Below, in pieces: positions 1 to 64,000 of a DNA stretch of 64,000 nt; positions within the stretch are counted from its first letter, which is position 1; each line of letters begins with the position of its first letter. Source of the DNA: Carboxylicivirga fragile (lineage in GTDB: Bacteria; Bacteroidota; Bacteroidia; Bacteroidales; Marinilabiliaceae); assembly GCA_025499625.1 (NCBI GenBank), contig JAFMVD010000014.1, positions 1 through 64,000 of the forward strand, written 5' to 3'. Under the pieces are notes generated by a model. The model saw only the letters and a program-made list of their open reading frames with translations, had not been told where the DNA came from and searched no databases. A program made the translations under genes and the position numbers.

Positions 1-132
1 ATTTTTGGTATCTACCTTGGTATTCGTATTCATTACAAAAGACTTCAGAAATCCTTTGTAAGATACTGAATGCCAAGGTTTTAAGCAAGAAAACACACAT
101 CTTATTTAGTTGACTGCCAATTATTTACAGTT

Positions 133-816
133 TTGTCATGTACTAAAAACAGACTTATTAAAAACTGTGAGCCAAACCTTTTTATTGCGGCTAACAACGA
201 CCTGATTGGGCAACACATGACAAGAGAAGTTTTAAAGAAAACACAAACTGGAAATGTAGTGATATTAGCCGGTGATAAATACGACAGAAATGCCGTTGAA
301 TTACAGGATGCCATTGACAAAGAAATAGCTCCCTTGGTTGAAAGCGGCCAACTTAAAGTACTCTATAAAACATTCATAGAAGAGTGGAGCGACCATAATG
401 CCACCTATGAATTTGAACAATTCCTATCCTTAAGCGGTGAAAAACCTGATATCGTATTTGCTGGATACGACGGCATAGCTGAATCTGTTATACATATGCT
501 CGAACGCAACAATTTAATGGAAAATGTTTATATAACAGGGCAGGACGCTGAACTGAGAGCAATAAAAAACATTATTGATGGGAAACAAGTAATGACGGTG
601 TTTCACCCACTAAAGGAAATTGCTTATCAAGTTGCAGAACTAGCTGTTAACCTTGGCAACGATAAAATGCCTGAAAAATCAGAATTATCCTATATAAATA
701 ATGGCCTTATTGATGTACCAACCATTAAAATGAATTCCAAAGCTGTTACAATCGAAAACATTGATGAAGTATTGATAAAGAGTGGTACGTATACCAAAGA
801 AGAAGTTTACAATTAA
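133..816 (+). pseudogene. 5'-truncated sugar-binding protein copy (XylF/Peripla_BP_4-like)
   Basis: The 227-residue frame matches the C-terminal two thirds of the complete protein encoded at 1083-2078; shared stretches include KKTQTGNVVIL, FEQFLSL and DEVLI. Similarity begins abruptly at NRLIKN (about base 150). Upstream, the frame runs back to a stop at 82-84 with unrelated residues, and bases 1-130 do not encode the missing signal peptide, lipobox and first sugar-binding lobe. The only early start is a TTG at 133. Without its N-terminal lobe and export signal the product could not bind sugar or reach the periplasm, so I call it a decayed paralogue from a tandem duplication. The rest of the frame is intact, so the truncation looks recent. 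Alternatively a rearranged 5' part lies left of the window. Confidence 0.75.
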
Positions 817-858
817 AATAACCTCTAGATACGAACGAACTATAAAATAACGTTTTTA

Positions 859-884
859 AACAAATGCTCTTCGGAGCATTTGTT
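859..884 (+). terminator. Hairpin with TTCG tetraloop after the truncated gene
   Basis: A perfect 11-bp stem (859-869 with 874-884) is closed by a TTCG loop. The downstream T tract is weak (GTTGTTACA), so it may act as a terminator or as a 3'-end stabiliser. It separates the two sugar-binding protein copies. Confidence 0.65.
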
Positions 885-966
885 GTTACATAAGACTCTT
901 TTCATGTGTCTAAAATTTATTTCTTAATGGTCACATGGAACTCGCCAACTTAGTCATTCTCCTGTG

Positions 967-983
967 TGAGATAACTTATCTCA
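967..983. promoter_or_regulatory. Palindrome TGAGATAA-C-TTATCTCA, candidate operator
   Basis: This is a perfect 8-bp inverted repeat around one central base, 100 bp upstream of the complete sugar-binding lipoprotein gene. The odd-length, compact symmetry looks more like a dimeric repressor site than a transcription terminator. The cognate regulator is not identifiable here. Confidence 0.4.
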
Positions 984-1082
984 TGGCTCGTTTCATGTAG
1001 CAAACTAAAAAACAAATATTTTTTGGAGATACTATCACCAAAAACACTATTTTAGCCACAGCTAACAATTACTAAATCCATT

Positions 1083-2078
1083 ATGAGAGTCCTCCTTACT
1101 ATTGTTGTTATGGCAATGCTTATGCTTGGCTGTAGCAAAAAAGAAAACCTACAGTTTGGTTTCCTATTTTCAACAAAAGCCACTGCACGCTACATTAAAG
1201 AAGCTAATTATTTTAAAGAAAGAGCGGAACAACTTGGTGTCAAAGTAATAATTGATGATGGAGAAGGCGACGAAAACCTGCAATACACCAAAGCCATTGA
1301 AATGTTTGATCAAGGCATTGACGCGCTTGTAATAATTGCAATTAACACCAACACAGCAGCCGCTATCATTCGCGAAGCACATTCACGAGGGGTGAAGGTA
1401 ATCGCCTATAATCGAATGATAAAAAATAGCGAACCTGATTTCTACATATCAGGAAATAATGAATCGCTTGGTAAATTAATGGTTGATGCCGTTTTGAAAA
1501 AAACTCAAACTGGAAATGTGGTTATTTTGGGTGGTGATAAATACGATAAAAATGCGGTTGAACTTCAAGCATCCATTGATAATGCCATTGCACCTTTAGT
1601 TAAGTCTGGAGATCTTAAAATTCTTTATAAAACACATATTGAAGAATGGAATGACATAAATGCAGAATACGAATTCGAGCAATTTTTATCACTTAACGGA
1701 ACCAAACCTGATATTATTTTTGCCGGTTATGACGGTATAGCTGATGCCGCCATACGCGTTCTTGATAAACATGAGCTAATGAGCGATGTTTATATCACAG
1801 GTCAGGATGCAGAAGTTAGAGGTGTAAAAAACATTATTGCCGGCAAGCAATTGATGACCGCTTTTCATCCCTTAAAAGAAACGGCGTATAAAGCAGCTGA
1901 AATTACATTTGAACTGGCAAATGGTCGTTTGCCAGCAAAAAATGAATTTGTATACATCAACAATGGCTTTGCAGATATTCCAAGTATTAAAATTGATTCG
2001 AAAACCGTTACTAAGAACAATATTGACGAAGTATTAATTCAAAGTGACTTCTACACAAGAGAAGAGCTTTACGATTAA
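1083..2078 (+). CDS. Sugar ABC transporter substrate-binding lipoprotein, XylF-like
   Basis: 331 residues. A short N-terminal hydrophobic segment ends in a lipobox (LMLGC, Cys17), so the protein should be a lipoprotein. The rest is a type I periplasmic-binding fold (Peripla_BP_4): lobe 1 shows ALVIIAINTNTAAAII and VKVIAYNRMI, lobe 2 shows PDIIFAGYDGIADAAI and DVYITGQDAE, as in D-xylose/ribose binding proteins. Family members deliver a pentose or related sugar to an ABC permease. No permease or ATPase gene is adjacent, so transporter partners lie elsewhere, or the protein is a sensor component. The ATG at 1083 is chosen because it supplies the signal peptide. The truncated paralogue upstream indicates a past tandem duplication. 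Confidence 0.85.
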   Translation: MRVLLTIVVMAMLMLGCSKKENLQFGFLFSTKATARYIKEANYFKERAEQLGVKVIIDDGEGDENLQYTKAIEMFDQGIDALVIIAINTNTAAAIIREAHSRGVKVIAYNRMIKNSEPDFYISGNNESLGKLMVDAVLKKTQTGNVVILGGDKYDKNAVELQASIDNAIAPLVKSGDLKILYKTHIEEWNDINAEYEFEQFLSLNGTKPDIIFAGYDGIADAAIRVLDKHELMSDVYITGQDAEVRGVKNIIAGKQLMTAFHPLKETAYKAAEITFELANGRLPAKNEFVYINNGFADIPSIKIDSKTVTKNNIDEVLIQSDFYTREELYD

Positions 2079-2083
2079 ATCTC

Positions 2084-3034
2084 TTAGTTTATCAGTTTTA
2101 GACGTTGCTTTACCTTACTATTGAAGTGGAGTTTGAAATTGCCAGGAACATAATTGTCCATTTGCATACAAACTTCGCTAGAGAACTCAATACCATAGGC
2201 GGCCAAATGCATCAAATCAGCATCTGATAAATCCAAAGTGGCCTTTTTGTTAATATTGAAATCCAAGATAGCTTTAATCATTCCGGCGTTAAAATTATCA
2301 CCGGCTCCTATTGTACTGATTGGATCAATTATAGGCACTTTAAAATGATGTGTATGATCTTTGGAGAAGGTATAAACCCCGTTTTTATTAGCTGTAACAA
2401 TAAGGTTTTTGCAAAAAGGTGCAACTTGAGAATATACATCCGAAGCATTTTTTAGGCCATAAATATTGTAGAAATCCTCATCACTACCACGGACAATATC
2501 TGCCAATAAAAAATTCTCTTCAATGGTTTTGATCAGATTGTTTCTATTCTCTAAATGATGACTTCGAAAGTTTGGATCGTAAATAATAATTGTGCCTTTC
2601 GATTTAGCATGATTTAAATAATCAAGCAAGCGTGGCCTAACAACAGGATTCAAACCAAAGAATGATCCGAATACAATTATATCATTTTTACAGAAATCGG
2701 GCATCTCACCTTCTAATCGTTGAGTCGGATAATCCTTAAAAAACTCATATTCGGCATCATTATCTTCGTTTAGAAAAGCAAGTGCCAAGGCAGATTTCCC
2801 TTCATCAAATCGACAAACATATTGCGTTGCTAATCTATTTTCACCAAGGAAATCCATAATTAGATTACCAACCTTATCATTTCCTATCTCTGAAATAAAA
2901 TAGGAAGGCACCTCCATCCTAGCCAAAGAAACCATTGTATTTAAAGCACTACCTCCAGCTTTTGATGCAAGTGGCTGATTGTTTTTAAAAATCACATCTA
3001 AGACTGTTTCTCCTACTCCAAAAACCCGACGCAT
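2084..3034 (-). CDS. PfkB-family carbohydrate kinase (fructokinase/ribokinase type)
   Basis: 316 residues from the ATG at 3034. Both PfkB signatures are present: an early glycine motif (SKAGGSALNTM) that contacts the sugar, and the C-terminal TIGAGDNFNAG motif with the catalytic Asp and anion hole. It should phosphorylate a sugar such as fructose with ATP; the exact sugar is not predictable. A longer frame starting at 3067 is rejected because it would run through a terminator hairpin (3056-3083) and adds no conserved residues before MRRVFGVGE. It is the last gene of a minus-strand sugar-phosphate group (5797 to 2084), but that hairpin lies between it and the gene upstream, so expression may be partly uncoupled. 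Confidence 0.88.
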   Translation of the reverse strand: MRRVFGVGETVLDVIFKNNQPLASKAGGSALNTMVSLARMEVPSYFISEIGNDKVGNLIMDFLGENRLATQYVCRFDEGKSALALAFLNEDNDAEYEFFKDYPTQRLEGEMPDFCKNDIIVFGSFFGLNPVVRPRLLDYLNHAKSKGTIIIYDPNFRSHHLENRNNLIKTIEENFLLADIVRGSDEDFYNIYGLKNASDVYSQVAPFCKNLIVTANKNGVYTFSKDHTHHFKVPIIDPISTIGAGDNFNAGMIKAILDFNINKKATLDLSDADLMHLAAYGIEFSSEVCMQMDNYVPGNFKLHFNSKVKQRLKLIN

Positions 3035-3055
3035 ACATTTATTTTTAGATAAAAA

Positions 3056-3083
3056 AAGCCATCCCACAAATGCAGGATGGCTT
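3056..3083 (-). terminator. Rho-independent terminator just upstream of the pfkB start
   Basis: A 9-bp stem (3056-3064 with 3075-3083) is followed on the minus strand by seven T residues (complement of 3051-3057). It lies 18 bp after the hydrolase stop codon and only about 20 bp before the kinase start, so it may end the upstream transcript or attenuate kinase expression. Confidence 0.75.
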
Positions 3084-3101
3084 AAAGTAAGTTATTTTCA
3101 G

Positions 3102-3644
3102 TTATTTCACCAATTTACTAATGGTTTTGAAAGCATCTGTTCCAGCATAACGGCATAATTCAAAAAGAATTGATTCGTAGGTAGAAACAATTACACCTTC
3201 CTGGCGCAAACGCTCCATGGCATTAGCTTTATTAGCCGGATTACGCGAGCCAACACAATCCTCAACTACAACTGGATTAAATCCTCTTTCCTTTAAATCA
3301 ATTGCCGTTTGTAAAACACAAATGTGTGATTCAATACCTGCAATTATCACAAATCGTTTAGTTGTTAACTCCAACGTCTCAGTGAACTTAGGTTCATCGC
3401 AACAACTAAAAGCCATTTTTTCAACATGAGGATCTTGTGCTATCAACTCTTCAACTGAAGGTATAGATGCTCCTAAACCTTTAACATATTGCTCCGTAAC
3501 CAACACTGGCACTTCCAAGGCCTTCAAACCACCAATCAAAATTCCAACATTTTTTTCTAATTCTTGATATCCATCAATATGAGGAAATAAACGTTCCTGA
3601 ATATCAACTATTAGAGCAACTGCATTTGACTTCTCCACTCTCAT
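3102..3644 (-). CDS. Isochorismatase-like cysteine hydrolase (YcaC type)
   Basis: 180 residues, the usual length of the isochorismatase-like family. The catalytic triad is visible: Asp14 (LIVDIQERL), Lys76 (VEKMAF) and Cys109 (ESHICVLQTA), the last in the family's nucleophile loop. These enzymes hydrolyse amide or ether bonds (nicotinamidase, YcaC-like hydrolases of unknown substrate). The gene ends a tight run with the phosphohexomutase, its start lying 2 bp after the mutase stop codon, so the two are surely co-transcribed. There is no obvious link to sugar metabolism beyond co-expression. The substrate remains unassigned. Confidence 0.85.
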   Translation of the reverse strand: MRVEKSNAVALIVDIQERLFPHIDGYQELEKNVGILIGGLKALEVPVLVTEQYVKGLGASIPSVEELIAQDPHVEKMAFSCCDEPKFTETLELTTKRFVIIAGIESHICVLQTAIDLKERGFNPVVVEDCVGSRNPANKANAMERLRQEGVIVSTYESILFELCRYAGTDAFKTISKLVK

Positions 3645-3646
3645 AA

Positions 3647-5176
3647 CTAATTATTTTGTAAAGCTTTTAAATTAAGGTATTCAAAATTATTAAAAAATTC
3701 CAATAGCTTTTCAGCGATTTTCGAAACGCCTCCTTCAAGGTCTGATTCAATATTTAATGGAATTACAGGGTCGTGTAGTGATAAACGTAATAAAAACCAT
3801 CCTTGCTCATTAGCCCCTTTACATGACACACGAACACCTTCGTAATTATTAGCGACCAGCTCCCAATTCGCTTGCGAAGCGGCATACATTCCCAATTCAC
3901 TAATCACTCTTTCTCCGTATGCTGCGAATTCGGCTTGCTCAATTAGCAATCGAAACTCCTTACTCTCTTTTGGGCGCGGCAGAGACTCAATCAAAGATGA
4001 CAAACTTTTGCCTTCTTTTTTTAGTTTCGCCATCTTAATCAAAATCTTGGTAACCAAATAAGCACCATCATCTAAGAAATAATTTTCCTTTAAGGCAGCA
4101 TGCCCTGATGTTTCGATAGCTAACCACGACTCTTCGCCTTGCTCATTAAGGCGAATTGACTCATTTATTACATTTTTATAACCACGCTTAAAACGATGAT
4201 GTTTTGCACCAATATGTTCATTAATAAACCAAGCTAATCCATCCGACGTGATCGAATCGGTTACCATGGTTGAATTTGGATGCTCCTCGTTGACAATAGC
4301 TGCCGAAAGCGCGATCAATTCATTTCTATTAATAGGATTTCCTTCCGCATCAACAATAGCCGCCCTATCAACATCGGTATCAAAGATAATACCCAGATCA
4401 GCTGAATTATTCTTGACAGCGGCACAGATAGAAGCCATTGCTCGCTCATCCTCAGGATTAGGAATATGATTTGGAAAACGCCCATCAGGATCAAGAAATT
4501 GACTACCTTCAATATTAGCCCCTAGTGCTTCCAAAACCTTATGCGCATAAAAACCACCAGCTCCATTACCAGCGTCTAACACAATTTTAGAACCACTCAA
4601 TGGTTTCTGGTAATTATCAGCATCATTTACTTCAGTCCTTATTTTATCGGCTAAAATATTGGAATAAGTACTAATGAAATCAACTTCGCTAAGCTCTCCT
4701 TCTTTGGAGTCAGATTGCTCATCAAAATCTCCGTTCTCAGCAATGTTTAATATCTCCGTTATATCTTGCTTCTCTAATCCTCCTTCTGAGGTAAAAAACT
4801 TTAAACCATTACGATTGTAAGGTAAATGACTTGCAGTTAGCATTACAGCACCATCAACCATAAAAGGTTCGGTTACAGTAACCATAAACATTGCAGGTGT
4901 GGAAGCCAAACCGCAATCATAAACATCAATCCCTTTGTTAATCAATGCTTCTGAAAAAGCTTTTTTCAAATCAGGACCTGACAATCTGGAATCCATTCCA
5001 ACAGCAATCTTTAGGCCTGTCGCTTTTTTCTTTTTCTTCTCCAACCATACACTAAATGCTTTTGCCAAATGGGCAACAACATCGCTCGTTAAATTCACAG
5101 GTTGGTTGGCAATACCAGTTAAGGCAACGCCACGTATATCAGAGCCATTTTGCAGGCTCTTCCAATTAAAACTCAT
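3647..5176 (-). CDS. Phosphomannomutase/phosphoglucomutase
   Basis: 509 residues with the four-domain alpha-D-phosphohexomutase layout. The active-site phosphoserine loop is TASHLPYNRNG (about residue 135), the metal loop is DTDVDRAA (three Asp ligands), the sugar-binding loop is ETSGHAALKENYFLDDGA, and the phosphate-binding domain is C-terminal (NYEGVRVSC). It interconverts hexose 1- and 6-phosphates for glycolysis and for nucleotide-sugar precursors of surface polysaccharide. The neighbouring upstream SIS isomerase and downstream hydrolase are on the same strand with gaps of 12 and 2 bp. Discrimination between mannose and glucose phosphates cannot be made from sequence alone. Confidence 0.9.
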   Translation of the reverse strand: MSFNWKSLQNGSDIRGVALTGIANQPVNLTSDVVAHLAKAFSVWLEKKKKKATGLKIAVGMDSRLSGPDLKKAFSEALINKGIDVYDCGLASTPAMFMVTVTEPFMVDGAVMLTASHLPYNRNGLKFFTSEGGLEKQDITEILNIAENGDFDEQSDSKEGELSEVDFISTYSNILADKIRTEVNDADNYQKPLSGSKIVLDAGNGAGGFYAHKVLEALGANIEGSQFLDPDGRFPNHIPNPEDERAMASICAAVKNNSADLGIIFDTDVDRAAIVDAEGNPINRNELIALSAAIVNEEHPNSTMVTDSITSDGLAWFINEHIGAKHHRFKRGYKNVINESIRLNEQGEESWLAIETSGHAALKENYFLDDGAYLVTKILIKMAKLKKEGKSLSSLIESLPRPKESKEFRLLIEQAEFAAYGERVISELGMYAASQANWELVANNYEGVRVSCKGANEQGWFLLRLSLHDPVIPLNIESDLEGGVSKIAEKLLEFFNNFEYLNLKALQNN

Positions 5177-5188
5177 AAGTCTAGTATA

Positions 5189-5797
5189 TTATAATCCTGC
5201 TGCCTTACGCGATTTATGGCCTAAATAACCACCATGGTGACGTTTAGCATAATCGGCATTTGAGAAATTAATTTTTTTCATTAACAGTACAACCAACACA
5301 TCCCCAATTACAGTCATGGTTGTAGTAGATGTTGTAGGCGTTAAACCAAGGGTACAAACCTCCTTTGGATTCCCAGTACTAATGCACACATTCGCTTCTT
5401 TGGCCAATACTGATTCAGTATTACTTGTGATAACGATAATTGGAATACCTGGTCGTAAACCGCGAACAAGATCAATCAACTCTATAATTTCACGTGTCTT
5501 TCCAGAATTGGAAATCATTAATATGACATCATTTTCTTGCACAACACCAAGATCACCGTGCTGCGCTTCACTCGGATGAAGAAAGATAGATGCGGTACCC
5601 GTTGAGCTAAAAGTAGTTGCCATATTGACAGCTATTTGACCAGCTTTACCCATTCCCGTAGTCACTAATTTTCCACCTTTCTGGTGAACCTGCTCTTCAA
5701 TAATATCAACCGCTTTGATAAAATCATCAGTAGCCGGAATATTCTGTACTGCTTGTGCTTCATGCACTAGCAAGGATTTTACTTCATCTAAGTTCAT
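5189..5797 (-). CDS. SIS-domain sugar-phosphate isomerase (KpsF/GutQ or hexuloisomerase type)
   Basis: 202 residues forming a single SIS domain: phosphosugar loop TTGMGKAGQIA, STGTASIFLHPSEAQHGDLG, and the second loop ISNSGKTREI. The sequence is closest in motif to arabinose-5-phosphate isomerases (KdsD/GutQ), but the two C-terminal CBS domains of those enzymes (about 320 residues) are absent. It could make arabinose 5-phosphate for Kdo synthesis or act as a 6-phospho-3-hexuloisomerase-like enzyme. It is the first gene of the minus-strand operon, with a good promoter at 5821-5828. The CBS-less form is common in Bacteroidota, so this is probably not a truncation. Confidence 0.85.
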   Translation of the reverse strand: MNLDEVKSLLVHEAQAVQNIPATDDFIKAVDIIEEQVHQKGGKLVTTGMGKAGQIAVNMATTFSSTGTASIFLHPSEAQHGDLGVVQENDVILMISNSGKTREIIELIDLVRGLRPGIPIIVITSNTESVLAKEANVCISTGNPKEVCTLGLTPTTSTTTMTVIGDVLVVLLMKKINFSNADYAKRHHGGYLGHKSRKAAGL

Positions 5798-5820
5798 AAA
5801 CTATGATTTAAATACGAGCA

Positions 5821-5828
5821 CAAATGTA
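5821..5828 (-). promoter_or_regulatory. Promoter -7 box TACATTTG for the SIS/mutase operon
   Basis: On the minus strand TACATTTG matches the Bacteroidota TAnnTTTG box exactly, with a TTG 21 bp further upstream. It sits 23 bp before the SIS gene start. Confidence 0.65.
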
Positions 5829-5861
5829 CCATTTTTGCAATCAAACTATCAATTTACAATC

Positions 5862-6815
5862 TTAATTAGTTTTAAAAGTTGCCCACACCTGAGCTAGCCA
5901 CAGGGCATACGATTCTGCATGGTTATGCTTTTTCAAACGACGAAATAAACGCTTTTTTTCGACCGAAATATTTAATGGATAATACCAGAACGAATTCAGA
6001 TAATTAAAGGCCTGATTCCAATTAATGCAATGTTCAACAACTAAGTCGTAATAATACTGATGAAACTGCTTGAACATATCGACTTGTTTATCGCTTACAA
6101 CCTCATTCAAATCATTTATTAAAAACGGATTAGTGAGCAATCCTCTGCCAATCATAAAGCTTTTCACATCAGGGTAACGTTCTCTCCATTGAAAATAATC
6201 ATCGTAAGAATTAATATCTCCATTGGCACACATCTGATGATCGGTGTTCTTGTAAAACCAATCGAAATGTTCGAAAGAAACAGTGCCACTGTACTTTTGA
6301 TTAACCAATCGTGGGTGAACAACTACCTCTTTAATGTCGTAATTATTCAAAACACTAAACACCCTCTTTCCCTCTTCAATGGTGCTTATTCCCGAACGCA
6401 TTTTAATACTTAGAGCAATCGGAAGTTCAACATTAAAAAATGCATTGAGCAAGGCATCAATAACTTTATGATCCTTTAACATTCCACCACCCAAGCCACG
6501 CTTAACCAACATTGGGAATGGGCACCCCATGTTAAGGTTTATTTCATCAAATCCCAAGGCAATCATTCTTTCAGCATACATCAAAAGAAACTTTGGATCG
6601 GTAGTCACAAGTTGTGGAACTACGCTTATATCTTGAGTAAACTTTGGATTTAATTCATACTGAATCTGTTTTTCAAATGATGTTCCTTCCTCAATAAACG
6701 GCGTAAAATATTTAGAAATATTTCCATATACTTTTGAAAAAGCATAGCGATAAAAAGGATTGGTGTATCCTTGCAAAGGGGCCATGTAAAAGTTCGACTG
6801 CGTTGCTGCTGACAT
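5862..6815 (-). CDS. dus: tRNA-dihydrouridine synthase
   Basis: 317 residues with a TIM-barrel flavoenzyme fold: FMN-binding start MAPLQGYTNPFYR, catalytic-cysteine motif INLNMGCP, GGGML loop, KMRSG, and the phosphate-binding segment MIGRGLLTNPFL. It reduces uridine to dihydrouridine in the D loop of tRNA. The catalytic Cys is present in NMGCP. It is monocistronic, divergent from the DeoR regulator gene, with its own promoter at 6839-6846. Which of the DusA/B/C specificities applies cannot be told, and phylum members differ from enterobacterial classes. Confidence 0.9.
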   Translation of the reverse strand: MSAATQSNFYMAPLQGYTNPFYRYAFSKVYGNISKYFTPFIEEGTSFEKQIQYELNPKFTQDISVVPQLVTTDPKFLLMYAERMIALGFDEINLNMGCPFPMLVKRGLGGGMLKDHKVIDALLNAFFNVELPIALSIKMRSGISTIEEGKRVFSVLNNYDIKEVVVHPRLVNQKYSGTVSFEHFDWFYKNTDHQMCANGDINSYDDYFQWRERYPDVKSFMIGRGLLTNPFLINDLNEVVSDKQVDMFKQFHQYYYDLVVEHCINWNQAFNYLNSFWYYPLNISVEKKRLFRRLKKHNHAESYALWLAQVWATFKTN

Positions 6816-6838
6816 TTTTAACAGTAAAAATTTTTAGC

Positions 6839-6846
6839 CAAAGGTA
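6839..6846 (-). promoter_or_regulatory. Promoter -7 box TACCTTTG for dus
   Basis: A minus-strand exact match to TAnnTTTG, 23 bp before the dus start codon. No clear -33 TTG is seen at the usual distance. Confidence 0.55.
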
Positions 6847-6964
6847 ACATCATATTTAATGAATCAGATCCGTACCTTACAATTAAAAGCTATACATGCA
6901 CGCTATAAATTCTATTTTTTACTTAATTTGTACGCCTATTGGCACTTCAATAATATAGACACTT

Positions 6965-7747
6965 ATGAGCAATCTTGATCCAGAAACAACAGTTGGACGC
7001 AGAGGACTTATCCTTAAAACTCTTGAAACAAAGGGGCAAGTTAACGTACATGAACTTAGTGAGCAATTTAAGGTTAGTGAAGTTACCATACGAAATGACC
7101 TTACTCAACTTGAACACAAAAACCTGCTTATTCGAGCCAGAGGTGGAGCCATCAAGACAGACAAGGTAACTTTAGAAATGAAACTCTCTGAAAAGAGAGT
7201 GAAAAATGCACGCGAAAAAGAAGCCATCGGTCGAAAGGCTGCCAAACTCATTGAAGAAGGTGACACAATAGTTCTGGATTCAGGAACAACAACAAAAGAG
7301 GTTGCCAACCATCTAAGTCGATTCAAGAACCTCACTGTTATAACCAACGCCTTACATATAGCGGGGCCATTAGCCGAATTAGAACAGATAAATGTAATTA
7401 TGCCTGGCGGCACAATGCGTAAGAAATCCTTTTCGCTCGTTGGCTCCATTGCTCAGAATAACTTTAAGAAGTTTTTTAGCGATAAATTATTTATTGGTGC
7501 TGATGGAATTGACGTCAATCTAGGATTTAGCACACCCCACATTGAAGAAGCAGCTCTGAACAGAACAATGTTGCGCATGGCAAAAAAAGTAATTTTAGTG
7601 GTTGACTCCAGTAAATTCAAGCGCAGAAGCCTGGCTGTAATTGGCCAATTAACTGATATTGATGTAATAGTTACAGACAGAGGGCTTGGTGAAGATGATC
7701 ATGCTAAACTAATTAATGCGGGTATCGAAGTCATTATTGCTGACTAA
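6965..7747 (+). CDS. DeoR/GlpR-family transcriptional regulator
   Basis: 260 residues. The N-terminal winged helix-turn-helix (residues about 10-65) carries the DeoR signature VHELSEQFKVSEVTIRNDL and the ARGGA wing. The C-terminal DeoRC sensor domain has the sugar-phosphate loop LDSGTTTKEVA and later IGADGID and VVDSSKF. Family members repress sugar catabolic operons and respond to phosphorylated sugars. It lies near, but divergent from, the 2-6 kb sugar-phosphate genes, so regulation of that group is plausible but is inference. The start ATG at 6965 gives the normal family N-terminus. Confidence 0.9.
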   Translation: MSNLDPETTVGRRGLILKTLETKGQVNVHELSEQFKVSEVTIRNDLTQLEHKNLLIRARGGAIKTDKVTLEMKLSEKRVKNAREKEAIGRKAAKLIEEGDTIVLDSGTTTKEVANHLSRFKNLTVITNALHIAGPLAELEQINVIMPGGTMRKKSFSLVGSIAQNNFKKFFSDKLFIGADGIDVNLGFSTPHIEEAALNRTMLRMAKKVILVVDSSKFKRRSLAVIGQLTDIDVIVTDRGLGEDDHAKLINAGIEVIIAD

Positions 7748-7830
7748 AATAAGTGGAATCCTTATGAAATCTGAGTTTATTGAACTTATAAACCATAAGT
7801 TTGTTGTAAAATACAATAAACCAGAAACAC

Positions 7831-8601
7831 ATGTTCATAGTAATTTCACCAGCAAAATCTCTTGATTTTGAGTCTGCGGTACCACAAACTCAAAATTCTT
7901 CCATAAGGTTTCCGAAGGAAGCCCATACTCTTGTACAAAAATTAAAAAAGTTCAAACCAGATGACTTGGGTCAACTTATGAATATAAGCACTCAATTGAC
8001 TCAATTAAACCATCATCGCTTTCAAATTTGGCAGCATCCTTTTGTTGATGAAGAAATTAGAGCCGCTTTGTTTGCCTTTAAAGGTGAGGTATACACAGGT
8101 ATTGATGCCTACCACTTAAGTAGTGATGCAATTGATTATGCTGATAATCATCTGCGCATACTGTCGGGTTTATATGGCTTACTTCGCCCCTTGGACGCCA
8201 TCATGCCCTACCGCCTTGAGATGGGTACTAAATTGTCAGTTCGCACCAAGAAAAACCTATATGAATTTTGGGGCGATAAAATAACCAAGCTGCTTTTGGA
8301 TGATATGAATGCTTCCGATGAAGAGGTGCTTATCAATTTGGCCTCAAACGAATATTTCAAATCAATCAACAAAAAGAAGTTCGACAAAAGAATTGTAACA
8401 CCTGTCTTTAAAGATCAAAAAAATGGCGAATACAAGGTCATCAGTTTTTTTGCTAAAAAAGCTCGTGGCCAGATGACTCGATTTATCATAGAGAACAAAA
8501 TAGAGCATCCCGATGATCTTAGGGCATTTGCTATTGATGGTTATTACTATCATCAAGAATTATCAAAACCCGATACGCCAACATTTGTTAGAGAACATTA
8601 A
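7831..8601 (+). CDS. yaaA: YaaA-family peroxide stress protein
   Basis: 256 residues, full family length. The N-terminus MFIVISPAKSLDF and internal YTGIDAYHLS, LSGLYGLLRPLDAIMPYRLEMG and NLASNEYFKSI are diagnostic of YaaA (UPF0246/DUF328). In E. coli the protein lowers intracellular free iron under hydrogen peroxide stress and binds DNA. The gene is co-directional with the DeoR regulator, 83 bp downstream of it; no terminator is obvious between them. The peroxiredoxin gene in this window is 30 kb away, so no stress cluster is formed. Confidence 0.9.
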   Translation: MFIVISPAKSLDFESAVPQTQNSSIRFPKEAHTLVQKLKKFKPDDLGQLMNISTQLTQLNHHRFQIWQHPFVDEEIRAALFAFKGEVYTGIDAYHLSSDAIDYADNHLRILSGLYGLLRPLDAIMPYRLEMGTKLSVRTKKNLYEFWGDKITKLLLDDMNASDEEVLINLASNEYFKSINKKKFDKRIVTPVFKDQKNGEYKVISFFAKKARGQMTRFIIENKIEHPDDLRAFAIDGYYYHQELSKPDTPTFVREH

Positions 8602-8708
8602 ATAATACCTCATGATGCTATTTTGATATTGACCCGAAGCTTTTTTTTTGCTACCTTTTCAAAACGCATGGTGAACAAACGGAAGTAAATACTAAAACCA
8701 CACATCTT

Positions 8709-9422
8709 ATGAGTCAAAAAAAATTAATTTTAGAACGATACGGAAACCTGTTAAAACAGGAATCTTTGGTGACGATGGATGATAAGATTCTTCCTAACAC
8801 CTTTGTACTTGAAGCACCAGAACCATTTCCTGGATATTTTGGATATTACAGCGAAATACCCTCTGATTCAAAACCTCTGTACATTTATTTAGTACTAAAT
8901 AAACTGTATACACTGGAAGAAGTAACGCGTGCGACACAAAATATTAAACAATATTTCAGCGCTGATTTTAGTGCAGCATCTGGTACCATTAATATTCACA
9001 ATGAAGTATATCACGTCATTCGTATTCGACGCTTGGATACCTTTGACCAAATTCAAGATTTGCAGTCGTGTTACTTAGATGAAGGTGTTGAATTGAAGAA
9101 GAAGCCAAAAAAACGTGATGGTCAGGGCATAATCCGTTTGAAAAAATTCTTTATGCTGGAAAAAATTGAAGATGGAATATTTTTTGATTTAGACGAGAAA
9201 GACCATGGCTACTTTACCATACCCAAAAGACTTACTTGGAAACACTTTGAAGACATTACCCAAAAAGTAAAGCACAATTGGGATCATAGTACCTTTGATG
9301 CTGCTCTTGGCCATATTCACGAAGGCTTTGGAGTCATTGACATGGTGCGTATTTATAATCCGAATGTTAATCGTAACTATTTAATTGATGTTAGAAAACT
9401 CTACCTCGATCGAATTAAATAA
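8709..9422 (+). CDS. Conserved hypothetical protein
   Basis: 237 residues, no family recognised. There is no signal peptide or membrane segment, so it should be cytosolic. It is rich in aromatic and charged residues (EPFPGYFGYYSEIP, KKKPKKRDG about residue 135, and a C-terminal RNYLIDVRKLYLD). A GYFGYY loop and the basic stretch in the middle suggest two domains joined by a linker, but no catalytic signature stands out. It is separated from yaaA by 107 bp including a possible promoter (TACCTTTT at 8652-8659) and is probably its own transcription unit. The clean frame and start support a real gene. Confidence 0.75.
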   Translation: MSQKKLILERYGNLLKQESLVTMDDKILPNTFVLEAPEPFPGYFGYYSEIPSDSKPLYIYLVLNKLYTLEEVTRATQNIKQYFSADFSAASGTINIHNEVYHVIRIRRLDTFDQIQDLQSCYLDEGVELKKKPKKRDGQGIIRLKKFFMLEKIEDGIFFDLDEKDHGYFTIPKRLTWKHFEDITQKVKHNWDHSTFDAALGHIHEGFGVIDMVRIYNPNVNRNYLIDVRKLYLDRIK

Positions 9423-9488
9423 CTGACCTGAATTTGTCTGAAAAAATAATATATTAACTTTTTGTTTGCAATAAACTTTAGATTTAAG

Positions 9489-9547
9489 AACCCCTATATC
9501 CCCTGAAGGGGACTTTAGCCTCCCACTTTAGGGGAGGTTGGAGGGGT
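9489..9547. repeat. Intergenic CCCCT/AGGGG palindromic repeat
   Basis: A 59-bp, unusually GC-rich block contains nested inverted repeats: TCCCCTGAAGGGGA (9499-9512) and CCTCCC...GGGGAGG (9519-9537), while ACCCCT at one end mirrors AGGGGT at the other. Its composition contrasts with the AT-rich flanks. I recognise this style from dispersed intergenic repeats in Bacteroidota genomes; only one copy occurs in this window. It lies between the tails of convergent genes (8709-9422 and ung). Confidence 0.6.
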
Positions 9548-9624
9548 AAAATAAAAAAACAGTTATTAATTGATTATTGCTCATAACCCATCTCGACTAT
9601 GCTATTAGATTAGCAAATTTATTT

Positions 9625-10377
9625 TTAAGACAAGCCTTTTCTTTTACCCGTCCAATCAATAAGCTGACTTGTTTCAACAAATGGCTTGGTATTGCCAAAC
9701 AAAAAATCACTTTCACCTTCTTTACATATCATTGGGTGATTAGTAACATATTTATTCTTCAAAGTCAAATGTGCAGTTATCTCTTTGGCATGATTTCCCC
9801 ACAAAAACCAATTTAAGTTCTCATTCTTCTGATCGATATAACTCAATAACTGTTTCGTGAATTCCGACCATATTTTAGCATGACTACCAGGCACCCCAAC
9901 TTCGCAAGTAAACGAAGTATTCAAAAGAAGTACGCCTTGCTCCTCCCAATATTTAAATAATTCATCCGGCTCTAATAATTGAAACATCTGATCAAACAAT
10001 CCACCTGTTTGAAGTTGAGGCTTAATTTGATTAAATGTCAAATAATTGCCCGTATCAGCAAAATACAAGGCTCTAACAATGTTCTTTAAAGAGGTATTCC
10101 GAAAGGTACTGTGCCACGATTTCAAGGTGCCTACTTCAAAAGCTCTGCCCGTTGCAACACCTTCCTGAGGATAAGGATCTTGTCCAATAATTACCACTTT
10201 GGCATTCTTAACATCGCGTGTCATAAAATGCAAAACTCTCTCTGGCAAAGGGGTAACAGCCTCCTGATCTTTCAACTTGTTTTCAATTTCAAGCAAAAGC
10301 CTTCTAACATCTTCATTGAGGAACAAGTTCCAACTGGTATGAATATTAGAATGAATTTGGTCTAAAAAAATGGACAT
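9625..10377 (-). CDS. Uracil-DNA glycosylase, divergent Ung-type
   Basis: 250 residues of the UDG superfamily. Motif A is GQDPYP (residues 65-70, catalytic Asp67), followed by QEGVATGRAFEV; the uracil-recognition Asn segment is LLNTSFTCEVG; the C-terminal DNA-intercalation motif is HPM. Classical Ung has GQDPYHGPGQAHG and HPSPLS, so this belongs to a divergent branch with GQDPYP and HPM variants. It should excise uracil from DNA as the first step of base excision repair. The gene converges on the 8709 gene and is divergent from the 5'-nucleotidase pair. Confidence in the fold is high, in exact substrate range lower. Confidence 0.85.
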   Translation of the reverse strand: MSIFLDQIHSNIHTSWNLFLNEDVRRLLLEIENKLKDQEAVTPLPERVLHFMTRDVKNAKVVIIGQDPYPQEGVATGRAFEVGTLKSWHSTFRNTSLKNIVRALYFADTGNYLTFNQIKPQLQTGGLFDQMFQLLEPDELFKYWEEQGVLLLNTSFTCEVGVPGSHAKIWSEFTKQLLSYIDQKNENLNWFLWGNHAKEITAHLTLKNKYVTNHPMICKEGESDFLFGNTKPFVETSQLIDWTGKRKGLS

Positions 10378-10499
10378 ATACTTACAAATAATTGAACTTT
10401 ATTATCAATTTGTCGAACCTTTTCTTAATATTTGACTTCTATTTAAGAATAGCTAATCGAGCTCAAATGTAAGCATAGCTAATATAAATTTAAACCCTC

Positions 10500-11288
10500 A
10501 TGATAAAATCCAATAAACGACCATTGAATAAACTAATACAAGCCACGCTGATTCTAGCAATATCAACCTATCTCTTAAGTTGTAATAATAATTACAGGGT
10601 AAAGGAAAGCTCATCGCAAATGACTTTTATTACAGATTCATTAGCTACTATCCCTGAAATTGATAAGTACATTGCGCCTTACACCGATAGTCTCGAACAA
10701 GAAATGAATAAAGTGATTGGTCATTGCGAACAGCAATTAACTAAAGGTATGCCCGAAAGCTTGTTAACCAACTTTACGGCCGATTTAATGCTTTCTTCTA
10801 CGAACAACTTTTGTTCAAATAATCCTGATTTTCCTTCTGCGGATATTGCCATTATCAACTATAAAGGGTTACGAACTGCGATTGAGAAGGGAGACATTAT
10901 GGTGAAAAATATTTTTAACCTGATGCCATTTGAAAATGAAATTATTTTGGTGACATTAAACAAACAGCAGGTGATCGAATTATTTGATTTCATGGCGAGT
11001 GTTGGTGGCGATGGTTTATCAGGAGCTTCATTCGTTATTGCAGATAAAAAAGCAACTAATATAAAAGTAAATAACAAGGCTCTTGAGGAAAAGAATTATA
11101 TTATTGCCACATCCGATTATTTGGCAAATGGAGGCGATCATTTCACAATATTCAAAGATGGAGCGCCTAATTACAATACTAAGTTAAAGGTAAGAGATGT
11201 TATCATAGATCACATTTCAGATCTTCACACAAAAAATATATCAATCAATAGTCAACTAGATAAGCGAATTAGCTATGCCACAAAATAG
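10500..11288 (+). CDS. 5'-nucleotidase C-terminal domain lipoprotein
   Basis: 262 residues comprising only the C-terminal substrate-binding domain of UshA-type 5'-nucleotidases: NFTADLMLSS, ADIAIINYKGLRTAIEKGDI, FNLMPFENEIILVTL, and the aromatic-Asp/Gly loop DYLANGGDHF. A signal sequence ends in LLSC, giving a lipoprotein Cys at about residue 27. The catalytic metallophosphoesterase domain is encoded separately by the next gene, which overlaps it by 14 bp (start at 11275), so the two are translationally coupled and probably assemble in the periplasm or on the outer membrane into one functional nucleotidase. The two domains are in reversed genetic order relative to UshA. Confidence 0.88.
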   Translation: MIKSNKRPLNKLIQATLILAISTYLLSCNNNYRVKESSSQMTFITDSLATIPEIDKYIAPYTDSLEQEMNKVIGHCEQQLTKGMPESLLTNFTADLMLSSTNNFCSNNPDFPSADIAIINYKGLRTAIEKGDIMVKNIFNLMPFENEIILVTLNKQQVIELFDFMASVGGDGLSGASFVIADKKATNIKVNNKALEEKNYIIATSDYLANGGDHFTIFKDGAPNYNTKLKVRDVIIDHISDLHTKNISINSQLDKRISYATK

Positions 11289-12186
11289 ACGCCAATTTAT
11301 AAAAAACGCACTTAGTGGAACCGCTGCCATTAGCACTCTGCCACTACTTAATAGTTGCAGTAATAAACAAGCTAAATTGACTATTCTGCATACGAATGAT
11401 GTACACAGTCAGATTGAAGCACTCGCCAACGATCATTGGGAATGGCCTGGTAAAGGAGGCTTCTCAAAAAGAGCCGCACTTATTGATGACATTCGAAAAT
11501 CAGCAGAACACACATTACTATTAGATGCTGGTGATATTTTTCAAGGCACGCCTTATTTCAATTTCTATAAAGGAAAGTTAGAAATTGAATTAATGAATAA
11601 AATGCACTACGATGCTGCAACCATTGGAAATCACGAATTCGACAATGGCATTGTGGAACTATCTAAAAGAGTTAAAGAAGCAAAATTCCCATTCATTAGT
11701 AGCAATTACGATTTTAATGAAACACCCTTGCATGGCTTAACTTTTCCTTATAAAGTTTTTAACAAAGGAGCTATTAAAATTGGTATTCTAGGTGTTGGAA
11801 TTGAGCTGGAAGGCCTGGTTAATAGCGCTTCGTACGGTAAAACTAAATACAACAATCCTATCTCAGTCGCCGAAAAAACAGCTAACCATTTAAGGAACAA
11901 TGAGCAGTGCGATTACGTCATCTGTTTATCGCACCTCGGATATAAATATGAAAGTGAGAAAATTTCAGATCACAGTTTGGCTGAAGCCACTTCTAACATC
12001 GATTTAATTCTAGGAGGGCACACACATACCTATTTAGAGAAACCAACTAAGGTAAAAAACGCGATTGGCAAAGAAGTTATCATTAATCAAGCAGCATACT
12101 CAGGCGTATGTCTTGGCCGAATAGATGTAAGTTTTACTAATGCTAAACCAATTACAAGCACATTGAATTCGATTTACCATGTCTGA
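11275..12186 (+). CDS. 5'-nucleotidase catalytic (metallophosphoesterase) subunit
   Basis: 303 residues. The N-terminus NRRQFIKNALSG followed by a hydrophobic stretch and LLNSCS suggests a twin-arginine-like signal with a lipoprotein Cys. Calcineurin-type metal motifs are all present: ILHTNDVHSQ, LLDAGDIFQG, IGNHEFDNG, LSHLG and GGHTHTYL, the order expected for the two-metal site of UshA/NutA. It should release phosphate from nucleotides or related esters outside the cytoplasm. The substrate-binding domain is absent here and is supplied by the overlapping upstream gene. The downstream hypothetical gene overlaps the stop by 8 bp, making a three-gene coupled operon. Confidence 0.9.
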   Translation: MPQNRRQFIKNALSGTAAISTLPLLNSCSNKQAKLTILHTNDVHSQIEALANDHWEWPGKGGFSKRAALIDDIRKSAEHTLLLDAGDIFQGTPYFNFYKGKLEIELMNKMHYDAATIGNHEFDNGIVELSKRVKEAKFPFISSNYDFNETPLHGLTFPYKVFNKGAIKIGILGVGIELEGLVNSASYGKTKYNNPISVAEKTANHLRNNEQCDYVICLSHLGYKYESEKISDHSLAEATSNIDLILGGHTHTYLEKPTKVKNAIGKEVIINQAAYSGVCLGRIDVSFTNAKPITSTLNSIYHV

Positions 12187-12736
12187 GACACTTAGTTTTA
12201 CAGCTCAATCAATTGATAAATTAGCTTTGCAACATAAAGATGACGTTCATTTTACACAGATTGTAAAGCGACGTTTGATATTTCTATTAAAAATTAAAGA
12301 AGTACATTCTAGTGTAAAAGATATCGAATGGACTATTAATTATTCTCCGGTCAACAAGGGTAATAATTCTATTCGTATTACTCTCAACGATCCGCGAAAC
12401 AAATTTGCATTTTATTATAATATTCCATTATTACAACGCTTTCACTTACAATTATATCTGGGAAATAACACTTTCAACTTTTTTGAAGCTCACCCCCTAT
12501 TAATTGAGAAAGGTGTAATGAAAGATGATGAATACGAAGTAAAAGCAACAATCAATACCCTACCTCATCTTCTATTATCAAAAAATAGTACCCGCTACGA
12601 ATTAAATCTTCTGGAAGAGAAATTGACAGACAACTCCAGTATTGAAAGCTCAAAAATAAACCAATCCATAGAATCAGCTTTTAGGCAATTCAATCAAGCC
12701 CTATTCAATATCATTAATACAAAGTGGCTGTTATAA
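12179..12736 (+). CDS. Conserved hypothetical protein coupled to the split 5'-nucleotidase
   Basis: 185 residues, not recognised. No signal peptide or membrane helix is seen. The protein mixes beta-prone segments (DIEWTINYSPV, NSIRITLNDP, KFAFYYNIPLLQRFHLQLYLG) with a C-terminal helix. Its ATG lies inside the last codons of the nucleotidase gene (8-bp overlap), so it is almost certainly co-translated. The shared operon hints at a role around nucleotide or phosphate scavenging, but the absence of an export signal argues against direct physical partnership. A bidirectional terminator follows 36 bp downstream. Confidence 0.7.
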   Translation: MSETLSFTAQSIDKLALQHKDDVHFTQIVKRRLIFLLKIKEVHSSVKDIEWTINYSPVNKGNNSIRITLNDPRNKFAFYYNIPLLQRFHLQLYLGNNTFNFFEAHPLLIEKGVMKDDEYEVKATINTLPHLLLSKNSTRYELNLLEEKLTDNSSIESSKINQSIESAFRQFNQALFNIINTKWLL

Positions 12737-12771
12737 TCATTCAAGACATTTCAAGATAATTGTAAAAAAAC

Positions 12772-12802
12772 AAAGCCGTTATGCAAAAAACATAACGGCT
12801 TT
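12772..12802. terminator. Bidirectional terminator between convergent genes
   Basis: A perfect 12-bp stem (12772-12783 with 12791-12802) has a 7-base A-rich loop and is flanked by A residues on the left and T residues on the right. It can serve both the nucleotidase operon and the minus-strand Lrp gene. Confidence 0.85.
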
Positions 12803-12823
12803 AATATTGTATTTTACTAATCC

Positions 12824-13288
12824 CTAGTCGATAGGTAACTGACGCTTGAAGCATTCATCTAAAGAAATGATAGTTTCAGTAGCTGAAATACCTGCGATTG
12901 CTTGAAGTTTATCATGCAAAATACGCTTTAAGTGTTCGTTACTTTTAGCATAAATCTTAATAAAGATAGCATATTGACCAGTGGTATAATGACACTCAAC
13001 AATCTGAGGAACTTCTTCCAACATCTTAACCACCTTATCAAATAAACTGGCTTTTTTAAGGAAAACACCCATAAAAGCACAGGTATGATAACCTATCTTA
13101 CTTGGGTTAATAATAAATTCTGATCCCTTTATTACTCCCATATTCATAAGTCGCTGAATGCGTTGATGAATGGCAGCACCCGACACCTTACATTCTCTTG
13201 CTACCTCAAGAAATGGAATTCGAGCATTTTTTGTAATGAGTGATAAAATCTTCTTATCTAAACTATCGATTTGTAAATTGCTTTCCAT
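12824..13288 (-). CDS. Lrp/AsnC-family transcriptional regulator
   Basis: 154 residues. The N-terminal HTH is LDKKILSLITKNARIPFLEVA with the recognition region VSGAAIHQRIQRLMNMGVI; the C-terminal ligand-binding RAM domain includes GVFLKKASL, VPQIVECHYTTGQYAIFIKIYA and the terminal GISATETIISLDE. Such proteins bind amino acids and control amino-acid metabolism or transport. The gene stands alone with an AT-rich 260-bp upstream region that probably holds its promoter and autoregulatory sites. Target genes cannot be inferred from the neighbourhood. Confidence 0.9.
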   Translation of the reverse strand: MESNLQIDSLDKKILSLITKNARIPFLEVARECKVSGAAIHQRIQRLMNMGVIKGSEFIINPSKIGYHTCAFMGVFLKKASLFDKVVKMLEEVPQIVECHYTTGQYAIFIKIYAKSNEHLKRILHDKLQAIAGISATETIISLDECFKRQLPID

Positions 13289-13549
13289 AGTATATGTGAC
13301 AAATGTTTGAATCTGTAATAAAAAACACGTAATAATTAATAAATTGCTACAATAATAAAGTTAAATAATTTAATATCCAACGATATTAATCAGCAAAAAC
13401 AGTCAATTAACAAAATCACTTAATATTTTACACCAATTAAAACTACACACTATCCATTATCAATCAAACCGTTTGCATCATCAATCTTTCATAATAAGGA
13501 AATACGAACATCAATTTATAACCATTATAAAGAAAAATTCAATCTAAAA

Positions 13550-14830
13550 CTACATTTTAAAATCTCCTCCTCCCGGAAATTGGAATACCTGTAGTTCAAA
13601 TTCGGGTAATACAGCCAATATATGGTCAAAAATATCAGCCTGTATTTCTTCGAACCTACCCCATGCCTGATCATTACTAAAAACATAAATCTCAATGGGA
13701 ATACCCTTTTCGGTAGGTTGCAAGTGCCTAACCAAAAAAGTCATGCCATCGTGTATATTCGGATTTTTATGCAAGTATGCTTCCAAGTATTTTCTAAAAA
13801 CACCAATGTTAGTCAATCGCCTACCATTGGCAGTCACCGTCTCATCTACTTGTAATGTCTTGTTGTAATTTATTATCTCCTCCTCCTTTTTCGTTATGTA
13901 ATCTTTCAATAAATACATCTTTTTGCATCGTTCTATAAGCTCGGGCGAACAAAACTTTACACTACGCATATCAAGATTAATGGAACGCTTTATGCGCCTT
14001 CCTTCAGATTCTTCCATCCCTTTCCAATTTGAAAACGAATCTGACACCATGGCATAAGTAGGAACTGTGGTAATCGTTTTATCCCAATTTTGAATTTTAA
14101 CAGTATTTAATGATATATCCAACACGGTACCATCAGTATTGTGCGAAGGCATGCTAATCCAATCACCTGGTCGCACCATTTTATTCGCCGATAGCTGAAT
14201 ACTTGCAACAAATCCTAAGATAGTATCCTTAAACACCAATATCAAAACAGCAGCTACTGCTCCCAAACCAGTAAAAATGGCAACTAACTCAACATTAAAA
14301 ATAATTGATATCACGATTAATACGCCAATGAAATAGCCCACAATTTGCACTACCTGAATATAACCTTTGATTGGTCTATCTTGCGAATAAGGTTGTGCAT
14401 TATAAATATCCATTACCGCACTAAAGAATGCTGTTAAGGTCCAAACACCTATGAGAACAAGGTATATCAGAATCACATTCTCAAAAATATACGATGCACT
14501 TGGAAAATCTTTAAACACTAAACCATTTACCAAATACAAAAAAGCAGCTGGTGCCAAATGAGATAAACGCTGAAATACTTTTCTTTCAATGAAGTAATCA
14601 TCGTATTTTGATTTTGTTTTACGAATAATCTTCTCCACCACATGAACAATGTAGTACTTAGTCACCTTATTAATGAGATAACTTAAGCCAACCACTATTA
14701 AAATCAATAAAACAGTTCTAATTAACACTGCCAAATCACTGGATAAACCTAAACTAATTAAATAGTTAGTGACTGAAACATTAAAGATTTCGTCTAACTT
14801 AAGAACATATTCATTTTCATTACTTACCAT
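13550..14830 (-). CDS. MscS-family mechanosensitive channel, YbdG-like
   Basis: 426 residues. There are about five transmembrane helices in residues 25-200, the last being the pore-lining TM3 (AIFTGLGAVAAVLILVFKD...). The cytoplasmic beta domain follows (VRPGDWISMPSHNTDGTVLDISLNTVKIQNWD, with the YbdG-type insertion), and the C-terminus LQVFQFPGGGDF matches E. coli YbdG. Members open on membrane tension to release solutes during hypo-osmotic shock. The gene is monocistronic, divergent from the M64 peptidase gene, with a 166-bp AT-rich spacer. Confidence 0.88.
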   Translation of the reverse strand: MVSNENEYVLKLDEIFNVSVTNYLISLGLSSDLAVLIRTVLLILIVVGLSYLINKVTKYYIVHVVEKIIRKTKSKYDDYFIERKVFQRLSHLAPAAFLYLVNGLVFKDFPSASYIFENVILIYLVLIGVWTLTAFFSAVMDIYNAQPYSQDRPIKGYIQVVQIVGYFIGVLIVISIIFNVELVAIFTGLGAVAAVLILVFKDTILGFVASIQLSANKMVRPGDWISMPSHNTDGTVLDISLNTVKIQNWDKTITTVPTYAMVSDSFSNWKGMEESEGRRIKRSINLDMRSVKFCSPELIERCKKMYLLKDYITKKEEEIINYNKTLQVDETVTANGRRLTNIGVFRKYLEAYLHKNPNIHDGMTFLVRHLQPTEKGIPIEIYVFSNDQAWGRFEEIQADIFDHILAVLPEFELQVFQFPGGGDFKM

Positions 14831-14996
14831 TGCTTTCTATATTTAGATCAATTTTATAGCTTCTTAATAACAGGCTACAATTATAATACATCACATATGA
14901 AACGACCAAGTAAATTTACCATCTAAATATTCACATAGGAGGGGATAAAATTTACTTCAGAGTTCCATATGGCAAATAAAAACAAATTATAATCAT

Positions 14997-16277
14997 ATGA
15001 AATTCCTTATAGTAAATATCACTATCTTTTTTTTAATCTCAAGCTGTTTAAATGCACAAATGCCGTTTGACAAACATTTCGTAGATAAATCGATGCGAGT
15101 CGATCTTATTTTAGCTGGTGATGCTTTGGCACAATCAGCCTATATTATCGACATAAAAAAAGAACCGCATTGGGGAGGATCACATACCGCGCTCATCGAC
15201 ACATTCAATTATGGTGAATATCGATTTTTGATAATTAATAAGAACTCAGGAGACACCTTATATACCAGAGGTTTTTGTACGCTTTTTGAGGAATGGCGAA
15301 CAACAGAAGAAGCCAACAGCTCTAAAAGAGCATTTTACCACAGCGTAACATTTCCTTATCCAAAAGCCAATATTAGCTTTGTACTGCAATCTCGCGAAAA
15401 AGACGGTTCGTTTATCGAATTATACTCCAGCCTTATTAATCCTAAAAACGCCAACATTAAAGTTGTTAAAGATTCACCCTACGAAGTTATTCCGGTTATC
15501 AACAATGGCGATTCAGAACACATGCTTGATCTGACTTTTATCGCTGAAGGATATAGAAAGGATGAGATGAAAAAATTCAAAGCTAATGTAGAACAACAAG
15601 CACGTTATCTTCTTAGTCAAAGTCCTTTTAAAGAGGCAAAAGACAAAATTAACGTATGGGCAATTTGTTCTCCATCAATAGATAATGGGCCAAGTGAACC
15701 AGAAAAAAAGAATTGGAGTCAAACGGCTGTTAGCTCTGCATTTAATACATTTTATGTAGATCGTTATTTGGAAACTTACGATGTTAAATCGATAAGAGAT
15801 ATTGCCTGCGCTGCTCCCTACGATCACATTGTTGTTCTTGTAAATTCTGATAGATACGGAGGCGGTGGTATTTACAATCACTTTTCTATTGGCACCTCTG
15901 ATCATGCCTTATCAAAAAAAGTATTGATTCATGAAATTGGGCATGGCTTATTTGGCTTGGCCGACGAGTATTACACATCTGATGTAGCTTATCAAGATTT
16001 CTTTAATCTTAAAATAGAACCATGGCAACCAAATGTTACGACCTTGGTTGATTTTGAATCTAAATGGCTCAAACTTTTACCTCAAGATTATCCTATACCA
16101 ACACCTACAGATAACAAATACAAAGACACCACAGGTGTATTCGAAGGTGGCGGATACGTAGCTAAAGGTGTATATCGCCCAGCCTATAATTGTCGCATGA
16201 AATCCAATGAAGCCAAAGGTTTTTGCGAAGTTTGTGAACAATCGGGATTAAAAATGATTAACTTTCTTACAAAATAA
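14997..16277 (+). CDS. Exported M64-family zinc metallopeptidase
   Basis: 426 residues. An N-terminal signal (about 20 residues, ISSCLNAQ) directs export, with a possible lipoprotein Cys at residue 17. An N-terminal beta domain (Peptidase_M64_N) is followed by the catalytic domain: LDLTFIAEGY near residue 178, and the zinc site HEIGHGLFGLADEY with both His and the catalytic Glu. M64 contains the IgA peptidase of Clostridium ramosum and many Bacteroidota secreted peptidases of unknown target. No T9SS sorting domain is present. It is followed after 9 bp by the aldo/keto reductase gene, so the two are likely co-transcribed although functionally unrelated. Confidence 0.9.
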   Translation: MKFLIVNITIFFLISSCLNAQMPFDKHFVDKSMRVDLILAGDALAQSAYIIDIKKEPHWGGSHTALIDTFNYGEYRFLIINKNSGDTLYTRGFCTLFEEWRTTEEANSSKRAFYHSVTFPYPKANISFVLQSREKDGSFIELYSSLINPKNANIKVVKDSPYEVIPVINNGDSEHMLDLTFIAEGYRKDEMKKFKANVEQQARYLLSQSPFKEAKDKINVWAICSPSIDNGPSEPEKKNWSQTAVSSAFNTFYVDRYLETYDVKSIRDIACAAPYDHIVVLVNSDRYGGGGIYNHFSIGTSDHALSKKVLIHEIGHGLFGLADEYYTSDVAYQDFFNLKIEPWQPNVTTLVDFESKWLKLLPQDYPIPTPTDNKYKDTTGVFEGGGYVAKGVYRPAYNCRMKSNEAKGFCEVCEQSGLKMINFLTK

Positions 16278-16286
16278 ACAAGTACT

Positions 16287-17288
16287 ATGAATTATATAGC
16301 CTCAGAAAATCGCTACGATAAAATGATTTATAACCGATGTGGTAGAAGCGGTCTTAAACTACCTGCCATCTCATTAGGTCTATGGCATAACTTTGGTTCT
16401 GTTGATGTTTACGAAAATGCTAAAGCCATTTTGTTACATGCCTTCGATAATGGAATTACGCATTTTGACTTGGCAAACAACTATGGCCCCGAGCCAGGAT
16501 CAGCGGAAGAAACCTTAGGTAAGGTGATGAAAAACGAATTAAAAGCCTATCGCGATGAACTCGTTTTATCAAGTAAAGCAGGTTATTTAATGTGGGATGG
16601 CCCTTACGGAGAGTGGGGATCGAAGAAAAATATGATGGCGAGTCTGCACCAGAGTTTAAAACGAATGAACGTTGACTATGTCGACATTTTCTATTCGCAT
16701 CGCCCCGATCCGGAAACACCACTTGAAGAAACCATGGGCGCACTTGATTTAATGGTACGGCAAGGAAAAGCTCTATATGTTGGACTATCAAATTACTCAG
16801 CCGAACAAACACAAAAGGCCGAATCAATATTAAGAGATCTTGGGACACCATGTTTAATACATCAACCACGCTATAACATATTTGATCGCTGGGTTGAAGG
16901 TGGTCTGTTGGAGGTATTGGATAAAAGAGGTGTTGGCTGCATTCCTTTTTCTCCTCTTGCGCAAGGTCTGCTTACCAATCGCTATTTAAAAGATATACCT
17001 CAGGATTCAAGAATGGCGAAAGCACATTTTCTTAAAGAATCGGCTTTGACCGAAACAAAAAGAGATGCTATTGTACAACTAAATAATTTGGCTACCAACC
17101 GAAATCAATCTTTGGCGCAAATGGCAGTAGCTTGGTTATTGCACAACAAAACAGTCACTTCTGTTCTAGTCGGAGCTTCTTCGGTGCAGCAATTAAGCAA
17201 TAACCTGGGCGCTCTTGACAAGCTTGATTTCTCAAGTGAAGAATTGGAACGCATTGAGGCTATTGCGAAGCCTGTTGCTACCCAATAA
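16287..17288 (+). CDS. Aldo/keto reductase, YghZ/L-glyceraldehyde-3-phosphate reductase type
   Basis: 333 residues. The start NRYDKMIYNRCGRSGLKLPA and SLGLWHNFG are hallmarks of the YghZ/Gpr subfamily. Active-site residues of the AKR tetrad are visible: Asp and Tyr in HFDLANNYGP, Lys in LSSKAGY and His in YSHRPDPETP. NADPH contacts lie near the C-terminus (VLVGASSVQQL). E. coli YghZ detoxifies methylglyoxal and reduces L-glyceraldehyde 3-phosphate. The gene is 9 bp after the M64 peptidase and is closed by the hairpin at 17312-17333. Confidence 0.9.
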   Translation: MNYIASENRYDKMIYNRCGRSGLKLPAISLGLWHNFGSVDVYENAKAILLHAFDNGITHFDLANNYGPEPGSAEETLGKVMKNELKAYRDELVLSSKAGYLMWDGPYGEWGSKKNMMASLHQSLKRMNVDYVDIFYSHRPDPETPLEETMGALDLMVRQGKALYVGLSNYSAEQTQKAESILRDLGTPCLIHQPRYNIFDRWVEGGLLEVLDKRGVGCIPFSPLAQGLLTNRYLKDIPQDSRMAKAHFLKESALTETKRDAIVQLNNLATNRNQSLAQMAVAWLLHNKTVTSVLVGASSVQQLSNNLGALDKLDFSSEELERIEAIAKPVATQ

Positions 17289-17311
17289 GTAAAGTCATTT
17301 CCAATACTATG

Positions 17312-17333
17312 AGCCTGCTTTTTCGAGCAGGCT
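17312..17333 (+). terminator. Rho-independent terminator after the aldo/keto reductase
   Basis: An 8-bp perfect stem (17312-17319 with 17326-17333), loop TTTTCG, is followed by TTTCTTTT. Confidence 0.85.
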
Positions 17334-17474
17334 TTTCTTTTAAGTGCAATTCATGTTAAAAAAATGCAATTGACTACATTAATTCTACAACTCACTTCAT
17401 CTTGTTTTATAATAAGCTTGTTCTAATGTAATATTGTTGTATCAATTAAAATGAAATAATTTAAACCCATAGAT

Positions 17475-19232
17475 ATGAACAAGAATTTTACTATACCTAC
17501 CAAGTGGCTATCCATTTTCATAATTGGGATAATGGGATCGAGCCTATTTGCAAGCAATGCGTTTGCAGAGAAGAACCCTCGCAAAAAATACAAAAGCGTA
17601 GTAGTATACAACGATGATGAAGTAATATTTAGCACCAATGGAAATGATTTTCCTTTTGATCTTAAATACAAAGGCATTATAGAAGTGTCGAACGACGATC
17701 AAATGATTAACTCCATTTCGCCAAATGGCTTTGTTGAAATAAATAAAACAGCATTTGGTAATAACCGCCGTTTATATATTCATGCCGATGATAAAGGGCA
17801 ATTAACTTACGAGTACTTTGTTGGGAAATCCAAAACCTCATTTGAACCAGAAGGAAAGAAGTGGTTGGGCGAAATTTTGCCGAATATCGTTAAGAAAAGT
17901 GATTTAGGAATAGAGTCTCGTGTTCGCAGAATTTATAGTTCTGACGGATTAAGAGCTGTACTAGATCAATATGAAGAGGAAAGTTCGAGCTACAGTTACT
18001 CCAGCAAGTGGAAATTTTTCACCATTGAGTCATACTCCGGTGGCAGTCGAAAAAATGTGATGAAAACACTGGTTTTTGACAACCAAATTAAAGATCAGGA
18101 TATCATTCCTATTTTAAACGAAATTGCAGAAATACGTTCAAATAGTACCAAAGGCACTTTAATTAGATACATTCTTGAAAATTATGAACTAAATACGCAA
18201 CAGTTATCAGCATTATTAGAAGCAACAGCAACACATGATTATAACACCGAACGAGGTTCAACCTTACGAATGTTTAATAAGCAATACAGCGACGATTTTA
18301 CCATCCGAAAAGCCTACTTCGACATTATTGATGACATGGAAATTAATTCTGAAAAAGGTAATGTTATCAAGGATTTATTGAAGAAGAAAAAATTATCGAA
18401 CGATAGTTGGATTAGCTTATTAAATGTAGTTGAAGATTTTTCATCGGAAAGAGAACAAGGTGCCGTTCTATTGTATTGCATCCCTTATTTGCCAAAAAAT
18501 GATGCGATAATGAACGAATTTCGTTCCACACTTGATGACATGTCTGACTCATATTACGTTTTAAAAGGCGAAATAACAACAGCTCTTTTAGATGCTAGTT
18601 TCTCATCGGGCAAGACCAAAACTGATAAAACAGCTCTTATCAGTTATTTAAAAACGGCTGAGAATATTTCTTCTAATAGTCAAAGAGGACTGATTTTACG
18701 AAAAGCTAACCGACTATTCATAAATGATGAACAGGTTATTGAAGCCTACTTTCAAGTTCTTTCAGGAGTGGATAGTGATATGGAAAAATACAATGTGATG
18801 CTTGATTTACTAAACAAAAACAAGCTGAACGAACAAGCCATGTATCAACTATTAAGACAAGTGAGCCCTTTAACATCAGATTTTCAACATGGGGCTGGTG
18901 CGGTCTTGCGCGAAGTTATTAAGCAGTTTCCATTACAGGAGAATAATACTAATCAACTCTTTAACCTTATTAATCAAATGGATCAGGCAAGTACCATTGA
19001 GGAACTTCTTCGACTGGTTATTGATCATCCTGAGATGAATGATGAAATGACAATTAAAATTATCGAAGCAACCCAACAAATTGATGTTGATGTTGAAAAG
19101 GCTGCTGTTTTGGTTCGTTTGAGCCCGCAACTTCCAGGAAAAAACTCTTCGGTAAGATATGTGTTTAAGTCAATGGCAAAAGAACTTGAATCGGAGTACG
19201 AAAAAAATAGAGTTTTGAAAACAATACAGTAA
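17475..19232 (+). CDS. Exported alpha-helical repeat protein, first gene of a LytTR signalling cassette
   Basis: 585 residues. A signal peptide ends near NAFA|EKN (residue 31), predicting periplasmic location. Residues 40-190 are beta-rich with a Ser/Tyr-rich stretch (SSSYSYSSK) near 170. From about residue 195 to the end there are roughly ten tandem helical units of about 37 residues, each with a loose pattern I..I.S...(K/R)G..(L/I)......L (for example IAEIRSNSTKGTLI, MEINSEKGNVI, SPLTSDFQHGAGAVL), reminiscent of HEAT-like repeats. I do not recognise a named family. The gene ends 9 bp before the LytS-type kinase, so it is probably the sensory or scaffold partner of that system. Confidence 0.8.
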   Translation: MNKNFTIPTKWLSIFIIGIMGSSLFASNAFAEKNPRKKYKSVVVYNDDEVIFSTNGNDFPFDLKYKGIIEVSNDDQMINSISPNGFVEINKTAFGNNRRLYIHADDKGQLTYEYFVGKSKTSFEPEGKKWLGEILPNIVKKSDLGIESRVRRIYSSDGLRAVLDQYEEESSSYSYSSKWKFFTIESYSGGSRKNVMKTLVFDNQIKDQDIIPILNEIAEIRSNSTKGTLIRYILENYELNTQQLSALLEATATHDYNTERGSTLRMFNKQYSDDFTIRKAYFDIIDDMEINSEKGNVIKDLLKKKKLSNDSWISLLNVVEDFSSEREQGAVLLYCIPYLPKNDAIMNEFRSTLDDMSDSYYVLKGEITTALLDASFSSGKTKTDKTALISYLKTAENISSNSQRGLILRKANRLFINDEQVIEAYFQVLSGVDSDMEKYNVMLDLLNKNKLNEQAMYQLLRQVSPLTSDFQHGAGAVLREVIKQFPLQENNTNQLFNLINQMDQASTIEELLRLVIDHPEMNDEMTIKIIEATQQIDVDVEKAAVLVRLSPQLPGKNSSVRYVFKSMAKELESEYEKNRVLKTIQ

Positions 19233-19241
19233 ATTAGAGGA

Positions 19242-20351
19242 ATGATAAAGTCTGAGACATCTGGTTATTCGTCTAAGAAACTATTTACAAAAGCATTGGT
19301 CAGCACACTTTATGGAGTGCTGGCCTTTAGTTATTTATCATATAGTGAATTGGGGACTTTGCCGCAATTCACCAATCAGTTAGATACACTGTCATTATTT
19401 GTAATTACATCTTGGTTTGTTTTTGCACTGTTCTCGCTTATCACTAAACAACTTAATACTTACAAGCCATGGTTATCAGGCATGGTATTGCGATTCACAC
19501 TGCAATTCCTGCTCAACTCTTTGGTGGCATTTGGTGTTTTACTAATTAGTTTAAAAGCTTTTGTCTACATCAAATTTCCTGATAAAGAATTGCTAACGTA
19601 TATATCGGAGCAATGGGACATTACCCTGAAATTCATTATTCTCTTCGAAATATCTAATTTGGTTTATATCCTCATTAATCTTTACCAATACTCTTTTACA
19701 AGCTTCACACAAGCCAATATTGAAAGTGAGCAGATGATTAGAGAACGCTTAAAATTGCAATACGAAATATTAAAAAGCCAACTCAGTCCGCACTATCTGT
19801 TTAATACTTTAAATACCATCGCATCATTGCTACATCGCGACATAGCAACAACCGAAGGATTCGTGCGCAAATTTGCCCAAACCTTTAATTATATTATTGA
19901 AAGCCATCAGAAAGATTTGGTAAGTGTAGAAGAGGAATTAAAATTTATCGAAGCCTATTATTACCTACTACGCATCCGCTTTGAAAACGCCTTAGAAATT
20001 TCAATTGATCTTAATGCTGCCCATAAGACCAGTTTTATCCCGCCTATGACATTTCAATTATTAGTAGAAAATGCCGTCAAGCACAATCAGTTTTCGGAGG
20101 AGAAACCGCTCAAAATAATTATTGAATCTGACAAGGCTCAAATGATCTCGGTAAGCAATAATTTCGAACGTAAAATGGGCTTTATTGAAGTTGAAAATCA
20201 AATGGTAAAAAAACCGGTGGAACATGTGTCGCATAAAATTGGTTTGGAAAATATTAAAAAGCGCTATGCTTATTTCACTAATAAAGAACTAAATATTAGC
20301 AGAAACCACTCTTTTGTAGTTCAACTGCCAATTATTTCCAAAGCCATTTAA
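19242..20351 (+). CDS. LytS-type sensor histidine kinase
   Basis: 369 residues. Four predicted transmembrane helices occupy residues 15-150, with no separate extracellular domain. The His_kinase (PF06580-type) region has the phospho-acceptor motif SQLSPHYLFNTLN (His184) and a HATPase domain whose N box is LVENAVKHN (Asn277) with G box HKIGLENI. All catalytic residues are present, so it should autophosphorylate and pass phosphate to the LytTR regulator encoded two genes downstream. It lies 9 bp after the helical-repeat gene and 51 bp before the degenerate second kinase. Confidence 0.92.
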   Translation: MIKSETSGYSSKKLFTKALVSTLYGVLAFSYLSYSELGTLPQFTNQLDTLSLFVITSWFVFALFSLITKQLNTYKPWLSGMVLRFTLQFLLNSLVAFGVLLISLKAFVYIKFPDKELLTYISEQWDITLKFIILFEISNLVYILINLYQYSFTSFTQANIESEQMIRERLKLQYEILKSQLSPHYLFNTLNTIASLLHRDIATTEGFVRKFAQTFNYIIESHQKDLVSVEEELKFIEAYYYLLRIRFENALEISIDLNAAHKTSFIPPMTFQLLVENAVKHNQFSEEKPLKIIIESDKAQMISVSNNFERKMGFIEVENQMVKKPVEHVSHKIGLENIKKRYAYFTNKELNISRNHSFVVQLPIISKAI

Positions 20352-20402
20352 ATTATTCTGCTCATAAAAGATGTATATTTAAAGACAGCCAATACCTGAC
20401 TA

Positions 20403-21491
20403 ATGAAGAAAGAAGACAGCGGCATACAAAAATGGTTGAGATTTCTGCTACCGATACCAACAGGTATCCTTGCTTACCTCCTCATCTTACTGGTATTTGA
20501 CACACTGGATCAGATGGGGTCTAATTTTTTTAGTCATGAGGTACTCATCTCCATTATTCTATCATTTATTCTACTTGCATCACAACGCTTCTTTTTACGG
20601 ATAGTAGATAAATATTATCCAATAGACCTTAGCAAAACAGAACCCGAAGAAACTGACAAATCAAAGCGAGGCCCCAGTGCTTCTGCAAGAATATTATTGA
20701 TTCCGTCCATTTCTGTGGTCTTCTCCATCCTTATTATTACGCCACTCGTATCCTTATATTTTTATTTCATACTCGGCCTGAAAGATTTCTACTCCGAACT
20801 ATTCGTATTTAATGGGGTATATGGAATTGTCTCGGTGGTATTTGCTATCATTCATGTGAGCACATCCTTTATGGCCATTCAAAAAGAAATACACTATTTG
20901 AGAGAGAAAGAGCTACGAAAAAACATGGAGCACGATCTTAGAAACTACAAATTGCAAATTAATCCACAGCTACTTTATGATTCGCTGGAAGATTTAATTT
21001 CTGTTGTAAAAAAAGATAAAAAGCTGGCTGACAACCTTGTTAATCACTTGTCAAAAACCTATCGTTACATACTAGATACACGCCATCTGGAATTAGTAAG
21101 CCTTAGCGAAGAATTAAAGAATGTGAATTCACTTTTGTACTTGCTTAACATCAAACACAATAATTCCATCAGCATAACCGATCAATTAAAAGACGAACTT
21201 AGCGAACGTCAAATTATTCCGGGCACCATCTCAACACTCATTATGGAGCTCTGCAAAAGGTCAATCATTAATCGTTACCAACCACTACAAATAAACCTAA
21301 CAAGCAATAATGAGCATTTATCCTTTGTTGCCTCAAACAATCCTAAAATTAATTTCGAAGATGTGAATCACTGGGATCTGAGCTTGCTCAATAAAGCTTA
21401 TCATTTTTTTAGCGATAGTACACCCAATGTGCATGTTAATAACTCTCACATAAACATACACATCCCTTTATTTGAAATAGAAGAAGAATAA
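20403..21491 (+). CDS. Degenerate LytS-like protein (pseudo-histidine kinase)
   Basis: 362 residues with the same layout as its upstream neighbour: four membrane helices (residues 12-155), a short coiled linker, then a His_kinase-like region. The phospho-acceptor position reads QINPQLLYDSL, where Gln189 replaces His. The N box reads IMELCKRSI, where Leu283 replaces the Mg-ATP Asn, and the G box (expected GLENI) reads LSLLNKAY. It therefore should neither bind ATP normally nor be phosphorylated. The frame is intact and tightly placed (response regulator starts 5 bp later), so it looks like a maintained non-catalytic partner, perhaps forming heterodimers with the active kinase, rather than a decaying gene. 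Confidence 0.88.
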   Translation: MKKEDSGIQKWLRFLLPIPTGILAYLLILLVFDTLDQMGSNFFSHEVLISIILSFILLASQRFFLRIVDKYYPIDLSKTEPEETDKSKRGPSASARILLIPSISVVFSILIITPLVSLYFYFILGLKDFYSELFVFNGVYGIVSVVFAIIHVSTSFMAIQKEIHYLREKELRKNMEHDLRNYKLQINPQLLYDSLEDLISVVKKDKKLADNLVNHLSKTYRYILDTRHLELVSLSEELKNVNSLLYLLNIKHNNSISITDQLKDELSERQIIPGTISTLIMELCKRSIINRYQPLQINLTSNNEHLSFVASNNPKINFEDVNHWDLSLLNKAYHFFSDSTPNVHVNNSHINIHIPLFEIEEE

Positions 21492-21496
21492 AAACT

Positions 21497-22267
21497 ATGA
21501 GAATATTAATAATAGAAGACGAAAAACCTGCTGCAGAACGATTAATTGGCCTACTCTCACGTTACGACTCAACCATAAGTGTTGAGGCAATTCTTGAATC
21601 TGTATCTCAAAGTGTTGAATGGATTAAAAATCCGCTGAATAGCGTCGATTTGATTTTCATGGACATTCAACTATCAGATGGTTTAAGTTTCGAAATATTC
21701 AACAAAGTACAAGTAAACATACCCGTCATTTTCACCACAGCTTATAACGAATATGCTGTGCAAGCCTTTAAGGTTAATAGCATCGACTACCTACTTAAAC
21801 CATATACCTACGAAGATTTATTTCACAGTATTGAAAAGCTTGAAAGCCTGCGTCAGAATCTTTCATCGGCTAGCCAACGTTTAAAACTGGAAGAACTCAA
21901 CGAAGCCTTACTTCAGTACAGAAAGACTTACAAGGAACGATTTATGGTGAAACTGGGTGAACGAATCAAATCAGTTACTACCGAAAAAATCGTCTTATTC
22001 TATGCCGAAGGAAGAACAGCGTTCATCTTAACAGAGTTAGGCAATCGTTACATCATTGATTACAAACTCGAAGAATTAGAAGAGATGCTTAACCCCTCGA
22101 CTTTTTTCAGAATAAGTCGATCCTTTATTGTTAACATCAACAAAATACAAGAGGTGTTGGTACACTCCAATAGCCGCCTTAAAATTAAACTTGAACAAGA
22201 TTTTGATCGAGAGATTATTGTCAGTCGCGATAAGGTTCAGGCTTTCAAAGGCTGGTTTAGTGGTTAG
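21497..22267 (+). CDS. LytTR-family response regulator
   Basis: 256 residues. The receiver domain (1-120) has the acidic pocket IIEDE, phospho-acceptor Asp56 (LIFMDIQLSDG), Thr80/Thr81 region FTTAYNEYA and Lys101 (YLLKPY). The C-terminal LytTR DNA-binding domain (about 145-250) shows the typical VKLGERIKSV, ILFYAEGRTAFI-like strand order and FFRISRSFIVNINKI. It is the output of the kinase pair encoded just upstream (5-bp spacing) and should bind direct repeats in promoters of target genes. No such target repeat was identified in the window. Confidence 0.93.
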   Translation: MRILIIEDEKPAAERLIGLLSRYDSTISVEAILESVSQSVEWIKNPLNSVDLIFMDIQLSDGLSFEIFNKVQVNIPVIFTTAYNEYAVQAFKVNSIDYLLKPYTYEDLFHSIEKLESLRQNLSSASQRLKLEELNEALLQYRKTYKERFMVKLGERIKSVTTEKIVLFYAEGRTAFILTELGNRYIIDYKLEELEEMLNPSTFFRISRSFIVNINKIQEVLVHSNSRLKIKLEQDFDREIIVSRDKVQAFKGWFSG

Positions 22268-22298
22268 TAATTTATTCGAACTATCCTTTTATTTTGGC

Positions 22299-22306
22299 TA
22301 TCTTCG
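22299..22306 (+). promoter_or_regulatory. Promoter -7 box TATCTTCG for the ABC-F gene
   Basis: TATCTTCG differs from TAnnTTTG by one base and lies 19 bp before the ATG at 22326, the same spacing as other promoters in the window. Confidence 0.45.
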
Positions 22307-22325
22307 CCATCAGAAATAAAAGTAT

Positions 22326-24197
22326 ATGATTAATTATTTATCGGCTGAAAACATTACTCAGCATTGGGGAGACATCCGCTTATTCAATAATATCAACATT
22401 GGCTTAGCAGAGGGGCAGAAAGTTGCGCTCATTGCACGTAATGGAGCTGGTAAAACAACATTATTAAATATACTCGCAAACCAAATGCCCTCAAACGAAG
22501 GCACGGTTATTCTTCGCAATGGCATTACGCTGGGGTACTTATCTCAAGACCCATATCTGGACATTAAACATACGGTAATTGAAGAAGTATTCAATACTGA
22601 AAGTGAAGTTGTTCAAACCATTAAAGCCTACGAAGAAGCCATCGAAAACAATGAGCAGGATAAACTCGGAACGCTCATTGAAAAGATGGATTCGTTGCAA
22701 GCTTGGGATTACGAACAACGGATCAAACAAGTGTTATCGCAACTCAAGATTACCCGCTTCGACCAGCCCGTATCTGAACTATCTGGTGGACAGCGCAAAC
22801 GTGTTGCCTTAGCAAGTATTTTAATTAGCGAACCTGACCTATTAATATTAGATGAGCCTACCAACCACCTTGATTTAGAAATGGTAGACTGGTTGGAACA
22901 ATATCTTTCAAAATCGAAGGCCACATTATTAATGGTTACACACGACCGTTATTTCCTCGATCGTGTTTGCAATGAAATAATAGAATTGGCCGATGAAACC
23001 ATTTATAAGTACGAAGGCAATTATTCGTATTTCTTACGTAAACGTCAGGAGCGAATTGAAAACAAGCACCTCGAGGTTGAAAAAGCACGCAACCTACTGC
23101 GTAAAGAACAAGAATGGATGAATCGCATGCCTCAGGCAAGGGCAACCAAAGCTAAGTACAGAATTGATGCTTTTCATGATTTAAAGGATAAAGCCAACCA
23201 AAGCACAGGCGAGCAGAACCTTGAACTAGGCATAGCTCAATCACGTTTAGGAAAAAAAGTAATCAACTTCCATAATGTATGCAAATCGTTCGATGACCTT
23301 AATCTGATACAAGATTTTAGCTACAAATTTTCGCAATACGAAAAAGTTGGCATTGTTGGTAAAAATGGAACAGGTAAGTCAACCTTTCTTAACATTCTTA
23401 CAAACGCCCTTCAACCCGATTCTGGCGAAGTTGAAACTGGTGAAACAGTTGTAATAGGTTATTATCGACAGGAAGGCATCAAGATTGATGAAAATAAAAA
23501 AGTGATTGATGTTATATCTGAAATAGCCGATGATATTTCTTTGGGTAATGAACAACGTATGTCGGCGGCCCAATTCTTGCGCTACTTCCTCTTTCCAAAC
23601 GAAATGCATCATGTACTTGTGAGCAATTTAAGCGGTGGGGAAAAGAAGCGTTTATTCTTGATGACTGTACTGATTAAGAATCCTAACTTTTTAATTCTCG
23701 ATGAGCCAACCAACGATTTAGATATTTTCACCCTCAATGTATTGGAAGATTACCTGCAAAATTTCAAGGGCTGTGTAATCATTGTCTCACACGACCGCTA
23801 TTTTCTTGATAAGGTAAGTGAACATCTTTTTGTATTTGAAGGAAACGGAAAGATTAAAGACTTTCCTGGTAACTATACCGACTATCATGAACAGGCAAAG
23901 AAAACAGAGAAAACGATCAATAAAACCACGAAGAAAGAGAAAGCAGCTCCTAAAAAAGCACAGCCAAAAGACAAGCCGCGTAAATTAAGCTTCAAAGAAA
24001 AACGCGAACTTGAAGGCATTGAAAAGGAAATTGAAAAATTAGAAAAATTAAAGGAAGATTTACAAAACGAACTTAACTCAGGTCAACTCCAAAGTGATGA
24101 ATTGGTTTTGAAATCTAAAACACTATCGGAAACAATGGAGCAACTTGATGAAATTGAGATGCGTTGGCTGGAGTTGCAAGAAATTGAAGAAAACTAA
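22326..24197 (+). CDS. uup: ABC-F family ATPase, Uup-like
   Basis: 623 residues with two ABC domains and no membrane segments. Walker A motifs are ARNGAGKTT (about residue 40) and GKNGTGKST (about 345); signatures are SELSGGQRKR and SNLSGGEKKR; Walker B motifs are LLILDEPTNHLD and FLILDEPTNDLD. The linker between domains (about 225-300) is charged. The C-terminal 100 residues are a Lys/Glu-rich coiled coil as in Uup. ABC-F proteins act on the ribosome (translation factors or antibiotic-protection proteins), and Uup is also linked to excision of transposons. It is a single gene with its own promoter at 22299. Confidence 0.9.
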   Translation: MINYLSAENITQHWGDIRLFNNINIGLAEGQKVALIARNGAGKTTLLNILANQMPSNEGTVILRNGITLGYLSQDPYLDIKHTVIEEVFNTESEVVQTIKAYEEAIENNEQDKLGTLIEKMDSLQAWDYEQRIKQVLSQLKITRFDQPVSELSGGQRKRVALASILISEPDLLILDEPTNHLDLEMVDWLEQYLSKSKATLLMVTHDRYFLDRVCNEIIELADETIYKYEGNYSYFLRKRQERIENKHLEVEKARNLLRKEQEWMNRMPQARATKAKYRIDAFHDLKDKANQSTGEQNLELGIAQSRLGKKVINFHNVCKSFDDLNLIQDFSYKFSQYEKVGIVGKNGTGKSTFLNILTNALQPDSGEVETGETVVIGYYRQEGIKIDENKKVIDVISEIADDISLGNEQRMSAAQFLRYFLFPNEMHHVLVSNLSGGEKKRLFLMTVLIKNPNFLILDEPTNDLDIFTLNVLEDYLQNFKGCVIIVSHDRYFLDKVSEHLFVFEGNGKIKDFPGNYTDYHEQAKKTEKTINKTTKKEKAAPKKAQPKDKPRKLSFKEKRELEGIEKEIEKLEKLKEDLQNELNSGQLQSDELVLKSKTLSETMEQLDEIEMRWLELQEIEEN

Positions 24198-24228
24198 TTC
24201 ATAGCCATTGCTTTCTATGTCAAATAAT

Positions 24229-24236
24229 TATATTTG
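24229..24236 (+). promoter_or_regulatory. Promoter -7 box TATATTTG
   Basis: An exact TAnnTTTG match with a TTG 18 bp upstream (24208-24210), 20 bp before the ATG at 24257. Confidence 0.6.
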
Positions 24237-24256
24237 TATCTATTAGAAAAATACAA

Positions 24257-26308
24257 ATGCCCAAATTAACAATTTACATTCTCCTACTGTGTTTATCGTT
24301 TGGTAAACTCGGTGCTAATAATGTTACTCTTGCTCGAGATATAAAGGTTGGTGTTTATCACAACCCACCATTAATCTACACCGATTCACTACAGCAAGCA
24401 AAGGGCATTTTCATTGATATTCTTGAGCGAATAGCAGATAATAATAATTGGCAGCTAAGCTATCAAAACTACCATCTTAAACAAGGTCTGGACGCACTTA
24501 AAAACAATGAAATAGACATACTTCCTGGCATAGCATTTTCCAAAGAAAGAGCTAAGCAGTTCATCTATTCCGATGAAGTAATTTTTACCAACTGGGGTGT
24601 GATCTACAAAAACGAGCATAGTTCAATTCAAAACATCTCTGACATAAATGGCAGTAAAATAGGCCTAGAAAAGGGAGATATTCAAGCGATTGCATTTAGT
24701 CAACTCCTACGCGACTTCAACTTTAACGCCGATATTATATGGTACGATAATTCAGCCGACCTTTTATCGGATTTAATGCAGCATAAAATTGAAGCAGCCG
24801 CCATTAATAAAGTTATTGGCCATTATTATTACGAAAATGAATCGATATTAGAAACTTCTATTCTTTTTAATCCTGTCAACCTACATTTTGTAAGTAACGA
24901 TCCACAGTTGTTGAGTGACATTGACCTTGGCGTACTCAAACTTCAAAGCGAAACGCCCGAATTATATAAAAGTATAATTGATCAATGGCTAGTAACCAAC
25001 CCGACCAAAGTTATACCCACTTGGCTAAAAATTGCCATAATAACACTAACTATAAGTATTCTAATTCTTGCTTTCACTCTGTTTATTTTGAAAAAAATCA
25101 TTAATAAGCAGGATAAGAATTTGAAAGAGGAATACAAACAAAAATTGCTCAATAAAAAGCTGATAGACCGTTTAGAAATAGAAAAGGCTTTAATTTTAAA
25201 CAGCATTGATGATCAGGTTGTTTTTATTGATCCAAATTATAGAATATTATGGGCCAATGCTGCCTTTAAAAATCGTCAATCAGTTCCATTTGAAAAGCTT
25301 GTCGGTGAAAAATGCCATAAAGCCGCTTTCAAAAACAACGAACCTTGCTCCTTTTGTCAATATGAAAACAGTTTATTATCAAAACAAACTGAAACATATG
25401 AGCATTATAACGAGAGTTCGAAAAATTATTTTTCTACAAAAACAAGCCCGGTATACGATTCTGAGGATGTGCCCATTGGTTTTGTAAAAGTGATTACGGA
25501 CATTACTGATAAGAAAAGAAATGAGTGGGAACTAATTGAAGCCAAAGAAAAAGCAGAAGAATCAGACCTACTTAAGTCCACTTTTTTGGCAAACATGTCG
25601 CATGAAATACGCACACCAATGAATGCCATCATTGGTTTCTCTGAACTACTCGATGATAATACAATTACAGAAGATGAAAAAAGCAGTTACGTCAACATTA
25701 TACAGAGTAATGGTCAACAACTTCTAAAACTCATCTCCGACATTTTAGTATTCTCGCAACTTGAGTCGGGACATCTCGAATTGCAATACTCCACCATTAA
25801 TGTCGCAGAATTTCTGCAAGAAATATATCAGCAATTTAAAACGGAAAAAGATAAACTTAACAATCTTCAACTATCCATCGATCTTGATATAAATCAGATT
25901 GACACCAACTTAAGCATTGAAACTGATGCTATCCGACTTAAGCAAATATTATTCAATCTGTTGACCAATGCTCTTAAATTTACAAAAGAAGGTAAAATAT
26001 TAATTAAAGCTAAAACTAAGAACGACCTCTTACTTCTTTCAGTAAGCGATACTGGCATCGGTATTCCTGACGATCAACTTAAAAATATATTCCGCCGTTT
26101 TTCTCAGGTAGAAAATAACCAAATGAAAAAAGCAGCTGGTTCCGGACTTGGATTAAGCATTACCAAGGAACTGATACATCTACTCGGTGGAAGTATTGAA
26201 GTAAGCACAAAACTAAACTACGGCAGTAAATTTTCAGTGATTCATCCATTACATTCTAAGAGTGATTTTCGATTAGAAACTGCATTAACTGAAGTTAGCT
26301 CAAACTAA
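24257..26308 (+). CDS. Sensor histidine kinase with periplasmic SBP_bac_3 domain and PAS
   Basis: 683 residues. The order is: signal peptide (1-20); a solute-binding family 3 domain (about 28-245, VGVYHNPPLIYTD, GIFIDILERIA, DILPGIAFSKER); a transmembrane helix (about 255-275); coiled linker; a PAS-like domain with clustered Cys (GEKCHKAAFKNNEPCSFCQ, about 345-365); HisKA with MSHEIRTPMNAI (phospho-acceptor His); and a HATPase domain (NLLTNALKFT, DTGIGIP, GSGLGLSI). It resembles BvgS/EvgS-type sensors but lacks receiver and HPt domains. The four-Cys PAS motif could hold a metal or redox centre. No response regulator gene is adjacent, so it is an orphan kinase here. Confidence 0.9.
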   Translation: MPKLTIYILLLCLSFGKLGANNVTLARDIKVGVYHNPPLIYTDSLQQAKGIFIDILERIADNNNWQLSYQNYHLKQGLDALKNNEIDILPGIAFSKERAKQFIYSDEVIFTNWGVIYKNEHSSIQNISDINGSKIGLEKGDIQAIAFSQLLRDFNFNADIIWYDNSADLLSDLMQHKIEAAAINKVIGHYYYENESILETSILFNPVNLHFVSNDPQLLSDIDLGVLKLQSETPELYKSIIDQWLVTNPTKVIPTWLKIAIITLTISILILAFTLFILKKIINKQDKNLKEEYKQKLLNKKLIDRLEIEKALILNSIDDQVVFIDPNYRILWANAAFKNRQSVPFEKLVGEKCHKAAFKNNEPCSFCQYENSLLSKQTETYEHYNESSKNYFSTKTSPVYDSEDVPIGFVKVITDITDKKRNEWELIEAKEKAEESDLLKSTFLANMSHEIRTPMNAIIGFSELLDDNTITEDEKSSYVNIIQSNGQQLLKLISDILVFSQLESGHLELQYSTINVAEFLQEIYQQFKTEKDKLNNLQLSIDLDINQIDTNLSIETDAIRLKQILFNLLTNALKFTKEGKILIKAKTKNDLLLLSVSDTGIGIPDDQLKNIFRRFSQVENNQMKKAAGSGLGLSITKELIHLLGGSIEVSTKLNYGSKFSVIHPLHSKSDFRLETALTEVSSN

Positions 26309-26425
26309 ATTTTAATGATTTCTCGGATAAAGGTTTAAATTATCACAAAACACCACATTTCAATCTATAGCTAAACACCCCTTATTAAATACTAATTAAA
26401 TTTTTTAGTATTTATTTAGTCACAA

Positions 26426-26456
26426 TTTGGTATACTGAAATTAATCTCTACATTTG
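26426..26456 (+). promoter_or_regulatory. Promoter of the Phe/Tyr operon leader
   Basis: A -33 TTTG (26426-26429) and a -7 TACATTTG (26449-26456) are separated by 19 bp, the textbook Bacteroidota promoter. Transcription should begin near 26462, leaving a very short 5' end before the leader peptide ATG at 26476. Confidence 0.85.
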
Positions 26457-26475
26457 TAGCACAAAATAGAAGAAA

Positions 26476-26529
26476 ATGGTCCACGTATATTTTTATAACT
26501 TTTATTATTTCTTTTTTAGCACAGACTAA
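26476..26529 (+). CDS. Phe/Tyr-rich leader peptide of the aromatic amino acid operon
   Basis: A 17-residue frame, MVHVYFYNFYYFFFSTD, contains five Phe and four Tyr, nine of ten consecutive residues from 5 to 14 being aromatic. It begins 19 bp after a strong -7 box and ends (TAA 26527-26529) 2 bp before the antiterminator segment of the attenuator. By analogy with PheL/TrpL of enterobacteria, ribosome stalling at Phe or Tyr codons when the charged tRNAs are scarce should switch downstream RNA folding. The peptide itself is probably without other function. It precedes the prephenate dehydratase, aminotransferase, DAHP synthase-mutase and prephenate dehydrogenase genes, exactly the pathway for Phe and Tyr. 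Confidence 0.9.
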   Translation: MVHVYFYNFYYFFFSTD

Positions 26530-26530
26530 A

Positions 26531-26604
26531 GAGGTGGGCTCGTTATGAAAAAATAATCACATACATAATATTTAAAACCCGCCTCGTAAGGCGGGTTTTT
26601 TTTT
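26531..26604 (+). terminator. Transcription attenuator: antiterminator segment and terminator
   Basis: The terminator is an 11-bp stem (26574-26584 with 26589-26599, loop CGTA) running into nine T residues (26596-26604). Its 5' arm core CCCGCCTC (26578-26585) can instead pair along all 8 bases (one U-G) with GAGGTGGG at 26531-26538, directly behind the leader stop codon. A ribosome at the stop codon would cover that segment and allow termination; a ribosome stalled earlier, on the Phe/Tyr codons, leaves it free and blocks the terminator. A weak 5-bp pairing of 26480-26484 with 26534-26538 could be the protector helix. Confidence 0.88.
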
Positions 26605-26623
26605 ACATCACATTTTGCAAAAC

Positions 26624-27502
26624 ATGAAACAAGCGAAAAAAATAGCCATACAAGGTTGGCCAGGAGCAAACCACGAAATTGCAGCCAAGGCCTATTTCGA
26701 GGATGATAAACTTGAGATAGTGCCATGCCTTACCTTTCCTGAGCTATTTCAAACTTTGAAAAACGACCGATCTATCTATGGCATTATTGCTATTGAAAAC
26801 ACGCTTGTTGGAAGTTTGCTTCCTAACTACACAATGCTCAAGGATAGCGATTTGATGATAATTGGAGAATACAAACTTCGTATCAAACATCAATTAATGG
26901 CTTTACCGGGGCAAACTATGGATGACATTAAAGAAGTGCATTCTCACCCTATGGCTTTGGCGCAATGCGAAGTCTTCTTTAAAGATTACCCACACATCAA
27001 ATTGATAGCTTCAGAAGATACAGCGCTAAGCGCCAAGTTAATTGCCGATGAAAAATTGGAAGGTGTTGGTGCTATTGCTTCTGAATTGGCAGCTAATATG
27101 TATAAACTCAACATACTAGCGGCAGGCATAGAAACTAACAAAAAGAATTTCACTCGATTTTTAGTAATTACTGATAAGGCTTTAACCGAAACGGATGAAT
27201 TACTTGAACAAAACAGAATCAATAAATCGTCATTGGTTTTTTCCTTACCGCACGAGGAAGGTAGCCTATCTAAAATATTGACCATACTTAATTTCTATTC
27301 CATCAACCTTACCAAGATACAATCATTACCAATTGTTGGGCACGAGTGGGAATATCTTTTTTATGTAGATGTGACTTTCACGGACTATAAGCGCTATCTG
27401 CAATCGTTAGATGCCATTCGTCCACTTTGTCAAAAACTGAAAACACTTGGTGAGTACGAAAAAGGAAAACAATCGTACCCAGCTCAAAACGGTCAAAACT
27501 AA
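26624..27502 (+). CDS. pheA: Prephenate dehydratase (ACT-domain)
   Basis: 292 residues from the ATG at 26624; a TTG at 26615 lies closer to the terminator and is less likely. The catalytic domain (1-190) contains AIENTLVGSL and the NFTRFLV motif with the essential Thr-Arg-Phe. The C-terminal ACT domain has GSLSKILTIL in place of GALxxxL and KIQSLP in place of the ESRP Phe-binding motif. It converts prephenate to phenylpyruvate. The chorismate mutase domain found in enterobacterial PheA is absent and is instead fused to the DAHP synthase two genes downstream. First structural gene of the attenuated operon. Confidence 0.92.
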   Translation: MKQAKKIAIQGWPGANHEIAAKAYFEDDKLEIVPCLTFPELFQTLKNDRSIYGIIAIENTLVGSLLPNYTMLKDSDLMIIGEYKLRIKHQLMALPGQTMDDIKEVHSHPMALAQCEVFFKDYPHIKLIASEDTALSAKLIADEKLEGVGAIASELAANMYKLNILAAGIETNKKNFTRFLVITDKALTETDELLEQNRINKSSLVFSLPHEEGSLSKILTILNFYSINLTKIQSLPIVGHEWEYLFYVDVTFTDYKRYLQSLDAIRPLCQKLKTLGEYEKGKQSYPAQNGQN

Positions 27503-27506
27503 AACC

Positions 27507-28676
27507 ATGAATAATATAAAAGCCGCCAATAGAATCAACCAGATTGAAGAATACTACTTTTCAATCAAGCTTAAAGAATTGGACAAATTACGTAAGCAAG
27601 GTAAGTCAATCATTAATCTAGGTATTGGTAATCCTGATATGGCACCAGCACCCAATGTTCTTGCCCAACTTAACGCACAAAGTGCTGACAAGAATAACCA
27701 TGGCTACCAGAGCTACGTTGGCATTCCCGAATTACGCGAAGCCATGAGCAATTGGTACAGTAGGTTTTACGATGTTGATATTGATGCTAGTTCTGAAATT
27801 CTTCCATTAATGGGATCGAAAGAAGGAATTATGCACATTACAATGGCGTTTCTAAATCCTGGAGATAGTGTTTTGGTTCCAAATCCGGGCTACCCAACCT
27901 ATGCTTCAGCAAGTAAAATAGCAGAGGCCAAACTAATATCGTACGACCTGGATGAGAACAACGCTTGGCTTCCAAATTTAAATGAACTAGAACAACTAGA
28001 CCTAAGTAAGGTAAAACTAATGTGGATTAACTATCCAAATATGCCGACTGGATCGAATGCGGATAGAGATTTTTTCAAGCAAATAATTGCATTTGGTAAG
28101 AAGCATAACATCGTTATCTGTAACGACAACCCATACAGCTTCATCCTGAACGATTCGCCCCAGAGCATCATGAACATAGAAGGTGCAAAAGACATCGCAA
28201 TTGAGCTTAACTCTTTAAGTAAATCGCATAACATGGCTGGTTGGCGAGTTGGAATGGCCATATCTAATCCAACATTCATACAATATATCCTGAGAGTGAA
28301 AAGCAATATGGATTCGGGTATGTTTAAGCCACTGCAGCTAGCAGCTGTTGAGGCGCTTAGTCTTGAACAAGACTGGTACGATAGTATTAATAAAGAATAC
28401 CTACAAAGAAGAGCATTGGTACATGATATCATGGATCTTCTTGAATGTAAATACGACACCTCTCAATCAGGAATGTTTGTTTGGGCTAAAATCCCATCTC
28501 AATATTCCGATAGTGGATCCTTATCTGACAAAATACTATATGGATGTGATGTTTTTATTACGCCTGGTTTCATATTTGGAGGTAAAGGTCAACAATACAT
28601 TCGCATAAGTCTTTGCACAAAGCAAGAAACATTGATTGAAGCAAAACAAAGAATCGAAAAATTATCAAAACAATAA
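27507..28676 (+). CDS. Class I/II aminotransferase of the Phe/Tyr operon
   Basis: 389 residues from the ATG at 27507, 4 bp after the pheA stop codon. It has fold-type I PLP motifs: GNPDMAPAP, NNHGYQSYVGIPELREA, PNPGYPTY, the Asn/Asp/Tyr cofactor contacts in NYPNMPTGS and CNDNPYSFI, the Schiff-base Lys in NSLSKSHNMAGWRVG, and C-terminal Arg in QYIRISLC. From its location it most likely transaminates phenylpyruvate and 4-hydroxyphenylpyruvate to Phe and Tyr (or acts on prephenate). By motif alone it could equally be an LL-diaminopimelate or aspartate-type aminotransferase; the operon context favours the aromatic role. Confidence 0.88.
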   Translation: MNNIKAANRINQIEEYYFSIKLKELDKLRKQGKSIINLGIGNPDMAPAPNVLAQLNAQSADKNNHGYQSYVGIPELREAMSNWYSRFYDVDIDASSEILPLMGSKEGIMHITMAFLNPGDSVLVPNPGYPTYASASKIAEAKLISYDLDENNAWLPNLNELEQLDLSKVKLMWINYPNMPTGSNADRDFFKQIIAFGKKHNIVICNDNPYSFILNDSPQSIMNIEGAKDIAIELNSLSKSHNMAGWRVGMAISNPTFIQYILRVKSNMDSGMFKPLQLAAVEALSLEQDWYDSINKEYLQRRALVHDIMDLLECKYDTSQSGMFVWAKIPSQYSDSGSLSDKILYGCDVFITPGFIFGGKGQQYIRISLCTKQETLIEAKQRIEKLSKQ

Positions 28677-28678
28677 CC

Positions 28679-29776
28679 ATGGATCACAAACTTGATTTAT
28701 TACCGCTAGAGTTACCAGGACTTAAACTGGAGAGACCTATTTTAATTGCTGGACCTTGTAGTGCCGAAACAGAAGAGCAAGTGCTTGAAACAGCACGCTT
28801 ATTGTCTGCTCAAGGTGTAAAAATATTCCGTGCCGGAATATGGAAACCACGCACACGCCCTGGTGCTTTCGAAGGCGTTGGAACCCTTGGTCTGCCTTGG
28901 CTTAAAAAAGTAAAGGAAGAAACAGGCATGTTCATTAGTGTTGAAGTAGCCACAGCCCATCACGTATATGAAGCTCTAAAATTTGGAGTTGACATGTTAT
29001 GGATCGGTGCCCGTACCACTGCTAACCCATTTGCTGTTCAAGAAGTAGCCGATGCTCTAGCTGGAAGTGATGTGCCGGTATTGGTAAAGAATCCCGTTAA
29101 TCCCGATTTGGATTTATGGATAGGAGCCATTGAGCGCGTAAATCGTGCTGGTATCAAACGAATTGGCGCCATCCATAGAGGTTTTAGTACATACGACAAA
29201 ACTGAATTCAGAAACAACCCGGAATGGCAAATTCCAATTGAATTGCGTAGAAGAGTTCCTAATTTACCAATCATCACCGATCCTAGTCACATTTCAGGGA
29301 AAAGCGAAATGATTGCAGATGTTTCTCAGGAAGCAATGGATCTTAACTTTGACGGATTAATTATTGAATCGCACATTTGCCCTGAAAAAGCATGGAGTGA
29401 TGCGAGCCAACAGGTAACACCTGATCACCTGTCAGACATAATGGGTAACCTTGTAGTACGTCAGTCAGCAATTGGTGATCGTCCGCGTGTTACTTTAGAT
29501 GAATTGCGTAAGAAAATTGACTTATTGGATAAGCAATTATTAGAAACATTGAGTTCAAGAATGAAAATTTCGGAAGCAATTGGTAAATATAAGTTTGACA
29601 ACAATATTACCATTCTTCAAACGCGTCGTTACGATGAAATCATGAATAAACGCAAAGAACAGGCTGAAGAATCGAAATTAAATCCTGAATTTGTGATTCG
29701 TGTTTTTGAGCATGTGCACGAAGAGTCGATTAACCGACAGAATAAAATTATGAATAAAGAATTGGCAAAAGACTAA
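28679..29776 (+). CDS. DAHP synthase-chorismate mutase fusion
   Basis: 365 residues. Residues 1-260 are a DAHP synthase of the AroG/KdsA-like TIM-barrel type: GPCSAET, FRAGIWKPRTRPGAFEG, KNPVNPD, IHRGFS, TDPSHISG and ESHICPEKAWSDA. Residues about 275-355 are an AroQ-type chorismate mutase (LDELRKKIDLLDKQLLETLSSRMKIS, with Arg and Lys of the active site). It thus catalyses the first step of the shikimate pathway and the chorismate-to-prephenate step; the mutase domain may also provide feedback control by prephenate, as in other such fusions. Starts 2 bp after the aminotransferase stop codon. Confidence 0.93.
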   Translation: MDHKLDLLPLELPGLKLERPILIAGPCSAETEEQVLETARLLSAQGVKIFRAGIWKPRTRPGAFEGVGTLGLPWLKKVKEETGMFISVEVATAHHVYEALKFGVDMLWIGARTTANPFAVQEVADALAGSDVPVLVKNPVNPDLDLWIGAIERVNRAGIKRIGAIHRGFSTYDKTEFRNNPEWQIPIELRRRVPNLPIITDPSHISGKSEMIADVSQEAMDLNFDGLIIESHICPEKAWSDASQQVTPDHLSDIMGNLVVRQSAIGDRPRVTLDELRKKIDLLDKQLLETLSSRMKISEAIGKYKFDNNITILQTRRYDEIMNKRKEQAEESKLNPEFVIRVFEHVHEESINRQNKIMNKELAKD

Positions 29777-29808
29777 CTTTAGACATAATTCTTAACACAG
29801 AAATCATC

Positions 29809-29826
29809 AGCTCCCTTCGGGGAGCT
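29809..29826 (+). other. Intra-operon hairpin with TTCG loop
   Basis: A 7-bp stem (29809-29815 with 29820-29826) with a TTCG tetraloop lies in the 63-bp gap before the prephenate dehydrogenase gene. There is no T tract, so it is more likely a stabilising or processing structure than a terminator. Confidence 0.55.
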
Positions 29827-29839
29827 AAACTCTCAACCA

Positions 29840-30616
29840 ATGAAAATTTGTATACTAGGCGCTGGAAAAATGGGAACTTGGCTAACCGATGCCTTATGCC
29901 TCGAACATGAAGTAGCTATCTTTGATCACGACATCAGCAAGCTGCGTTATGTTTTTAATACCCAACGCCTAACTAAGTTAGATGAAATTAGTGAATTTGC
30001 TCCTGAAATTCTTATCAATGCAGTTAGTCTAAAATACACACTTGATGCTTTTAAGGAGGTGCTACCCTACTTGCCAAAAGACTGTATATTGTCCGACATT
30101 GCTTCTGTAAAAACAGGCTTCCAAGAGTTTTATGAATCAAGTGGATGCCGCTACGTTTCGACCCACCCCATGTTTGGTCCAACCTTTGCCAACCTGAAGG
30201 ACTTAAGCATGCACCACGCCATTATCATCACACAAAGTGATCATCTTGGGAAAGCTTTCTTTAAAGATTTTTTCGCTTCACTTGGTTTAAATATACACGA
30301 CTATAGTTTTGATGCCCATGATGAAACTATTGCCTACTCATTGTCAATACCATTCTCATCTTCATTGGTATTTGCCGCCTGCATGAAACATCAGAAAGCA
30401 CCTGGAACAACGTTCAACAAACACATGAATATTGCCAAAGGTTTATTATCCGAAGAAGATCATCTGCTAACCGAAATTCTTTTCAATCCATTTACCTATG
30501 AGCAGGTTGAAAATATTCGCTTTCAGCTAAAACACCTTCTTTCCTTAATAAAAGAAAAGGACAGTGTAGGGATGCAAGCTTTTCTGAATACTGTTCGTGC
30601 AAACATTGAAGAATAG
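29840..30616 (+). CDS. tyrA: Prephenate dehydrogenase
   Basis: 258 residues. The N-terminal Rossmann motif is ILGAGKMGTWL with an acidic residue at the end of strand two (IFDHD), favouring NAD. Later motifs match the prephenate/arogenate dehydrogenase fold: LSDIASVKTGF, STHPMFGPTFANL and an all-alpha C-terminal domain. It makes 4-hydroxyphenylpyruvate for tyrosine. It lacks ACT and chorismate mutase domains; the mutase is supplied by the preceding fusion. Last gene of the attenuated Phe/Tyr operon, followed by hairpin repeat copy A. Confidence 0.9.
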   Translation: MKICILGAGKMGTWLTDALCLEHEVAIFDHDISKLRYVFNTQRLTKLDEISEFAPEILINAVSLKYTLDAFKEVLPYLPKDCILSDIASVKTGFQEFYESSGCRYVSTHPMFGPTFANLKDLSMHHAIIITQSDHLGKAFFKDFFASLGLNIHDYSFDAHDETIAYSLSIPFSSSLVFAACMKHQKAPGTTFNKHMNIAKGLLSEEDHLLTEILFNPFTYEQVENIRFQLKHLLSLIKEKDSVGMQAFLNTVRANIEE

Positions 30617-30632
30617 TTAGTAAACTACTTAT

Positions 30633-30674
30633 AGATGACATCTTTATTTTATCCAAAGAAAAAAGATGTCATCT
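30633..30674. repeat. Hairpin repeat copy A (GATGACATCTTT/AAAGATGTCATC)
   Basis: A perfect 13-bp inverted repeat (30633-30645 with 30662-30674) with a 16-base loop lies just after tyrA. No T tract follows on the plus strand. The same stem recurs at 37997-38038 and, with a compensated base pair, at 45810-45852. Confidence 0.8.
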
Positions 30675-30693
30675 GTAGAAGAATGTAATTCCC

Positions 30694-30701
30694 TATCTTC
30701 G
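30694..30701 (+). promoter_or_regulatory. Promoter -7 box TATCTTCG for mnmA
   Basis: A one-mismatch TAnnTTTG box 18 bp before the ATG at 30720; its presence also argues against the earlier alternative start at 30666. Confidence 0.45.
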
Positions 30702-30719
30702 CCAAATATCAGAATAGCA

Positions 30720-31769
30720 ATGGCAGAAAATAAAAAGGTGATTTTAGGAATGAGTGGCGGCATGGATAGTTCAATGGCTGCCGTGCTATTATTACAAAAT
30801 GGATATGAGGTGATTGGCGCCACCTTACAAACACATACTGGGGAATCAGATCGGCATATTGTTGAAGCGAAAGCATTGGCCTCAAAACTAAACATTGAAC
30901 ACCATCTGATAGATTGCCGACAAGATTTTAAAGAAACCGTCATTGCTTATTTTGCCAACGAATACATTGAAGGTCGCACACCTAACCCATGTGTTTATTG
31001 CAACGAAACCATAAAGTGGAAGTACCTGCTTGAGTTAGCCAAGCAACTACAATGCGCTCACATAGCCACGGGTCACTATGTTCGGGTCAAAAAGCAAAAT
31101 GATTATTACTATATCCAAAAAGGGCTTGATCCAGCTAAAGATCAGTCTTATTTCCTCTGGAACCTTAGTCAGAAAGTGCTAAGCAGAGCACTTTTTCCTT
31201 TGGGGCATTTGCACAAACGTGAGGTACGTGAACTGGCTGAAAATTTGGGATACAAGCAAATAGCCGACAAAAAAGAAAGCATGGGTGTCTGTTTTCTTTC
31301 CGGAACAGACTATCGTGATTATCTGAAAACAATATTACCAACTGACCATCATGCATTTGCAAATGGTCCTATTGTTGACGAAAACAATCAAGTACTTGGG
31401 CAGCACGATGGCTACCCATTTTATACCATTGGCCAACGTAGAGGAATTGAAGGAGTAGTTAAAGGGAAGTGCGTTATAGCTATCGATCCAAAAAACAGAA
31501 CCCTTGTTAGTGGCGATCGAAATCAACTCTATACTGATAGCATTCTACTAGGCAACTTCAAGCTTACGGCTAATCAACAACTTTGGATGAACAGAGAAGT
31601 ATTCATTCGAATTCGTGGACTTGACAGTGTCCCGGGTTATGTTGGTCACATATCAATTAAAAATGATAAACTAAAGGTACAATTTAATGAAGATGTTTGG
31701 GCCATTACCCCAGGACAATCCATTGTATTTTATCAGGATGATTTATTAATAGGCGGTGGAATAGTTTAG
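30720..31769 (+). CDS. mnmA: tRNA-specific 2-thiouridylase MnmA
   Basis: 349 residues from ATG 30720; an upstream in-frame start at 30666 lies inside the hairpin repeat and is rejected. It has the PP-loop ATP pyrophosphatase motif GMSGGMDSSMA, the first catalytic Cys in NPCVYCNE, TGHYVR, KDQSYFLW and the second Cys in MGVCFLSG, then the C-terminal beta-barrel (YTIGQRRG). It introduces sulfur at U34 of Lys, Glu and Gln tRNAs. Members of this phylum often carry two MnmA paralogues; this may be one of them. Confidence 0.92.
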   Translation: MAENKKVILGMSGGMDSSMAAVLLLQNGYEVIGATLQTHTGESDRHIVEAKALASKLNIEHHLIDCRQDFKETVIAYFANEYIEGRTPNPCVYCNETIKWKYLLELAKQLQCAHIATGHYVRVKKQNDYYYIQKGLDPAKDQSYFLWNLSQKVLSRALFPLGHLHKREVRELAENLGYKQIADKKESMGVCFLSGTDYRDYLKTILPTDHHAFANGPIVDENNQVLGQHDGYPFYTIGQRRGIEGVVKGKCVIAIDPKNRTLVSGDRNQLYTDSILLGNFKLTANQQLWMNREVFIRIRGLDSVPGYVGHISIKNDKLKVQFNEDVWAITPGQSIVFYQDDLLIGGGIV

Positions 31770-31775
31770 CGATTA

Positions 31776-33104
31776 TTACAGTGCAAGCTTTCCCACTTTT
31801 GATTTCGAACCATTACTTAAGCGATATATATAAATACCACTAACGATGTTATTAAGTTGAATTGTTTCCTGATTACTAACTACTTGTCGAAACACATGCT
31901 TCCCACACACATTGATTACTTCCAATAGATAATCCGATTCTATTATATCCCATTCAAAAGAAAGTGATTTACCATTCTGCTTTATTTTTAAGCTTGCTAT
32001 ATCCGAAGGCCTAATCAATGTTGGTACTTCTCCAGTATAATATAGGTCGGTAACCCTATACTCATTCCAAACATTATTATCGTAATTATAATTTCTACTC
32101 CTAATCACTTTATTATTAAAAGTAAGATCAAAATCTATATTTTTTGGTAAAATATAATTTGACGCACTCGCACTTAAATCATACTCCAGTTCCATTTTAC
32201 TTCTATACCAAGTATCATCCTCTTCGAGAAACCTATACACATAAACTGTTGGGTTATTATTCACATCATACTCCCAGGTTTCATCCCACCGTAATTCAAC
32301 ATCCCCTAACGCTTCATCGTATTTATAGCTCTTTAAACCAATAAACAGATTATCGTCGTTAAAAATTTGTTCATCCTTCGAATGTAAAAACCAAGTGGTA
32401 TTATCAGATTTCATCCAGGTTTCAGTTTCAATTAGCTTGCCATCTGAATAGGAATAAGTTATTTTCTTATGGTCATGATAATCTATTTGTCCATCGTAGT
32501 TCAGGTCTTGATCAAGTGTTAATTCCTCAATTACACGCCCTTCTGCATCAACCGTACAATTGGTTATATAATTAATTAACCAACTATTACTATCCCAGTT
32601 ATAAAAGCTTTTCGAAAGTAAATCATTATTTAAATATGTAAAAACCACTTTAGTCTGTGGTATCCAACCATTATTATAATTCTGAACCTCCTTGGTTAGT
32701 GTCTGATCATTGTCATTATAAGTAAAAATCTCTTTTGACTGCGTATAAGAATATGAATATTCATAAACCAGAATATTATTATTAGCATCGTATGTATATT
32801 GATAGTCTGAATCTTTACTCCAAGGAGAAGACTCAATATCACGAACATATTTTTCCTGACTAGTTTCGAAACCGTTGACATTAAAAATATAATTCCACTT
32901 TTCAAGAAATTGCCATTGTGCATCCTTAAGAGTCTTTGCTTGCTCTTCTTCCAGATAATACTTCTCTTCAGCTGACTTTAATGATTGAAGGCTAAAATCA
33001 ACATTGGGATTATTAACCTTACTCCTTTTATTAATGTCTAGGAATTTCTGAGCAATCGTTGTATTAAAGAAAAGGCCTAATATCATAAGGCAAGCAAAAG
33101 GTTT
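31776..33104 (-). CDS. T9SS-secreted protein with YD-like repeats
   Basis: 442 residues from the ATG at 33104, which gives a standard signal peptide (ILGLFFNTTIAQ); a longer frame from 33152 lacks one. The middle (about 70-370) consists of repeats of 20-40 residues rich in Tyr, Asn and Asp (TYDANNNILVYEY, TYNDNDQTLTKE, TYLNNDLLSK, EYDVNNNPTVY), like YD/RHS strands that wrap beta-sheet shells. The last 75 residues form a T9SS type A sorting domain (YLLEVINVCGKHVF, SGIYIYRL, KVGKLAL). It should be exported and attached to or released from the cell surface. It is convergent with mnmA, with 6 bp between stop codons. Binding target unknown. Confidence 0.82.
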   Translation of the reverse strand, partial: KPFACLMILGLFFNTTIAQKFLDINKRSKVNNPNVDFSLQSLKSAEEKYYLEEEQAKTLKDAQWQFLEKWNYIFNVNGFETSQEKYVRDIESSPWSKDSDYQYTYDANNNILVYEYSYSYTQSKEIFTYNDNDQTLTKEVQNYNNGWIPQTKVVFTYLNNDLLSKSFYNWDSNSWLINYITNCTVDAEGRVIEELTLDQDLNYDGQIDYHDHKKITYSYSDGKLIETETWMKSDNTTWFLHSKDEQIFNDDNLFIGLKSYKYDEALGDVELRWDETWEYDVNNNPTVYVYRFLEEDDTWYRSKMELEYDLSASASNYILPKNIDFDLTFNNKVIRSRNYNYDNNVWNEYRVTDLYYTGEVPTLIRPSDIASLKIKQNGKSLSFEWDIIESDYLLEVINVCGKHVFRQVVSNQETIQLNNIVSGIYIYRLSNGSKSKVGKLAL

Positions 33105-33237
33105 CATAGTTATAAAGTTGGTTTGTTTGAAATTCATCAATAAAAAACTCATTTAGAGTCATTACCAATGATGTAGGCAAAAATAAAACATATAGTTGCA
33201 GCAAGCAATACCTTGCCAATAATAAAAGAATAAACAA

Positions 33238-33245
33238 TACCTTTG
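33238..33245 (+). promoter_or_regulatory. Promoter -7 box TACCTTTG, 4 bp from a start codon
   Basis: An exact TAnnTTTG match with a TTG at 33213-33215 ends only 4 bp before the ATG at 33250, which predicts a transcript with little or no leader. Confidence 0.6.
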
Positions 33246-33249
33246 CAGC

Positions 33250-34491
33250 ATGAGTAATTATGATGTGATTGTTGTTGGAGCAGGACCAGCCGGATTATTG
33301 GCTGCAGGAAGAGCTGCTGAACTTGGTAAAAAAGTATTGGTATTAGAAAAGATGCGTTCTGAAGGACGTAAACTCCTTATTACCGGTAAAGGTCGTTGTA
33401 ATATTACCAACAGTGCGCCCATCAGCGAGTTTATTACTCATGTATTTCCCAACGGTCGCTTTCTTAAAAAGGTTTTTTCACAATATTATTCCAAAGAGAT
33501 TCTGGCCTTACTCGAAGAGTTTGGTGTTGATGTTACGCTGGAGCGCGGTGGTCGCTATTTCCCAACAAGTAATAAAAGTGCTGATGTATTAAAAGCCCTA
33601 TTAGCCTGGTGTCGCAAGCTAAATATTGAAATTCAGTGTCACTATAAAGTGGATGATTTAATTATTGAAGACAATACTATTAAAGGGCTTATTGCAAAAG
33701 GTCAGAGAATTTTAGCTGATAAAGTAATAATAGCAACAGGAGGCAAATCATACCCAGCAACGGGCTCCACTGGCGATGGTTATGAACTGGCTCAAAAATA
33801 TGGTCACACGCTTACAAAAGCTATTCCTGCTTTGGTTCCACTTGAAACCGAAGGTGATTTAGCTCAAAAGCTACAAGGCTTAAACCTTAAAAATGTAAAA
33901 GCTGTTGTTTGGGTGGATGGTAAAAAAATGGGCGAGGCCTTTGGTGAAATGCTATTTACTCACTTTGGCCTATCGGGCCCAATTATTTTAACCCTAAGTC
34001 GCATTGCGGTATCTGCTCTTCAAAATAATCAAAAAGTAGAAATAACAATTGACCTCAAACCTGCTCTTGACGAACAGAAACTAGATCAACGCTTACAGCG
34101 TGATTTGAATGAGCACGGAAAAAAGAAGATCGCCAACATATTCAAGTTTTGGTTGCCCTCAACCATGGTTCCCGTTTTCATTGAGCACTTGGGTATAAAC
34201 ACCGAGAAAGAATGTCACCAGCTAACAGCAAAAGATCGCAAGCAGGTTCGCCATTTATTAAAAAATCTGGCCTTTACAGTTTCGAAAAACCGATCGTTCA
34301 AAGAAGCTATTATTACTGCTGGTGGAATACCAACCAATGAGATTACTGCAAAAACCATGGAATCTAAATTAATTAAAGGCCTGCATTTCGCTGGCGAAAT
34401 TATTGATTTAGATGCAGAGACAGGTGGTTACAACCTGCAAATTGCATATTCAACCGGATGGGTTGCGGGCAATAGTGCAACTAACCCTTAA
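33250..34491 (+). CDS. BaiN/HI0933-family flavoprotein (NAD(P)/FAD oxidoreductase)
   Basis: 413 residues. The FAD-binding Rossmann motif VVGAGPAGLLAAGRAAELG starts at residue 8, so translation must start at or very near the ATG at 33250. Further family motifs: RKLLITGKGRCNITN, ATGGKSYPATGSTGDGYELA, FTHFGLSGP, TAGGIPTNEI, and the FAD C-terminal contact GGYNLQIAYSTG. BaiN acts in bile acid dehydroxylation in clostridia, but most homologues have no known substrate. The gene is monocistronic and overlaps the convergent GNAT gene by 4 bp. Confidence 0.88.
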   Translation: MSNYDVIVVGAGPAGLLAAGRAAELGKKVLVLEKMRSEGRKLLITGKGRCNITNSAPISEFITHVFPNGRFLKKVFSQYYSKEILALLEEFGVDVTLERGGRYFPTSNKSADVLKALLAWCRKLNIEIQCHYKVDDLIIEDNTIKGLIAKGQRILADKVIIATGGKSYPATGSTGDGYELAQKYGHTLTKAIPALVPLETEGDLAQKLQGLNLKNVKAVVWVDGKKMGEAFGEMLFTHFGLSGPIILTLSRIAVSALQNNQKVEITIDLKPALDEQKLDQRLQRDLNEHGKKKIANIFKFWLPSTMVPVFIEHLGINTEKECHQLTAKDRKQVRHLLKNLAFTVSKNRSFKEAIITAGGIPTNEITAKTMESKLIKGLHFAGEIIDLDAETGGYNLQIAYSTGWVAGNSATNP

Positions 34492-35252
34492 AACTCACAT
34501 TCTAGCTCTTTTTTAAGAATATTATGGAAGCGGGTTTCGCTAATATAGTGATCACTGAGTAATTTGCCATCACGAACTAAAGCGAAAGTTCCAAAACCCG
34601 ATGGTATGGATTCAATTTCAGCTCTGGATTCAAGTCTCTTTACCTTAAGGCATATTCCTTTATCCTTAGCAACCTTTTTAATTACTTCCACTGCCTTAAG
34701 GTGCCATGGACACTGATCAGCATAAAGCAAATGCCAGCCTTTATACTTATCCAATTGTTTGGTCCAGTCAATTAGATGAGCATCTGCCCTATCCCAAGCT
34801 TTAACCATTAATTCGAATCGACCTTTACTCTCTTGTTTGATGTAATCATTTTTTTCAAAGATACGTTTATCTGTTATCCACGATCCTTTACTTGTCATTA
34901 CACACACGCCTGCCAAACCTCTTGCTTTGGCATCTGCTTCGCAAGCTTTGATTAAACTGGAACCCAAACCTTGCTGTTTATCTTTATTGGCATAGACGTA
35001 CATACAGTGAATAAACATGAACTTAGGCGCATGAATCGGTCGCCATGCATGAGTTGCCGGAAGGTATTCAATAAATGCCAGTAATTTTCCTGATTCATTC
35101 TTGGCAGCAATCATTCGGAGGCCTTCCGCATATCTTTTTTCAAACCAGGTTTGTTTGCACTTAAAGGCTGGGTTTTTAAGATCTTTAATACAGAATAGTG
35201 TTTCCTGCTCTACATTATCAGGTGTAATTTCAATTAAGGTTAGATTGGTCAT
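34488..35252 (-). CDS. GNAT acetyltransferase with C-terminal YoaP domain
   Basis: 254 residues. Residues about 25-150 form a GNAT domain with an acetyl-CoA loop (DKQQGLGSSLIKACEADA). Residues about 170-250 are a YoaP-type, thioredoxin-like domain (LYADQCPWHLKAVEVIKKVA, with a single Cys in the CPW motif; ALVRDGKLLSDHYIS). The same two-domain fusion is known as YoaP in Firmicutes and Bacteroidota but its substrate is unknown. It is probably transcribed with no partner; it lies between tilS and the flavoprotein gene. Confidence 0.85.
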   Translation of the reverse strand: MTNLTLIEITPDNVEQETLFCIKDLKNPAFKCKQTWFEKRYAEGLRMIAAKNESGKLLAFIEYLPATHAWRPIHAPKFMFIHCMYVYANKDKQQGLGSSLIKACEADAKARGLAGVCVMTSKGSWITDKRIFEKNDYIKQESKGRFELMVKAWDRADAHLIDWTKQLDKYKGWHLLYADQCPWHLKAVEVIKKVAKDKGICLKVKRLESRAEIESIPSGFGTFALVRDGKLLSDHYISETRFHNILKKELECEF

Positions 35253-35299
35253 AGTTGAATTAATAAGCAGTTATACGCAAATTAACCAAATTTCCATAC

Positions 35300-36628
35300 C
35301 TAACCAAGCTTAAACTCCAATATACGTTTGGTGCGTTTAGTCGTTTTAAATCGCTCATCTATTCGATGCCCAAGTACCCAAATAATATCTTCACCTGAAA
35401 TCATAATCCATGCATTCTCCTTATCGGCCAAACTGAATTTATTATCAATAAAGAAATCGCTTAGTTTTTTAAAACCCTTCATACCAAGAGGCATGAACTC
35501 ATCACCATGCTGCCATCGTCGCACTAACAAGGGAAGCTCAATTGTATCAGCATCAAAGTGAACCTGATCATTTGTTTTAGAAAAAGCAAAATCCGGTGTC
35601 TTTTCATACGCGCTAACAAGCAGCTTTATCGGATTCAAAGTCAAACCTTCTTCCACCCAAAAGTGATCAACTTCAATATCTTTCTTTTCCAACACAAGCA
35701 AGTTATGTCGATCCTTTATTAAGCGATGCGTATCACTAAAAAACTGTTTGCCTGATAATCCATCCAGATGTTCAAGAACCTCATCAACAACTGTTGTGTT
35801 AAATCCATAAGGACGCAGAACCTCGAACAGAATGGTTCTTTTTTCGGCATACAATTGTAGTTTTGAAATAGGTATAATTATTTGATCATGCTCATCAACG
35901 AGCACTTCATCTCTAAATTCTTCAACCACATGCTTCAATAACATTTCAGCTTCATTTAAGTGCATCATGTTATTCTGCATTGTTTTAAAAAAAGACGGAT
36001 TTATGGTTTCAATTACGGGAATTAGTTCATGACGGATTTTATTCCGTAAATATTTTGTATCGGTATTTGAACTATCATCGCGATATGGGATCTGATTTTC
36101 TTTGCAATAGATCAGTATGTCATCCTGCGAATAACCTAATAAAGGCCGAAGCACCTTATCATTCTTATAAGCCATTCCCGTAAGGCCTTTCACACCTGTG
36201 CCACGTATTAAATTCAGAAAGAAGGTTTCAATATTATCGTTTCCATGATGGCCACTTATAATAAAATCGAGACCATGATCCGACAGTAGTTGATTAAACC
36301 AGGAATAGCGTAAATCACGAGCAGCCATCTCAATGGAAATTTTATTTTGGCCCGCATAGGCTTCAGTGCTAAAGCGTTTCGTATGCAAACGAATTCCTAG
36401 GTTGTCACAAAATGATCTAACAAGCTCTGCATCACCTTCCGACTCTTCTTCTCTTAATTGAAAATTACAATGAGCAGCTTCAATATGCCAATTCTGCTTT
36501 GATAGTAGAGACAGCAAAGCCATCGAATCAGCACCTCCGCTAACAGCTACCAATAGACTATCCTGGGTACTCACCAAGCATTTCTCTCTTAAAACCTGAG
36601 CGACATCAGTTGACGCAATTAGCTTCAT
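35300..36628 (-). CDS. tilS: tRNA(Ile)-lysidine synthase
   Basis: 442 residues. N-terminal PP-loop AVSGGADSMALL, HCNFQLREEES, HHGNDNIETFFLNLIRGTG and the substrate-recognising RPLLGYSQDDI are diagnostic. The C-terminal domain ends with KKLSDFFIDNKF (TilS_C substrate region). It attaches lysine to C34 of tRNA-Ile(CAU) so that it reads AUA, which is essential. Its start abuts pabB with no intergenic base (36628/36629), so the two genes form an operon. Confidence 0.93.
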   Translation of the reverse strand: MKLIASTDVAQVLREKCLVSTQDSLLVAVSGGADSMALLSLLSKQNWHIEAAHCNFQLREEESEGDAELVRSFCDNLGIRLHTKRFSTEAYAGQNKISIEMAARDLRYSWFNQLLSDHGLDFIISGHHGNDNIETFFLNLIRGTGVKGLTGMAYKNDKVLRPLLGYSQDDILIYCKENQIPYRDDSSNTDTKYLRNKIRHELIPVIETINPSFFKTMQNNMMHLNEAEMLLKHVVEEFRDEVLVDEHDQIIIPISKLQLYAEKRTILFEVLRPYGFNTTVVDEVLEHLDGLSGKQFFSDTHRLIKDRHNLLVLEKKDIEVDHFWVEEGLTLNPIKLLVSAYEKTPDFAFSKTNDQVHFDADTIELPLLVRRWQHGDEFMPLGMKGFKKLSDFFIDNKFSLADKENAWIMISGEDIIWVLGHRIDERFKTTKRTKRILEFKLG

Positions 36629-37930
36629 TTAATTCTGGATATTAAACACTTTCATAATAGCCGATGCTTTTAACAAACACTCTTCGTATTCCTTTTGGGC
36701 ATCAGACTTATTTGTTATGGCACCACCAACCATAAACGACATGTATCTTTTCTTACGATTATACAATACACTTCGAATAACCACATTAAAATCAAAATCG
36801 CCTTCAGGAGTAATGTAACCAACTGTTCCGCTATACAGGCCGCGCTTACTCTGCTCATATTCTTCTATGAGTTTCATTGCACTTACCTTAGGCGCGCCTG
36901 TCATCGACCCCATTGGAAATGATGTTTTAATGGCATCCATCCAGGTAGCATCATCCTTTAATTCGGCCGACACGGTAGATATCATTTGGTGTACCTGTTT
37001 GAATGAATACACGCCACAAAGTTCATCCACCTGTACACTTCCTCGTTTTGCTACACGTGATAAATCATTCCTTACCAAATCAGTAATCATGATATTTTCG
37101 GCACGTTCTTTTTCTGAATTTATTAGGTAATCTTTATTTGCTTTATCAATAAAGGGGTTATTATCTCGCGAAGACGTTCCTTTAATGGGCTGTGAGATAA
37201 TTTTACGCCCATCTTTTTTCATGTAGCGCTCAGGTGATGCACCCATCAAAAATTTATCGTGATACTTCACGAAAGCAGAAAATGGCGTTGGCGAAATTTC
37301 CTTTAATCGTTGATAGATACATTGTGGAGTAATGTTAATGTCATTCACAAAAAACTCCATGCAATAATTTAATTCATAAATATCGCCACGCTGAATGTGC
37401 CATTGAACCTTCTCAATAGCTTTTAAATAATCGTGATGCGAAACCTGATGGTTTAATTTTACCTCACCATATTCTTCTTCCGACTCTTCACAATTTATCA
37501 GGTCATCAATAAATTCTTGAATTGATTCAATGTCATCATATTCATCAAGGTAACCGACCTGCCACTTATCACCATCTTTCAGAAATAGATACCGAGGGCG
37601 AAAGAAATAAAGATCAGGCATCTCTACCCTATCAAGATTATTAGATGATAAATCTTCCAACTGATTTTTTACATCATAGCTTAAAAAACCAAGCAACCAA
37701 TCCTTACACTGTTTATGAAAAAGCTGAACTTGAGTAAGATCGTTGGTACAATCACCAATACTTTGAATGCCGGCTACAAAATCGTATCGATGAGAACTCT
37801 TGATAAAAGCAGGTGCTTCAAAGCCATTTCCATCTAACACAACACCAATACCCTGGTCGCGTGTCGATTGACAAATCAATTGTTTAAAGCCTGCATCATC
37901 CTTCGGATGTATATCAATGTATTTGCGCAT
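36629..37930 (-). CDS. pabB: Aminodeoxychorismate synthase component I
   Basis: 433 residues of the chorismate-binding family. The motif SQPIKGTSSR carries the Lys typical of PabB/ADC synthase rather than the Ala of anthranilate synthase (PIAGT). Other motifs: LMGASPERYM, MITDLVRNDLSR, YSFKQVHQM and GSMTGAPKVSAM. It makes 4-amino-4-deoxychorismate for folate. No glutamine amidotransferase (PabA) is adjacent. The gene starts 4 bp from a -7 promoter box (37935-37942), so its mRNA may be leaderless, and it precedes tilS without a gap. Confidence 0.88.
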   Translation of the reverse strand: MRKYIDIHPKDDAGFKQLICQSTRDQGIGVVLDGNGFEAPAFIKSSHRYDFVAGIQSIGDCTNDLTQVQLFHKQCKDWLLGFLSYDVKNQLEDLSSNNLDRVEMPDLYFFRPRYLFLKDGDKWQVGYLDEYDDIESIQEFIDDLINCEESEEEYGEVKLNHQVSHHDYLKAIEKVQWHIQRGDIYELNYCMEFFVNDINITPQCIYQRLKEISPTPFSAFVKYHDKFLMGASPERYMKKDGRKIISQPIKGTSSRDNNPFIDKANKDYLINSEKERAENIMITDLVRNDLSRVAKRGSVQVDELCGVYSFKQVHQMISTVSAELKDDATWMDAIKTSFPMGSMTGAPKVSAMKLIEEYEQSKRGLYSGTVGYITPEGDFDFNVVIRSVLYNRKKRYMSFMVGGAITNKSDAQKEYEECLLKASAIMKVFNIQN

Positions 37931-37934
37931 CTTG

Positions 37935-37942
37935 CAAAAATA
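37935..37942 (-). promoter_or_regulatory. Promoter -7 box TATTTTTG, 4 bp from the pabB start
   Basis: A minus-strand exact TAnnTTTG match. The -33 element is weak. The extremely short distance to the ATG at 37930 parallels the flavoprotein gene at 33250. Confidence 0.5.
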
Positions 37943-37996
37943 AGAAATATTTACATCTCTGAAATAGAATCGTAATTATGAAATTCTCATGAATAA

Positions 37997-38038
37997 GGAT
38001 GACATCTTTACTTACAAGATATAATAAAGATGTCATCC
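37997..38038. repeat. Hairpin repeat copy B (GGATGACATCTTTA stem)
   Basis: A perfect 14-bp inverted repeat (37997-38010 with 38025-38038) with a 14-base loop, in the gap between the peroxiredoxin and pabB genes. There is no T tract on either side. Confidence 0.82.
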
Positions 38039-38056
38039 ATACTATTCATAAATAAA

Positions 38057-38082
38057 AAAGCACCCCAGTAATGAGGTGCTTT
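38057..38082 (-). terminator. Terminator of the peroxiredoxin gene
   Basis: An 8-bp stem (38057-38064 with 38075-38082) is followed on the minus strand by a T run (complement of the A residues at 38054-38059). Confidence 0.75.
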
Positions 38083-38102
38083 CAAATATGATATCTTACT
38101 TC

Positions 38103-38735
38103 TTATTTGCTTCCAAGGTAATCAGCAATACCATCTTGTGTAGCTGTTAAACCTTTATCTCCTTTATGCCAATCAGCAGGACACACCTCTCCATTCTCTT
38201 CGAAAAACTGAAGTGCATCAACAATACGGATTGCCTCTTCAATGCTACGACCTAAAGGCATGTCATTCACAACCTGATGACGAACAGTTCCTTCTTTATC
38301 GATAAGGAAAAGACCACGATAAGCCATAGGTGTACCATTAAATACAGTTTGACCATCTTCGTTCATGTCGTACTCACCAGCTAATACATCATAGTTTTCA
38401 GAGATAGTTTTGCTGTTATCAGCTACCAATGGGTATTTTACACCTTTAATTCCACCATCTTTTGGTTCTGTCTGTAACCACTTCCAGTGAGAAAATTCTG
38501 AATCAACAGAAACACCAACAACTTGTACATCGCGGCTTTCAAACTCAGCAATCTTGTCCTGAAACGCTATAATTTCAGTTGGACAAACAAATGTAAAATC
38601 TGCAGGATAGAAATAAAGAATTACATTCTTTTTACCTACATACTGGTCTAAAGAAAAGTTTTCAATAATCTCACCGCCATTAACAACAGCACTTGCACTA
38701 AAAGTAGGAGCTTTCTTTCCAACTAATACAGCCAT
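38103..38735 (-). CDS. 2-Cys peroxiredoxin (AhpC/Prx)
   Basis: 210 residues, a typical AhpC/Prx1-type length. The peroxidatic Cys is in FVCPTEI and the resolving Cys in GEVCPADW. The hyperoxidation-sensitivity motifs GGLG and YF are not preserved (DGGIKG; C-terminus YLGSK), suggesting a robust enzyme. It reduces hydrogen peroxide and alkyl hydroperoxides. No AhpF or OxyR gene is adjacent, so the reductant is probably thioredoxin or an unlinked AhpF. Monocistronic with its own terminator. Confidence 0.92.
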   Translation of the reverse strand: MAVLVGKKAPTFSASAVVNGGEIIENFSLDQYVGKKNVILYFYPADFTFVCPTEIIAFQDKIAEFESRDVQVVGVSVDSEFSHWKWLQTEPKDGGIKGVKYPLVADNSKTISENYDVLAGEYDMNEDGQTVFNGTPMAYRGLFLIDKEGTVRHQVVNDMPLGRSIEEAIRIVDALQFFEENGEVCPADWHKGDKGLTATQDGIADYLGSK

Positions 38736-38835
38736 AATTCTATTTTTTAAAACGTTAAATAATTTCTAATTAAACTACCTAATAAAGCAGCTTCAAATCA
38801 AACAAACCAAGCATACACTTGTTCACGAATTACGA

Positions 38836-40062
38836 CTATTTTTTTGCAACTAATTCCGAGATACGAACAATAACTTCTGCAGCCTTTATCATACTCTGCA
38901 CAGGCACAAATTCAAATCGCCCGTGAAAGTTGTGTCCACCAGCAAAAATATTGGGTGTTGGCAAGTTCATGTATGATAAACGAGCTCCGTCAGTTCCACC
39001 CCTGATAGGTTTGACAATTGGTTTGATGCCTAAATCTTCCATAGCCTTTTTAGCTACATCTACAATATGCATAACTGGCTCTACCTTCTCACGCATATTG
39101 TAATATTGATCCTTCATTTCTATTACAGCAGTTCCTTCACCATATTCAGAGTTAATTTTCCGAATCAGATGTTCCATTTCAGTTTTTCGATCTTCAAAAC
39201 GATCACGTTTAAAATCACGAATAATGTACATCATTTCTGTTTTCTCAACATCGCCATTAAAAGACATTAGGTGATAGAAACCTTCGTAACCATCGGTATG
39301 CTCCGGCGTTTCATGTCGCGGCAACATGTTCATTATTTGATTGGCAATACGAATTGAATTACGCATTTTATGCTTGGCATATCCTGGATGAACCATTCGT
39401 CCATTCACAGTTACTTTTGCATAGGCAGCATTAAAATTTTCATATTCCAGTTCGCCAATCTCAGAACCATCAAGTGTATATGCGAATTCAGCTCCAAATT
39501 TCTCAACATTAAAATGATCCGCTCCTGCACCAATTTCTTCATCAGGTGTAAAGCAAATTCTAATTTTACCATGCTTAACCTCAGGATGCTTTATCAAGTA
39601 TTCCATAGCAGTCACAATCTCAGCAACTCCAGCCTTATCATCAGCACCTAATAATGTTGTGCCGTCGGTTACGACTAGATCCTGTCCCTTGTAATTCTCT
39701 ACTTCAGGAAAATCCGCCGTAGTAAGTATTATTTTCTCCTGCGCATTAAGCTCAATGTCACCACCTTGATAATTATTAATCACCCGTGGTTTAACATGTT
39801 TACCACTAAAATCAGGACTGGTATCCATATGTGCGATAAAACCAATTACAGGCACATCGTAATCAACTGTAGCAGGCAACATAGCCATTACATAACCGTT
39901 CTCATCCACCTCAACATCCGATAAACCAATCTCTTTTAGCTCCTCAACCAATGCATGTGCAAATTGCATTTGCCCTGGTGTTGATGGGGTAAGACCAGTA
40001 TCAGTATCCGATTGAGTATCTATTTTAACGTAGCCTAAAAAGCGTTCTAATAATTGTTCCAT
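38836..40062 (-). CDS. pepT: Peptidase T (tripeptide aminopeptidase)
   Basis: 408 residues, the full M20B length. Metal-site motifs are clear: [41 protein letters not shown] and [17 protein letters not shown]; a dimerisation lid domain lies between about 210 and 320. It removes the N-terminal residue of tripeptides in the cytosol using two zinc ions. Single gene, about 100 bp downstream of the preceding minus-strand unit. Confidence 0.93.
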
Positions 40063-40146
40063 ATTTTGAAAGCTAATAGCTATTAGCTAATGGCCAATAG
40101 CGTTTTATTTATAACTTTTTAAATTTCTAAATAATAATATTACTAC

Positions 40147-40839
40147 CTATTGCGATACATCATCTGCATTATAAACAAAACCGAGTCGTTTACCAGTGCG
40201 CATCTGCGAATTCATCATTTCATCATTCATCTGCAACATCGAAATAAGTTTAACATCATCGTATGGTGGTACCAATAAATCAAACTCAAGCGCATATAAA
40301 ACAGCCGTCTCAACAATTTGTTGCCACTTATCAGGAGATAATATTGATGTGCCGAAATCTTTAATACCTGTTCCATGTTGTCGCTTCCCTTCTACAAAGT
40401 AATGTCCCTCACGATTTACAAAAACACGAGCTATTAAATAACCAATATCATTCATACGATTATAGCGAAAGGAATCGTGCAGGAAGTTGTAAATATTAAT
40501 AACCCCACAATACGAATTAGCTACATTACCTTTTACATATTCACTCTTCCAAACTTCATGCTCGCGGTCAAATTCAAAGGTATTAGTATGCATATGGAAA
40601 ACTAAAACATCGCCAGCTACCTTCAACTGAGCCACATATTCTCCTTTGTCCTGAAATCGCAGTTGTATTCGTTTATCTTGATTCTCAATTTGTAAATTAT
40701 ATTCGTCAACAACCTTTACAAGTACTTCTTTCAGGTTCTCGAAATATTTTCGTGTAGATGCATAAACATCTTGCTTAATTACTGCCTTGGTATTCAATAG
40801 CTGAACTATACCCTTTTTTATTAATTCACTTTTGCTCAT
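40147..40839 (-). CDS. Conserved hypothetical cytosolic protein
   Basis: 230 residues, family not recognised. No signal peptide or membrane helix. The N-terminus is helical (KGIVQLLNTKAVIKQDVYASTRKYFENL), followed by beta-rich sequence (RIQLRFQDKGEYVAQLKVAGDVLVFHMHTN contains alternating strands) and a Met-rich patch near the end (LQMNDEMMNSQMRTGKR). The length and even composition look like a maintained housekeeping gene of the phylum. It lies between proS and pepT on the same strand with separate spacers of 136 and 84 bp. Confidence 0.75.
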   Translation of the reverse strand: MSKSELIKKGIVQLLNTKAVIKQDVYASTRKYFENLKEVLVKVVDEYNLQIENQDKRIQLRFQDKGEYVAQLKVAGDVLVFHMHTNTFEFDREHEVWKSEYVKGNVANSYCGVINIYNFLHDSFRYNRMNDIGYLIARVFVNREGHYFVEGKRQHGTGIKDFGTSILSPDKWQQIVETAVLYALEFDLLVPPYDDVKLISMLQMNDEMMNSQMRTGKRLGFVYNADDVSQ

Positions 40840-40924
40840 AAACGTTTTATTTAATTGCTTTTACCAAACAAATGGTTCCAATTACAATAGTTAAAGTAAA
40901 TCTATGCAATAAATAAAGTCAAAA

Positions 40925-40950
40925 AAAGGGAAATCAAATATGATTTCCCT
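40925..40950 (-). terminator. Terminator of proS
   Basis: An 11-bp perfect stem (40925-40935 with 40940-40950, loop AATA) with a minus-strand T run (complement of 40919-40926). Confidence 0.85.
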
Positions 40951-40975
40951 TAGTATATTAAAATTTATAATCCTC

Positions 40976-42451
40976 TTAATAGGAGCGTGCAAACATAACA
41001 CGTTTTTTAGATGGCTTACCTGTAACCATACAAACGCCTTCTTCATCCGGTTGATCCAAAGGTATACAACGTATCGTCGCCTTCGTTTCATCCTTGATGC
41101 GCTTTTCTGTTTCTTCTGTGCCATCCCAATGAGCAAAAATAAAGCCTGGTTTATCATCCAATGCCTTCTTAAACTCATCGTAAGAATCAACAGAGCAAGT
41201 ACTTTCTGCACGGAAACCAAGAGCCTTTTGGTAAATATTTGCCTGAATTTGTTCCAATAAATCCGCAATGTGATTATCAATTCCATCAAGCGCAACAACC
41301 TCTTTAGTCAAGTTATCGCGACGCGCCACTTCAACAGTTCCATTCTCCAAATCGCGAGGACCAATTCCTAAACGAACTGGAACACCCTTTAATTCATACT
41401 CGGCAAATTTCCAGCCTGGCTTTCTGTTATCACTAAAATCAAACTTCACATCAATACCACGCAATCTTAATTTAGCTTTGATATCTTCAGCTACTACCTT
41501 AATTTTTTCCAATTCTTCATCTTTACGATAAATAGGAACGATAACCACTTGGTAAGGCGCCAATTTAGGAGGCAATACCAAACCTTTATCATCGGAGTGA
41601 GCCATAATTAAGGCACCCATCAAACGAGTAGAAACACCCCATGATGTAGCCCAAACATAATCCTCTTTTCCTTCCTTATTGGCAAACTTAACATCAAAAG
41701 CTTTGGCAAAGTTCTGACCTAAAAAGTGAGACGTTCCAGACTGAAGTGCTTTACCATCCTGCATTAATGCCTCAATGGTATAGGTTTCTAATGCCCCAGC
41801 AAATCGTTCACTGGCCGTCTTGAGACCTTTAATAACAGGCACACCCATAAACTTTTCAGCAAAATCGGCATAAACATTAATCATTGTTTCTGTTTCCTCA
41901 ATGGCTTCTTGCTTTGTTGAATGAGCCGTGTGCCCTTCTTGCCAAAGAAATTCAGCCGTGCGAAGAAATAAACGGGTACGCATTTCCCAACGAACAACAT
42001 TAGCCCATTGATTACACTTAATTGGTAAATCGCGATAGGATTGAATCCAATTTTTATAGGTATTCCATATTATGGTTTCAGAAGTAGGTCGAACAATTAA
42101 TTCTTCCTCCAACTTGGCCTCCGGATCAACAACCACACCATCCCCATTAGGGTCATTCATTAATCGATAATGAGTTACAACAGCACATTCTTTAGCAAAA
42201 CCTTCAACATGGGCTGCTTCTTTACTAAAAAATGATTTTGGAATAAATAAGGGGAAATAAGCATTTTCGTGACCAGTATCTTTGAACATACGGTCTAGTT
42301 CAGCCTGCATTTTTTCCCAAATAGCATAGCCATAGGGCTTAATCACCATACATCCACGCACTGCTGAATTCTCAGCTAAATCTGCTTTTATCACAAGGTC
42401 GTTGTACCATTGCGAATAACTTTCACTCCTCGGCGTTAATACTTTTGCCAT
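40976..42451 (-). CDS. proS: Prolyl-tRNA synthetase, archaeal/eukaryotic type
   Basis: 491 residues, lacking the large editing insertion of bacterial-type ProRS. Class II synthetase motifs: [33 protein letters not shown] with [21 protein letters not shown] spread over motif 2, and motif 3 [17 protein letters not shown]. An anticodon-binding domain follows, then a C-terminal zinc-binding-like region ending in Tyr (MFARSY), characteristic of the eukaryotic-like class. It charges tRNA-Pro. This type is usual in Bacteroidota and not a recent transfer signal. Confidence 0.93.
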
Positions 42452-42694
42452 ATCTTTATCCTTATTTTATTCCTACATTGTATAAGAGGCACAAAATAAC
42501 AAAATTTCAAGCGAAATATTAGGCTGTTAGCATCGTTTTTTTAATATTGCTCAGGTATTAAATTGTACGATTGGCAGAGTGCATTTTAAATAAATGGTAA
42601 AATTTTTAACTTTTTTTGCATTTTTTAAGATTATGGTACGATACTTGCTTGTTTTTAAGTGCAATTATGCCAGTTCAATTTTGGAGGAATCATT

Positions 42695-44152
42695 ATGAAA
42701 CTTAGATCGCTTTTAAGCCTGCTCGCTTTATCATTATTAGCTGCCTGTAGCTCTACTCAATGGACAGACAGCAGTTATTACGAAGACGACATTTATTATC
42801 GTCCGCAAAGTTCTCCCATGACTGTTTCTGATGACTATATCCCGGTTAAGGAAGATAAAGAAGTTAAGAAACAGGATAAGAAAGATTTCAATGAACTAAC
42901 AAGAGATTATCAAAAAACTGAGTTTGCACAAGAAGATAATCGCAATTTCTCCCAAATACAAAATGAGTATCTGACTCTTTTAAGCAACGACAGTATCCAG
43001 GAAACCGATTCATTGGTTTATTACAACGAAGAAACCGGTTATTGGGTAAATGGTTTCCAAGGCGGACAAATGGACCAGGATTATGCTGAACGTATGATTC
43101 GTTTCCATGGACCATTCAACGGTATTCCTTATTGGTCGCCTCTTTATAATGACATGGTTTATTTCAACAATTGGGATTGGAATGTTTATGTAGATGGCAA
43201 CTATGCCTATGCATTTCCATCATGGACAAGCCCCATGTACAATAACTATCGGTTTAATTATGGATACCACAATCCATGGAGATGGGGCTATGGCGGCTAC
43301 TATGATCCATGGTATGGGTATGGCTACGGACACAGTCATTGGTATAGTTGTGGTTATTGGCCAGGGTATCACCACGGCTATTACAACGGATGGAATAATG
43401 GCTACTACTATGGTGGTGGTGGCGGTTACTACCCTGGAGGAAGTGGTACTATTGCACAAGAAAGAAATTATAGACCTCGAGGAGGGCAAGCAACTTCTGT
43501 TAGGCCAGGAGGTAGTTCCGTATCAAGCGGACGTTCAGATTACATAAAAACTAAAACCTTTATAAACAAAGACCCTTACACTGTTGGCAACACTAGAGTA
43601 TCATACAATGAACAAAATAAACGAACTGTAACTGATACAAATTCAGGAAGAACGTATTCATACTCAAACCGTCAAAACCCGAACACAAAATCAACTTCAA
43701 CAAACAAACAAAATAGCTCGACCAGAGCTACTCGCAGAAGTTATACTGGCAACCAAACTACACGATCAAGTTCAGGAACCTCTACTAGCAGAAGCACCAA
43801 CTCCTCAAATAGAAGATCAAGTTCTTATACACGACCAAGTTCCAATAACCGAACCAGTAATGTTAATAGAAATACTTCAACAAGAAGTACCAACAGAACA
43901 TATTCTGGCAACTCAAATAGAAGCAATTACAGCAACAACAAAAGCTCAACAACTCGTAGCTCCTATTCTCCTTCGCGAAGCTCAAATAGCAATTCCAGAA
44001 GCTCCTACTCACCATCTCGTTCTTCTGGTAGCAGTAGTCGAAGTTACTCAGGTAGTTCTAGCAGTTCAGGTAGCAGAAGTTCTTCGGGAAGTAGTGGATC
44101 TTCAAGCAGAAGTAGTGGTGGGTCCAGCAGAAGCAGTGGAGGTAGACGTTAA
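42695..44152 (+). CDS. Lipoprotein with Gly/Tyr-rich core and Ser/Arg-rich low-complexity tail
   Basis: 485 residues from ATG 42695, which follows GGAGGA (42682-42687), one of the few Shine-Dalgarno-like sequences in the window; a GTG at 42659 is rejected. The lipobox is LLAAC (Cys18). Residues 30-130 are acidic; about 140-255 are rich in Trp, Tyr, Gly and His (WGYGGYYDPWYGYGYGH); the final 190 residues are mostly Ser, Arg, Thr and Asn (SYSPSRSSNSNSRSS), ending in GGSSRSSGGRR. Probably a disordered outer-membrane-associated protein. No family assigned. 31 bp upstream of the FadL-like gene, likely co-transcribed. Confidence 0.8.
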   Translation: MKLRSLLSLLALSLLAACSSTQWTDSSYYEDDIYYRPQSSPMTVSDDYIPVKEDKEVKKQDKKDFNELTRDYQKTEFAQEDNRNFSQIQNEYLTLLSNDSIQETDSLVYYNEETGYWVNGFQGGQMDQDYAERMIRFHGPFNGIPYWSPLYNDMVYFNNWDWNVYVDGNYAYAFPSWTSPMYNNYRFNYGYHNPWRWGYGGYYDPWYGYGYGHSHWYSCGYWPGYHHGYYNGWNNGYYYGGGGGYYPGGSGTIAQERNYRPRGGQATSVRPGGSSVSSGRSDYIKTKTFINKDPYTVGNTRVSYNEQNKRTVTDTNSGRTYSYSNRQNPNTKSTSTNKQNSSTRATRRSYTGNQTTRSSSGTSTSRSTNSSNRRSSSYTRPSSNNRTSNVNRNTSTRSTNRTYSGNSNRSNYSNNKSSTTRSSYSPSRSSNSNSRSSYSPSRSSGSSSRSYSGSSSSSGSRSSSGSSGSSSRSSGGSSRSSGGRR

Positions 44153-44183
44153 AAGTAAACATCAAACCTTAAATTAGATTGAA

Positions 44184-45800
44184 ATGAAAAAAATAATAAC
44201 TACAATTTTCACAATTGCAGTCATAACTTGTATTGCCCAAGCTCAAAGTTTAGACGATGCAATTCGATTCAACCAAAATGAACTCACGGGCACCGCCAGA
44301 TCAATGGGAATGGCAAACGCATTTGGTGCCTTAGGTGGGGATTTAAGCGCCTTAAGCATTAACCCTGCAGGCATTGCTGTTTATAGAACATCAGAATTTG
44401 CAATAACACCATCCATTTCGCTCAACCAAAACAAAGCAACATACCAAGGGATTAAGTCATCAGAAGACAACTATTCTTTCCCTTTGAATCAGATTGGTTT
44501 TGTAACCACTTATCGCCCATTGAGAGAAAAAGAAAAGGGAATAATAAGTACGCACTTTGGATTTACCTATAATAGAACAGCAGACTTTAATTTTAAATCC
44601 AACATGCAAATTGGAACAGGTATTAAAGATGGACTCTATGACGATAACGGACAACATACAGATGTTAGAACTCTTTTAAGTGTTATTCGAAACGAAGCAC
44701 ATGGCTATTACGATGCGAGTGGCAACTTTATTCCTCGCAACGCATATCCTGATCAATTGAATGGAAGAGCAGGCCTAGCATATGATACATACTTAATGGA
44801 TCCGGTTTTCGATGATGGAACTATCTACTATAGTCAATACGAAGATGTAATCGATTACGATGATGGAACCAGTGAAATCTATTACCGCAACGCAAATGGA
44901 ATTAATCAAAAAAACATAATTGATCAAAGCGGTTATGCAGGTGAATATGGCATAACCTTTGGAGCCAATGTTAGCCATATTTTGATGCTTGGAGCATCTT
45001 TAAATTTTCAATCATTTCGCTTTGAGCAAAAAGAAAGTTTTCGCGAAATAAATACCAATAGCTTCAATCCAAGTGGTCCAAAGGATTTAGATTATTTTGA
45101 TGCCTATGGCTTACTTACTCAAAAAGGATTTGGCATCAACGGTAAATTTGGAGCTATTCTAAACCTTAACCCTTTGCGCCTTGGCGTATCTATTCATACA
45201 CCTTCTTTTATGGAAATTAAAGATGAATACTATCAAGGTATCGAAAGTTATTTAGTTAATCGCGATAACCATCATGCTAAAACAGATATTGACGAATTCA
45301 CTTATAATTACCGCACCCCCTATAAGGTAGAAGCAAGTGCTGCATTAATATTAAGCAAATTTGCACTACTATCATTCGACTATGAAATGACAGATCATAC
45401 AAGCTCAAAAATGACTTCTAAAGATGGTTACCAAACCTATTTTGATGCAATTAACGACGACATTTCGAATCAAATGAAAATTGCACATAACATGAGAGCT
45501 GGAATTGAGATCAAACCCTTACCATATTTAGCAGTAAGATTAGGTGCTGCCTACTTTGACTCTTATATAAAAAAGGAATTTGTTGACATTGAACCCACCC
45601 AATGGATGGCAACAGGCGGTATTGGAATAAGAAACAAAAACTTCTTTTTTGATGTTGCTTACGCTCTTAAAACTAATGAGAGCAACTACTATCTTAACAC
45701 AAGTCAAAACGCAGTTCTGGAAGGCCTCTCCTTTAATGAACCTATAGAATTGTCGAATAGAAAGCACCAAGCAGCTTTTACCTTTGGTTGGAAGTTCTAA
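44184..45800 (+). CDS. OmpP1/FadL-family outer membrane transport protein
   Basis: 538 residues. A signal peptide (TCIAQAQ) is followed by the family's N-terminal hatch sequence ARSMGMANAFGALGGDLSALSINPAGIA, then amphipathic strands throughout and a terminal aromatic residue after AAFTFGWKF, as needed for beta-barrel insertion. Such channels move hydrophobic compounds such as fatty acids across the outer membrane. It lies 31 bp after the Ser/Arg-rich lipoprotein gene and is followed by hairpin repeat copy C. Confidence 0.88.
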   Translation: MKKIITTIFTIAVITCIAQAQSLDDAIRFNQNELTGTARSMGMANAFGALGGDLSALSINPAGIAVYRTSEFAITPSISLNQNKATYQGIKSSEDNYSFPLNQIGFVTTYRPLREKEKGIISTHFGFTYNRTADFNFKSNMQIGTGIKDGLYDDNGQHTDVRTLLSVIRNEAHGYYDASGNFIPRNAYPDQLNGRAGLAYDTYLMDPVFDDGTIYYSQYEDVIDYDDGTSEIYYRNANGINQKNIIDQSGYAGEYGITFGANVSHILMLGASLNFQSFRFEQKESFREINTNSFNPSGPKDLDYFDAYGLLTQKGFGINGKFGAILNLNPLRLGVSIHTPSFMEIKDEYYQGIESYLVNRDNHHAKTDIDEFTYNYRTPYKVEASAALILSKFALLSFDYEMTDHTSSKMTSKDGYQTYFDAINDDISNQMKIAHNMRAGIEIKPLPYLAVRLGAAYFDSYIKKEFVDIEPTQWMATGGIGIRNKNFFFDVAYALKTNESNYYLNTSQNAVLEGLSFNEPIELSNRKHQAAFTFGWKF

Positions 45801-45809
45801 ATAAAATAC

Positions 45810-45852
45810 GGATGGCATCTTTTTCCTAAACATAGAAATAAAGATGCCATCC
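45810..45852. repeat. Hairpin repeat copy C (GGATGGCATCTTT stem)
   Basis: A perfect 13-bp inverted repeat (45810-45822 with 45840-45852) between convergent genes. Relative to copies A and B the stem has A-to-G in one arm and T-to-C in the other, preserving the pair. Confidence 0.82.
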
Positions 45853-45896
45853 TTAAATATTATTAATAAGGCCACTTTTTTCAAAAAAAGTATCTT

Positions 45897-47174
45897 TTAA
45901 ATAATCATTCCTGCAGCAACCGTTTCATTGGTTCCTTCATCAACCAAAATAACACTTCCTGTAAAACGATTACGGTTATAAGAATCGAAAAACAAAGGCT
46001 TGGTTGAACGGAGCTTAACACGTGCAATATCGTTCATACCAACCGACTTATCCTCCTCGTTTTTTTCCAAGGTATTGATATTCATCTTATACTTGACCTC
46101 GGTAATCATACAGCGTGCATCTGATGAAGTGTGGCGAATAACGTATTTACCGCGTGGCACCAAAGCACGTTCGTTAAACCAACAAATCATCAATTCAATA
46201 TCCTGACTATTTTGAGGAGCTCTTCCGTTATTTGTCTTAACGATCATATCGCCACGACTAATATCAATGTCATCTTCAAGAGTAATTGAAACCGATTGAG
46301 GAGCAAAACCAACTTCCATCGACTCATTCATCATATCAATGGACTTAACCTTAGAAGCAAATCCACTAGGCAATACTGTTACTTCATCACCTAGTTTGAT
46401 ATCTCCGCTAGATACACGACCGGCGTACCCACGATAATCAGGCCATTCTGCCGATTGTGGACGAATAACGTATTGAACAGGAAAACGGAAATCTTCGTGA
46501 TTGATATCGCTACTGATGTGGATATTCTCCAATAAATACATCAAGGTTGGCCCATCGTACCACGACATTGGTTCCGAACGATCTACAACGTTATCTCCAT
46601 TTAATGCACTAATTGGCACAAAACGAATATCTTTAACCGACAACTTTGAAGAAACGGCATCAATATCAGCCTTAATTTGCTCATATCGTTCTTGACTATA
46701 CTCAACCAAGTCCATTTTATTGATACAAAAGATAACGTGAGGTATCTGAAGTAAGGAAGCAATAAAAGCATGACGTAAAGTCTGCTCTAAAACTCCATGA
46801 CGTGCATCTACTAATATAAGTGCTACATTGGCAGTACTAGCGCCAGTAACCATATTACGAGTATACTGAATGTGCCCCGGCGTATCTGCAATTATAAACT
46901 TTCGTTTGGGTGTTGCGAAATAACGATAAGCCACATCAATGGTAATACCTTGCTCACGTTCCGATCGCAGACCGTCTGTTAACAAAGCTAAATTCACATC
47001 CTCATGACCAGAACGCTCACTTGCACGTTCAATGGCCTCCATCTGATCCTCAAATATTGCTTTACTATCGTATAATAACCTACCAATCAAAGTGCTTTTA
47101 CCATCATCAACACTACCTGCAGTAGTGAATCGTAAAAGCTCCATATCAAGATATCCTGATTCTTTTCCGGACAT
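45897..47174 (-). CDS. cysN: Sulfate adenylyltransferase GTPase subunit
   Basis: 425 residues, a translation-factor-like GTPase. G1 is GSVDDGKSTLIG, G2 region EREQGITIDVAYRYF, G3 DTPGHIQY and G4 NKMDLVEY, followed by two beta-barrel domains. It uses GTP hydrolysis to drive formation of adenosine 5'-phosphosulfate by CysD. The APS kinase (CysC) domain fused in some CysNC proteins is absent and no cysC or cysH is seen nearby. Co-transcribed with cysD (33-bp gap). Confidence 0.93.
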   Translation of the reverse strand: MSGKESGYLDMELLRFTTAGSVDDGKSTLIGRLLYDSKAIFEDQMEAIERASERSGHEDVNLALLTDGLRSEREQGITIDVAYRYFATPKRKFIIADTPGHIQYTRNMVTGASTANVALILVDARHGVLEQTLRHAFIASLLQIPHVIFCINKMDLVEYSQERYEQIKADIDAVSSKLSVKDIRFVPISALNGDNVVDRSEPMSWYDGPTLMYLLENIHISSDINHEDFRFPVQYVIRPQSAEWPDYRGYAGRVSSGDIKLGDEVTVLPSGFASKVKSIDMMNESMEVGFAPQSVSITLEDDIDISRGDMIVKTNNGRAPQNSQDIELMICWFNERALVPRGKYVIRHTSSDARCMITEVKYKMNINTLEKNEEDKSVGMNDIARVKLRSTKPLFFDSYNRNRFTGSVILVDEGTNETVAAGMII

Positions 47175-47207
47175 ATTATTTAATTTTTTCAGATTTTACA
47201 AGATGAT

Positions 47208-48113
47208 TTAAAAATAGCCTTCGCGCTTGCGATCTTCCATAGCAGATTCTGAACGTTTATCATCCGCTCTGCCTCCACGCTCTGTTGTACGTGTTGACGC
47301 AACTTCATGGATAATATCTTCTAATGAATTAGCCGTTGAAAGTGTAAGACCCGTGCAAGTAACATCACCAATGGTACGACAGCGCACATCAAGCTCTTTT
47401 ACCTCTTCGGTATCTTTCAATTGCATAAATGGCAATTTGGCCAACCAAACACCATCCCGATTAAACACCTCGCGCTTATGAGTAAAATACAAACTTGGCA
47501 AGTCAATCTGTTCCATATAAATGTATTGCCACACATCCATCTCAGTCCAGTTACTTATCGGGAAAACACGAAAATGCTCACCCATATTTTTACGACCGTT
47601 AAAGATATTCCATAACTCAGGTCGTTGATTTTTTGGATCCCATTGTCCAAACTCATCACGGTGTGAAAAGAATCTTTCCTTAGCACGTGCTTTTTCTTCA
47701 TCGCGACGACCACCACCCATGGCAGCATCAAACTTGCGACTTTCTATGGCATCCAATAAAGTAGTTGTCTGCAGTTTATTACGACTGGCATTAACACCCT
47801 TCTCTTCCACAACTCTACCTTCGTTAATTGAATCCTGAACCAAAGCAACAATACATTTAGTCCCGGTCTCCTCCATTGTTCTATCGCGATATTCAATAGC
47901 TTCCGGGAAATTATGCCCCGTATCGATATGCATTAATGGAAATGGAACCTTTGCAGGCCAAAACGCCTTACGCGCTAAATGAAACATCACAATTGAGTCT
48001 TTTCCTCCTGAAAATAGCATGACAGGATTTTCAAACTGAGCCGCAACCTCCCTAATAACGAAGATTGATTCAGCTTCTAACTCTTTAAGGTGATTTATCC
48101 GGTATTTATCCAT
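47208..48113 (-). CDS. cysD: Sulfate adenylyltransferase catalytic subunit
   Basis: 301 residues of the PAPS reductase-like fold: PP-loop VMLFSGGKDSIVM, HIDTGHNFPEAIEYRD, AAMGGGRRDEEKARAKERFFS and RCRTIGDVTCTG. It forms APS from ATP and sulfate with CysN. The operon could feed assimilatory cysteine synthesis or sulfated/sulfonated surface molecules. Upstream lies a 15-bp palindrome (48160-48174), a candidate control site. Confidence 0.93.
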   Translation of the reverse strand: MDKYRINHLKELEAESIFVIREVAAQFENPVMLFSGGKDSIVMFHLARKAFWPAKVPFPLMHIDTGHNFPEAIEYRDRTMEETGTKCIVALVQDSINEGRVVEEKGVNASRNKLQTTTLLDAIESRKFDAAMGGGRRDEEKARAKERFFSHRDEFGQWDPKNQRPELWNIFNGRKNMGEHFRVFPISNWTEMDVWQYIYMEQIDLPSLYFTHKREVFNRDGVWLAKLPFMQLKDTEEVKELDVRCRTIGDVTCTGLTLSTANSLEDIIHEVASTRTTERGGRADDKRSESAMEDRKREGYF

Positions 48114-48159
48114 GATAAGATTAATTTTTCCTACTTTTTTACTAGAATGTGTTTAAAAC

Positions 48160-48174
48160 ACAAACGTCGTTTGT
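48160..48174. promoter_or_regulatory. Palindrome ACAAACG-T-CGTTTGT upstream of cysDN
   Basis: A 7-bp inverted repeat around one base, 47 bp upstream of the cysD start. It overlaps a second inverted repeat, CGTCGTTT with AAACGACG (48165-48185). Candidate operator; the regulator is unknown. Confidence 0.4.
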
Positions 48175-48255
48175 TTAAAACGACGCCAAATTTAATTAAT
48201 TAAGTACGATTCCAAAAATTTAAACGCTTTGATTTACAGGAAATAATCCCTATAA

Positions 48256-48282
48256 AAAAAGGGTGCTTTACACACCCTTTTT
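48256..48282 (-). terminator. Terminator of fabI
   Basis: A 10-bp stem (48256-48265 with 48273-48282), loop CTTTACA, with a minus-strand T run, right behind the fabI stop codon. Confidence 0.85.
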
Positions 48283-48288
48283 AATTAG

Positions 48289-49134
48289 CTAGTATAAATC
48301 TTCTATTTCATTCTGATCAAAACTCTTATTATATTGAGTCATAGCCCTAAGACTCATACCCATATTCGAAAAACCACCATCATGGAAAAGATTTTGCATG
48401 GTTACTTTCTTAGTCAAATCAGAGAACATGGTTAAACAATAGTTAGCACAATCATCTGCATCAGCATTACCAAGCGGCGACATACGATCAGAAAAGTCAA
48501 TTAGGCCATCAATGCCTTTTACTCCACTACCTGCCGTTGTTATGGTTGGCGACTGTGAAACTGTGTTTACACGTACTTTGCGCTCACGTCCATAAATATA
48601 ACCGAAACTTCTGGCTATCGACTCAAGTAATGCTTTCGCATCTGCCATATCGTTATATCCATACAATGTACGTTGTGCAGCAACATAACTTAAACCTAAA
48701 ACAGAGCCCCACTCACTGATAGCGTCCATTTTAAAAGCTACTTGTAACATTTTATGGAAAGATATAGCTGAGATATCCAGAGTCTTATTCAAATAATTGT
48801 AATCCAAATCGTGATATACACGTTTTTTACGAACGTTTAAGGACATTCCAATTGAGTGGAGAACAAAATCTACTTTTCCACCTAAAATTTCCTGTGATTT
48901 AGAAAAAACCTCTTCCAGATCAGATACCTTAGTCGCATCAGCTGGAATAATTTCAGCATTACACTTTTTACCCAGATCAATCACTTCACCCATACGGCAA
49001 GCAACTGGAGTATTAGATAATGTGAATTGAGCACCTTCTTCGTGAGCGCGTTCAGCGATTTTCCATGCAATAGACATGTCGTTGAGTGCTCCGAATATAA
49101 TACCCCTTTTTCCTTTTAAAAGATCAAATCCCAT
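48289..49134 (-). CDS. fabI: Enoyl-ACP reductase (FabI)
   Basis: 281 residues. NAD-binding start GKRGIIFGALNDMSIAWKIA, DFVLHSIGMS, and the catalytic Tyr-x6-Lys in GYNDMADAK preceded by SYVAAQRT; the C-terminal SPLGNADADDCANYC is typical of FabI. It performs the last reductive step of fatty acid elongation and is the target of triclosan-type inhibitors. It has its own promoter (TTG, 19 bp, TATATTTG; 49156-49163) and terminator. Compared with E. coli FabI (262 residues) it has a longer C-terminus, as in related Bacteroidota. Confidence 0.93.
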   Translation of the reverse strand: MGFDLLKGKRGIIFGALNDMSIAWKIAERAHEEGAQFTLSNTPVACRMGEVIDLGKKCNAEIIPADATKVSDLEEVFSKSQEILGGKVDFVLHSIGMSLNVRKKRVYHDLDYNYLNKTLDISAISFHKMLQVAFKMDAISEWGSVLGLSYVAAQRTLYGYNDMADAKALLESIARSFGYIYGRERKVRVNTVSQSPTITTAGSGVKGIDGLIDFSDRMSPLGNADADDCANYCLTMFSDLTKKVTMQNLFHDGGFSNMGMSLRAMTQYNKSFDQNEIEDLY

Positions 49135-49155
49135 ATCATTTTATTTTTGAGCGCA

Positions 49156-49185
49156 CAAATATAGACTATATGTTGTACAGCACAA
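49156..49185 (-). promoter_or_regulatory. Promoter of fabI
   Basis: On the minus strand TTG (49183-49185) and TATATTTG (49156-49163) are 19 bp apart, 21 bp before the start codon. Confidence 0.7.
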
Positions 49186-49269
49186 GTTACAATTTCAATT
49201 ATTTTAAAGTAATCTGATAATAAAAAACAATTAAACTGATAAAAAGTTCTTCAATTTAGTCAGCTAATA

Positions 49270-50925
49270 TCAATTATTCAATAGCATACGTGCATTTTCG
49301 AGGGCTACATCAGTTAAATTCGCACCACTTAACATCTTTGCCACTTCCACCACACGTTCTTCCTTTGATAGTTTCTTAATTTGAGAAATAGTTTTATCCT
49401 CACTGTCTGTTTTGAATACCTTAAAGTGCTCACTACCCTTAACAGTAATCTGAGGTAAATGAGTGATACTCACCACTTGCATATTCCGTGCCATTTCTGA
49501 CATGATGACTCCCATCTGATCTGCCACTTCACCCGAAACACCTGTGTCGATTTCGTCAAATATGATGGTAGGTAATCCTTTTGCCGATGACAACAATGCC
49601 TTAATGCTAAGCATCACACGCGACATTTCACCTCCCGATGCTACTTTATTAATAGAAGATGGTGTTCCATTTTTATTTGCAGCAAATAAGAATTCAATAC
49701 TATCCATTCCATGCAAAGTGAAACTTTTTGTTGCTTCGTTTTTAATAACAAAATTAGCATGTGGCATACCTAATTCTATCAGGTGTTTCTCGATAGTTTG
49801 TTTAACCTGATCGAAAACAGCAAGTCTAGATTTCGTTAGCTCTTTACCAATCTTAGTAAGTTGGTCTGATAATTTTTCTAAATCGGTCTGTAACAATTTC
49901 AGCTCTTCATCGAAAAAATTCAACTTATTAATTTTAGTTTGTAACTGACCATGTAAATCTATTAATGCTTCAACCGAATCAACATGGTGCTTCTTTTGCA
50001 AACTATAAATTAAATCTAACCTTTCCTGAGTTGTATGTATGGCCACTGGGTCGTATTCTAAATCTTCAACCCTAGTTTCCAAATCGTCTGATAAATCCTT
50101 TAAATCAATATATGATGAATTAATACGTTGAGCTAATTCATCGCCATCATTCAGATACTGTTGTATCGTATTAATCGCATTTAAGGACGCACGAAGTGAC
50201 TCAAGCACTCCATTCGATTCGTCAGCGAGACCGCCAACAACGATGGAAAGCGAAGTTTTTATTTCCTCAACGTGCGAAAGTTCTTTAAGCCTCTCTTCCA
50301 ATTCATTTTGCTCGTCAAGCTTTAGGTTTGCTTCCTCAAGCTGATCGAACTGAAATTGCATATAATCTAAATCATCCTTTTGACGATTATTCTCCGCAAC
50401 AATTTCTTCAATTCTCTTATTTAATGTCAGATACTCATTATAAATTTTCTGATAATCCTCCAACAATGATCTATTGCTGGCCACACTATCGATCACCAAG
50501 CGGTGAAATCCATTGTCGTCAAGTAATAAATTCTGATGCTGCGAATGCACATCAATTAACGACGCTCCAATCGTCTTTAGAAAGGCCAAATTAACCGGTG
50601 TATCATTAACAAAGGCCCTCGATTTACCAGATGGAAGAATCTCGCGCCGTATTATTGTTAATGACTCATAATCCACATCATGCTCCTTAAATGTAGCTTC
50701 TAAACCATATTGCTCAACAGAAAATTCTCCTTCAACTACACATTTCTGATCGCGATCCAACAAAGCACTTAAATCACTTCGTTGACCAAGAATTAAAGCT
50801 AAGGCTCCAAGCAACACTGATTTACCAGCTCCGGTTTCGCCAGTAATAACAGTTAATCCGGCATCAAAATTAATTTCGATTCGATCAATTAATGCATAAT
50901 TCGAAATGGAAAGTGACTTTAACAT
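49270..50925 (-). CDS. recN: DNA repair protein RecN
   Basis: 551 residues, an SMC-like ATPase. Walker A is VITGETGAGKSVLLGA at the N-terminus, central coiled-coil segments run from about 155 to 365, and the C-terminal half holds the signature SGGEMSRVMLSIKALL and Walker B TIIFDEIDTGVSG with the D loop. It assists repair of double-strand breaks. Its start is 4 bp after the porD stop codon, so it shares the coaBC-porD-recN transcript. Confidence 0.94.
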   Translation of the reverse strand: MLKSLSISNYALIDRIEINFDAGLTVITGETGAGKSVLLGALALILGQRSDLSALLDRDQKCVVEGEFSVEQYGLEATFKEHDVDYESLTIIRREILPSGKSRAFVNDTPVNLAFLKTIGASLIDVHSQHQNLLLDDNGFHRLVIDSVASNRSLLEDYQKIYNEYLTLNKRIEEIVAENNRQKDDLDYMQFQFDQLEEANLKLDEQNELEERLKELSHVEEIKTSLSIVVGGLADESNGVLESLRASLNAINTIQQYLNDGDELAQRINSSYIDLKDLSDDLETRVEDLEYDPVAIHTTQERLDLIYSLQKKHHVDSVEALIDLHGQLQTKINKLNFFDEELKLLQTDLEKLSDQLTKIGKELTKSRLAVFDQVKQTIEKHLIELGMPHANFVIKNEATKSFTLHGMDSIEFLFAANKNGTPSSINKVASGGEMSRVMLSIKALLSSAKGLPTIIFDEIDTGVSGEVADQMGVIMSEMARNMQVVSITHLPQITVKGSEHFKVFKTDSEDKTISQIKKLSKEERVVEVAKMLSGANLTDVALENARMLLNN

Positions 50926-50929
50926 TGTC

Positions 50930-51826
50930 TTATTTAGCAGTTAATATTTTTTCGTACTTCTTATTATTCGAAGGATCTACTTCATTCAAAACTTCAACAG
51001 CTCTACCTTTTTCCATTGAAAACGATTCTTCAAATATTTTAACCAACTCATCCGATTTTGCTGTGAAGAAAACTTGCATGTAAAACGATCCAGGCCTTTG
51101 ACGTTGAACTTTACGTAACTGCTCCAAACCCTTTAAGATTGAAGCCCGTCCATCTTCTACCTTATCGCTCATCACATCCAAACCTATTCTGTGATAGCTG
51201 TACATGCATTGTCGCAATGGACGGTGATACTCATTTAAAATATTCTCAACCAACCAATAACGGTTACGCTGACTTTCAAACGATTTCCATCCTGCTTGTA
51301 CTGCGTTTTGCGCACGACTCACAATCTGTTCTGCTTGCTGAAAATAAGGAGTGCCTCCACTCGGCTGATACGAATCATAATCCATTCCTAAAATAATGAA
51401 AGCATAATAAGCCAGAACACCCACCAAATTTGAATCAAAATTATTGGGATTGTAAATTAACGACTCGAACTCTACATACTTAAAATGTAAATCAACATCC
51501 TGGTGATTAAATAATACCGAGTGATAGGCCGAATTATAGATCGGTCGTCTAGCCTGTATCTGAATTGAGCCCTTAAACTCATCTATGGAAATTTGTTCAG
51601 CAATATTGATAAGAATATTACAATCAATGCGCTCCTCAGGCTTAAACACATCACTCGTCCATTTCTGATTGTTCATAAACTCCATTATTTCTTTCTGGAG
51701 GGTTTCAAACACCTTTTTATTTGTTCCTTGTATACTTGGCGAAACCACCTGAACAGCACACTGAAACTCCTGTGCAGAAAGCATGGTACTAATGTTTAAA
51801 AACAAAACAAAAATGGCAATTCTCAT
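50930..51826 (-). CDS. porD: PorD-type T9SS accessory protein (DUF4835)
   Basis: 298 residues. A signal peptide (STMLSAQEFQ) precedes a mature domain that matches the DUF4835 family: VVSPSIQGTNKKVFETLQKEI starts it, LGMDYDSYQPSGG lies mid-way, and a C-terminal segment PGSFYMQVFFTAKSDELVKIF follows. NCBI-style annotation links this family to PorD of the type IX secretion system. The two T9SS cargo proteins in the window fit. The gene sits between coaBC (18-bp gap) and recN, as in many Bacteroidota. Confidence 0.82.
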   Translation of the reverse strand: MRIAIFVLFLNISTMLSAQEFQCAVQVVSPSIQGTNKKVFETLQKEIMEFMNNQKWTSDVFKPEERIDCNILINIAEQISIDEFKGSIQIQARRPIYNSAYHSVLFNHQDVDLHFKYVEFESLIYNPNNFDSNLVGVLAYYAFIILGMDYDSYQPSGGTPYFQQAEQIVSRAQNAVQAGWKSFESQRNRYWLVENILNEYHRPLRQCMYSYHRIGLDVMSDKVEDGRASILKGLEQLRKVQRQRPGSFYMQVFFTAKSDELVKIFEESFSMEKGRAVEVLNEVDPSNNKKYEKILTAK

Positions 51827-51844
51827 AAGAATAATTTTCAGTAT

Positions 51845-53056
51845 TTATTTAGAGTTTAGCAAGGTCTGAATTTCATTAACAATATCAACAGCAACCTCAA
51901 CCTTAGACTTCAACGCGAAATCTTTGGTATTATTTTGCTTGTCGACGATACTAATTTTATTCGTATCCACATTAAAGCCAGCGCCATCATCCTCCAAGGT
52001 ATTTAAAACAATCATATCAAGCTGCTTGCTTTCTAACTTTTTCTTGGCATTATTAACGGCATCATTCGTTTCCAGAGCGAAACCAACGACAAGCTGATTG
52101 TCTTTCTTCTTATGCCCTAAATCCTTTGCTATATCAACGGTTGACTCTAACTCAATATTCAAATCCTTATTGACACGTTTAATTTTTATTTGCGCCTTTG
52201 TCACCGGCGTATAATCAGCAACTGCAGCCGACATAACAGCCACATCCACATTAGGAAAAACCGGGCTACAAGCATTGTACATCTCAGAAGCAGAAACCAC
52301 GTTCACCCTATTAATATTGGGATGATCAACACTCAAAGACGTTGGCCCACTTACCAAGGTAACTATCGCCCCACGTTGAGCAAATTCATGCGCGATGGCA
52401 TACCCCATTTTTCCGGATGAATAATTGCCTATAAATCTCACTGGATCAATCTTTTCGTGTGTAGGCCCAGCCGTAACCAAAACAGACTTTCCTTCAAAAT
52501 CAGATTTCTGGTTCGCCGTAAAATAAGCATTTAATGAATCAACAATTTCTTCGGGCTCTGCCATTCGACCTTTACCAACTAAACCACTAGCCAATTCACC
52601 CGAATTGGGCTCAATCATATAGTTGCCATACGATCGCAATGTTTCCATATTTCGAACTGTCGATGGATGCTGGTACATATCCAAATCCATTGTTGGAGCA
52701 ATAAACACAGGACATCGTGCTGAAAGATAGGTTGTAATTAAGAGATTATCTGCAACCCCATTGGCCATTTTCCCCATCGTATTAGCCGTAGCAGGTGCTA
52801 CTATCATGGCATCGGCCCAAAGTCCATTATCAACATGACTGTTCCAATCTCCATTTTCAGGATTAAAGAAATCAACTAAAATAGGTCGTTTTGATAAAGT
52901 AGCTAAGGTTAAGGGCGTAATAAACTCTTTCGCCAACTTGGTCATTATAACCTGTACTTCTGCTCCTTGCTTCACCAAAAGACGAATCAAATGCGCAGTT
53001 TTGTAGGCAGCAATACCACCCGAGACACCTAGAATAAACTTTTTTCCTTTTAGCAT
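51845..53056 (-). CDS. coaBC: Bifunctional CoaBC (phosphopantothenate-cysteine ligase/decarboxylase)
   Basis: 403 residues. The N-terminal flavin decarboxylase domain (1-185) shows LGVSGGIAAYKT, APATANTMGKMANGVADNLL and APTMDLDMYQHP with the active-site region; the C-terminal ligase domain shows VTAGPTHEKIDPVRFIGNYSSGKMGYAIA and the KKDNQLVVGFALET segment. It carries out two consecutive steps of coenzyme A synthesis. A strong terminator hairpin (53069-53109) ends 12 bp upstream of the start, so it needs readthrough or a promoter inside that stretch. Confidence 0.94.
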   Translation of the reverse strand: MLKGKKFILGVSGGIAAYKTAHLIRLLVKQGAEVQVIMTKLAKEFITPLTLATLSKRPILVDFFNPENGDWNSHVDNGLWADAMIVAPATANTMGKMANGVADNLLITTYLSARCPVFIAPTMDLDMYQHPSTVRNMETLRSYGNYMIEPNSGELASGLVGKGRMAEPEEIVDSLNAYFTANQKSDFEGKSVLVTAGPTHEKIDPVRFIGNYSSGKMGYAIAHEFAQRGAIVTLVSGPTSLSVDHPNINRVNVVSASEMYNACSPVFPNVDVAVMSAAVADYTPVTKAQIKIKRVNKDLNIELESTVDIAKDLGHKKKDNQLVVGFALETNDAVNNAKKKLESKQLDMIVLNTLEDDGAGFNVDTNKISIVDKQNNTKDFALKSKVEVAVDIVNEIQTLLNSK

Positions 53057-53068
53057 ACCGTAAAATAA

Positions 53069-53109
53069 AAAAAGATAAAGGAAAATAGTTCATCATCCTT
53101 TATCTTTTT
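53069..53109 (-). terminator. Terminator between rpoZ and coaBC
   Basis: A 14-bp perfect stem (53069-53082 with 53096-53109) is followed on the minus strand by a T-rich run (complement of 53060-53073). Only 12 bp separate the stem from the coaBC start. Confidence 0.8.
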
Positions 53110-53171
53110 ATAAGTATAATATTCTAACGATGATTCACAATTACCCTTAGGCAATCATTACATCCGTGATC

Positions 53172-53507
53172 TTACTCTGCTTCTTCTGCATCAGGATTAC
53201 GGTGATAAACACCACCTTCAACAAATTCTTGAGTCGCAATGCAAACAGATTTCGGCAAACGCTCATAGAAACGAGAAATCTCAATTTGCTCACGATTTTC
53301 AAATACCTCTTCTAAGTTATCGGTATATGAAGCAAATTCTTGAAGTTTACTATTCAACTCTTCCTTCATCTCAGCACTAATCTGATTAGCACGTTTACCT
53401 ATAACTACCAGCGATTCATATAAATTACCAGTTGACTCAGATAATTCATTCTTATCCCAAGTAACGGTAGAAACTGGTGCATTCGTTTTTTTGTAGTCGA
53501 TTGACAT
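53172..53507 (-). CDS. rpoZ: RNA polymerase omega subunit (Bacteroidota Rpb6-like)
   Basis: 111 residues. Omega/Rpb6-like core: NLYESLVVIGKRANQISAEMKEELNSKLQEFAS matches the alpha-helical MxxxxxxxRAxQI segment of omega, here in the extended Bacteroidota form with a C-terminal EVCPx-free tail rich in acidic residues (NPDAEEAE). Omega helps assemble core RNA polymerase. It lies 11 bp after bamD, in the conserved bamD-rpoZ-coaBC order. Confidence 0.88.
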   Translation of the reverse strand: MSIDYKKTNAPVSTVTWDKNELSESTGNLYESLVVIGKRANQISAEMKEELNSKLQEFASYTDNLEEVFENREQIEISRFYERLPKSVCIATQEFVEGGVYHRNPDAEEAE

Positions 53508-53518
53508 ATCTTAACTAT

Positions 53519-54349
53519 TTATTTTTCTGCAACATCATAACCTTTCAGCATCGATTCTGAATTACTCAAAATACGATCTGCTCTTTTTCTATATTTCCCT
53601 TCAGAAAATTCATTGATAAAAGAATAATACTCATCAATAGCATCTCTGATTCTTTCTTCCTTTTTTTCTTCAACACTTTTTTCAGCTTGAATATATTTTG
53701 ATTCTAAAATCAAAAACGACAATTCTTCACGATACTTGGTATCTGGAAAATCTTTCAAACTGTTTTCAGCAGCAATCACCGCTGATTTATAATTATTACC
53801 TAAGTAGTCGCCCAAATCATAATACAGCTTTGCACTTAGGTACGACTTATATACCAATTTATCACGAAGCTCATCCATCAGACGAGTTGACTCTTCAACC
53901 CTTGCACTTTCAGGATACATATTAATAAACAACTGAAATTCTTGTATTGCTTGCTCAGTTGTAGTTTGATCCAATCGAGGTTTTGGCGATTGATTATAAT
54001 ACGTATATGCACTCATAAACAAACACTCCTCAGCCCTTGGACTTGCCGGAAAATTCTTTGCAAATTCGCGATAATAATGTCCTGAATTAATATTGTCGTG
54101 TAAACCATATAAACAGTTAGCATAGATGTAATTTATATCTTCAGCCTTGTCCGTTCCTCGGTAAATATTCATTAGAGGCCCCAATAAGGATGCAGCACGA
54201 GTATAGTCCTCTTTCTCGTAGTATTTAACACCTTCGGTATACCACGTCTCATAATCCTGACTCTTAAGCAACTTTTGATAATTACTACATCCGGTATTTA
54301 AAAGAGTAGTAAAAACAACCACCAAAATCACTAAGTACTTAATTCTCAT
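53519..54349 (-). CDS. bamD: Outer membrane assembly lipoprotein BamD
   Basis: 276 residues. The signal ends at lipobox LNTGC (Cys21) and the mature protein starts SNYQKLLKSQDYETWYTEG. TPR-like helices follow (YYEKEDYTRAASLLGPL, YANCLYGL, YYREFAKNFPASPRAEECLFMSAYTYYNQSP split over repeats, and FPDTKYREELSF). It should function in the BAM complex that inserts beta-barrels such as the FadL-like porin above. First gene of the bamD-rpoZ transcript, with a 293-bp AT-rich upstream region. Confidence 0.9.
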   Translation of the reverse strand: MRIKYLVILVVVFTTLLNTGCSNYQKLLKSQDYETWYTEGVKYYEKEDYTRAASLLGPLMNIYRGTDKAEDINYIYANCLYGLHDNINSGHYYREFAKNFPASPRAEECLFMSAYTYYNQSPKPRLDQTTTEQAIQEFQLFINMYPESARVEESTRLMDELRDKLVYKSYLSAKLYYDLGDYLGNNYKSAVIAAENSLKDFPDTKYREELSFLILESKYIQAEKSVEEKKEERIRDAIDEYYSFINEFSEGKYRKRADRILSNSESMLKGYDVAEK

Positions 54350-54609
54350 ATGATTTATTTACAATATCGTCCATTAATAAACCTTAAAGCCTATTCAAAG
54401 ACTTTAAAACATCGTGCAAAGATATGCTTTACTTTAAAACCTCACAAGCCCTAAATTAATATATACTGCATAAATCAAGTTGTTTCAGATTAAACTTTAT
54501 TTAGTAACACAATCGACTATCACTCTAATAATCAACAAACATAGATGATTGCACCATGCATTACTTTGTAATTTTTAACTTGTTTTTTTCATAAGACTAC
54601 TAAAAACAT

Positions 54610-54617
54610 TACATTTG
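54610..54617 (+). promoter_or_regulatory. Promoter -7 box TACATTTG for the alpha-oxoamine synthase
   Basis: An exact TAnnTTTG match 25 bp before the GTG start at 54643. The -33 element is not clear. Confidence 0.55.
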
Positions 54618-54642
54618 CCACGAATTTTTAAAGCTCAATATA

Positions 54643-55896
54643 GTGGACATTTTCGACAAGATAAAAGAACACATGGGCCCTTTGGGTCAATACGGTAAAG
54701 AAGCTCACGGTTATTTCATGTTTCCAAAATTGGAAGGTGAGATTAGTCCAAAGATGAAGTTTCGTGGGAAAGAAGTTCTTACCTGGAGTTTAAATAACTA
54801 CCTGGGATTAGCCAATCATCCTGATGTAAGAAAAGCAGATGCAGATGCAGCTGCAGAATTTGGAATGGCCTACCCAATGGGCGCTCGCATGATGTCGGGA
54901 CACACCAGCAAACACGAAGAACTGGAGGCTAAATTAGCTGAATTTGTAGGTCACGAAGACTCGTACTTGCTCAATTTTGGTTACCAGGGAATGGTATCAA
55001 TTATCGACACTTTAGTAACTCGAAATGATGTAATAGTGTATGATTCAGAATCGCACGCTTGTATCATGGACGGTATCTTTTTACATAAAGCAAAAGGTGG
55101 TAAAAGTTTTGTATTTGCCCATAACGATATGGCTAAATGCGAGAAAATGCTTGAGTTTGCTACCAAACGCGTAAAAGACACGAAAGGTGGTATCCTTTTA
55201 ATTACCGAAGGTGTATTTGGCATGGCCGGTGATCTTGGTAATCTAAAAGACATCGTAAAGCTTAAAGAAAAATATAACTTCCGCATTTTAGTTGATGATG
55301 CACATGGTTTTGGTACGATGGGTAAAACTGGTGCTGGAGTTGCTGAACACTTTGATGTGACTGATCAGATTGACGTACACTTTAGTACTTTTGCCAAATC
55401 GATGGCAGGTATTGGTGGATTTGTTGCAGGTACTGAAGAAGTTGTTAGCTACTTACGTTACAATTTACGTTCACAGATATTCGCAAAATCACTACCAATG
55501 CCTATGGTATACGGTGCATTGAAAAGGTTAGAGATGTTGCGTGAACAACCAGAACACAAAGAGAATCTTTGGAAGGTTGTTAATGCGCTTCAATCAGGAC
55601 TTAAAGCTGCGGGCTTCAACTTAGGAGAAACAGAATCTCCTGTTACCCCGGTTTTCCTCGAAGGAAATGTACCTGAAGCAACACAAATCACAATGGATTT
55701 GCGCGAAAACTACAACATCTTCTGTTCTATTGTAGTTTACCCTGTTATTCCAAAAGATCAGATAATGCTTCGTATTATACCAACAGCTGTTCATACAATC
55801 GAAGACGTTGAATATACGATCAAAGCATTCTCGGAAGTACAAGAAAAATTAAAAGATGGCAAATACAAAGCGGATAAAATCGCAAGCGTATTGTAA
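54643..55896 (+). CDS. Alpha-oxoamine synthase (serine palmitoyl-/cysteate acyltransferase-like)
   Basis: 417 residues starting with GTG. It belongs to the PLP-dependent alpha-oxoamine synthase family: NNYLGLANHPDVR, GHTSKHEELEAKLAEF, YDSESHACIMDG (His stacking on PLP), VDDAHGFGTMGKTGAGV (Asp to PLP nitrogen), and FSTFAKSMAGIGGFVAG (Schiff-base Lys). Family members condense an amino acid with an acyl-CoA or acyl-ACP: glycine (KBL), alanine (BioF), serine (SPT) or cysteate (sulfonolipid CAT). In Bacteroidota a long-chain role (sphingolipid or sulfonolipid) is most likely; no other biotin gene is nearby, against BioF. Substrate is inference. Confidence 0.82.
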   Translation: MDIFDKIKEHMGPLGQYGKEAHGYFMFPKLEGEISPKMKFRGKEVLTWSLNNYLGLANHPDVRKADADAAAEFGMAYPMGARMMSGHTSKHEELEAKLAEFVGHEDSYLLNFGYQGMVSIIDTLVTRNDVIVYDSESHACIMDGIFLHKAKGGKSFVFAHNDMAKCEKMLEFATKRVKDTKGGILLITEGVFGMAGDLGNLKDIVKLKEKYNFRILVDDAHGFGTMGKTGAGVAEHFDVTDQIDVHFSTFAKSMAGIGGFVAGTEEVVSYLRYNLRSQIFAKSLPMPMVYGALKRLEMLREQPEHKENLWKVVNALQSGLKAAGFNLGETESPVTPVFLEGNVPEATQITMDLRENYNIFCSIVVYPVIPKDQIMLRIIPTAVHTIEDVEYTIKAFSEVQEKLKDGKYKADKIASVL

Positions 55897-55913
55897 TGTC
55901 TTTATAGATATAG

Positions 55914-55947
55914 AACAAAGGCCAATTCGTATGAATTGGCCTTTGTT
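55914..55947 (+). terminator. Terminator of the alpha-oxoamine synthase gene
   Basis: A perfect 15-bp stem (55914-55928 with 55933-55947) with loop GTAT; the T tract is short. Confidence 0.85.
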
Positions 55948-56046
55948 ATTGATGAGCAATCCATAACAAGACGCAACACTCTTATTACTTGTCTTGTTAT
56001 ATTCCATTAAAACAAGCTATTCTTTAACTTTAGAAAAAGATACGGA

Positions 56047-56754
56047 ATGAAAAATGATCCTTTTGGAAAAGCAGCACTCGATTATCTTTCGGGTAAAAAA
56101 GATAATCAGATACTAGTAAAGTCAGACATTGCAGAAGATGATTTTATTCCGGTCAACTACCTCTTTCGATCATTTCATCAAATGCCCGATATTGAGCAAA
56201 AAGCATTGATGCTATGCAAAGGCAGAGTGTTAGATATTGGTGCTGGTGTTGGCTCCCATGCCTTATACCTTCAAAATAAAGGATTAGCTGTTGATTGCAT
56301 CGACACATCAATAGGCTGCAAACAAGCAGCATTGCAGCGTGGTGTTAAGAACTATGTTACAAGTGATTTTTTCGAGTTTGAATCAGAAAATAAATACGAT
56401 ACCTTGCTGCTCATGATGAATGGTATAGGTTTAGCTAAAACCATTGATGAATTACCAACATTCTTCGCTCAGGTTAAAAAACTGCTAGCTTCAGGTGGGC
56501 AAATAATATTAGATAGCTCTGACCTGCGCTACCTATTTATGGATGAAGATTCGGACATAATTCCATCTGACGAAGAGTACTACGGTGAGGTTAGCTACTC
56601 AATGAGCTACGAAGATCAAAAAAGCGACCAATTTAAATGGCTTTTTATTGATGCTGCATTGTTGTCGCAAGAAGCCTATAAAAATGGTTTCTCCTTTGAA
56701 AAAATAGCCGATGGCCCTCATTACGACTACCTTGCACGACTGCAACTTTTATAG
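56047..56754 (+). CDS. SAM-dependent methyltransferase, class I
   Basis: 235 residues. The SAM-binding loop is VLDIGAGVGSHALYL (motif I, about residue 62), with an acidic residue ending strand two (VDCIDTS) and a motif-IV-like segment YDTLLLMMNGIGLA. The C-terminal half is variable and presumably binds substrate. The acceptor molecule is not predictable. It is flanked by the terminator at 55914-55947 upstream and an AT-rich 150-bp gap before the giant repeat protein, so it appears to be transcribed alone. Confidence 0.85.
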   Translation: MKNDPFGKAALDYLSGKKDNQILVKSDIAEDDFIPVNYLFRSFHQMPDIEQKALMLCKGRVLDIGAGVGSHALYLQNKGLAVDCIDTSIGCKQAALQRGVKNYVTSDFFEFESENKYDTLLLMMNGIGLAKTIDELPTFFAQVKKLLASGGQIILDSSDLRYLFMDEDSDIIPSDEEYYGEVSYSMSYEDQKSDQFKWLFIDAALLSQEAYKNGFSFEKIADGPHYDYLARLQLL

Positions 56755-56904
56755 TCGTTTGTCGTATAAACATTTCAAACACTTATTACTTTATTATCGA
56801 ACAACTTAAGTCATCAAATATTTCCAAATTGTGGTTTTATGTTTAAAATCAAAATAGTATCTTTCGTTTTGATATTTAAACCAATGCCCTTTAAAACGAT
56901 CATG

Positions 56905-59900
56905 ATGAAACATATTTATAATATTTTTACTATAGCATTACTATTTCTCTTTTCTGGGCATTTAAGTGGGCAATCATATACAACGGGGTTTCCTCTAGCC
57001 TCAGGAATTACTGAAAGTGAAACAACGATAACTTCTAATATCACAAACACGAGTGGGAATATATATTACACAAAATTTGTCGTATTAGAATCAGATGCCA
57101 CAAAACCATCTCTAATTCAAGTATATCAAGGACTCGGTGGAGATGGTCTTCCGGTTCCATCAGATCATACCAAAACCATCAGCATACCGAGTCAAGATAC
57201 GGACTACAGCTTGGATGCAACGAATTTAAATCCTTCGACAAGCTATATCGCTTATTGTATTTCGTACTACATGTCTGGCTTTACGCCAACCCCCATTGAA
57301 TCGACCATCCCCACCGAAGTTCCTTTCACCACTCTAAATGCTACCGCCCAATATACAGTTGGGTATCCATTGGCAAGTGCTATCTCTGAAAATTCGGCCG
57401 ACATAGTCACCAACTTAACCAATACAGGCGGGACGCAACACTATACCAGAGTTGTAGTTCTCGAAAGCTCTGAATCAGCTCCTGATCTAAGCCAAGTCTT
57501 CAATGGACAAGACAGCAATGGACAAGCTGTAGGAAGCGATTACTATAAAGAAATTTCGGTAACCAATGCGGATACTGATTATGCGAGCACCATAAGTAAC
57601 CTTGCTTCAAATACAGATTACACTGCATATTGCGTATCGTTTTATTACGATGGTTTCACTCCTTCGTTGATTGAACAAACTGTTCCAACAGAGGAAACTT
57701 TCACAACTTTAGTTGCAATAGCCGATTACACAAGTGGCTTTCCAAGTGCGGATAATATTACCGACAATCAGGTAAGTATAAACACCAGTTTAGCCAACTC
57801 CAGTGGCACTGTCTACTACACAAAATTCGTAGTGATTCCAGCAACTGCAAATGCCCCAACTTTACAACAGGTTTATCAAGGTAGAGATGGAGATAATAAC
57901 ATTGTCGATTCGGAACAAAGTAAAACTATTACTGTCTCTAATTCTGACACGCAATATAGCATAGATGCAACTGCATTATCGGGCTCAACTGACTACATTG
58001 CATACTGTATTACCTATTACATCGATGGTTTTACGCCAACTCCGATTGAGACTAGCATACCTACTGAGGTGCCTTTTACTACGCTAAATGCTACCGCTGA
58101 GTATACACTTGGATATCCATTGGCTAGTGCCATCTCTGAGAATTCAGCCGATTTAATAGTCAATCTAACAAATACAGGAGGAATGCAATATTACACCAGA
58201 ATTGTTATTCTCGAAAGTACAGAAACAGCTCCTGACCTAAGTCAAGTCTTCAATGGACAAGACAGCAATGGACAAGCCGTTGGAAGCGATTACTTCAAAG
58301 AAATTTCGGTAATCAATGCTGACACCGACTATGCTAGCGCGATTAGTAACCTTGCTTCAAATACAGGTTACACGGCATATTGTGTATCCTTTTATTACGA
58401 TGGATTCACTCCTTCGCTAATTGAACAAACAGTGCCAACGGAAGCGACTTTCACAACACAAGTTGCTATTGCGGATTATACTATTGGTTTTCCCAATGCT
58501 GATAATATAACCGACAATCAGGTAAGTATTAATTCCAGTTTAACCAACACTGATGGCACAATATATTATACAAAATTTGTTATCATTCCAGCAAGTGCCA
58601 ACGCACCAACTTTACAGCAAGTTTATCAAGGAAGAGATGGAGATAATAACATTGTTGCTTCTGAACAAAGCAAAACAATGACCATCTCAAGTTCTGACAC
58701 CCAATTCAGCATTGATGCGACGGCGCTGACAGGCTCTACTGATTACATTGCCTATTGCATATCCTATTATATCAATGGTTTTACCCCAACACCAGTCGAG
58801 TCTAGTATCCCTACTGAAGTACCTTTTACAACTATAGATGCTACTGCAGAATATACTGTTGGATACCCATTGGCCAATTCTATTACTGAAAATTCGGCTA
58901 ACCTAATCACCAACTTAACAAATACAGGTGGAAAACAACATTACACTAGAATTGTTATCCTTGAAAGCTCAGAACCAGCACCTGATCTTAGTCAAGTCTT
59001 CAATGGACAAGACAGCAATGGACAAGCTGTTGGAAGCGATTACTTTAAAGAAATTTCGGTGACCAATGCGGACACTGATTATGCTAGTGCAGTTAGTAAC
59101 CTTACTGCAAGTACAGATTACACGGCATATTGCGTATCCTTTTACTACAATGGCTTCAATCCTTCATTGATTGAACAAACGGTGCCAACGGAAGTAAGCT
59201 TCACAACCTTAATGGCGAGCGCCTCATACAATATTGGCTACCCTAACACATCAAACGTAACCGATACGCAAGCAACCATAAACACAAACGTAACAAACAC
59301 TAATAGTAATGTTTTTTATACCAAATTTGTTGTGCTCTTGTCAAGTGAACCTGCTCCTTCTTTACTGCAAGTATTCCAGGGGCTTGATGGAAATAATCAA
59401 AGTGTTCCGATAGAACGTAGCAAATCAATAACCGTAAATAATCAAGATACGGAGTATAGTATAAACACAACCGATTTAACTCCTTCTTCAGATTATATCG
59501 CATATTGTATTTCGTATTACTTTGAAGATCTTACTCCTGTTTTAATCGAAGAAACGATTCCTACTGAATTATCATTCACAACGCAAGGATCAATTCCAAT
59601 CACCACCTTCACCCCTGCCGATGGCACTTTTAATGTTAGTATACTATCCAACGTTGAAGTATCATATGACCAAGCTATTCGTTTCATTGGTGGAACAGAG
59701 ATCACTGATGCTAATGTAGCAACATTAATAACTCTTGAATCAGGTGGTAGCCCGATACCTTTTAGTGCAACTATTAATGCAGGCAAAACGCTCATTACAA
59801 TAACACCTAGTTCAAACTTACCCGCATTCTCATACATCGATGTAACAATTCTCCCAGTAGAAAACAACATTGGAACAGCACAAGGCAGCGTTCAAACTTG

Positions 59901-61482
59901 CCAATTCAGAACAGACCAATACAATATTTGGGATGGTTCTGAGTCCAATGATTTTGGTGATGATTTTAATTGGGTAGGCGATAATTTTACCAATGGCATT
60001 AGTGTTCTAATTCCTGTTACGGCAAACAATCCAACCATTACATCAGTACACACCACTAACAATGTTAACATTGAAGCTGGAGCGGAACTTATTATAGCAA
60101 TAGGAGGCGAACTAATACTGGAAGGAACATTAGAGTTGGCTTCGTCTAATACAGAAGCCTTAGGTAATGCCACATTTATTAATCGAGGCACAATTACTGA
60201 AATGCCAGGTTCAAACATGGTGGCTTTACAGCAAATATCGACTGAATCTTACGATTATTTTATTGCATCACCTGTGTCAGGTGCTACACCTCAAAATACG
60301 GGAGTTAATGGTAGTGTTTATCGTCGTGATGCCAGCAATGCTACATGGCTTACTTTAGGTAGTACGGAGGCAATGATTGCTGGCGTTGGTTATTCTGCCT
60401 GGAGCACAAGTGGCACAACATTAAGTTTCAGTGGTAGCTTTAATAGTGCTGCTTCATATAACTTCAGTACAGTGCGCACAATTACACCCGACAACTATGG
60501 ATGGAACCTTGCAGGTAATCCTTATCCCTGTGCCATAGACTGGGACAATGCAGGTATTGTAAAAACGAACATGAACAATCATTTTTATGTACTTCGCAAT
60601 GAATCCGGCCAATATGGGACTTACAATGGAGATCTTGGAGCAGGTACTAATGTTAGACCGACTAATCCGAGTCATATTCCATCTATGCATTCGTTTTGGA
60701 CGCAAGTAACCATAGGGCAGAGTTCAGGTTTACTTACCATACCCGAAGGAGCTCGAGTTAGTTCAAACTATACTTATTTGAAAAATGTAAAGTCTGATAC
60801 CGAAGCTAAATCCATTCGTTTCAAAGGTGATAATAGCGGAAATTTAGATGAATTATTAGTTGCATTCCATTCTTCAGCTTTTGATAGTTATGACATATAT
60901 GACTCTGAAAAACGCTTTGCCTCATATAACGACGAATTACTTGAACTATTTACAGTTAATGAAGGTAAATCTTTAACAATCGACACCTACAATACTATAG
61001 GCGATGGTATCGCAATTAACTTGGGATATAAATGTAAAAACGCAGGTACATACGACATCATCATAAGTGATTTGAAAGGCTTTGATAAGGATGTTGTTGT
61101 AAAAATTGAAGATACTTCTGATAATAATGCACCTATCGAAGAGCTAATACCAAATATACCTTTCACTTTTACAACTACAAGTGGTGGCATCAATAAAACG
61201 CGATTTGTTTTACATATTTCTGAACAAGAGGCAACCAATATAAATACTGGCCAACTTTCAGAGACTGTCAACATTTACAATTCAAATAATAACATATTTA
61301 TTGATCTACCAGAATTAACAGAACCACTTTTTGAAATGTATGACCTTTCTGGTAGGTTAATTGATAATCAAAGATTACAATCAGGTACTTTAAATACGAT
61401 AAACAGTACTTTTAATGGATTAGTTATCGTAAAAATTACTTCTAAAGAAGGAGTAATTTCACGTAAGTTAAATTTAAAATAA
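56905..61482 (+). CDS. Giant T9SS-secreted protein with seven 125-residue repeats
   Basis: 1,525 residues from the ATG at 56905 (an ATG directly before it is also possible); upstream in-frame starts would precede the signal peptide (ALLFLFSGHLSGQ). Residues 25-899 are seven tandem repeats of exactly 125 residues, each opening with YxxGxP and containing YYTKFVV or HYTRxVVLES, a DG/DS-rich loop, DTDY and CVSFYY/CISYY. Odd copies (A) and even copies (B) differ, so the unit is an A-B pair. A Big_5-like Ig domain (about 900-1010), a beta-strand-rich region, and a T9SS type A sorting domain (YDLSGRLIDNQ, VISRKLNLK) follow. Likely surface adhesin or matrix protein. Confidence 0.9.
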   Translation: MKHIYNIFTIALLFLFSGHLSGQSYTTGFPLASGITESETTITSNITNTSGNIYYTKFVVLESDATKPSLIQVYQGLGGDGLPVPSDHTKTISIPSQDTDYSLDATNLNPSTSYIAYCISYYMSGFTPTPIESTIPTEVPFTTLNATAQYTVGYPLASAISENSADIVTNLTNTGGTQHYTRVVVLESSESAPDLSQVFNGQDSNGQAVGSDYYKEISVTNADTDYASTISNLASNTDYTAYCVSFYYDGFTPSLIEQTVPTEETFTTLVAIADYTSGFPSADNITDNQVSINTSLANSSGTVYYTKFVVIPATANAPTLQQVYQGRDGDNNIVDSEQSKTITVSNSDTQYSIDATALSGSTDYIAYCITYYIDGFTPTPIETSIPTEVPFTTLNATAEYTLGYPLASAISENSADLIVNLTNTGGMQYYTRIVILESTETAPDLSQVFNGQDSNGQAVGSDYFKEISVINADTDYASAISNLASNTGYTAYCVSFYYDGFTPSLIEQTVPTEATFTTQVAIADYTIGFPNADNITDNQVSINSSLTNTDGTIYYTKFVIIPASANAPTLQQVYQGRDGDNNIVASEQSKTMTISSSDTQFSIDATALTGSTDYIAYCISYYINGFTPTPVESSIPTEVPFTTIDATAEYTVGYPLANSITENSANLITNLTNTGGKQHYTRIVILESSEPAPDLSQVFNGQDSNGQAVGSDYFKEISVTNADTDYASAVSNLTASTDYTAYCVSFYYNGFNPSLIEQTVPTEVSFTTLMASASYNIGYPNTSNVTDTQATINTNVTNTNSNVFYTKFVVLLSSEPAPSLLQVFQGLDGNNQSVPIERSKSITVNNQDTEYSINTTDLTPSSDYIAYCISYYFEDLTPVLIEETIPTELSFTTQGSIPITTFTPADGTFNVSILSNVEVSYDQAIRFIGGTEITDANVATLITLESGGSPIPFSATINAGKTLITITPSSNLPAFSYIDVTILPVENNIGTAQGSVQTCQFRTDQYNIWDGSESNDFGDDFNWVGDNFTNGISVLIPVTANNPTITSVHTTNNVNIEAGAELIIAIGGELILEGTLELASSNTEALGNATFINRGTITEMPGSNMVALQQISTESYDYFIASPVSGATPQNTGVNGSVYRRDASNATWLTLGSTEAMIAGVGYSAWSTSGTTLSFSGSFNSAASYNFSTVRTITPDNYGWNLAGNPYPCAIDWDNAGIVKTNMNNHFYVLRNESGQYGTYNGDLGAGTNVRPTNPSHIPSMHSFWTQVTIGQSSGLLTIPEGARVSSNYTYLKNVKSDTEAKSIRFKGDNSGNLDELLVAFHSSAFDSYDIYDSEKRFASYNDELLELFTVNEGKSLTIDTYNTIGDGIAINLGYKCKNAGTYDIIISDLKGFDKDVVVKIEDTSDNNAPIEELIPNIPFTFTTTSGGINKTRFVLHISEQEATNINTGQLSETVNIYNSNNNIFIDLPELTEPLFEMYDLSGRLIDNQRLQSGTLNTINSTFNGLVIVKITSKEGVISRKLNLK
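56977..59601 (+). repeat. Seven tandem 375-bp coding repeats
   Basis: Repeat starts are at 56977, 57352, 57727, 58102, 58477, 58852 and 59227, all spaced exactly 375 bp with no indel. Copies 2, 4 and 6 share stretches of identical bases such as the segment encoding QVFNGQDSNGQAVGSDY; copies 1, 3, 5 and 7 form a second class. Confidence 0.92.
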
Positions 61483-61502
61483 TATCTTTGGCACTAATAA
61501 TT

Positions 61503-61679
61503 ATGAACAAAGTTACGAAACGCCAATATATTAGCCCAAAACTGGAAGTGCATCAAATAGATAATGAGATTTCTCTTATCTTGATGACAAGCGAAACGGA
61601 TCCTCCTGACCCACCTCGACGTGGTGCAGCTCAGGAAGAAAACCCTTTCGAATCAAATCCATTTGAGGAAACAAAATAA
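61503..61679 (+). CDS. 58-residue peptide downstream of the giant T9SS protein
   Basis: A small frame with ATG at 61503, 20 bp after the adhesin stop codon, ending just before a terminator. The N-terminal part (KRQYISPKLEVHQIDNEISL) and following LILMTSETD resemble the short K.Y..P..EV....E..L...S peptides common in Bacteroidales; the C-terminal half is a Pro/Arg/Glu-rich tail (PPDPPRRGAAQ) with an NPFESNPFEE repeat. No signal peptide, and no family with known function. Likely co-transcribed with the adhesin, since no terminator or clear promoter lies in the 20-bp gap. Could be a regulator, chaperone-like partner or precursor peptide; none is shown by the sequence. Confidence 0.7.
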   Translation: MNKVTKRQYISPKLEVHQIDNEISLILMTSETDPPDPPRRGAAQEENPFESNPFEETK

Positions 61680-61681
61680 AA

Positions 61682-61706
61682 AAAAGGAGGCCAGTGGCCT
61701 CCTTTT
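61682..61706. terminator. Bidirectional terminator between the small peptide and queF-like genes
   Basis: An 11-bp perfect, GC-rich stem (61682-61692 with 61696-61706), loop AGT, with A residues before and T residues within and after the 3' arm. Confidence 0.88.
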
Positions 61707-61728
61707 CAATTTATCATAGGGATAATAA

Positions 61729-62169
61729 TTACATGGTAACGTTCCAGCTATCTTCCAAATTGTTTTTCCAATCGCCAAAGCTTTCTTTCCCACCACGTAC
61801 TTTCCAATCAGAGTCGATGGTTAATTTCGAACTAATTCCGCCACGAGGATTACATACCATTGTGATACGTACTCTTTCCGGATCATACACTTCCATTACA
61901 TGATCGTAGAAAACATTGATTAAACGCTCATACGAAACGGTGATATTACGTAAGTGGTGTACGTATTCCTTTAACGATTTTAATTCAATAATACGTTTCT
62001 TAGGATAGAAAGTAATGTATACGTCTGCAAAATCGGGTTGATTTTTTACTCCTAAAAAAGTAAACTCAGGTATTTTAACCTTTATTTCATACGCCTCTCC
62101 ACTTGGGTTTGGCAAAGACTTCAAGATCGACGCGTCAATCTCTTTGTAAGTCAGTACTTTTTGTTCCAT
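61729..62169 (-). CDS. QueF-fold protein lacking the catalytic cysteine
   Basis: 146 residues with the T-fold order of 7-cyano-7-deazaguanine reductase (QueF): EFTFLGVKNQPDFADVYI, ELKSLKEYV and NPRGGIS line up with EFTSLCPKTGQPDFA, ESKSLKLY and TPRGGIS of the Bacillus enzyme. The nucleophilic Cys is Gly40 here, one residue before QPDFA is missing, and FRNHGDFHED has become LRNITVSYER. The Asp of QPDF and Glu of ELKSLK remain. Queuosine-nitrile reduction by the known thioimide mechanism should be impossible. It may be a substrate-binding or structural paralogue, or carry a new activity. Confidence 0.85.
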   Translation of the reverse strand: MEQKVLTYKEIDASILKSLPNPSGEAYEIKVKIPEFTFLGVKNQPDFADVYITFYPKKRIIELKSLKEYVHHLRNITVSYERLINVFYDHVMEVYDPERVRITMVCNPRGGISSKLTIDSDWKVRGGKESFGDWKNNLEDSWNVTM

Positions 62170-62359
62170 TAATAAAATTATTTGGTTATATGTTTTGCTA
62201 ATAGCTCGCTAAATTACGCAATTTTTATCAACCATTAATTGATACCAATTAAATCATATTAAATAGTTATCTCACAAATTACTTGCATCTATTTCACCAG
62301 CTCAAATAATAACCCTTCATTTATAATGATTGTTTAAAACCTATTCAGATTATTTTAAT

Positions 62360-62367
62360 TAATTTTG
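62360..62367 (+). promoter_or_regulatory. Promoter -7 box TAATTTTG for rlmD
   Basis: An exact TAnnTTTG match. The possible TTG start of a longer rlmD frame (62365) lies inside this box, so transcription starts downstream of it and translation must use GTG 62389. Confidence 0.6.
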
Positions 62368-62388
62368 CGCCCGAAAAACTATGATATT

Positions 62389-63798
62389 GTGGGAAGATCA
62401 AGACGAAATAAGCCGCTTTTAAAAGAAGTTGTAATTACAGATGTAGCTGCCGAGGGTAAGGCAATGTGCAGAATAGAAGACCGTGTGGTATTTGTTCAGA
62501 AAGCTGTACCTGGAGACATTGTGGATGTTCAAGTGACCAAAAAGCGTAAGAATTATTACGAAGGTTATCCTGTTCATTTTCATAAATACAGCGACATACG
62601 ACAAGAACCACTTTGCGAACACTTCGGAACTTGTGGAGGTTGCAAATGGCAAGCACTTCCGTATGATCATCAGTTGAAGTACAAACAACGCGAAGTAGTT
62701 AACAACCTCACTCGAATCGGAAAAGTTGAATTGCCCGAAAGCGAAACAATTTTTGCTTCGGCGAAAACAGAATTCTATCGCAATAAGATGGAATACACTT
62801 TTTCGAACAACAGATGGTTAACTAAGGAAGAACTTGATTCGGCAGATGACTTTCCTCATCGCAATGCTTTAGGCTTTCATATACCCGGGATGTTTGATAA
62901 AATTGTAGATATCAACAAATGTCATCTACAAGAAGAACCTTCCAACTCGATTCGTTTAGCTATTAGAGCTTACGCACTTGAAAATGGTTTAACTTTCTTC
63001 GATCTCAAAAAACAAGAAGGCTTCCTTAGAACACTCATTATCAGAACAAGTTCTACAGGTGAAAACATGTTGATTTTAACATTGTTTCATGAAGATAAGG
63101 AAGCGCGTGAAGCATTATTAACTCATATCAAAGAGAAATTCCCAGAGTTAACATCGTTGATGTATGTAATTAACTCAAAGGGCAACGACACCATTACTGA
63201 TCAAGAAATTGAACTCTTTAGTGGTCGCGATCATATTTTTGAAGAAATGGAAGGGCTTAAATTTAAAATAGGTCCGAAATCGTTTTACCAAACCAATTCC
63301 GATCAAGCTTACGAGCTTTACAAAATCACTCGCGAATTTGCCGATATCAAAAATCACGAAACTGTTTATGACCTCTATACTGGCACTGGAACTATTGCCA
63401 ACTTTGTTGCAAAAAATGCAAAGAAGGTCGTTGGTATCGAGTATGTTCCTGAAGCCATTGAAGATGCGAAGGAAAACTCTAAACTTAATAACATCGATAA
63501 TACCAGTTTTTTTGCTGGTGATATGAAAGACGTGCTTAACCACGACTTTATTGAAACCCATGGTCATCCGGATGTGATGATTGTTGATCCGCCTAGGGCT
63601 GGTATGCATGCTGATGTTGTTGAGACAATATTAAACTCAACACCGGATCGAATTGTGTATGTCAGTTGTAATTCTGCAACACAAGCACGCGACACCAATT
63701 TATTGGATATTAGATACAGAGTTACGAAAATACAGCCTGTTGACATGTTCCCACATACACATCATGTAGAAAATGTTGTATTGTTAGAAAGACGATAA
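62389..63798 (+). CDS. rlmD: 23S rRNA (uracil-C5)-methyltransferase RlmD/RumA type
   Basis: 469 residues from GTG 62389. The N-terminal TRAM domain (VVITDVAAEGKAMCRIEDRVVFV) is followed by the [4Fe-4S] cysteine region (LCEHFGTCGGCKWQ), the SAM site YDLYTGTGTIANFVA, the IVDPPRAGMH motif and the catalytic Cys in VYVSCNSATQARD, then the C-terminal GHxxHVE-like end (FPHTHHVENVVLLERR). It methylates U1939 (E. coli numbering) of 23S rRNA, or a related uracil. A longer TTG start overlaps the promoter -7 box and is rejected. It overlaps the convergent SDR gene by 15 bp. Confidence 0.92.
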   Translation: MGRSRRNKPLLKEVVITDVAAEGKAMCRIEDRVVFVQKAVPGDIVDVQVTKKRKNYYEGYPVHFHKYSDIRQEPLCEHFGTCGGCKWQALPYDHQLKYKQREVVNNLTRIGKVELPESETIFASAKTEFYRNKMEYTFSNNRWLTKEELDSADDFPHRNALGFHIPGMFDKIVDINKCHLQEEPSNSIRLAIRAYALENGLTFFDLKKQEGFLRTLIIRTSSTGENMLILTLFHEDKEAREALLTHIKEKFPELTSLMYVINSKGNDTITDQEIELFSGRDHIFEEMEGLKFKIGPKSFYQTNSDQAYELYKITREFADIKNHETVYDLYTGTGTIANFVAKNAKKVVGIEYVPEAIEDAKENSKLNNIDNTSFFAGDMKDVLNHDFIETHGHPDVMIVDPPRAGMHADVVETILNSTPDRIVYVSCNSATQARDTNLLDIRYRVTKIQPVDMFPHTHHVENVVLLERR

Positions 63799-64000
63799 TT
63801 CTAATTCATGAGCAATCTTATACTTTTCACTCTGTTTAGCTTCTTTATTCTTAGCTAATGGAGTGAGAGTTTTTAAGTTTTGTTGCTTTGGTCGGGCTAT
63901 TCGATGAATTAGCGCCGATATTAAAGGGTGTTTGTTTAAAGTATAAATTGTTTGATACAGAAAGCCTGGCACACAAACCACTCGTTTTCGCTTAAGTGAT
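63784..64000 (-). CDS. Short-chain dehydrogenase/reductase, C-terminal end (partial)
   Basis: A minus-strand frame runs off the right edge of the window with no stop between 64000 and 63784. Its visible 71 residues start SLKRKRVVCVPGFLYQT, and the VPGFLYQ region followed by a basic helix (HRIARPKQQ) is typical of the end of SDR enzymes of the YqjQ/DltE-like group, which carry a GRRVVIPGF segment there. A Lys/Glu-rich tail of 26 residues follows. The catalytic and cofactor motifs lie outside the window, so the assignment rests on this segment alone. The stop codon overlaps the end of rlmD. Confidence 0.6.
   Translation of the reverse strand, partial: SLKRKRVVCVPGFLYQTIYTLNKHPLISALIHRIARPKQQNLKTLTPLAKNKEAKQSEKYKIAHELELSSF

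Follow-up and report, generated by a model that had tools for sequence, protein, structure and literature searches.

Organization of the Phe/Tyr operon and its 5' region

Four genes for phenylalanine and tyrosine synthesis, preceded by a putative attenuator, lie on the forward strand of the window, i.e. the whole 64,000-nt stretch of Carboxylicivirga fragile DNA analysed here (Table 1). The assignment of the four genes to Phe and Tyr synthesis, made in the original prediction, is in line with the domain searches, in which the prephenate dehydratase, Aminotran_1_2, DAHP_synth_1 plus CM_2 and PDH_N matches all exceeded their Pfam cut-offs. For the tyrA-like gene, the top NCBIfam prephenate dehydrogenase model scored 69.8 of 310 bits, under cut-off. 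Among the matches listed, an uncultured Carboxylicivirga (89%) comes closest by PheA of the named relatives, and the gene order PheA-aminotransferase-DAHPS/CM-TyrA recurs in 59 of 80 named loci, in two of which MnmA follows TyrA. An mnmA gene (tRNA 2-thiouridine synthase) is also found in the window at 30666-31769, 49 bp 3' of the tyrA-like gene, and was detected inside the locus in just 2 of the 80 named loci among the matches listed.

Direct reading of the sequence revealed the promoter boxes, the short Phe/Tyr-rich frame coding MVHVYFYNFYYFFFSTD, and the 11-bp terminator with nine T residues, all where they had been predicted. The claimed complementarity between the 8-base segment following the stop codon, GAGGTGGG, and the segment CCCGCCTC was likewise confirmed, with one G-U pair. 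The leader contains five Phe and four Tyr among its 17 residues, with an F/Y/W density of 9 per 12 residues. The terminator stem consists of AAAACCCGCCT (26574-26584) and AGGCGGGTTTT (26589-26599) around a CGTA loop, with the T-run at 26596-26604. The pheA ATG is 19 nt past the end of the T-run, leaving scant space for a promoter 3' of the terminator. In the MFE fold of the window element, the control codons at 26505-26514 pair with 26528-26537, spanning strand 2.

Table 1. Predicted features of the attenuator region and the genes of the Phe/Tyr operon, with the basis for each.
Feature	Coordinates	Strand	Basis
Bacteroidota-type promoter, TTTG + TACATTTG	26426-26456	+	Sequence; boxes 26426-26429 and 26449-26456, 19 bp between
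Leader frame MVHVYFYNFYYFFFSTD, 17 codons	26476-26529	+	ATG 26476, TAA 26527-26529; control codons Phe/Tyr 26488-26517
Strand 1 (protector)	26490-26514	+	26505-26514:26528-26537 and 26490-26499:26542-26551, MFE fold of 26462-26604
Strand 2 GAGGTGGG, antiterminator 5' half	26531-26538	+	Sequence, shuffle test, covariation
Strand 3 CCCGCCTC, common to antiterminator and terminator	26578-26585	+	Sequence, covariation
Intrinsic terminator, 11-bp stem, 4-nt loop, nine T	26574-26604	+	Sequence, covariation, MFE fold
pheA, prephenate dehydratase	26624-27502	+	PF00800, 187 bits (cut-off 25.2)
Class I/II aminotransferase	27507-28676	+	PF00155 (Aminotran_1_2), over Pfam cut-off
DAHP synthase fused to chorismate mutase	28679-29776	+	PF00793 (DAHP_synth_1) and PF01817 (CM_2), over Pfam cut-offs
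tyrA-like prephenate dehydrogenase	29840-30616	+	PF02153 (PDH_N), 38.1 bits (cut-off 26.5)

Conservation of the leader upstream of pheA

PheA was found in 73 of 100 relatives, from which 70 of 75 places were taken in (left out: G027, G052, G065:C37 and both of G042). It was also found in 258 of 296 genomes of a phylum draw, from which 69 loci were examined, with better-scoring loci favoured; a further 80 named PheA loci came from among the matches listed. Leaders were scored by the densest F/Y/W run per 12 residues in any frame of 6-45 codons within 420 nt 5' of pheA, with a threshold of at least 7. The analysis covered 212 loci; outside it lie L113, L121, L152, L161 and L172, with under 420 nt upstream, while L015 and L019 were dropped for truncated upstream sequence and L001 because its DNA is identical to that of L002.

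An F/Y-rich leader scoring at least 7 precedes pheA in 180 of the 212 loci. The Phe/Tyr-rich frame in close relatives, set beforehand as a test of the original prediction, is kept in 66 of 68 relatives, the remaining two scoring 6. The corresponding counts are 69 of 75 for the named loci among the matches listed and, within the phylum draw, 40 of 42 where the genome belongs to the same order or class and 5 of 27 where it belongs to another class; the shared class is taken to be Bacteroidia, by inference from the nearest PheA relative. Since leaders were selected by F/Y/W density, their aromatic richness is partly built in, and the 420 nt 5' of other ORFs (at least 150 codons) in the 80 named loci listed provide the control: a score of at least 7 was reached by 8 of 665 such regions, and a score of 9 by none. 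Merging of 10 of the 180 leaders as DNA-identical gave 170 distinct leaders.

Leaders occur in named Bacteroides and Prevotella loci. Six named loci among the matches listed have no leader in place, and of these L144, L149, L166 and L179 show PheA without the other operon genes. L153 carries an F/Y-rich frame about 1.1 kb upstream, away from the usual place; in L163 the operon is present and no leader was found in the 420 nt scored. L184 and L189 likewise gave no leader upstream of pheA. Outside the class, the short frames 5' of pheA in L197, L203, L204, L207 and L216 share a W-[RN]-DESNF tail, which is possibly the end of an upstream gene and not a Phe/Tyr leader.

The motif TAnnTTTG, like the TTTG box, belongs to what we take to be the promoter type of the Bacteroidota phylum. 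It was found within 110 nt 5' of 142 of 166 leaders, compared with 12.9 expected from mononucleotide shuffles, and its end lies a median of 27 nt from the leader start codon. A TTG at the -33 spacing accompanies it in 108 leaders. Its presence upstream of most leaders suggests that leader, terminator and operon are probably transcribed from one shared promoter, a requirement of attenuation.

Conserved alternative folds

The rule used to identify terminators was passed by 161 of the 170 leaders (outside: L050, L072, L073, L122, L126, L140, L143, L145 and L177). In 156 of the 161, strands 2 and 3 paired more stably than in 100 dinucleotide shuffles (p ≤ 0.05), and for the window none of 100 shuffles was equally stable. 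Mean 2:3 energies were -19.7 kcal/mol for native strands, -13.1 kcal/mol for strands swapped between species and -9.8 kcal/mol for shuffled strands. Compared with strand 2 of 60 other leaders, the native pairing reached p ≤ 0.05 in 87 of 161, and a lower figure than in the shuffle test is expected because relatives have strands in common. A duplex search (65 of 67 significant) took the place of a helix search limited to the terminator arm (47 of 67), which missed pairs in the loop and 5' of the stem.

Covariation was analysed in an alignment of 41 of 43 rows, without L040 and L047, and revealed the covarying alternative helix that had been proposed for relatives. In the antiterminator, two-sided changes (24 cells) occur at four of eight pairs, two of these four with a single cell each, and none of 500 shuffles reached any of five measures. 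In the terminator, 7 of 11 pairs are two-sided (44 cells); four of the measures were reached by 0 or 1 of 500 shuffles, and the pair-type count by 64 of 500. Slid controls were well lower for both helices. The alignment rows are related, so these covariation counts are not probabilities; and the figure of 93.9% paired antiterminator cells is slightly flattered, L047 having failed the 2:3 test and L040 the arm-only test.

Pairing of strand 1 with strand 2 was stronger than in codon-shuffled leaders at p ≤ 0.05 in 89 of 161 (mean -19.5 versus -14.1); an earlier run gave 18 of 67 leaders, and in the window this pairing is not significant (p 0.32). The distance from the last control codon to the start of strand 2 has a median of 10 nt, with quartiles of 8 and 12. 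A stalled ribosome, given the size of its footprint, would reach to about this point.

Ribosome position and terminator formation in a fold model

The free RNA was folded at the decision point, with polymerase in the T-run at the seventh T and a 9-nt hybrid. Over the 161 leaders, the terminator had a mean probability of 0.22 when the ribosome sat on the last control codon, 0.95 when it sat at the stop codon and 0.74 when it was absent. Values under 0.5 were obtained for 128, 3 and 36 leaders, respectively, and with the stalled ribosome 33 remained at or above 0.5 at the chosen setting. Shuffling of the strand-2 region gave a mean of 0.86. The window values were 0.07 for the stalled ribosome, 0.99 for the stop codon and 0.98 for no ribosome. 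When the ribosome was placed codon by codon, positions of low terminator probability fell on the F/Y run across species. For the window, readthrough is favoured from codon 9 (0.49) to codon 15, whereas the terminator still prevails with the ribosome stalled at codons 5-8; as codons 9-15 alone have this effect, the model suggests that F/Y codons 5-7 may serve mainly as a delay.

Across seven settings, the class means ranged from 0.13 to 0.47 for the stalled state, 0.49 to 0.85 for no ribosome and 0.91 to 0.96 for the stop codon, with stalled below stop throughout. The window by itself is more sensitive: advancing polymerase by 1-2 nt, or shortening the hybrid by 1 nt, raises its stalled value from 0.07 to at least 0.95, and moving polymerase back two bases or lengthening the hybrid by 1 nt lowers its no-ribosome value to 0.01 or 0.28. 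The model thus predicts across the 161 leaders that a stall would free strand 2 and that a ribosome at the stop codon would mask it, and for the window alone this prediction hinges on polymerase position. At full-stem equilibrium, the antiterminator fold is the stabler one in 104 of 161 leaders. The window terminator wins in all three states, with a probability of 0.9998 when strand 2 is free, so that switching there would have to be kinetic.

Phe and Tyr codons in the leader

The split between Phe and Tyr played no part in the selection of leaders, which was by the density of F, Y and W together. At least two Phe and at least two Tyr codons are present in 168 of the 170 distinct leaders, whose 4148 residues include 1016 Phe, 667 Tyr and 48 Trp. 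Over 161 leaders, the final eight positions of the run contain on average 4.32 Phe, 2.68 Tyr and 0.19 Trp; Tyr makes up about 73% of the non-Phe residues there, and in 139 of the 161 both Phe and Tyr occur at least twice.

A comparison of reading frames (F+Y of 39% in the leader frame against 16% and 15% in the alternatives) was dropped as circular, because the frames had been chosen by aromatic density, and codon-change counts were used in its place. Forty independent pairs of close leaders differ at 146 codons, of which 51 changes are synonymous, 32 are Phe-Tyr exchanges and 63 are others, so that the exchanges account for 32 of 95 non-synonymous changes. Substitutions at codon positions 1, 2 and 3 number 36, 74 and 82, and the excess at position 2 fits Phe-Tyr exchange. 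Such swapping between close leaders is expected if both are control codons, and the composition and exchanges together point to a leader that would sense both Phe and Tyr. The idea that Tyr codons track the presence of TyrA found no support, Tyr content being undiminished in eight leaders without detectable TyrA at the locus.

Trp was considered as a general third signal and rejected on its low count. Trp does fall inside the effective run of 30 of 161 leaders. A Trp codon after the Phe run (FFW) is seen in the leaders of L017, L018, L021, L030, L033, L042, L044 and L046.

His and Trp leaders in the host genome and its relatives

The host genome also carries a His-codon leader, MLNNFHHHTHHHYLSSR, with a terminator before hisG (L241, G000:C57 near 36541, leader 1329-1382), and a Trp-codon leader, MNNTGWWHHLTLSTKS, with a terminator before a trpE-like gene (L264, G000:C57 near 3727), about 200 nt 5' of the PF04715 match. 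In both, the 5' arm of the terminator pairs with the segment that follows the leader (p 0.015 each, 200 mononucleotide shuffles).

At all 26 hisG loci of relatives there is a His-rich frame, with four or more His in 12 residues, lying about 140-335 nt 5' of the match in 25 of them. The trp analysis took in 23 of 24 strong loci and left out L266 and L271-L276. The best W-bearing frame 5' of the trpE-like gene (PF04715) contains WW in 21 of these 23, one of the 21 (L251) looking accidental, and most relatives examined have WW or WWW leaders before this gene. Taken operon by operon, the leader code thus follows the pathway, with His codons for His, Trp codons for Trp, and Phe plus Tyr codons here. 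Three pathway-matched leaders are therefore present within one Bacteroidales genome.

Proposed mechanism and alternative explanations

We propose that the window element is a ribosome-mediated transcription attenuator of the trp/phe type governing the Phe/Tyr operon, with a probability of about 0.87. The basis of this reading is its anatomy, conservation, covariation and modelled codon/fold geometry, and most of the testable features of such an attenuator are present. Transcription would start a few bases 3' of the promoter, at about 26462, and the ribosome would translate the 17-codon leader. With ample charged tRNA-Phe and tRNA-Tyr, it would proceed to the stop codon and cover strand 2, allowing the 3:4 terminator to form. 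With tRNA-Phe or tRNA-Tyr in short supply, it would dwell on the Phe/Tyr run, where strand 1, which contains the control codons, could not protect strand 2; the free strand 2 would then pair with strand 3 before strand 4 is made, and polymerase would read through. With no ribosome, 1:2 pairing would protect strand 2 and transcription would end. We infer that termination and readthrough occur in this way in cells, that the switch acts kinetically, and that a shortage of either Phe or Tyr would suffice.

Sensing of Phe alone is an unlikely variant, in which the Tyr codons (TAT/TAC) would be tolerated fillers that break T-runs causing polymerase to slip or pause. The excess of Phe over Tyr, a codon run made almost wholly of T and A, and the undiminished Tyr content of the eight leaders without detected TyrA are all in keeping with it. 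However, TTC could break T-runs while keeping Phe. The predominance of Tyr among the non-Phe residues of the last eight positions, the occurrence of at least two of each in most leaders, the frequency of Phe-Tyr exchange among non-synonymous changes, and an operon whose domains indicate synthesis of both amino acids argue for control by both codons.

Three further explanations are less likely still. The hairpin is a sound intrinsic terminator between two same-strand genes, and might serve the upstream histidine-kinase gene, which ends at 26308, or act as a general terminator beside an incidental frame. This is very improbable given that the window leader is separated from the kinase gene by a promoter box, which is also found 5' of most leaders, that leader and terminator accompany pheA in most loci, that 2:3 pairing exceeds shuffles in nearly all, and that among the matches listed the regions upstream of other ORFs so rarely reach the leader threshold. 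We give just as little credence to a working small (membrane) peptide to which the hairpins would be secondary: the hydrophobic aromatic composition is conserved, but what stays constant from leader to leader is the F/Y content, the distance to strand 2 and the complementarity of the helices, whereas residue order and peptide length differ, and the C-terminal part often just covers strand 2. There remains control that is mainly translational, or exerted by a protein or ligand binding the leader region with the ribosome uninvolved. Leader regions are able to host other sensors, but no Rfam family was found at cut-off in the window or the loci scanned, and the codon-to-fold geometry, together with codons matched to the His, Trp and Phe/Tyr pathways, indicates the ribosome, making such a sensor scarcely probable. 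Attenuation remains the preferred reading, translation of the leader being predicted from the conservation of its frame.

A broader proposal, to which we give slightly better than even odds, is that the leader acts as an OR gate. Shortage of charged tRNA-Phe or tRNA-Tyr alone would open a single operon supplying both amino acids as well as the first step of the aromatic pathway. The dual-codon attenuator would be ancestral to the class (taken to be Bacteroidia), where attenuation of His, Trp and Phe/Tyr operons would do the job of the enterobacterial TyrR and TrpR repressors; in lineages with a Trp codon in the effective run (the 30 of 161 leaders), all three aromatics would be read. Bacteroidota have an unusual promoter and weak ribosome-binding signals, and attenuation here therefore probes translation-transcription coupling beyond the classic models.

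Relation to known attenuators

Leader-peptide attenuation is a textbook mechanism. The enterobacterial pheA attenuator lies 5' of prephenate dehydratase and consists of a leader with Phe codons and alternative antiterminator and terminator folds; its leader peptide, PheL, senses Phe only. The window element resembles it in its Phe codons, alternative folds and downstream prephenate dehydratase. Unlike PheL (RF01859), the window leader codes Tyr too and scores under the 55-bit cut-off, and the operon adds DAHP synthase/chorismate mutase and a TyrA-like gene to what enterobacterial pheA offers. The difference from trp/phe-type precedents would be a single leader that responds to both end products of a branched pathway. 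In the E. coli thr and ilv attenuators, too, one leader carries control codons of more than one kind and reads several of its operon's end products; the pair here is Phe plus Tyr, in Bacteroidota. Attenuators in Bacteroidetes/Chlorobi are reportedly mentioned in an older survey.

No Rfam family was found at cut-off in the window, in eight Bacteroidales loci or in 13 further loci. The highest sub-threshold score was that of RF01859 Phe_leader, at 36.6 bits (E 9.7e-5) over the full model length, and Leu_leader, at 31.1 bits, had a slightly better E of 8.8e-5. The element could be annotated straight away.

As far as the open-licence literature was searched, the mixed Phe/Tyr code, its class-wide spread and the combined fold and codon evidence are new, and no Phe/Tyr leader was found there by title. 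The mechanism class of attenuation and a structured pheA 5' element in Flavobacteriaceae are already known. The latter was described in 2021 before pheA of Flavobacterium psychrophilum and is conserved in that family (PMC9723704); in section 19 of that paper, the pheA and hisG 5' elements are without Rfam hits, and 'strong clues' of leader-peptide attenuation are noted for amino-acid operons generally. The element concerns the same gene and phylum as ours, and is described in that section without codons, Tyr or an alternative-fold test for pheA. The Bacteroid-trp motif, RF01692, is given as a candidate cis-regulatory RNA of Bacteroidetes (PMC2864571); it belongs to an aromatic pathway by name and gave no hit at cut-off in the window or in the 13 further loci, trp included. 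For Bacteroides thetaiotaomicron, sORFs in 5' UTRs have been called 'reminiscent of leader peptides', BT_4401 being the example named in the excerpt consulted, which makes no reference to the aromatic operon (PMC7366714). These sORFs suggest leader-peptide attenuation in Bacteroidales.
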